From Desulfosporosinus sp. (GTDB taxonomy: Bacteria; Campylobacterota; Campylobacteria; Campylobacterales; Arcobacteraceae), in NCBI GenBank assembly GCA_020719775.1, contig DYPS01000017.1, positions 1 through 37,644 on the forward strand: 37,644 nucleotides of DNA, given 5' to 3'. The stretch's first letter is position 1; each line of letters opens with the position of its first letter. This document shows positions 1 to 37,644 of the stretch, piece after piece. The notes below the pieces were generated by a model. The model worked only from the letters and a program-made list of their open reading frames with translations. It searched no databases and was not told where the DNA came from. The position numbers and the translations under genes were made by a program.

Positions 1-44
1 AACCCCAACCCCAACCCCAACCCCAACCCCAACCCCAACCCCAA
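1..44. repeat. Telomeric repeat (C4A2)
   Basis: Seven perfect tandem AACCCC units followed by AA, then ordinary AT-rich sequence. This is the C-strand of the G4T2 telomere known from Tetrahymena and relatives. It marks the physical left end of a macronuclear chromosome. Paramecium telomeres usually mix G4T2 with G3T3, and no such variant is seen in these seven units. Confidence 0.97.
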
Positions 45-394
45 AGAAAATAATAATAATGTTCAATCTACTATACTACACTAAAAATATTATTAAAGAT
101 AATTCGTTCAAAGTTACTATATAAAAATTTGTGCATTTTATTTATATAAAAAAATTATGTTTGATATTCAAGCCTTAAAGTTTTTTACATTTTAATTTCC
201 TTTTTATTTAATCGAATGAGGTTTTTTTTTATTAATAAAAAACCTTTTTAACTTCTTACTTACTTATATATATTAAGCTGAATTATTTGTTATGTTATGT
301 TATGTATATGTAAAATTCATTATATCGCATAATATAAGTTGTTTAAATATATATATTATCACTCTATACTTGAAATAACCAGTTTTTATCAAGC
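45..394. other. Subtelomeric non-coding spacer
   Basis: About 350 bases of very AT-rich DNA between the telomere and the first start codon. I see no gene in it. It has long T-runs near 220-230 and a short TTATG pentamer run at 289-306. It must contain the promoter of the Polo-like kinase gene, but no recognisable motif stands out. Confidence 0.7.
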
Positions 395-2115
395 ATGCTC
401 AGTCTTTAGAACAACTCCGATAATAAAAAGTATCTTAGGGATAAGATTAACGGAAAAACCTACTGCAAAGGTAGTTTTATAATAATTTAAGGGAAGCTAT
501 TAGGTACTGGAGGATTCGCAAAATGCTATTAAGCTATTGATCAGGATGATACCAGGCTTTATGCTGCCAAAGTTATTCCAAAAAAATCAATAAACTAAAA
601 ACGACAGAGATATAAACTGCTGATATAGATAAAAATTCATAAAGAACTTAAGCATAAACACATAGTGTAATTCATTGAGGCCTTTGAAGATAAATAAAAC
701 ATTTACATTCTGTTAGAGTATTGCAGAAATTATACATTAAAAGATTTAGTAAAAAGAAGAAAAAGACTTACTGAGCATTAAACCAGAGTATATGTCGGGC
801 AGGTTGTGAAAGCTTTAATTTATATTCATCAACATGGAGTAATTCATAGAGATCTGAAGTTAGGTACAATTTATTTTATACAGGAAACATTTTAATAAAT
901 GATCAAATGGAAGCAAAAATATGTGATTTCGGATTATCAACAAGAATAAAAAATTAAGGATAAGTAAAAAAAACAATCTGCGGGACACCAAATTATATTG
1001 CACCATAGATTTTATAATAAAATGGCCACTCATATGAAGTAGATATTTGGTCTATCGGTGTAATAATGTTCACTTTATTATTTGGGAAACCTCCATTTGA
1101 AGATAACACTGTTGAGCAGACCTATTAAAATATTAAAAATAATCGATATGTGTTTCCAGCTAATATCCCTTGTAGTCTCGCCTCAAAAGATCTGATTAAT
1201 CGAATTTTGGTCATGGATCCTTCAAAAAGATTAGGCCTTCAATAGATTTTAGAACATTAATTTATGATAGTCCCTTAAGGAGTTCCTTATAATTTGCCAG
1301 TTTCTTCACTTGCAGTTCCTCCTTTATCTTTGGAAACAATTCCAACCAGGCTGAATTTAAATGATATGAATTTGTAGATTTCTGATTAAATAGAAGGAGA
1401 TTAACATAGTGGTCAAATGACCTAGAGACTTAAATAAAGTACATCATTATAAGTTACGAAAAATAATCAAAAAAAATAGGCGTTTCAGCTACCATTCATT
1501 GCAGTTCAATAGATTTTCAAGCACAAAGGTTGTTATGGGTATCTCCTTACAAATGGAATTGTTGGAATGTTGGTCAAATAAGCAAAATTGAACCTAATTT
1601 TATAGTTCGGCCAATAAAACTATTACGTTATTCAATAGAGCAAAAAACCACAAAAACATCCAATTCCTTCATAAACATAACAAACTGAGTAAATATAGCG
1701 CTTACTTCATTTCAAGGCATACTATAATGATAAATACTCCTTATTTAAGTTGGAATAAATGAACAAAAGAACTCCTTAGTCATAAAACTAAAAAATGATT
1801 TCAATGAGCAGAGGACTGAATATAACTGAAAACTAAATTGTTACAAGACTTTCAAACGCAGTTATTCAGCTTCATTTTCCAGACTTGACATCTTTATCAA
1901 TAAACCGAAATGACTAAAGAGGAATCTACTTAATTGACAAAAAGGGTAAAAAATCATAGATAAACTACAATTAGTGCAAAAGCAATAAACTAAAGACAAA
2001 GATTCGTCGATTCAGCAATCTGATTCAAAAGTTAAGCTGCAACTAATAATAATAATAAGAGGAATAGCAAGGAGAATAGTAATAAGAATAATACAGCGTT
2101 TAATAAAACGAGTGA
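395..2115 (+). CDS. Polo-like kinase (Ser/Thr kinase with polo boxes)
   Basis: A 566-residue protein, read with TAA/TAG as Gln and joined across one 20-nt intron (864-883). The kinase domain spans about residues 30-290: glycine loop [11 protein letters not shown] (from residue 37), catalytic Lys59 in [16 protein letters not shown] (from 151), DFG, and a T-loop [10 protein letters not shown] with the activating Thr at 187. DLKLGN and the post-kinase segment [12 protein letters not shown] are hallmarks of the Polo family. Two polo-box-like segments follow: [16 protein letters not shown] (about 370) and [13 protein letters not shown] (about 475). Polo kinases drive mitotic entry, spindle and basal-body cycles. 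The C-terminus is Q/E-rich. The start is the only sensible ATG before the kinase domain. By hand alignment the phosphopeptide-binding residues of the polo boxes look replaced. The PLK family call is firm; the subfamily is not. Confidence 0.93.
864..883 (+). other. Intron, 20 nt (Polo-like kinase)
   Basis: Starts GTACAA and ends ATACAG. Removing it joins TTA-G to GA-AAC and restores the conserved DLKLGNILIND of the kinase catalytic loop. Left in, the frame is lost. It is a phase 1 intron. Confidence 0.95.
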
Positions 2116-2538
2116 GCAATCCAATCTAATGAATTTTCTTTATTATTGCTCATTTATGTCATAAAGCTTAGCGATATGATTTTAATAATCGTTTCCTTGA
2201 TAAAAGCATAAATATTTTCATAATAAATAATTATAGAATTTGAAGTATGGTATGTTATGTTATGGTTTGGTGTTATTTAGCTTATGTATTTTTGAAGTTT
2301 CCTAAATAGGAAAACATATAATCATTTATTTTTGTGTTTAAATTTGTTATAATATCGTGTTTGTTATAATAATCTTGGCTACTTATAATCTATATCTGCT
2401 CCAAAAATCACTTCAATCGGTTCCAAATCACTTCAATCTTTTTTAAACTATTCATTATATCCGCTCTTTTTCTAATTTGATTCTTTGTAATTTTTTAATT
2501 CATAGTATCCAGTCTGTCATCAGTTTTGACATTCACGC
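2116..2538. other. Intergenic spacer, no gene seen
   Basis: About 420 bases between two genes in the same direction. AT-rich, with a TATGTTATGTTATGG run at 2251-2265 resembling the run near the telomere. It must hold the 3' end of the kinase transcript and the cyclin promoter. No RNA gene or coding sequence was recognised. Confidence 0.6.
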
Positions 2539-3399
2539 ATGGAGAACTTGACTAATCTTATCGATACCAAATTGCATGTGGAAAAGATGTGCAGCAAGAG
2601 GATCAAATAGTCTACTCAACCCCTGACCTCTCAGTCCTCTACTCAACCTTTAGCCAAATACGACATCAATATGCAGATGAAGGAATACAAGTCTGAACAG
2701 TTCCGAGCTTTAACAAACTTTTAGTGGACCTCAAAAAACACTTATACACAGAAATAACTGGTCGTGAGAGAGAGTGCATTCAAATGGGTCTTGACCAAAT
2801 GTCAAGATGCTTTTCAGCTAAGACACAAAACTTTGGAACTGACTATGAAACTTTTTGATGTTTATGAAAACAAAATATCTGCAGATTGTGCAGGCAGGGA
2901 CTCCAAGAATGTTTTGCCAGAAAAAACTTTGTTGATTTTGGATTTACTCACTATTTTGTATATGACAGCTAAGTATGAAGAAATTTACCCTCCAGCTTTA
3001 TCATAGTTTGTAATGATGGTTAATGAAGATTTTGTAAACTCAGACATAATACAGAATTAAATGAAGATTCTTTTTACATTATAGACTCTCAATTATACAA
3101 CAGTTTCAGATTTTTATAAACACATAAATGATAAAAATATGCCTTATTGGGCTTATTATTGCTACGTAGGTTATGATCTTTCAGCTTCCAGTAGATAAAT
3201 TGCCGCCGACATCTCAACTTTTATTACGCAATTAAAAAAAAGTGGGGATGGAGAACTTAAAGGATGTATTGAAGGATTAATTCAAAACGAGAGCATGTGC
3301 CAGATTTTCCAGCAAATGTTCAAATCTTTCAGATAAAAGCAAAAAGTGTAGTCAATTCAAGCTCCCCTACGAACAAAAAAAGGTTTTTGGAGAATATGA
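2539..3399 (+). CDS. Cyclin, cyclin-box protein (B/A-like)
   Basis: An intronless 286-residue protein. The cyclin N-terminal fold begins near residue 76 with MRESAFKWVL, matching the MR..L.DWL start of mitotic cyclins. A helix with the LFDVYENKI region follows, then LYMTAKYEEIYPPALSQF, equivalent to the cyclin signature A.KYEE.YPP. A weaker C-terminal fold appears to follow (residues about 170-240). Cyclins bind and activate cyclin-dependent kinases. The N-terminal 75 residues are short and S/T/Q-rich, and I saw no clear RxxL destruction box. The gene lies 423 bases downstream of the Polo-like kinase on the same strand. The class (A, B or other) cannot be fixed by eye. Confidence 0.82.
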
Positions 3400-3658
3400 C
3401 TACTTAAACTATGCATAAACTTGCAAAGCTCCGGATCAAACTGATCATGGCAGCCTTCATGTTTTGTTATTCATACAATCAAATCAAATCTATTATAAAC
3501 TACTTTATTTATTTTTCTTATAAATTAAATTATCCTCTATGTGTCAATTAATATTCTTCATTCTTTCTCCTTATATTTATTCTTATATTTATAGTTAATT
3601 TTTATAGAATGAAAATATTATAAAAACTTCGAATATCATTTTATAAGTAAGCTCATCT

Positions 3659-6600
3659 TCATCTCTTTTATAAGATTTATTATTTTATGTATGTAGCTAT
3701 CTTTGGATTACGGTTTATTTAGTCGATTGGGATAAATGTTAATATGTATTCAGTTGCTGCTATTTTTTGCTATAAGTTTTGGTAAAACTTGAACCACCCC
3801 ACTAATAAAAATGTGAAATTTATTATACACATGGTCAGCATTACTGCAAAAACTGCAGTATCTCCTCCATTTATCAATGTGTAAACTCCATCTCTATATG
3901 CTAAAGTTAGCTTTCTCCAATGAGATTTGAGAAGGTATTGAATGTTTCGTTCAGTAATAAGTTTCTCATAAGATAGAATATCATCCGTTTAGGTTGAATT
4001 GACGGAGCCATCAGAGGCATAGGAAATTAGACTGTTATACTTTGATGTTACCATACTCATATATTGCGAAACTATGACATTGAGACCAAAACTTTCCCCA
4101 AAAACAGTCTGACATTGCGCCGTACTAATTCCAGACTGCGCACACAGATCATTATACTGAAGATTATTGAAACTATCCAAATAAATCGAATCAAAGACAG
4201 TCCCGATAAGATAAAATTGGACTGGCAAACCAGAGTAGATACTATTCAATGTGTTATACTCTTTTGATATACTTGCTAAACTTGAATTCACAGGTTTTTA
4301 TTTGAAAGGAATTGTTGGATCTAAGGCATATGAGTTCTAAATTTAATATAAAACATACCATCATATTTATAACTAAAGAAAATTGCTTCTATAGCTTAAA
4401 AACCTTTCTGGCAGTTGCAATAGAAAATTATAAAGTTGAGCTTCCTGAATTATAGAAGAAGAGAACAAATATGTGGAAGAATAAAAGAAGTAAGAGGAAA
4501 CCGAGTGTCGCAATCATGAAATTGTTTGTTGTCTTTTATTATCCCATCACTGTTCTTTTTTTTTGCTTTGGTCGCTTTTTTTATTATTCGTTTAGGCCTG
4601 CATCCGACCCTTATGAAGCCATAGAGACAGCTTCCATATCTTACTGATTTTACGATGATAGTCTTTGAATAAACCTTTCGCATTCCTTTTGGATCGAAGT
4701 ACAAGCTTTTCTAGGAATTTAAAAAAACACTTATAAAATTTATGCTTTTTTTTTAATAACTAATCGAAGGAACACATTTTTTATAATTAATGCTACAACG
4801 AAAATTCCAATTGCTAAGCTGAGAAATATAACATGAGCATTTCTCATGCCACTTATATTATTATCAAAAGCAGTTTTAGCAAGTAAAATTTAATTATGCA
4901 CTTTTTCTAAGATGTTGTTAACTGTGTTATAATTCACAAAAAATGCGTCAGAGTTAGATTGATCCAAAATGGTTGGATACAATAATAGACTATTCGCTTA
5001 CGAAGTAAGTTTGTTTAATGCGAATCCAAGCATCATTGTTTAGTTGGTTCCGTCACTATAATGCAGCAAAGTGCTTTATCCATGGGGATATTTGGTCAGA
5101 TATGTGCCATATAGGTTAATTTAAGCCGTCAAAAGATTGAGCTAATCAGTCGTCCTAAGATATTTTGAAAAATAAACGGCATACATTTTCATGTACAGAA
5201 TCTACGAGGATAGTTAGTTTATTTGCCTTATTTTTTCACAAGAACTCATCATATTTTCATATAAATTCATGGAGATGACGTACTGAATAATGTAGAGCAA
5301 GCTTGAGGAAAATAGGATCAAAAATGTCAAGATCTTCAAAATTGAGATATTTTTATTACTTGTTTCTTTTTAAAGTATACTGCTTAGTTAGATTGGCCTT
5401 ATGTTTCCTTGCCCTTACATATCTTAAATTTATTTTTATACCTCTCCAATATCAAATTCTGATTCTTCTGTGATGTTAAAAACTTCTCTGATGCCTTTCT
5501 TTTAAAGTCTTTTTGTTTTTATATCCTCGCCATATACTTTTTGCTTTCTTTGTTCAATGACATTCTACTATTTAATTGGATTTCTTGAAAAATATTTGCT
5601 CACTGAACTTAAACAGCTCTTCGCCATTTAGTCTGCGTTTTATACGACTCCACCTTTGAATTTTAGTTGCATTTACAGTGACTCTTACATTTAGCCGATA
5701 TCACTTTGACTTTATTAGGGAGATCTTTTATTAACTACTTGATAGACGAAGTTAAAATTACTTCCTGAATGCCTTGTTTATTTAATGTTGCTTAAAGCTA
5801 AATCTTTTTGATTATTTGATAAGATAGTTCTTTGGAACTTCAGTATTAAGCCAATGCTACCAGTTATTGTAATACTAATGTCATCTACTGATATATTAAA
5901 AAGAGTGATTTATGTGTGATATTGTCCTTGATCTATCTCATAGGTCCGAGTCACTTCAATTTCACAAGATTATTTCTAATCGACCATTCTTTGTTTAAGG
6001 TCCGAAAAATTTGGGATTATTTATGTTATTAGCATCTTCTTTTTTAGATTTACTTTACCATATAATTATGGATATATTCCTAGCATAGCAGAGCTGACTT
6101 CACTTATCTGATCATTTAAATCAAGAACCAAAAAGGCACTTTATTTGACCCATAAGTCTCTTTTAATACTGGCATATACTTCCGAAGATTGAGAAAGCAT
6201 ATTTTTTACCGGCTTAATCATGATAGAGAATGGAAACAGATAACCGTCCTTTGACTTACCCCACACAACTCTCTCTTTGTTCATCATTTTTGATTTATTT
6301 GTTTGCTGATAATTCTATAAAATTCTATCATGATAGTTTGCTATCAGTTTTGGCATAATGTCATTTACTTTTCTATTGACAAGTTATCCTTTATTATATC
6401 CAAATATTTTTTATGCTGCTAAGTTTACTTGGTACATCACTCCTGGATTTTTACCATCAAATTCTAAAAAGATTATGCCATTTTATTAAACTCCAACGTT
6501 ACTGTTTCCTTCAGCATCGACTTAAACCTCTTATCTATTCTTCAATTATTGTTAAATTTTTTTTGCTTATTATAATATTTTTAAACCTTTTTCTTTATCA

Positions 6601-8232
6601 TTGAACATTTTTATTAAGTACCGGGCATACAGATGGTACGATTAAATATTTTTTAGTTTTTGAATTATTTTCCATTAGTTATCGACCCCAATTTTCAAAG
6701 GGAATAGCACATTGGCTAGATCATATAATTTTTTAAGGTTACACTTTGGATCTGCTAAAAAGTACCAAAATTCTGCGAGCATGCTGACACTAACCTCAAT
6801 ATTATGTCTGAATTCTGATATTTCATTATCTTTATTAGCTTTACTACTATTTTAGTTATCAATAAAGAGTTATTCAATCTTTTTCTTAAGATAATACAAT
6901 GCAAATTTTTAGTTTGAATTCACTTAATGATTGTGCGAAAATTTATTATACAATAAGAGCCCTTTTTGCCTGTTTTGAAAAACATCTAACTCATAATTAA
7001 CAATTTAAATAGATAAAGGGAGGAGGTTTGGATGACGATCTTTTTTTCTTTCCGCATGGTAAAGACCGAAGCTATAGCATTATTGAATTGTTTTTAATAG
7101 TCTTTTTTGCTCTATATGATCATCATTTCTAACAACTTTTGTATCTTTAAGTTATGCTAAAGGACATTCTGGATGATCACAAAACTAATGATGTTTTTTA
7201 ATTAAGTTCCAAAGTGTTTTAAAAATTGGATCGTTGACTTTTTGTTATGACTTTTTGACAATATTTAGGATATGTTTTAGTTGACTTAGCATTAAATACA
7301 GATGCTCCATTTTTTTAATCTCATGCTTTTTTTATAAGAATAAACTTTTCCAAGCTTACTTTCTATCTACTCCAAAAGAGCTCACAAGAGCATATATCAG
7401 CATACAGGGAAAGCTATAGCCCCATAAATACCAAAATAGATTATTTGTATTTCCAACATAAGAAGCAGTCATAGTTGAAAAAACATTCAAATATGGTAGA
7501 ACATATGCAATTACTGACGTCCAGGCTATAAAAGTGTAAACCAAAATCCATAAATTATTGATCAAAGGATTACAGTAGTTATTATTGCTTGAATAAAACA
7601 GGTACAAGGTAATCGTAAAAATGACTGCAAACTTCCTTTGACTATCTAATGATTAAAAAATAGAACTATTCGTAATGAAGCCGATGATTACCTTGTATGC
7701 AAAGTCAAAAATTGCTATATTTCCACTTGTCATCGAAAGGTAATTGTAATTATCATAAAATGGATAATAGTAGTAGCTTCTGAGCAAGATTATAAAGCTG
7801 TATACAACTATCAGAAGAATGCTACCAGCTTGATACTTACTTTATCCTTGGCACCAAGCAGATCCATTAAAGCATTGCATAGTGCATTCTACATATATTA
7901 GTCCTATGGCTTCCATAAATAGCAGACTATATCCGTATAAATTGCTGAAACTTTTGAAGATAAAACTAGTAGCTATTAGAACTATGGCCAAACTTAACAG
8001 AACAATTTATATTAAAAAGACTGAAAAGTATGGAATTTGAAGCGATTATAGATAATTCGGATTTATCTGAATGTTAATATATTTGTACAAGTTAGTAAAG
8101 TTTTGCGGAGTATAATCCGAGTGAGATAAATATTATCGGAATGAAGAGCACAGGCCATGAGTTGAAATTCTTGACTTCGTTAAATTGCAGCTAGAAGATG
8201 TAAGGGTCTTTGTTTTTATCCGTTTTCTACAT
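3659..8232 (-). CDS. Multipass membrane protein with PAS domain (ciliate TmcB-like)
   Basis: Three exons (8232-8089, 8066-4359, 4336-3659) with two 22-nt introns give 1509 residues. The N-terminal third (about 30-310) is a run of hydrophobic segments, for example WILVYTFIAWTSVIAYVLPY. Near residue 340 comes a conserved Cys/His motif HHQFCDHPECPL. A PAS-like domain lies near 580-690, with NDIMPKLIANYHDRILQ and GKSKDGYLFPFSIMI. The C-terminal part has four further membrane segments (near 960, 1127, 1240 and 1446). Between them is the motif ILQVFFQIPRK, and it ends with LTFIPIDQINRNPKI. Ciliates carry many such large PAS/transmembrane genes of unknown role, probably sensory. The ligand and output are unknown, and no cyclase or kinase domain was seen. 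Convergent with the cyclin and divergent from the N/Q/K-rich gene. Confidence 0.85.
4337..4358 (-). other. Intron, 22 nt (PAS membrane protein, second)
   Basis: Minus strand, begins GTATG and ends TTTAG, phase 0. Joins the exon ending in a membrane segment plus VINMM to the exon starting NSYALDPTI. Without removal the frame hits TGA soon after. Confidence 0.9.
8067..8088 (-). other. Intron, 22 nt (PAS membrane protein, first)
   Basis: On the minus strand it begins GTACAA and ends ATTCAG. Removal joins the first 48 codons to the long second exon in phase 0 and gives LYQL-INPNYL running into a membrane segment. Without removal the frame is wrong. Confidence 0.9.
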
Positions 8233-8571
8233 CTAAATTTAAATATTCGTTGATTATTATAGATTATCGATTATGAATTATAGATAAATTAGTATAAGTG
8301 CAGTAAAAGCAAATTAACGTAAACTATAATGCTAATAAACTTACTTATGAAGTCTTCATAGATATATCTTTGATTTTTTTATATGATTCTAAAATTGTAA
8401 TAATAGTTTGCGACAGATTTGGAGTATTTGACAGCCAATAATTTTTGTTAACTTTTATTTTAATTGATTTGACAAGAATTTATTAATTTTTATTGATTAA
8501 TTTTTGTATAAATAAAAAGAACTAAAATCTAAACTAAAATTAAATACATTTCTACGCTTTATATAAAAAAT
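8233..8571. promoter_or_regulatory. Divergent intergenic region
   Basis: About 340 bases of AT-rich DNA between two divergently transcribed starts (8232 minus, 8572 plus). It must serve as a bidirectional promoter region. No recognisable element, repeat or RNA gene was seen. Confidence 0.5.
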
Positions 8572-10218
8572 ATGGAACTACGACCGTACGAGGCTTATAC
8601 AGAATAGGACTTAGAGATATTTAGAAGAGAAGCCGCATATAATACTACAAATATAAAACAAATAGATCAATAAAAACATAGTTTTTCTAATAATAAATAA
8701 GCATTTTAAAATTAGAAAGGAGCCAAAAATATAGGAATGAAGCTACTTCGACATTTAGATGCTAATTAATATATCCAGAATGATCCCAATAATAATTGTA
8801 ATAGAACTTAGACAGTTCATAATAATAGAGATAGTTCCCGCAATAACAAGGCTCGGAATCAGAGCCCATCAAAAAAATACTTGAAGGTATATTCGAAGCT
8901 AAATAGCAATAAAAAAGAGTAAGTAGAATAATCAAAAAATAAGAGTGGTTAACTAAAAACTAAAAGAATGTTGTAAAATGATTCCAATATGAAATATGAG
9001 ATTATTCCTGAAAATAATAAGTAAATTTTTGAAGAAACTGCTAAAATAAGGATAAAAGCCATTTTCAATGATTAAAATAATACTTTTACGAATAGGTATA
9101 TCTAAACTGTGAGTACTAGCAACACTAAAAATACTATAAAGCAATTTATAGAGGAAAATTAAATGGCTTAAAAAGAAATGGCTTAAAATACTAAAAAAAG
9201 ATTTAAACAAAATAATTAAAATTTATTAAGCTAAAACTTTAATCATAAATAAAATCGTAATGTCAGCTAGTTTTTGTTAGAAGCTGAGGAAACGCCTATT
9301 AATAAATAGTTAAAAAATACTTAGGCTTAAATTATCAAAAATAATCCTCATATTTAAACTTTTTAAAAAGAAGCTTATTCTTATTCCAAAAGATTTTAGA
9401 AAAATCTAACAAACTTGGAAGAAGGGGTTAAATAATTGTCATTCAGAATTAGAGGCCTATAAGTTAGTGAACTTGAAATATAATCATAAAAAATACATAA
9501 AGTTGCCTCTAGCAGCATAATAAACACAAAGTAAACACAAACTCATGAAAACACTCAGTTTTTAACAAACCTTCAATAATAGAGTCAACCTTAAATACCT
9601 AAAAGCATCAAATAAAAATATTAGCCCTAATTTTAAAGCATAAAATAAGGATATTTAAATGATTCTGCAAATTCTTTCTAGATCGTTTAGGAGTTTAGCT
9701 AACGTTAATTTTCATATATAGGCCGATAAGAAGAAGCTATCGAGTAATTGTAAAAAAATGAGTTTTTAATGTAAAATTATAATAAAAAAATTATAAAGCA
9801 ATAGTCCTCTCAAAAATAACCAGTTTTAAGCTTTAGTAACTTTTTATCAAACCAAAATAATTATCAAGAACAATTTGAAACTGAGATGATTGGCTCTTTA
9901 GAAGTAAGGGAACCAAAAATTAAGGCTAAGGAATCAAAAGATGCGAACATAAATATTTACAAAAATGTCCTTTAGAAAGAGAAAAAGAACTAAACGATCC
10001 ATTAAGAGAGCATTAAATAAAAACAAAAATATTCGACAATGCCATAAAAAAATAGTCCATAAAAAAAGTAAAATGGAAAATTGAACTATTAACTATACAA
10101 AATTAGCAAGTCCAAACATTTCTCAATGCAAAAACAGGCCATTCCCAACAAAAACTTATAAAACAGGAAGTTCATAAAATACAAAGTGACTTATTAAAGA
10201 AAGCTTATAGATATTTGA
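8572..10218 (+). CDS. Asn/Gln/Lys-rich protein of unknown function
   Basis: A continuous frame of 548 codons without introns, using TAA and TAG very heavily for Gln, ending in TGA. The protein is low-complexity: rich in Asn, Gln, Lys and Ser, strongly basic, with no signal peptide, membrane segment or domain that I recognise. The start MELRPYEAYTEQ and a few helix-like patches (for example LTNLEEGVKQLSFRIRGL) are the most ordered parts. A predicted disordered nuclear or cytoskeletal protein is possible but unproven. The absence of TGA across 548 codons on a strand with no competing long gene supports it as real. Confidence 0.75.
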
Positions 10219-10319
10219 TTTTATTCAGAGTTAATAGTTATAGTTTAAATTGAATAAGATAAATAAATAAATTTTGATTAAGCTAATAAGTCGTATGAAT
10301 ATAAAGTGAATCTATATCA

Positions 10320-10379
10320 TTTCAAATTCAAATTCAATTTCAAATTGCTCATAAGTTTAGTTTGAATTCAATTTGAATG
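10320..10379. repeat. Imperfect inverted repeat at convergent gene ends
   Basis: A TTCAAATTCAAATTC-type run (about 10320-10347) faces TTTGAATTCAATTTGAA (10361-10377). They could pair imperfectly into a hairpin that overlaps the stop of the EF-hand gene, just past the end of the N/Q/K-rich gene. It may be chance AT sequence, but its place between two convergent stops suits a 3'-end signal. Confidence 0.4.
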
Positions 10380-10898
10380 GTTGGCCATTAGGCTATAGAA
10401 TTCCTAAATGTTGACCTTTCCATCTCCACTTTTATTGGCGACTTGGATCATTGATTAAATGTCCTTATCTTAAATCCATATGCCGTATTCATTAGCAATA
10501 TGTCTAAGACGTTAAGCAGTGATATGGCCGTTTCTTTAATGGTCATATAAGTTGAATAATCTGTCCATGTCCAGCTTTGAATCTTGTTATGTAACTTTTG
10601 AAGTCATCATAAACAAAAATTGTTCAAAGTCTATTTTCTAATCACCTTCATAAGGCCCAAATTTATTCAATACGCATTGTAAGGTGTAGTGGAGATGATC
10701 CTCTTTTGCTCTTTCACCTAAATCTAAAAGCTCATCTCTTATTTCTAAAGCATCAATGAGGCCAGTTTATTTATCTGCAAACAAATCAAAGAATTATCTC
10801 ACCTCTTGAACTTCAGCAAGAGATACACCAGGTTTGGCATAATCCATGGGGTCGAAGTTGTTCGTTGAGGTCTTAGAGGCTTTTGACTTTGTGCTCAT
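10368..10898 (-). CDS. Centrin/calmodulin-like EF-hand protein
   Basis: An intronless 176-residue protein with four EF-hand-like units. The opening VSLAEVQEVRQFFDLF resembles the centrin start of EF1. Loop 1 (ADKQTGLIDALE) lacks the first Asp. Loop 2 (around GDQKIDFEQF) is degenerate. Loop 3 (DHQRNGHITAQR) has Arg where Glu12 should be. Loop 4 (NKSGDGKVNIQE) is near-canonical. So probably only the last loop binds calcium well. Centrin-like proteins sit in basal bodies, contractile fibres and the cortex of ciliates. A short S/T/K-rich N-terminal extension precedes the fold. Its neighbour on the same strand is the AT-hook gene, 213 bases upstream. Confidence 0.88.
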
Positions 10899-11111
10899 TA
10901 AGTAATTAATTTTTATTTTATTGTAAATAATTAAAAGAATTAAAGAATTAAATAGCTAATTTAAAATTAAATCTAAAAATTAAAAAAGCTTTATTTAATA
11001 AAATAATATAAGTTAAGGGTAGTGAATATCAGTTTGTTTTTTGCTAAATTTTCTGATCAGAGAATGTTTTTAGATGAAAATAGATAGTGTCTTTAGGCTT
11101 TTCATTACATT

Positions 11112-13139
11112 TCATTTCATGAACTTGAAAAATTGTTTCATTTGCATTATTTTTTACTTGCTAGGATTTTTCTCTTTAAGTTTTTGTCTTTATATATAGA
11201 CTTAAAGTTATTTTTATGGATTTTTGAAAGGCCTACCTCGCTTTCTCTTAAGCGCCAAACTTTATATAGTCTTACGGTGTTAAAAACTATTCTCTTATTT
11301 CTTCTTTTCATATAAAAGGCTCTATATTTACTTCTTTTAAAATTTGATCTGCCGATGCCCTATAAATAAATTTTAGTTTTGTTTGTTTGTATTTGTAAGC
11401 TATTTTATAGATTAATTGCCAGAAATTTACAAGTTCTCTTCGTATTAAATTGAGTATTCTGGTATTAGAGGTCTTTATTATATTGATTCTGAATTTTGTT
11501 GTTATTGGCTTTACTATTTTTACTACTCATTTAGACTTAGCTTGGGTATTTATAATTAAGAGTCGTTTTTTATCGAAGATTCTTATAGTTAAGAATCATC
11601 TTATTCTATCCGCGAAGAATGGCAATTTTAATTTTTCTTTTACATTTTTTCCTGTTTTTTTTTTTTTTTACTTTTATGTTAAATGTAGCCTTACATATTG
11701 AATTAGCTTCTTTCTTTATCATTCATTGCAGAAAAAAAGTTTGTCAAAGTATCGATTGATATGTTCATGTTTCCAACAACAGTCTTTAGATTCTTCAAAT
11801 CTTTCGAATTTTATTTAGTTTTTCGTTAAATTTCAGGTTTTAATTTTGGTGCATCATCATCATCTCCGAATTAGCTTGAATGTTTTTTCATTACTTTAAC
11901 TTTATTTTACTCTTCTTATTGTTTGATTGCTTGTGAAATTTTTATTTCCTACTAAATATTGAAAGAGTAGATTCTATTTTGTTTACTAGAGACTTTTGAT
12001 ATGTTCTAGCTTTAAAGACTATTTGATTATTTTTAAGAAACTTAGGAAAATAACGCTTTCTTATTTTATAGTATTTCTGATCTTGCATTTTTAATTGTTG
12101 TTGCTGGATCGTTTTTATCTACTTTTATTTGTTAAATTTGAATATTTTTGTTTTATTTTTCTGGAATTTTAGACTTGGGTTAACTTAATTTTTATTTTAC
12201 TTCTAACATTTTGGCCATTAGCTACTATGTTCTTAGATTTTTATTGAAATCTTCTTGAGTACGTGCTCTTTTCCCAACACGAGTTTTTTTTAAAGAAATA
12301 TTTGATATTTACATATTTTTTTGTTAAGATTTGTATTTTTCAACGCTTGCATCTAAATTTCTTCTTATTCTTTGACTTTTTCTTCTTTCTTCTTAATTTG
12401 GAACATTTCTTTTTTTACGTTTTCGAGTTTTTTTTTAGAGATGATTTGCTTGTTACTTCTCTAAATCATTTTTAATATCTGTAATTGATCTGAAAGGATT
12501 TGATCTTTTTGTTTTAAACTATTCTTACTGATACTTTTATTTATTAGACTCTAATATTGAATCTTAATTGAGGTGTGTTCTAGCACCAATTTATATAACT
12601 CCATTTGTCATTGTTACTTTCTTTGCTTTATTGTACTATATGTAATCATATAATCTTTTTAGGGTTTTGAATTATTTTTGAAGCTATTAAGGAAAGTATT
12701 TTTTTGTAAAGACTTGACTTTGAACATTTTTTTTTGTGGAATTTGGAATTTAGCTTTCAACTGATATGTTTAGACTTTAGGGTCGCTGCTTGTAGAGGAA
12801 TGTTATTTTATTATTTGATATTTTAAACCAAAATCCCTCCTAAGCATGCATATTTTAATCTGCTGAGCTTTCTTCTTATTAAGAAGATGATATTATTTCG
12901 ATTATTTAGCGATATTTTTTCGGTTTTTTTGAAGGAGGGTGGAATTTCTGCTATGTGAAAGTCTTAAACATCTAGCTGAACTCTTAGAGTTTTTTTAAGT
13001 CCTCCTTCAGAGCGCGATCATCTGAGTCTTCACTAACAGACATATACGACGACGATTCACTTAATGGAGCCTATTTTTAGCACTTTTGATTTTCTGAGTA
13101 ACTTTAATTTGATTACAAGAATAGAGATTTTTTGGGCAT
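11112..13139 (-). CDS. Basic Gln/Lys-rich protein with AT-hook
   Basis: A continuous 675-codon frame on the minus strand, no introns, ending in TGA. The protein is basic, with Ser/acidic patches near the N-terminus (LSESSSYMSVSEDSDDRALK), several Lys/Arg clusters (KKTRKRKKRN, RRKSQRIRRN, KKTRVGKRAR), a lysine run coded by 15 A residues near 11650, and a clear AT-hook core LKRKRGRPFKNP close to the C-terminus. AT-hooks bind the minor groove of AT-rich DNA, so a chromatin or nuclear role is likely. No other domain was recognised. The Phe-rich open frames on the opposite strand (11133-12475) are shadows of its Lys-rich codons. Divergent from the DnaJ gene. Confidence 0.78.
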
Positions 13140-13521
13140 TTTAAAATAGTATATTTTAATCCTCTGTATTCTGATAATTCTGACAAGACGAACAAAAAAA
13201 TACTTCATTTCTATAAGCATGACAACAATATCCAAATAATAATTATATTGTTCATATATTGTTGGCAATCTTCTAATTGACCTATTTAATTGTTAAAGTA
13301 AGTTATTTTCGCCATTCTATCTAATGAATCATGATGCTATGATATGTTACTTTACGTTATGTTACGTAACGTTACGTTACGTTATCTATATATCGAAGAA
13401 ATATTAATATTTAGTATAGCTTATTTAGAATATATTTATCAAAAATTGTGTATTTACATTAATAAATTAATAAGCAAAGTTAAATAGTTTAAATTTTTAC
13501 ACGTCAAATAATAATCTGTAT
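13140..13521. promoter_or_regulatory. Divergent intergenic region with TTACG repeats
   Basis: About 380 bases between the starts of the AT-hook gene and the DnaJ gene. It is AT-rich except for a cluster at 13345-13385 of TTACG/TTATG pentamers, including the 10-bp perfect palindrome GTTACGTAAC (13361-13370) followed by three direct GTTAC/GTTAT units. It is plausible as a bidirectional promoter element; the binding factor is unknown. Confidence 0.5.
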
Positions 13522-14640
13522 ATGACCAAAAATAAACCCTTTCTTTAAGTCGTTCTCGCATTCTGTCTCCTCATTATCTTTGCGGAGGCTATCCTCGATA
13601 GAACCTATTATGATGTTTTAGGTAAGGCATTCAATAAATTTTAGAAATACCCGTCAGCGCCAATCAATAATAAATCAGATAGGCATTTCGATTCATGTCC
13701 AAAAAGTATCACCCGGATAGAAACCCGTAATCCAGAGAGAGATTCGGATAAATCAATGTTGGTACAAATTAATTTATATAAGCCTATGAAGTTTTATACA
13801 ATGCATAAAAAAAATATCTCTACGATAGAGTCGGAAAATAAAAACTAAATGACCCAAACGTCCACCATTAAATGCATGTTGATTCCATGAAAGGGCCATA
13901 GCTAGAAATGAAAGTTTTCCTCTAACTTAAGGATTTCTATTTAGGAAAATAATTGAATGTTATGGTCGAAAAACAAGTGGCTTGTCCTCATTGTAAAGGT
14001 ACTGGAGCATAAAATCCGTACGATGTTGTAGTTTGTGGATAATGCCAAGGAAAGGGAAGAACAACCAGGAGAGTAGATCTTGGAGGAGGATATTATAATA
14101 TGTTCACACAGACATGTCCAAGATGCCAAGGAAAAGGAAAGGTTATTGGAAGGAAATGCCATATCTGTAAATCTCAAAAAATCATTCCTGGAATTTAGGA
14201 ATTCGCCTTGAAGATTAAACCAGGAACTCAAAGCAACTCATAACTTAAATACACCAATATGGGAGACTAGCGAATGATTGGAGCCCCAAGTGATATAGTC
14301 TTTGAGCTAATATAAATAAAACACAAATACTTAGAAAGAAGATCAGAGCACCTATTTACCTAGATTTATATAAGCCTCTAATAAGTAAGAATTTAATAAA
14401 ATTTAGGCAATTTTAGGATTTACTAAAAAAATAGTTCATTTAGATGGCCACGAAGTCTTAATAAGTCGATAATAAATTACTCAACCAGGAAACGTGATGA
14501 TAATGTAAGATGAAGGAATGCCAATATAGAACGGTAGTGGCAAAGGAAACATGTACGTGACAATCAGAGTGATAATTCCAGATTTTAGTGACTAATAACT
14601 CTAAACTTTGTAGGATTTCTTCTCAAAGCGAAAAAACTGA
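13522..14640 (+). CDS. ER-type DnaJ (Hsp40) co-chaperone
   Basis: Four exons, three tiny introns (13622-13644, 13762-13782, 14385-14406), 350 residues. A signal peptide (FLQVVLAFCLLIIFAEA, about 7-23) precedes a J-domain starting DRTYYDVLEIP with HPD at 56-58, ending YEVLYNAQKKYLYDRVG. The Gly/Phe linker is nearly absent. Four CxxC units follow: CPHCKGTGA, CGQCQGKGR, CPRCQGKGK and CHICKSQKI, the last lacking the glycines. A substrate-binding C-terminal domain closes the protein (MGDQRMIGAPSDIVFELI, ILGFTKKIVHLDGHEV). This layout fits a luminal Scj1/ERdj-type partner of BiP. No HDEL/KDEL-like tail is seen. Typical length for the family. Confidence 0.92.
13622..13644 (+). other. Intron, 23 nt (DnaJ, first)
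   Basis: GTAAGG...TTTTAG. Removal joins TTA-G to AA-ATA and yields DVLEIPVSAN, the conserved start of the J-domain. Confidence 0.93.
13762..13782 (+). other. Intron, 21 nt (DnaJ, second; multiple of three)
   Basis: GTACAA...TATAAG. Its length does not change the frame and it holds no in-frame TGA, so it could be missed. Removing it converts an unconserved insert into INVAYEVLYNAQKK, which matches the INxAYEVL block of J-domains. Confidence 0.85.
14385..14406 (+). other. Intron, 22 nt (DnaJ, third)
   Basis: GTAAGA...ATTTAG, phase 0. Removal gives YISLQQAILGF, matching the conserved AxLG block of the DnaJ C-terminal domain, and restores the downstream frame. Confidence 0.92.
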
Positions 14641-14883
14641 GCTGAAACCAAAATATAAAAATGATTAAACAGACTTATTTCAAAATAAAATAAAACAATT
14701 ACGCACTTTCTTAGATCAAATCCCTAATAATATCCATATTCATAGCTAAAAATCATTGTTTCTTAGAGTTATATATAATTGAAAAGAAATGAATAATGAG
14801 ATAATGAAAAAACTTATTATATAACAAACAATCAAATGTCATATAAATTGTATAATTATAATATTTTAAAGGATCAAATTAAG

Positions 14884-17800
14884 ATGAAGGCAATCGAACA
14901 GATATCAATTTTAGTTGTCTTTGCGTTCATGATATTAGAAACTTTTGCGATAAATTATCCGGGAGATCCAGGCTGTGATCCGCGTTGTGCAGATAGCAAT
15001 TGTGATGTACTTTCTTCGTATTAGTCCTGTGTAACTGGGTGCAAGATATATCCGGTTGAAACTAATAATTATTTATGGGTTGGCACGACGACATGTGCTT
15101 CGTATTGTCCTGGGGGATAATACACAAACTCTTCTGATTTAAAGTGCTACACATGTGATGGAAATTGTTCAACATGTAATGGCCCTGCAAACACTGAATG
15201 CTTAAGTTGTGCAACTACTTCTTATCAAAAAAATACAACAAGTTGCTATAATATGCCACCACACTCATATGGATACAATCCATGTCCAGATCCTTACTAC
15301 GCTCTGCAAATAACAATGAAATGTGTAGCATGTCCAATAGGGTGCGCATCTTGCAACATTTATCTATCCCAGTTCATGCCAGGAACGTACAATACAGACT
15401 ATAACATGGGTAATACAAACTGCACACAGGATGTCTTATGTGGATACACTTTGAAATGCTACTCTTGCACAAGTGGATATTTTCTATAATCTGGGATGTG
15501 TTATACAAATACATGTAGAAAATATCAGTTGTATACGAATACTGCAGGTGGTTTTAATCCTGCAAATTGCAATTGCATGGCCAACTATTATATGACCGGA
15601 GTAACATGTAGTCGATGCGATTTTACTTGTAAAACTTGTGGACCTTCAAACACTACTTGTTTAACATGTCCTGATGGCTCTGTTTAGGCTGGAGGAGTCT
15701 GCAATTATAATTCAACGGTTTAGATAATCATAACTTGGGATACTGATATTAGCATCGGTTCTGGTTGGACTTCAAACTATGTTCAAACATCAACATGTGG
15801 AAGCTATCAATGGATATTCGGAAGCTATTGGGGCTATAACATTGCATCATTAACAAACTTATTCCCCGCAGCAGTATTAACGATCACTTCATCAGCATTT
15901 AATTATCAACAACATTATGCAATAAAATTTAGAGCAAGGTTCTTATTCATAGATCAATGGACGAATCAAATAAGTTTAATTTTTAGATAAGGAGGACTAG
16001 ATCGATACGCTTATAATTTCGGATTGGGTACACTTGTCGGCGAATATCTTTGTGGATTGAACTATGACGACTATATAAACATCATTTAGTTTAACTTTCC
16101 TCATACTTCTGCCAATCTTAACTTGATTATTCAGGCCAGTCAGAGCGGATATGCCTGGGGAATCAGATAGATTCAGATTATGCAGCTTGTTTGTGATACT
16201 AGTTGTAATACATGTGATGGGCCTTCTAGCAGTGACTGCCTAGGATGCTTTGCAGCTAATAATTAAGTTTTGGTGAATGGAATATGTGAATGCGATATTT
16301 ACAATGGTTATTATAGAAATCTTGATGGCACATGTCATCAAACGTGTGATGCTACCCACTTTCTAGATAACACTACTTTTTCTTGTGTAAATGCATGTGT
16401 TTATCCACTTCAATTTCTATTATTGAATCCTGTTTCTGGACTTCTTTAATGCACGTAGGACTGTCCAGTAAATTATTTTAAAAGATGGTCTAATCTGACA
16501 TGTACAAATCAATGCTTTGATAGCGCACAAGCCGATATTACTCTAAATCAATTCAAGTATAACGGTTCTGATAGGTCTTGCTATAACATATGCCCAACAG
16601 GAATGTACGGAGATCCATAATCTAAAAGTTGTGTCAATTAATGCCCTTCAACTTCAAGTGTTAGTCCTTATCAAACTTACGGATATTTTTCTTTAGGCCA
16701 TTTTTGTTACACTGCTTGTAGCTCTACCACTTATGCGTTCCCAGGCACACGATAATGTTTATCCTCATGTCCTGCAGGTTATTATTCTAATACTAAAAAT
16801 GTAGGAAATGGAGTATAAAAACTTTGCTAACAAATCTGCTCAATTACTTTAGGGGGAAGTAAGCATTATGGCGATAACTCTACAATGACCTGTGTGAATG
16901 TCTGTCCTTTAAATACCTATGCTGATGCAGCAACTAACCTATGCTTAAAGATTTGCAATAGTACATCTTATCGACAAAATTTAACTATATCAATGGTAAT
17001 TACTGGGACATGCCAACTATATTGTGACATTGCTGCTAGTCCAGATAACTTGTTTGGTGATAATTTTACCCATAACTGTGTCAAGTCTTCTCTTTGCTTG
17101 AATGGAACTTATGGAGATAGAACTTCCACATACTGTTAATCGTTTTGTACAGTTTCAGGCTATTATGCCGATAATACAACAAAAACATGCTAAACTACAT
17201 GTACATCTGGATTTAAGCAAAATCAAACTCGAATGTGTGTAAAAACATGTCCAAATCAAAACAACGCTGTTCAATCTTAGTACGGAGATCCTGTTGGAAG
17301 ATATTGTATTCCAGCATGTCTAGGAAGTTACTATTCAGATAATCAAACCAATAGAGAATGTGTCTTGACATGTGCAGCAACACCAGTTTCAACTTTTGGA
17401 TTAAATAATCAATGCGTCTATAATTGTTCAGCAACAACCTGGGCAGATCCATTCAGCACTAATCGAATTTGCACAACAAGTTGTACCAACAATGGAGTTA
17501 CAAAAAGCTATGGCTATAATGATACCAGAATGTGTGTCCTACAATGTCCAGACACATATTTTGGTCAAATAATTGGAGGTATTCCAATTTGTGTATATGT
17601 CTGTCAAAACGGCTGGTATGGTAATCCCGATACAAATCTTTGTGTCCAGTATTGCCCCCAACCGTATTATGGTGATCCAACTGGAAACAGAACTTGCGTC
17701 CTTGACTGCTAAACTGATGGATATTTTTCTTTAAATGCTTCAATTGCATAGCCAGATGGAACTACTCTTCTAAACAGAACATGCACACAAACTTGTACTT

Positions 17801-20800
17801 TTGGCTGGGCAGATAACTTTACGCGAACATGCGCTATTGTTTCGTCTGGATGCAGTAAAAACCTATATGCTCACTAAACAAGTCATTTATGCGTCATTAA
17901 CACTGCATGCACTGGCTTTGCTGACTCAATCACAAGATATTGTGTTAGCTTGCCAACTCATTGTTATATGAACGCAGCTGTGATATATTTTGGTGACGAT
18001 AGCTCAAAAAATTGTGTGTTAATTTGCCCCATTGGCCAAGATTACTTCGGAGATAATACAACATCTGAATGTAAAAGTTCATGCTCAAACAGCTAATTGA
18101 AAGATTTCCAAAATAACAGAAGATGCGTAACCGCTAATAATTGCTCAAGATATCCAATCTTACTATTTGGAGATGTGGCCGCTCATACATGTGTAACAGC
18201 CCTGAATTGCACTCCAGGAACCTATGGAGATAACAATACATTTTTATGCGAAAGCGATTGCACGGGCCCAACTTTGCTCTATGCAGATCCTGTCAACAAC
18301 TAATGTGTTGACTTGTGCTAGCTTGGATATTATGCTTTGAATACATCTGTTAATATTGGTGTATGCAGTCAAAGGTGCCCAGTTCCTCAATATGCTGACA
18401 ATCTAACAGTTCAATGCACAACTCAATGCTCAAATGATACTTATGGAGTAAACTATACTGATCCAGTCACCAGTTAATACTATGGAGTCTGTTAATCTGA
18501 ATGTCCTTTTAATCAATATGCAAGAGATGCTGATAATCTATGTGTATACAATTGTGGACCAGATTTGTGGGGCGAGAAAGTAAGTAGAAAATGCCTAACA
18601 TCACCTTTTCAATGTCCTACAGGATACTACGCAGATAACACTACTCATATGTGTGTAATACCTACAAGCTGTTCAGTGAATTCAGGCACACCTTTTGTGG
18701 CAGATAATCAAACAAAATATTGTGTTAGCGGATGCTATAATAACATTACTAATTGGGCTGATCTTGATAAAAAACTTTGTGTTGTTATGTGTCCTCGTAA
18801 TAAGTTTGGAGATAATTCAAGTCTTCAATGTTTGGATGATTGCCAAGGAACAAACTAATATGCAGACTCTCAACTTCAAGTTTGTGTGAGCGTTTGTTCT
18901 GAATATCCTATTGCGACTTTTGGTTATAGCACAACAAACACAAATAGTCAGACAATTTATCTCTGTATATAAGCAAGATACTGCCCTCCAAATACATGGG
19001 CTCAAAGTGTTTATAACAGATTATGTGTTTCTGTATGTCCAGATCCACGGGCTAATTCGGCTTATCCACAAATGTACTCAGATAATACGACAAAATTATG
19101 CGTGCTTAAATGCCCAAATTATTATTACGGTAACATTTTAGATAATGCTAATTATGGAACATGTGTCGCTATATGCCCCACATATACAAACGGATCATTA
19201 AAATTCTCAGATAATTATACAAAGACCTGTGTTGGAGTCTGTCCTTCGAGTCAAGGAACTTTTGGAGATCAAACTAGCTTAAGATGTGTTTCAGTTTGCC
19301 CCTTAGGCTATTACGCTCAACTCACTTCCACCGTCTTTCCAAACCGATATTGCGTTCAAACCTGTGACACAGGAACATGGAGTGAAGATGTTCTAAGAAC
19401 ATGTGTATTAACACCAACAGACTGCCCAACAATAAACGGAACTCATTATTACGCATATTATGCCTTGACAAAATGTGTCAAAACATGCCCTTTATCGGAT
19501 AATTTATGGGGTTAAAACTATACTTATACATGCCAATTATCATGTACCACTGGTTTTAAATATAACATAACTAGAGTGTGCATAGATATATGTCCAGGAA
19601 GTTTAGATGATGATGGTTCTTTCTCAGATCAAGGAATGTGTTATGTGGATTGTATTACTCCCAATTATTATAGAGATCCTCAAAATGCAAGAAGCTGTAA
19701 ACCAACTTGTAGTTTTGCTCCTGTTAAATATTACGCTGACTCGACAACCAGGAAATGTGTTTTATATTGTCCTTCGTATCCTTTGTTTTATTATGCATAT
19801 GACACTGATAAAACTTGCTAATTAACATGCCCAGGCACTTCCATGAAAGATTCTTCAACTAGGAAGTGTGTATCAACATGTCCAAATAATACATTTTTTG
19901 ATCCAAATTCTGATGAATGTGTTTAGATATGTCCATCGGATTATAACTCTTCTGGAAGTTATGTATGGTTTGGAGATTCGACCCAAACTATTCCCACATG
20001 TGTTATAGCGACTGGTTGTCCATCAACTTACTATGCGGATCAGAATGTTCAGCTGTGTGTGCAGAGCTGTTCGCAAAGTCAATGGAAACATAGCAAATAT
20101 TGCGTAAAATATTGCCCTGATGGGTATTATGGAAACTTGGCTACAGGTTTTTGTGTATTGCCAAGCGGCTGCCCATCTAACAAATATGCTAGCAACGTCA
20201 CCCTAACCTGTGTATCAATCTGTGTTGGCTCTTATGCAGATCTTAACAATCAAGTTTGTGTTGATGTATGTCCAACCAATTATTATGCTGATCTTGCCAC
20301 AAGACAATGCTCACTAAGCTGTACAAATAATGCAACAATATCCCTTCATAAAAACTTAGCCAATCAAACATGCATATCTTCATGTGCAGTAAGTCAATAT
20401 CTTAACACTATAAATAATAATTGTTAAGGATCCTGTGCTGATCCTTACTATGCTGATAACACAACTCAAGTGTGTGTGAGTGTATGTCCAAGTATTCCTC
20501 CACTCTATGGTCAAAATGATACAAATTTATGTGTTGCATAATGTTCAAATATAACGAATTAATTCAAGTTTTAAGAAGGAAGAGTATGTGTGACAAGCTG
20601 CCCTACAGGTTATTACAGAAATAATATTACCAGATTTTGTGTTAAGCAATGCTATAATAACACATATGCAGATGACACTTCCCTTTATTGTGTGTTGAAT
20701 TGTACTCCAAAATACACTTTATTAGATCCAAATATCTGTTCAGCAACCTGTCCAAGTCCTTACTACAGGGATCCAACCACCTTTAAATGTGTTACATAAT

Positions 20801-23800
20801 GCCCTATTTATCCAGAACAATATTTTAAAGTTGTAACGGCTACTGATAGATATTGTAGTTTGACTTGCCCAACTAGTAACTTTAGAGATGATTTATCTTT
20901 ATCGTGTGTTACAACTTGTCCCCCAAGCCCACCAACTTATGCAGATACTACCTCTGGAAATTGTACTGCCATATGTTCTAGTGGCTATTATATAGACGTA
21001 ACTACAAGAACTTGTAAAAACAAGTGCACAGGCTTGATGGTGGCTGATCCAGTTTCTGGAAAATGTGTCAATCAATGCACAAATGGAACTAATTATTATG
21101 CTGATTATCTACTTTCTATCCCAGCATGCGTGAAATATTGTTCAGCAACCACATTTGCTAACCCTTATACTTTGAAATGCTAATCGACATGTGGAACAAA
21201 TCCAATGACATATGGATTTGATGGAGTCGACCCACTTACAAGTCAAAACGTTAGAATATGTCTTGCAAGTTGCCCTTACCCTTATATCGCTGATAATTCC
21301 ACCCATAAATGCTAACAGCAATGTAATAATGCTCTATATCCATATCTGAACAAGGCAACTAAATCTTGTGTAAAAAAATGCACTTCTAAAGTTTATATTT
21401 TTTCATATTTGCCTAGTGGAAGCACAATTGATGGAGAATGTGTTAAATTCTGCCCAAATGGAACATTTGCCCTTCTTACAAACTATTCTTGTGTTAGTAA
21501 ATGTCCAGATGGATTGTATGGAGAAGTTGATAATAATACTTGCTATGAGAATTGCACTCTTGCTAATGGTAAATTTGCAGATCCATAAGTCAATTTATGT
21601 GTTAATACCTGTACGTATAACTCATCATTTGACTCTTTTGCTGATCTCTATAGCCGAACTTGTGTTACTTCATGTCCAATTGATAAATATACAATAGCTG
21701 ACACTCATTCTCGGCAATGTGAGGCTCGATGCACTTTGACAACTTAATATGCAGATCCAACTACAGGATATTGTTCAACTGCTTGTTCAACAACTCCAGT
21801 GCTATTATTTGCTGATCCTTAAACATTGACTTGCGTTTAGAATTGTTCTTTGTATAGCTAAAGATACATGAATTTAGTAGATCAAAATTGTGTCTTAAAT
21901 TGTTCATAAGTAGGAACCTTTATGTATGCTAATGATTAGACGAGAACTTGTGTAACTGCCTCTAATTGCCCTGGAGGGTTCTTTGGATTAAATTCAACAA
22001 ACATTTGTGTTGATGTTTGTCCGACAGCCAGTAACTTGTTTGGGGATCCAATCTCAAAAACTTGTATTCCAACATGTCAAGCTACTTATTTTGCTGATTT
22101 TACAACTCGCTAATGTGTGCAAACTTGCCCGTCAATACCAGCCTTATTTTCCGAAAATACTACACAAACATGTGTACCTTAATGTCCAAACAATAGTTAT
22201 GCCGATAATCACACGAGAAGATGTATAGAAATCTGCTCAATAGTTCCATACTAAACCTTTGCCGATAATTCTACAAATTTATGTGTTACAAATTGTCCAT
22301 TTTAACCTGATTATTTTGCTTCAAATAAAACATATTAATGTGTATTTACGTGCCCATCGACACCAAAAATGTATGCTGACTACTCTACAAGAACTTGTGT
22401 CCTTTATTGCCCTAATAATACTAATATTAGCACTTTTACAGATTAGCCATCAAGAATATGTGTCTAAGTATGCCCAGGTAGTACTTTCATGTAAAATTCT
22501 ACACATAAATGCGTCAGTGTATGTTTGACGGGATTCGCAGATCCGTTAAGTAGGTACTGTGTTGCAGTCTGCCCTCCTAAATATTATGGATATAATGGCA
22601 CCAGTGGTACTAATAAGACATGTGTCACAACATGCCCAACAGTTACACCTGCTCTCTATGCTGAAGATGGAAATAACTTATGCATGACTTCTTGCTCACT
22701 TATTTATAATACTTATAAAGATTTATCTACAAAAAGATGTGTGAAGATATGCCCTGTAAGCCAAGATTTTTATGCTTAAAATACAACAAGAACTTGCTAT
22801 GGACTGGGGTTATGTCCCTTATCTGCATCTACGTATTCAGATTATTCCACAAGATATTGTGTGTCAAGATGTCCCTAAGTTCCGGCTCTTTTCGCAATAA
22901 CAACTTTAGGAATTTGCAGTTAAAATTGTCTTGCTGATACATGGGCTGACAATTTCTCAAGGTCATGCATTGGACTGTGTCCCTCAACTCCAAAAGATAC
23001 TTATGGAGATAATTCAACTTGGACTTGTGTGACTGTTTGTCCGACAAAACCTATGACATATGCTAACGATTTTACGAGAACTTGTGTTCCTACATGTCCT
23101 AGTAGTCCAAATTATTATGCTGATAATACTACGCAAAGCTGTGTTGCAAATTGCGCTAATGGAACCTTTGCAGATAGTACTACAAGAAAGTGTGTAAATA
23201 CATGCCCGATCAATTGGTATGCTCAAAACTCAACTGGAAAATGTGTTGACACATGCGATGTTCATTAATTTGCTGATAGTTTACTTCGTGTTTGTGTTTA
23301 AAAATGTTCAGTTGATCCTATATTCTACGGCAATCCTGATACCCACATATGTGTTAGTCAATGCCCCTTTGTTAACAATAGTTTTGGAAACCCTATCAGT
23401 CAATAATGCGTAAATTATCAACTTGATCATACATCTGGATGTCCTGGGCCTTTGTTTGCTGATAATTAAACAAGACTTTGCGTTCAAGTTTGCCCGATGG
23501 CAAATGACACATATGGTGATAATTCGACTTGGAAATGTGTAAATCAATGTCCTGCAGGAACTTAAAACACTTTTTCAGATAATTCTACAATGAGATGCGT
23601 AAAAACCTGCCCTTCTTATCCATAATATTATGCTTAAAAGTATAGCAGAAGGTGTGTATCATTATGTTTAGTCGCAAATAGTACTTATTCAGGAAGTTTT
23701 GCGGATAATTCAACAAGATTATGTGTAGAGAAATGCCCGACAAATCCAGATTATTTTTCGGATAATTCTACGAGACGATGTGTTTATCTATGTCCAAGTC

Positions 23801-26800
23801 AACCATTAACTTTTGCAGATAACTAAACGAGAAGATGTGTCAGTGTTTGCCCATCAACTCCTGATATATATGGTGATTTAAGCACTTTGAGATGTGTTCC
23901 TGATTGTCCAATAAATGAAACAACTTATGCTGACTATTCTACGAGATTATGTGTAAAGGTTTGTCCAAGTTCATCTCCTTCATTATTCGCAGATACTGAT
24001 GCAAGAAGATGTGTAGGTACATGTCCAAATGGAACTTACTCAGATAATTCTACTCGTTTATGCGTTTAAGTTTGCCCATAATATCCAGATACTTATGGAG
24101 ATTACTCTACACATCGCTGTGTTTCGATATGTCCAATTTCTCCAGATTTGTATGCAGACCCTCTTTCCCAATAATGCGTTTTAAGATGTCCCGATGGATA
24201 CTATGCTGAAAATGACACAAGAAGATGTCTACCTTAATGTCCTTATGGCCAGTTAAACTATGCTGATAACTTAACAAATCGATGTGTCAAAAAATGTCCT
24301 GCAAGTTAAAACACATATGGTGACAATTCAACCGCAAATTGCGTAAAACAATGTCCATAAGTACCATTCACTTATGCCGATAATATGACGAGAATGTGTC
24401 TCATTATTTGTAATAATGTAACATTTGATAACAATTTAACTTATGGAGGATATGCTTAAAATGTTTCTAGAGTTTGTGTTCTAAAATGTCCAGATTAATC
24501 TTATGGAGATATCACAACAAGATATTGTGTTAGGTATTGTCCTTAAGGATCATATGCATATGACATAACGAATATGTGTGTATAAAATTGTCCAGATCCT
24601 TACTTCGCTGATCCAACAACTGAAAAATGTGTTTCAGTTTGTCCATAAGCACAACTACTATTCGGATAGCCATTTAATAGAACATGCACAGTATTTTGTC
24701 CTTAAACCACTTATGCTGATTATCAATCGCAAACTTGTGTTTCAGTTTGCCCTCATTTAAATGTTAGCTACAATGGCACATACGATACTTTTGCCTATTA
24801 GAATGATAATTCTTGTGTAGATTAATGCCCGATTCCTTTGTATGGATATCCTGTTACATATGTATGTGTTGCAGTATGTCCTAATCCTTACTATAAAAAT
24901 ATTACCGATCATCGATGCTATAAATGCCCTGATTCATGTGCTTCATGTAATTATCCTCAAGCTTGTCTAACTTGTGTACCTGGAAATTATCTATATTCCG
25001 GGTCGTGTGTACAGTCATGCCCGACGTTCCCTGCTATAACTTATGCAAATCCAAGCGGATAATGTGGGACTAGTTTCCAATGCACACCAGGATACTTCGC
25101 ATTAAACATTACAAAAACTTGTGTCCAAACATGTCCTGCTGGTTTCTATAAAAACAACCTTCTTCAATCATGTGACGCATGTCAAAGAGGATGCTTAACC
25201 TGTACAAACTCAACATATTGCATTGTATGCAATACAACTTTAGCAATCTGGTATTAATTCAACTGCTACACATATTGCTCTCCATTAAGAAGATATTACA
25301 CCTCAACAGGTTGTGTAAACGTATGCCCTATCGGCACATTCTTAAACTTAACTAATTGCCAGAACTGTAGTGCTATATGTAAATCGTGTATAGTTCAATC
25401 ATAAAATTGCATAACATGTGCAGATGGTTTATATCTATCCAATAACTTATGTGTACAGACTTGTCCAACAAATTATAAGGCAATAAACTAAAATAATTCA
25501 CTAGTATGTAGAAGCTGTTCAGCAGTCGGTGTGAATTGCACTGTTCAACCATTGACCTATTAGTTGACTCAATATGTAGATAATTTCAAATACACTTTTA
25601 TGCTCAAATTTAGTGAACCAGTCGATATTACTGGTAATCTTGCGGATATTATATCTATCCAACAAGTTACGAATAGTAGACTTTTGGCAACTACATATAG
25701 CAATTTGGATTATACAATTATCGATTATGGAGGAGGTGTTTATGCATTTATTCTTAATAATCTAAATGCGCAAGGAGGAAGCAGCCCTCAATATCAGTTT
25801 CAAATCCTTGATCCCTCTGCAATCGTATCTCCTTCTGGTCAATTACCATCTAATACTAGATCAACCGTGATCATAGATGCAACTACTCTCTACTCTCTAA
25901 CAGATTATAATAAATCTTTTATGAGCTACTTTACATTTATTCTTATTATGAGCATGATTTTGCTAGTATTTTCATTTTGGACATTAAATAGCGTATGGGC
26001 TCCAATGTTTGATTTTATTCAATTGATGTTTGCAGTGTTTTTGGTCAATGTTTAGCTACCACCAACTGCGATGTATGCATTAGGAGTGTTTAATTTGTCT
26101 GCATTTACTTTTTTACCAAACTTTTTCACAAATATGCTGCCAACATTCATCTATAATTAAAAAGTTATGAACTCTACTGTTTTTTCAATCTTAGGAGACT
26201 TCGCCTTTTTAAGAACTATGGGACAACTTTACTTCATCTTATTAATGATTGGTATTTTAGTTTTAGCTACATTCTTGATGAGTAAAAAATTCTTTTGGAA
26301 GCCTTTAAAAAAATGGAGTAAATCTTTCATAAGAGAAACTTTTTGGAAAAAACACCTTTACAATATTGTTCACATTTTATTCTTGCCAACTTTCCTTATG
26401 TTTTTCTTAAACTTTAGAGATTACTAAACAAAAAATAGCACTGCAATTGGTTTTTCAATTTTCAGTTCATATTTATTCGCAATTGGACTCATGGTTTTCA
26501 TAGTTTATGCACTGTACAAATTGAGGAGATTATCTATAGATAGTCCCATAACTTATTTAATGCTTCAAAAAGCATATAATTTCATAACCTTACAGAAAAT
26601 TGTAATTCTAGATAACTAAATCCATCATTTCATCTACTAAAAGAATGAAGTTGATATAAAAAATGCAAATTAGCCTCGCATAAACTAACTACTAATTATT
26701 CCATTTACAGTGTAGACAAGACTAGGTCCAATGTAGATCACAGCTCCTCTCATAAATATTCTGCATAAATTCATCATAGCTTTGTTCATTACAATCGGAT

Positions 26801-27690
26801 ACTAAAACCCAATTATTCAATGTCTTTAATTCATAATTATCAATATCTTATATGGAGTATATATCACTCTAAAGAAGCCCTACATAAAGATTGGTACAAA
26901 AGTTATGACTAATTAAATAATAATTCACAACATGATTGTCATATCGATTATCTTAATTATTCTCTTAGTATTTAAAGTCCAGGTGAACTCTTTGGATATG
27001 GCAAATAAGTTGATAATTGCGGATGTTCTATGTATATTCATTCTTGAGGGAATTACTGTTAACTTTGTGTACTTTGCTTATAGGATTTATGGTCATTACT
27101 TTTAACATTACTGGAAGAAATTTATTAATTCTGAGCTGTTCAAAGTTAATTACACTGTTTAACATTTAGAGCTAAGTAAAAAATACGATGAAAAATAAAA
27201 ACTTTTGCTTAAATAAACTCGTCCGAGAGACTAATTCTTAATGGCAATTAAAGTAGAACAAGGCTAAGCTTTAGCAGGAATGGTATTAAGAGACCCCAAC
27301 CATACAAAAGGAAAAGATAAGTTCAAGTAAGTTAATTTAAGGCCAAATAATACATAAATAGTTCAAAAAGACATAACATAAATGTTTAAAACTATGCACA
27401 ATGAGCACTAAAAATCAAATAAGTCAATTAAAAGCAGCGATCGTCTTACAAAGGCTGAAAGAAACAAAGTTAGAAACTAAATATTCTAAAAGTTTTAAGA
27501 GAGCAAAGAGCAAGTGTATTAGCCAATAAGAATGCCAATTGAATAAGCTTAAAATGACTAAGAGTAAAAATCTTAAAGCGAAGAGTCAGATGAGTATTAG
27601 TACTAATATATTGAAGAGGAGTATCCAGAAGGAACTCCAATGTAATAAATCTTGAAAGGAGTCAAAAAAGGAGATTTTATTCTTCCTTGA
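14884..27690 (+). CDS. Giant cysteine-rich repeat surface protein with polytopic membrane domain
   Basis: One intronless frame of 4268 codons. A signal peptide lies at residues 1-22; the upstream in-frame ATG at 14836 would place 16 polar residues before it, so 14884 is preferred. Order: Cys-rich region (about 23-275); a Cys-poor, aromatic/beta-like domain (about 280-435, ITWDTDISIGSGW to WGIRQIQIMQLVC); then to about residue 3555 well over a hundred furin/growth-factor-receptor-like units of roughly 20-28 residues, of the pattern YADNSTRxCVxxCP; a Cys-poor domain before the membrane (3561-3675, DNFKYTFMLKFSEPVDI); about eight or nine membrane segments (3683-4075); and a Q-rich, then acidic cytoplasmic tail ending GDFILP. 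Related Cys-rich membrane proteins form large families in ciliates, with mostly unknown roles: cell surface, adhesion or sensing. The neighbouring genes give no clue. Confidence 0.9.
16600..25050 (+). repeat. Coding tandem Cys-repeat array
   Basis: Within the giant gene, units about 60-84 bases long encode diverged copies of [YF]-[AG]-D-N-[ST]-T-x-x-C-V-x-x-C-P. The DNA is diverged between units, so selection rather than recent duplication seems to hold the pattern. Many units carry an N-x-S/T glycosylation sequon at the same place (DNST, DNTT). Boundaries are approximate. Confidence 0.85.
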
Positions 27691-27826
27691 GCTTAAAAAT
27701 AATCTATCAAAAACATTTAACTATGATGACCGTATTAAATTTATCAAATATTTATTCTTATATTTATGTTTGGTTATATCATTTATGCATAATTTGATTA
27801 GTATAATTTTATAATAGATTACCAAT

Positions 27827-28273
27827 ATGAAAAAAGCAAAAGCAAATACCAACTCTAAAGGAAAATTCAAAGGATAAAGAAGATCTGGCAAGCCGAGTAA
27901 TAATTCTGGCAAACATGGAAAGAATGGTTTCATGAATAAAAGATCTAACAAATCAAGCGATAGATCAGATTCAAAGTCAAGATTTGACGTAAAAAAGAAA
28001 AACCAGCCTATTGCCAAAAATAAAAAGATAACAAATGGAATATTTATTAAGTCTAGTGTACCGACTCATAAAAAACAAAGAGAAGAAGGAAAGTAGAAAA
28101 GAAAGGAGAATGAGAATTTAAAGAAAATAGTTATTGAAAATGAACTGAAAAATGGCGCTTCCATAAATATCTAAAAAATAAAAGAATCCTATAAATAAAT
28201 TCAGTCGAGAGGCTTGAAGCAGAGAATCGGTAAAAGGATAAAAGCCGTGCTAGGAGAAGGGTGGATTAGCTGA
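27827..28273 (+). CDS. Small basic protein of unknown function
   Basis: A 148-residue intronless frame ending in TGA, 136 bases after the giant gene. The first half is Lys/Ser/Gly/Asn-rich and looks disordered (SGKPSNNSGKHGKNG). The second half is a charged helix (KQREEGKQKRKENENLKK) ending in GKRIKAVLGEGWIS. The composition resembles small nucleolar or ribosome-assembly proteins, but I do not recognise a family. Only two in-frame stops of the standard code precede the helix part, so the frame is well supported. Confidence 0.7.
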
Positions 28274-28490
28274 TCTATGATATTTATTCAGTTATTAAAC
28301 TTAAAGGTCATTATATAGTTTAAATCGTTCTCACTATATATATGGTTTAATAAAATAAAAATTTAAAGGCTGATTTATTTCTTACAAAAGTTTTGCAAGT
28401 TTTCCTTTATTATGTATTGTTTTTAGTATTGTAAGAGAATTTTTTTTTTATAATTATGACAAATCATATCCATTTTAAAACTGAAATCCA

Positions 28491-29948
28491 ATGTAATAAA
28501 ACTATTATGTCGCATCTCTTGATCAATCCACAACATCTACCAAATTCTCCATCTTTAAAAGTGATGGAACTTTGATCGCGAAATAAATCTTAGAGCATAC
28601 ACAGATCACACCAAAAGATGGATGGCTTTAACATGATCCTATATAAATTTTATCGAATGTTCAAAAGTCTATAGCAAATACCATAAAAAAAATATAGTAA
28701 TCTAAGCAGCACCCATCATTTAGTATCGTCAAATTAACTGGCCTGGGAATATGCAATCAACGTTAAACCATAGTATGTTGGGACTAAAATGGAAAACCTC
28801 TCTACAACGCAATTGTTTGGTGTGATTCAAGAACAAAGTAGATTTGTGAGGATTTCAAAAAAAAATATGGTGACTTTAAAGTACTAACTGGCTTACCAGT
28901 TTCTTCATATTTTAGTTTATTTAAGATCATTTGGCTAATAGATAACGTACCTTAGATAAAATAAAAACTTTAGAGTGGAAAACTCAAGTTTGGAACAATT
29001 GACTCTTGGGTGACTTATAATTTGACAGGAAAATATGTAACAGATGCCTCCAATGCTAGTAGAACCTATCTGTGCAATTTGAATGGATAATGGGATTAAT
29101 AGTTGCTAAAGTTATTTCAAATTAAAGTATAATGTTTACCGAAAATTGTTGGCTCGTTTGAGAATGTTGGAAATATTTTGGAAGGACCGCTAAAGGGAGT
29201 GTCAATTTGTAGTTTGATGGGAGATCAGCAATCTTCTGCGTTTGCTCATAATTTGAAGCATAATCAGATGAAAATAACTTATGGAACTGGGTGTTTTTTA
29301 CTTTCACATATTGGAAATAAGGCCAAAATTCATGACTCTTTTGTAACAACAATTTTAAATAGAAAAGGTAAATAGATGGAATATGCGTATGAAGCTTCTG
29401 TCTAATGTGGTGGAGGAACTCTAAACTGGGCCAAAAGAGCAGGATTTTTCAATAATTATTCTTAATTAAACGAATTAAAAAATGAAAGCCACGAATCGTT
29501 AAATTTTTATCCGTCTTTTGGCTCTATATTCGCTCCTTATTGGAAGTCTGGAGTATAAGGGGCATTCACTGGGCTGGATTTTAACACCACGAAAAAAGCC
29601 ATTTTAGCATCAATTTTAGAATCAATAACATTTCGAATTTATGATAATATTAAATTTAGCGACTTTAATTAGGTCAATTAAATATTAGTCGATGGAGGAA
29701 TGACTGTAAACTAAGATTTTATGCAACTACAGGCAAATGTATTTGGTAAAAGAGTAAAAGTTAAGTAATTAGATGCATGTTGGGGAGTAGCTAAGGGAGT
29801 TTTAATTAATAAAACTATCTAGATAAAATAAATTGAGGATGAAGGAAAAATATATATACCTTAGCTTGAAATAAATAAAAAATTAATGAAAAAATACGAT
29901 AAATGGAGCGTATAAAGGTGCAAACTGTACTGTTGGAAAAATTAGTGA
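28491..29948 (+). CDS. Glycerol kinase (FGGY family)
   Basis: An intronless 485-residue protein, the usual length for the family. It phosphorylates glycerol with ATP to glycerol 3-phosphate. N-terminal ATP-binding loop [15 protein letters not shown]; then [15 protein letters not shown] and [23 protein letters not shown] with the catalytic Asp; [27 protein letters not shown] followed by TYGTGCFLL; and the C-terminal domain ITFRIYDNI and [19 protein letters not shown]. All are in the family order. The start MQQNYYVASL is chosen because it sits just before the first strand. An ATG at 28456 is in another frame. The last residues WKN follow a degenerate form of the usual C-terminal helix. Confidence 0.95.
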
Positions 29949-30055
29949 AAATTTATGCATGATGATAAATTATTATCTGACAGTATTAGTTATGAGAAGG
30001 CTTGTATATTATGCATTAGTTAATAGAAAATTTTATTTATTTATATTTACATTTA

Positions 30056-30769
30056 TCAAAAAACTATCATTTTTCGCTCGCAGTAGTCGATTAATACGTT
30101 ATTGATCCTTTCGTGCAACTATTGGCATCCTTTTACGACAATTCCGTATATTTTTTTCAGTTCTTCTTATCTTATTTTTGCATTTTTTAAATCAAAACAG
30201 TCTATTTTTTTCTGGTTGTTTAAGTAAGATATAACCAGTTAGTTAGATAGTTAAAATTCTTCCTCTTCATTTGTATCTATCAAGATCGAGCCATTATATG
30301 TTCCAGCGGTACATGAAATAAGCAAATCTTTCATTGAAATTCCAGCTTGAGTAAGGGCGAGAGTTATACTATTCACAACTGCACTTTTTGCACTGCCTTA
30401 ATTCTTCAGTACACTTACAATAACCTCAATTTGACTTTTCTTGTACTGCTAATCTATAATAACTGCTTCAAAACTTTTCCTCAAATTTTCTGTAAACTCT
30501 GAAAACTATCGATCATACTTGGCCTTTCGTTTTTCTAAAGAGCTGAAAGGAGCGACAGTATATTATATTTTTAGCAGGTTGTCATTATGATTTGATCTTT
30601 GGTAAGGGCCTTTCACAAGGCATATGACCTCAGTTAGTCCTTGCTTGATTAGACATGAGCCATCGACTGAAGAGTCAAACCCAAGTAGGATAGAGGTTTA
30701 TCTTAATTCGTTATTTTTTCTGCCGTCAGATCTGTACTAAGCAAGATCTGAAAAATCAACATTGATCAT
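30056..30769 (-). CDS. RRP41: Exosome core subunit Rrp41/EXOSC4 (RNase PH fold)
   Basis: An intronless 237-residue protein. It starts with the family block YRSDGRKNNELRQ (residues 12-24) and LLGFDSSVDGSCLI, followed by the EVICLVKGP strand. The core IEVIVSVLKNQGSAKSAVVN and SITLALTQAGISMKDLLISC matches the EXOSC4 consensus for the second half of the fold. Length and order fit the eukaryotic Rrp41 subunit of the six-member ring of the RNA exosome, which is involved in 3'-to-5' RNA processing and decay. Rrp41 is usually catalytically inactive in eukaryotes. Convergent with glycerol kinase, with only about 107 bases between stops. Confidence 0.93.
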
Positions 30770-31057
30770 TTTTGATTATTTATAATATGAACGTGAATTG
30801 AATATTAGTAAGTTTTAATAAGGCAAAAAAAAGTAAAGAAAATTTATTATAAAATAACCATTACACTTTAAATAAACGAAGAATTTATTCATAAAACTTT
30901 CATTTTATTTTTGTTATATCAAACACAATAAAATAGCCAATTAAAGCATTGTTTTGACCAATGTATAAGTATTGAATTGAATTTATTCGCAAAGTAGGAT
31001 AATTGTTTCCATTAATAGTTTTTGTAAAATTAGTAGTATAATCATTAAATATCTTTC

Positions 31058-31621
31058 ATGGAAAAATAAACCCATTTGGTCCACACTTATACTGATATGC
31101 AGGGAAAGAACCTTGAACTGAATCCCAATCACACTTTCCACTTTGTGGATAGTAATAGTGTTAGAACATAAGAACATGCCTGGGACTGCGAAGTTTAGGT
31201 TGATGGAATTTGGCATTTTAATAAAAACACTAAGGAATTACATTTAAGTGCCAAGTATTGGAGAGGAGCATAAGATAAGAAAGGCATTTAAAAGTCAATT
31301 TTCGATAAATCCTTTACTTAAAAAGTTTTAAACACTTAGAACTTTGATTTTATAAGTTCTGATGTAAAATGCTACTCTGCAACCTGGAAAGGAAACAAAT
31401 ACTAAGGAATGACAACAAAATTACTAAAAAATAATACCCTACAAACAAAAAAACAGTTCTAACCAAAACATCAATAAGTTCTCCATAAAGAAGAGTGCTA
31501 ACATTGCTAAAAGCCTGAATAACACAAAGTCTAAAGCCACCATCACTAAGCCCACCACAAGGAAGGTGACACTCACTAATGGCACCATTAGCATGGACAT
31601 CATCACGACCAGCACAGATGA
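31058..31621 (+). CDS. Protein with histidine-rich C-terminal tail, unknown function
   Basis: A 187-residue frame from ATG 31058 to TGA 31619-31621, read through many TAA codons. Residues 1-130 look folded and beta-rich (HTFHFVDSNS, GIWHFNKNTKELHLSAKYW, CYSATWKGNKYQG). The last 50 residues are dense in His (SHHHQAHHKEGDTHQWHHQ, then HGHHHDQHR) and include a CQHC pair. Such tails bind Zn, Ni or Cu in many proteins, so metal handling or sensing is a guess. The folded part was not recognised. Higher GC in the tail comes from CAC/CAT/CAG codons and creates a 103-codon shadow frame on the opposite strand. No signal peptide. Confidence 0.72.
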
Positions 31622-31861
31622 AACCACATGATCCTTTATTAGGATAAAATACTATGAACAAATCTTAATTATAAACATGTAGTATAATAATAAAGAAAGG
31701 ATATTTAATTTACTATTATAAAATAGCAAACGCTAAATTAATGTGCGTTATTTTTAATTAGTACTTTTAATTTTTGTTTTATTATTTTGCTTTCTGTTCA
31801 TATTTACCTATAATTGGCTCCATTTGAAAGATTTTATTATATCAAAAAATAAATTAGTTTA

Positions 31862-34195
31862 ATGAGAATCTATATTGAAGATTTACCTGTCATTTTCCCA
31901 TATTCCCTTGTCTTTAATTAACAGGTCATCTATATGGAATATTTAAAAAAAACATTAGATTCGACTGGACATGCATTATTGGAAATGCCCACAGGAACTG
32001 GGAAAACAGTGTGCTTGCTCGCTTTGCTTACATCGTACTTATCTCACCGAACTAAATATAAAAAGGTAAACTTAAATAAATATTTAGCTCATCTATTGTA
32101 CTAGAACTGTCGTATAGATGGAAAAAACATTGAAATAGTTAAAGGCGCTTTTGAAGAAAAGAGCTAAATAATAACCAACTTCAAAGAAATTTCTATGCCT
32201 AGGTTTAACAGCCAAAAAAAACTTATGTGTTCATAAGGATTCGAAGAGTTGGAGATAATCTGGAAATATTTAGTCATAATGTAAAAAAAGAACAGCCGAA
32301 TGGGTTCGTCATAAAAAACCAGCATAGGGCTAATAGCCAGTATTATGCGAATATTATTAAAATCTTCAAGGGTTGAACGAAGTGATTGAAAGAAACAAAT
32401 AAGAAAACCAAGTTTTCACAATGTAAGACATAAGAAAATTCGGAAAATAAAAAATCCAGTGCCCATACTATACAGCACGAGAAGGACTCAAAGTTGCTGA
32501 TATAATCGTATTCAACTATTTGTATCTAATAGATCCACAAATATCAGGCTCCTTCATGAAAAACCTCTCAAAGGACACAATCGTAGTATTCGATGAGGCT
32601 CATAATATAGACGACGTATGTATTGAGGCCTATACTTTAAAAGTAAACAACCAAATTTTGGCATCAGCAGGAAGGAACATAAACTCAATATCTGATAAAC
32701 TTGAACACTTGAGCAAATAGAATAATGAACGATATAAAAAATAAATCCAAAATGTGGTCTAAATGCTTAAACAAAAGCAGGATAATCCTTTATAACTGGA
32801 TATTGATAGCGATCAAATGATAAAAAAATTTATTCCATAATCAATTTCGAATAGTTCACTTTTTATCAACTCTTTGAGAGTTGTCGTTCAGTTCATGAGG
32901 AATAAGCTAAAGTAAAAAAATGTCAGATTTTATGATAATCCAGAGTTCAGAAAATAAATGGAAGTTAATACCAATTTGGATTCTCAATTTTTTAGATTAG
33001 CCAATGAAAGCCTCTTTCGATTGATGAATATGCTTCAGATTACAGAAGTATAAAATTTGAAGTCATTAACTCTTATGACGTTTTTTTGTGAGTTAGTTTG
33101 TAGCCACAATAACGGATTTAAGATAATATTTCAGCCTCATCCAATGGATGGAAATATCGCAGATCCCTTGCTAACTTTATCATGTTTAGATAGTGCATTG
33201 AGTATGAAACCTATATGGAAGAATTTTTCTTCTGTAATCCTAACATCGGGTACAATTTCACCTATAAATTTATATCCAAAAATATTAGGATTTCAACCAG
33301 TTATAGCAAAATCAATAAACATTCAAATTGGGCGAAATCCTATCAACCCACTTATTATTGGTCGAACATACGATCAGTAAAACCTAAGCTCAGAATACAC
33401 CTTAAGAAGCTAAAAAAAGGTAGCAATCGCTTATGGCAAATTAATAATAGGCCTAAGTTGCATCGTCCCAGATGGAATAATTTGTTTCTTTCCATCTTAT
33501 ATGTACATGTAGCATATCTTAAAGCAATGGTATTAGCTTGGAATAATAGATTAACTTCTCAAGTATAAGTACATGTTCATAGAGAAAAAAGATCCAATGT
33601 AAACTTAAGAAAACTTAATTCAATATAGAAAAGCGTGTGATATTGGAAGAGGTGCAGTATTTTTTGCTATTGCAAGGGGTAAAATTGCAGAAGGTGTTGA
33701 TTTCTAAGAACATTATGGAAGGTGTGTAATTATGATAGGATTTCCAGTTCAGAACTCACATGATCCTGTTTTATTGGAGAGAATCAAATTTATGGTCGAT
33801 AATAAACAAATAAGAGACAGAAATGAATTCTTTTAATTTGACACTATGAGGCAATGTGCTCAATGCTTGGGCAGAGTAATGAGAAAAAAGACTGATTACG
33901 GATTGATGATCCTGGCTGATACTAGATTTTTGCGTCCAGGAAAGTATGAAAAACTACCTTAGTGGATAAAGAAGTGCCTTTAGCATCAGAATATCAATAT
34001 AACATTTTAGATGATATTCCATACAGCAAGCAATTTTTTCAGAAGAATGGGGAAACTTTATGAATTAGTAAGTATTTAATTTATATTTAGAGTTAAAAGC
34101 ATTACAAATCTTAAAAAGACTTTAAAAGCCCTGAAGTAAAATAATTATAAAACGATAAATAGGCTGTTGAAAAAATAATATAAATTCTAATATGA
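31862..34195 (+). CDS. ERCC2: XPD/Rad3 (ERCC2) helicase of TFIIH
   Basis: Three exons and two tiny introns (32066-32087, 34068-34090), 762 residues, almost exactly the human length. XPD is the 5'-to-3' helicase of TFIIH used in nucleotide excision repair, and is structural in transcription initiation. Visible: N-terminus [13 protein letters not shown]; Walker A PTGTGKT (43-49); four iron-sulfur Cys at 115, 133, 155 and 193; FDEAHNID with DEAH from 237; [20 protein letters not shown]; the block [16 protein letters not shown]; and motif [16 protein letters not shown]. The C-terminal exon has 34 residues and ends VEKIIQILI. All known active-site motifs look intact. XPD rather than FANCJ/RTEL1, by its N-terminus, size and sequence between motifs. 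Confidence 0.96.
32066..32087 (+). other. Intron, 22 nt (XPD, first)
   Basis: GTAAAC...ATTTAG, phase 0, between TKYKK and LIYCTRT. Removal restores the conserved KLIYCSRT-like strand of motif Ia. Confidence 0.94.
34068..34090 (+). other. Intron, 23 nt (XPD, second)
   Basis: GTAAGT...ATTTAG after GKLYEL. Removing it reaches a TGA 35 codons later at the normal XPD length. Leaving it in keeps the frame open for hundreds of bases of non-conserved sequence. Confidence 0.85.
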
Positions 34196-34737
34196 ATAAA
34201 ATGTTTTAAGTCTGAACAAATTTTGTTAATTTTAAAGTATTTGCTGTTACTTTATACAATACATTTTAAGTCAAAATTTTTTTGTAATAATTATAAAAGG
34301 ATAATTAAATAATTTATCATTTACGACTTATGAGCGTATTTCAAGCATATTTTAAGCATATTTCAATTTCATATTTGTAATCATATTAGATGCTAAATAT
34401 GTGAACCCCTTTTTCTACTTGTTATAAGCCTCAAGCACTTATTTAAACTCATAAGCAAAAAAATAAATATATTATTTCTATTTTATTCATATTTAATGCC
34501 AAAATAACAAAACCATATCACTCAAAACTATATTTATCGATGAATTCTCTTAAGTCTATGCAACTCAAATCCAAAATTAAAATAAGAGTTGAATTGCTGA
34601 CATCATCATAAATTGAATATTTTACTCTATTCTAATTTTATTTGATTATTATTTAATCAAAGTATTGGAATATTTAGCAGATATTTATTGTTCTAATCTA
34701 TAATTATTTATTTTCTATTTATAGAAGCTCAAAGCAC
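34196..34737. other. Intergenic spacer, no gene seen
   Basis: About 540 bases of AT-rich sequence between XPD and the next gene in the same direction. It has a short run of similar units (TTTCAAGCATATTTTAAGCA type) at 34335-34375. No RNA gene, coding sequence or promoter motif was recognised. Confidence 0.55.
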
Positions 34738-37439
34738 ATGAACATTGCCAACTTTAAAATAAGAAACAGACTACTCCAAAATATCCCTACTAAGTTTTAG
34801 GATGTTGATAATAAGGAAAACGATTAAAACTATATCAAAAGGGGCAAAAGGCTTGATCCTATAAATAATACACCAGATGACCGCTATAAATTTCAAGAGT
34901 TAATCAGCTCTTTCTAAAATACTATGGGATCCTTGATCAATAAAATATCCACTATGCAAATCAATGAAAAGCCAGAACCAAAAGAAGCAAATTCTCAGCC
35001 AATAGCAAATCTTCAACCAATAATAGCCAATTAAAATAAATCCGAAGTATAGCACAGAGATCGGTTTACTCTTGTTGCTCTACCTGATTTAGAAATAGAT
35101 AAAATTGATAGAAAAAAGTTGAAGTCTTGGGTTGGATAAGTATGCAAATAGACATTCAGCTCTGCATTCCACTACTATAAGTAAGGATTAATAAACTATG
35201 AACAATCAAAAGTGTTTGCATCAGAATGCATTCTCAGAAATATTGTTTAAATTGAACAAAAATACAGACTTAATGCTGATGACATTAAATTCATTGACAA
35301 CCTCATGAAGTATGAGCTCTTCCCATATCTTAAATCTAAATATCCAATGACAATATCTAAAAATGGAAATAAAATGTTAGCAAAGATCATTAAAAAAATA
35401 GATAATAGCGACTTGCTAGCTCATGATCTTTTTTCTATAACTGAAATAAAGTTTGAAAAACGATAGAGCGAAAGATATGACGATTTAATAATGAAATTGA
35501 TAAATGAGATAATGCTGAGAGCGGATCAAAAGACAGGCTAAAATAACAATTAGACTAACTTCCAAGATTTTTAAAATTATATGATTTAAATATTCTAGAA
35601 AGTCTACGATTAAAAATGGACAGACTCCATGGAAAACAAATCTCAACTAAGAATTCCTGGTCAATAAAACCCAAATAAAAGACTCAGCTTATTAGGAGCT
35701 CAAATGCTTCAAATGAATGAAGACTTAGAGGATAAAGTATAAATATAAAAATAGAAGTACAAAAAATAAGTTCAATAATATACTGATTTTTTAATTGGGC
35801 GAAAAATTTCTTAAGATGTTTAACTTTTCACAGAAAGTTAAATATAAAGTGGAGCTCTTAGAATAAAAAACCCTGCCATATTGAGGCTTCTAACAAAATG
35901 GTGCGAGTAATTATGGAGAAAATTCTAAGACCCAAACTATTTTCATTTGCGAAATTAAGGATTTTTATCTAAATAAAGTAAATAAATTAAAGTTCTGTCT
36001 CCTAGATAGAAAACTTTATTGGCAGAATAAGCTCAAGAGTTAAAAAAATAAATCTAGAAGTTCTTGAATGAAGTCATGAATCAAAATTATTTACAGCAGT
36101 TTTATCAACTTCAGAGATAAATTTAAGATAAAGGCGAAGTTCACATATAACATCTATAAAAAGTTTGTGGAAAGTTCTCGTTGAAAGTTGCAGACAATCT
36201 TTAAAGTTTCATCATTGTCTATTTAAACAAACTTATCCACAGCTTACTTACCCTTTCTTAAAGATAAAATGAAAGCAGTTAATCTGATAATTTTTCGATG
36301 ACAGATAGCTCATTGAATATTCTAAATTTTGGAATTCTACTCCTCAAAAATACTTCCCCGAATATGGAGTTCTAATAAATATTACTGTCTCAGGAAAGCA
36401 GTCAATAGTATTCCAAAAGATTACTTACAACTCAAGCGATTATCTTTTTAGGATGATAGACGATTAATTTACATTATATAGGCAAGTTAAAACTGCAAAG
36501 GACAGATAAAAAATAGCCCAAACATATCTAATTCTATAATTAGCGCCTTAAAAAGGATCTACTATTTTCTTATCAAATACTAAAGAAATAAGACAAAAGT
36601 ATATCATTCCAGAATCTATTAAACGAGGTTTCAAAAATCAAAGAGAGATCGTATCTATCATCAACGAAGATATTAACTAAATCGATATGAGTTCTTTCAA
36701 GAATGCAGCTCTACATTAAAAATAGCTAATTAAGAGTATTGAGTTTTCATATGCCAAGCTTCAAAATATTTAAATAATCAGTTAAGATTTTTCAAATCTA
36801 GAAATTTTGTATATTGATAACAATCCTATCGAAGACATTTCGGCTTTGAATAAATTCTAATATCTTTAAAAAGTTTACGCCAGTATGACTAACATTAGAT
36901 AAATTCCTTAATCTTTTTCCAGTCTAAGATACTTAAAAGAGCTAAATTTATCCTATTCTAAATTAAAGTAGCTTCCTGCCAACATAGATAAGTTCGAAAG
37001 TTTAATTTTGCTTAATGCTTCTTTTAATCAAATAAAATAATTTCCAGAAGCATTGGGAAGGCATTCTAATTAAATTTGCTTTATATATTATCAATTTTTT
37101 AATCATTTAAAAATTAAAGAACTCAATACTTACTAAAAATAAGCTTATTGTTATTAGTTTTGTATTTTCCAGAAACGAGAAGCTACTTAATTAATATATG
37201 TAATATCAATCAATTGCCAAACCATTGATGATTGTTTATAAGATTTTATGAGTTCAACTTTATTTGTGGGAACCTTCTTTTTATTCTGGATTATACTTTT
37301 TTTTGTCTTATTCGCTTGTCTGCCTTTATAATCTCTAAGAATAAAATAATCCTTACTGACAATGTTAATCAAACGTGAGTTCAACTTAACTATTAAGCTT
37401 AAATCAATGCAAATTGTTTGTTGGCTGGATTCTCGTTGA
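34738..37439 (+). CDS. Large protein ending in leucine-rich repeats, frame broken at a T-run
   Basis: The first frame starts at ATG 34738. It codes a Q/K/N-rich, mostly helical protein (WTDSMENKSQLR, AILRLLTKWCEQLWRKFQ) and on its own would stop at 36454-36456. A second frame, open from about 36290, codes SKFWNSTPQKYFPEYG and then three or four leucine-rich repeats (LEILYIDNNPIEDISAL, LKELNLSYSKLKQLP, LILLNASFNQIKQFP). Adding one T to the TTTTT run at 36291-36295 joins them smoothly (DNFFDDRQLIEYSK) into about 900 residues. No intron of the local type does this. It may be a sequence error, a pseudogene lesion, or -1 frameshifting. The 3' end is uncertain: the first TGA in the LRR frame is at 37437-37439, inside an opposing gene. 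Function unknown; LRRs suggest protein binding. Confidence 0.6.
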
Positions 37440-37644
37440 CGTTCTAAATACACATGATAAATTTGATCTTTATCAATTTTTAACCTTGTTAAAGAGTTCA
37501 CTTCAGTTAAAGGGTTGTTCTCTATTCATAATAATCAAATATCTAACATAGATAAAGCCACATAATAAGTGATGATATTTTATTAAAGCATTTTATTTGA
37601 CTTATGCGATTATTACCTTAATGAATTATTTAAACCTTACTTAA
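37103..37644 (-). CDS. Leucine-rich repeat protein, C-terminal part (runs off right edge)
   Basis: Minus-strand gene truncated by the window end. From the edge it reads LSKVQIIHQGNNRISQIK, then WLYLQNNPLTEVNSLTRLKI across an inferred 26-nt intron (37522-37547), a clear LRR pattern with the LYLQNNPL signature. Then a Lys/Gln-rich tail containing SKDYFILRDYKGRQANKTKK and SSMVWQLIDITYINQ, ending SSLIFK and TGA at 37105-37103. The 5' part lies outside. It converges on, and by the longest frame overlaps, the other LRR gene. Function unknown. Confidence 0.65.
37522..37547 (-). other. Probable intron, 26 nt (right-edge LRR gene)
   Basis: Minus strand, GTTAGA...GAATAG. It removes an in-frame TGA and joins LYL to QNNPL, completing the LRR signature. 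It is longer than the others and starts GTTA rather than GTA, so the call is less certain. Confidence 0.6.

Follow-up and report, generated by a model that had tools for sequence, protein, structure and literature searches.

Proteins with Cys repeats and at least two predicted transmembrane (TM) helices have been reported throughout Paramecium, and their function is not known (PMC9788069). In Tetrahymena, growth-factor-receptor (GFR) Cys-rich genes are one of the leading species-specific families (PMC6564038). The Tetrahymena proteins MTA, MTB and MRC1 each carry a GFR Cys-rich domain alongside five TM helices, and MRC2 has eight helices (PMC10901506). MTA, MTB and MRC1 act in a mating-type recognition complex (PMC10901506, PMC3608545).

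The gene described here is found in a window of 37 644 bp, which is an entire contig (C42) of a 2.85 Mb assembly recorded as a prokaryote genome. It is a large new member of this known, poorly understood ciliate class, and includes about 140–148 furin-like repeats. Like the proteins of Paramecium group 7, as they are described (PMC9788069), its product combines periodic cysteines with at least two TM helices and has no GPI anchor; the Cys periodicity and the two or more TM helices that define that group are both found in it. Compared with known surface antigens, which average 2200 residues, the giant protein is about twice as long and has nine helices. In architecture it also resembles MTA, MTB and MRC1, with a large ectodomain, a furin-like/GFR Cys-rich segment and a multi-span C-terminus. 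The C-terminus of MRC2 is likewise multi-span, with eight helices rather than nine. However, the furin-like segment of MTA, MTB and MRC1 is short, at approximately 80 residues, whereas the giant protein has about 148 units. The first-pass annotation had considered a multi-span anchor unusual for the class, which is only partly right, as such anchors are already on record in Paramecium (PMC9788069) and Tetrahymena (PMC10901506) and are found in further genes of the same ciliate.

A ciliate chromosome in a bacterial genome assembly

The first 44 bp of the window (positions 1–44) are a C4A2 telomere, (AACCCC)7, and the start of the window is the end of a ciliate macronuclear chromosome. The same telomere caps many further contigs of the source assembly, and ten of those fetched, which are 5 to 19 kb long, are capped at both ends. 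Matches were obtained for window neighbours of the giant gene, namely a polo-like kinase, a cyclin, a TmcB-type PAS protein, a DnaJ protein, an FGGY carbohydrate kinase, an RNase PH protein and an XPD-type helicase, and eukaryotic genes flank the giant ORF on both sides. The TmcB-type protein (4191–8549, minus strand) has several hydrophobic segments in addition to its TPR_TmcB and PAS domains. A contig with two telomeres, L184, includes a tRNA gene with a CUA anticodon (10651–10722, minus strand), which ARAGORN, in its bacterial setting, labels as a pyrrolysine (Pyl) tRNA. Its position on a telomere-capped contig fits the decoding of TAG in a ciliate; it is probably a TAG-decoding tRNA of this organism.

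The bacterial contigs of the assembly belong to Arcobacteraceae, and their SecY is 94–96% identical to that of several Arcobacter-type metagenome-assembled genomes. A search for a bacterial 16S gene found none. The stretches fetched from the assembly comprised 0.81 Mb of ciliate and 0.55 Mb of bacterial DNA. As the ciliate portion was read in part and the fetched stretches are a non-random sample, the first figure is a lower bound only, of at least approximately 0.8 Mb of ciliate DNA. The window is a ciliate contig misbinned in an Arcobacteraceae genome assembly. The record gives this prokaryote genome a completeness of 100% and a contamination of 0.32%, a score that does not betray the ciliate chromosomes, of at least 0.8 Mb, that the genome contains.

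A single intact open reading frame

The giant gene is a single ORF of 4268 codons plus a TGA stop (14884–27690, plus strand), read with genetic code 6. Within it, 120 in-frame TAA or TAG codons are read as Gln, and TGA does not occur before the stop. The remaining five frames over the same stretch each contain 58 to 118 TGA codons and the longest open run among them is 381 codons, hence the length of the ORF is far beyond chance. The frame is also open upstream, from an ATG at 14836, but the start at 14884 is preferred as it places the signal peptide at the N-terminus. Base composition at each codon position is steady across the repeats. No candidate intron, defined as an in-frame AT-rich GT..AG segment of 18–36 nt divisible by three, was found in the ORF. 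As a kinase gene nearby has an evident 20 nt intron, identified by inspection, introns exist in the organism and their absence is a property of the giant gene, pending cDNA. The first-pass annotation had described one intronless frame of 4268 codons in which TGA is the sole stop, and at the level of sequence this description holds. The gene is intact and real.

The ectodomain

A signal peptide (residues 1–22, MKAIEQISILVVFAFMILETFA; 14884–14949, plus strand, as are all features of the protein below) was recognized by hydropathy and its cleavage site was estimated by eye. It is followed by an N-terminal Cys segment with the CxxC spacing of furin-like domains (residues 31–267; 14974–15684) and a low-Cys insert (residues 268–436; 15685–16191), for which a family search returned no match and which is possibly a globular head. 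The main array (residues 437–3344; 16192–24915), supported by Cys spacing, a repeat alignment and a structural model, is made of units with the consensus C-V-x-x-C-P-x(n)-[YF]-[AGS]-D-N-x-[ST]-x-x-x. A membrane-proximal furin-like segment that scores above Pfam cut-offs (residues 3345–3545; 24916–25518) and a low-Cys juxtamembrane domain (residues 3546–3676; 25519–25911) complete the ectodomain. The juxtamembrane domain is perhaps Ig-like, judging from a weak match to Big_5 that falls below the cut-off (E 0.07).

Residues 1–3640 include 372 Cys, with only two beyond, and the whole protein has about 148 CxxxC units or pairs at a median spacing of 19 residues. The large Cys-repeat ectodomain behind a signal peptide that had been proposed is thus borne out. 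No tandem DNA repeat was found in the array and its blocks are only 27–53% identical to a reference block, from which we conclude that the array is old and is not an assembly artefact made of identical copies. The ectodomain contains 109 N-glycosylation sequons, compared with 54 ± 7 in shuffled sequences. A sequon is present in 68 of 131 units, and 36 lie in the same register, five residues ahead of the next unit.

Fold and family of the repeats

An alignment was built from 22 non-overlapping four-unit blocks, all from the giant protein itself, and all ten Cys columns in it are invariant. The AF2 model of one four-unit block (23722–23964) has a pLDDT of 94.2 and a pTM of 0.81 and includes one beta hairpin per unit, and the block is thus predicted to form a ladder of disulfide-rich beta hairpins. 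When this model was used to query the PDB with Foldseek, 50 matches were listed, and all of them are furin-like Cys-rich domains, from ErbB/EGFR and insulin receptors, or furin repeats of R-spondins. The best E among the matches listed is 0.009 and none passes 0.001, hence the fold assignment rests on the consistency of the matches together with Pfam. When the fragment spanning residues 3273–3559 was taken alone, it matched Furin-like_2 at 43.7 bits (cut-off 28; best stretch 25309–25494) and Furin-like at 29.9 bits (cut-off 26.8; best stretch 24925–25197), while the full-length protein reached 19.6 bits against the furin-like families, which is below the cut-off. With a confident model and a membrane-proximal fragment that passes the Pfam cut-offs, membership of the furin-like repeats is well supported. 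The giant protein therefore shares a predicted unit fold and a membrane-proximal Pfam match with the furin-like Cys-rich domains of ErbB, the insulin receptor and R-spondin, but differs from these proteins in its much longer array and in having neither L domains nor a kinase.

Membrane module and cytoplasmic tail

Nine membrane helices are predicted between 25915 and 27081 from hydropathy, loop charges and sequons (residues 3678–3701, 3704–3722, 3777–3801, 3823–3845, 3856–3879, 3951–3973, 3977–3998, 4009–4033 and 4041–4066). The inner loops contain 7, 8 and 2 Lys or Arg and the tail 35, compared with no more than one in each outer loop, and all three inter-helix sequons (3/3) fall on the outer side. 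Loop charges and sequons agree, and this supports nine spans with the N-terminus outside and the tail in the cytoplasm. The tail (27082–27687) is 202 residues long and includes 35 Lys or Arg and 26 Asp or Glu. A GPI signal, i.e. a short hydrophobic C-terminus, is absent, as the nine helices are followed by this charged tail. The first-pass annotation had eight to nine membrane segments and a charged cytoplasmic tail; nine are predicted here besides the signal peptide, rather than a single span, and the tail is as it was described. A KPY motif lies at the junction of TM7 and TM8 (26875–26883).

Searches of Pfam and of PDB sequences with the module returned no family and no relative. The membrane region did not match TRP, polycystin or other channel or receptor families, with an E limit of 10 for channel families. 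No credible relative of the module was found in viral contigs or GTDB genome contigs, and the 399 genomes searched from the bacterial order contained no credible copy. Weak matches (E 2e-6 to 3e-4) from another genus of that order, in five of its genomes, span one hydrophobic stretch (query residues 300–382) and were set aside. A model of the module from a two-sequence alignment had a pLDDT of 33.

Related genes in the same ciliate

Several further genes of this ciliate, like the giant gene, encode a Cys-rich ectodomain followed by a multi-span module. In L277 (13360–17442, minus strand, with a tandem copy at 18157–19999, minus strand), a protein combines furin-like repeats and DUF4215 with nine hydrophobic segments, whose order is similar to that in the giant protein. 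The tandem copy, of which the module is present, makes L277 (13360–19999, minus strand) a locus of tandem paralogues of a furin-like/DUF4215 polytopic protein, with membrane modules that are 59% identical. L105 has DUF4215 and a frameshifted module related to that of L277 (phmmer E 3e-5; hhalign probability 74). DUF4215, present in both L277 and L105, is absent from the giant protein. A gene in L282 (2132–5842, minus strand) includes furin-like repeats and multiple spans, and one in L098 (99–1673, plus strand) has eight or nine spans behind a signal peptide and a tiny Cys segment. The end of L093 and the start of L105 belong to overlapping contigs (C81 and C22), apparently sharing one Cys-rich gene. 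The frame change in L105 occurs at a poly-A run and is accompanied by an in-frame TGA; errors in assembly, introns or decay of the gene could account for this.

The first-pass annotation had asked if such a module turns up with different ectodomains, and the answer is mixed: the architecture does recur, in L277, L105, L282 and L098, but comparisons of the giant module with these four modules gave no significant sequence similarity. Its whole-module pairwise scores did not beat shuffled sequences, phmmer found no match to the modules of L277 or L105, and by hhalign it did not outscore 44 polytopic decoys. An apparent match to L098 in the TM2–TM3 loop (p = 0.007) was discarded, as the region was picked post hoc and the pair was unremarkable when hhalign was run with decoys. 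A [KR]PY motif is present in both copies in L277 and in L105, and L098 has QPF; among decoy polytopic ORFs, only 2 of 45 have the motif after a hydrophobic segment, though it was chosen post hoc. The shared helix order and the [KR]P[YF] motif that follows TM7, with the same reservation that the motif was chosen post hoc, suggest common descent.

Six further ciliate contigs (L077, L078, L073, L082, L170 and L286), some of them telomere-bearing, contain single Cys-rich ORFs of about 1000–1850 residues and resemble a surface-antigen repertoire that is partly on minichromosomes. An F5/8 type C domain is also present in L082. A 2648 aa Cys-rich protein in L098 has one C-terminal helix, and L077 has no evident anchor.

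Proposed role

We consider it reasonably likely that this intact ciliate gene encodes a giant plasma-membrane GFR/furin-like Cys-rich polytopic protein that serves as a rod in contact, adhesion or recognition. The units would build a rigid rod bearing glycans, which, if straight and with 0.7–1 nm assumed per unit, would be on the order of 100 nm long and would carry the N-terminal low-Cys head past the cell coat. There, the protein may contact, adhere to or recognize prey, a surface or a partner cell. The membrane module and tail would anchor the protein firmly and might also link contact to partner proteins or the cytoplasm. Such a role has a precedent in MTA, MTB and MRC1, which pair a Cys-rich GFR domain with a multi-span anchor (PMC10901506, PMC3608545). 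The receptor or channel-like role that the first-pass annotation put forward for the membrane region would be a tentative reading: no receptor or channel family matched this region, and the model of it failed.

The serious rival, though an unlikely one, is that the protein is part of a passive coat or glycocalyx, in which the rod would only add to the thickness of the surface and the helices would be a strong anchor without signalling. Paramecium surface antigens do build coats (PMC9788069), and this ciliate has many other Cys-rich proteins, including some with one helix or no evident anchor. However, one helix or a GPI anchor would be enough for that purpose, and nine helices with a 202-residue charged tail would appear to exceed the need for anchoring.

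A broader form of the contact reading, which we regard as doubtful, is that the nine-helix module represents a new protist superfamily of receptors or channels with exchangeable ectodomains, ranging from next to nothing (L098) to the roughly 148 furin-like units of the giant protein, and converts contact at the tip of a rod of approximately 100 nm into a signal. It is also rather improbable that the protein is a ligand- or force-gated ion channel, with the module a distant TRP-like pore and the rod a tether. The module does have multiple spans, short outer loops, a large cytosolic loop and a charged tail, and the KPY motif, which we take to resemble that of fungal TRP-like proteins, is close to the last helices. 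However, the absence of any TRP, polycystin or other channel family match at an E limit of 10, or of a sequence relative in the PDB, counts against a channel, as does the failure of the two-sequence model. Channel action is possible, and these searches gave no positive evidence for it.

That the protein belongs to a mating-type recognition complex, with a role equivalent to that of Tetrahymena MTA, MTB or MRC1, is distinctly unlikely. The general architecture is shared, with a Cys-rich furin-like domain beside a multi-span anchor and a large, specific ectodomain (PMC3608545, PMC10901506), but MTA, MTB and MRC1 are proteins of 161–212 kDa with five helices, whereas the giant protein is 474 kDa with nine. 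The head-to-head pair formed by the MTA and MTB genes is also absent here, the DnaJ gene upstream of the giant gene being on the same strand. It is because of helix number and gene arrangement that we do not file the giant gene with MTA and MTB. Finally, a chance ORF, chimera or misassembly might be suspected in a contig that sits in a bacterial genome assembly, but is disfavoured to the point of being barely credible by 120 in-frame reassigned codons, a steady codon signal, structured repeats, eukaryotic neighbours on both sides and a telomere at the contig end.

Few functions outside mating have been assigned to membrane-anchored GFR Cys-rich proteins. The giant gene shows the length that a repeat array in this class can attain, and provides a testable topology of nine helices.
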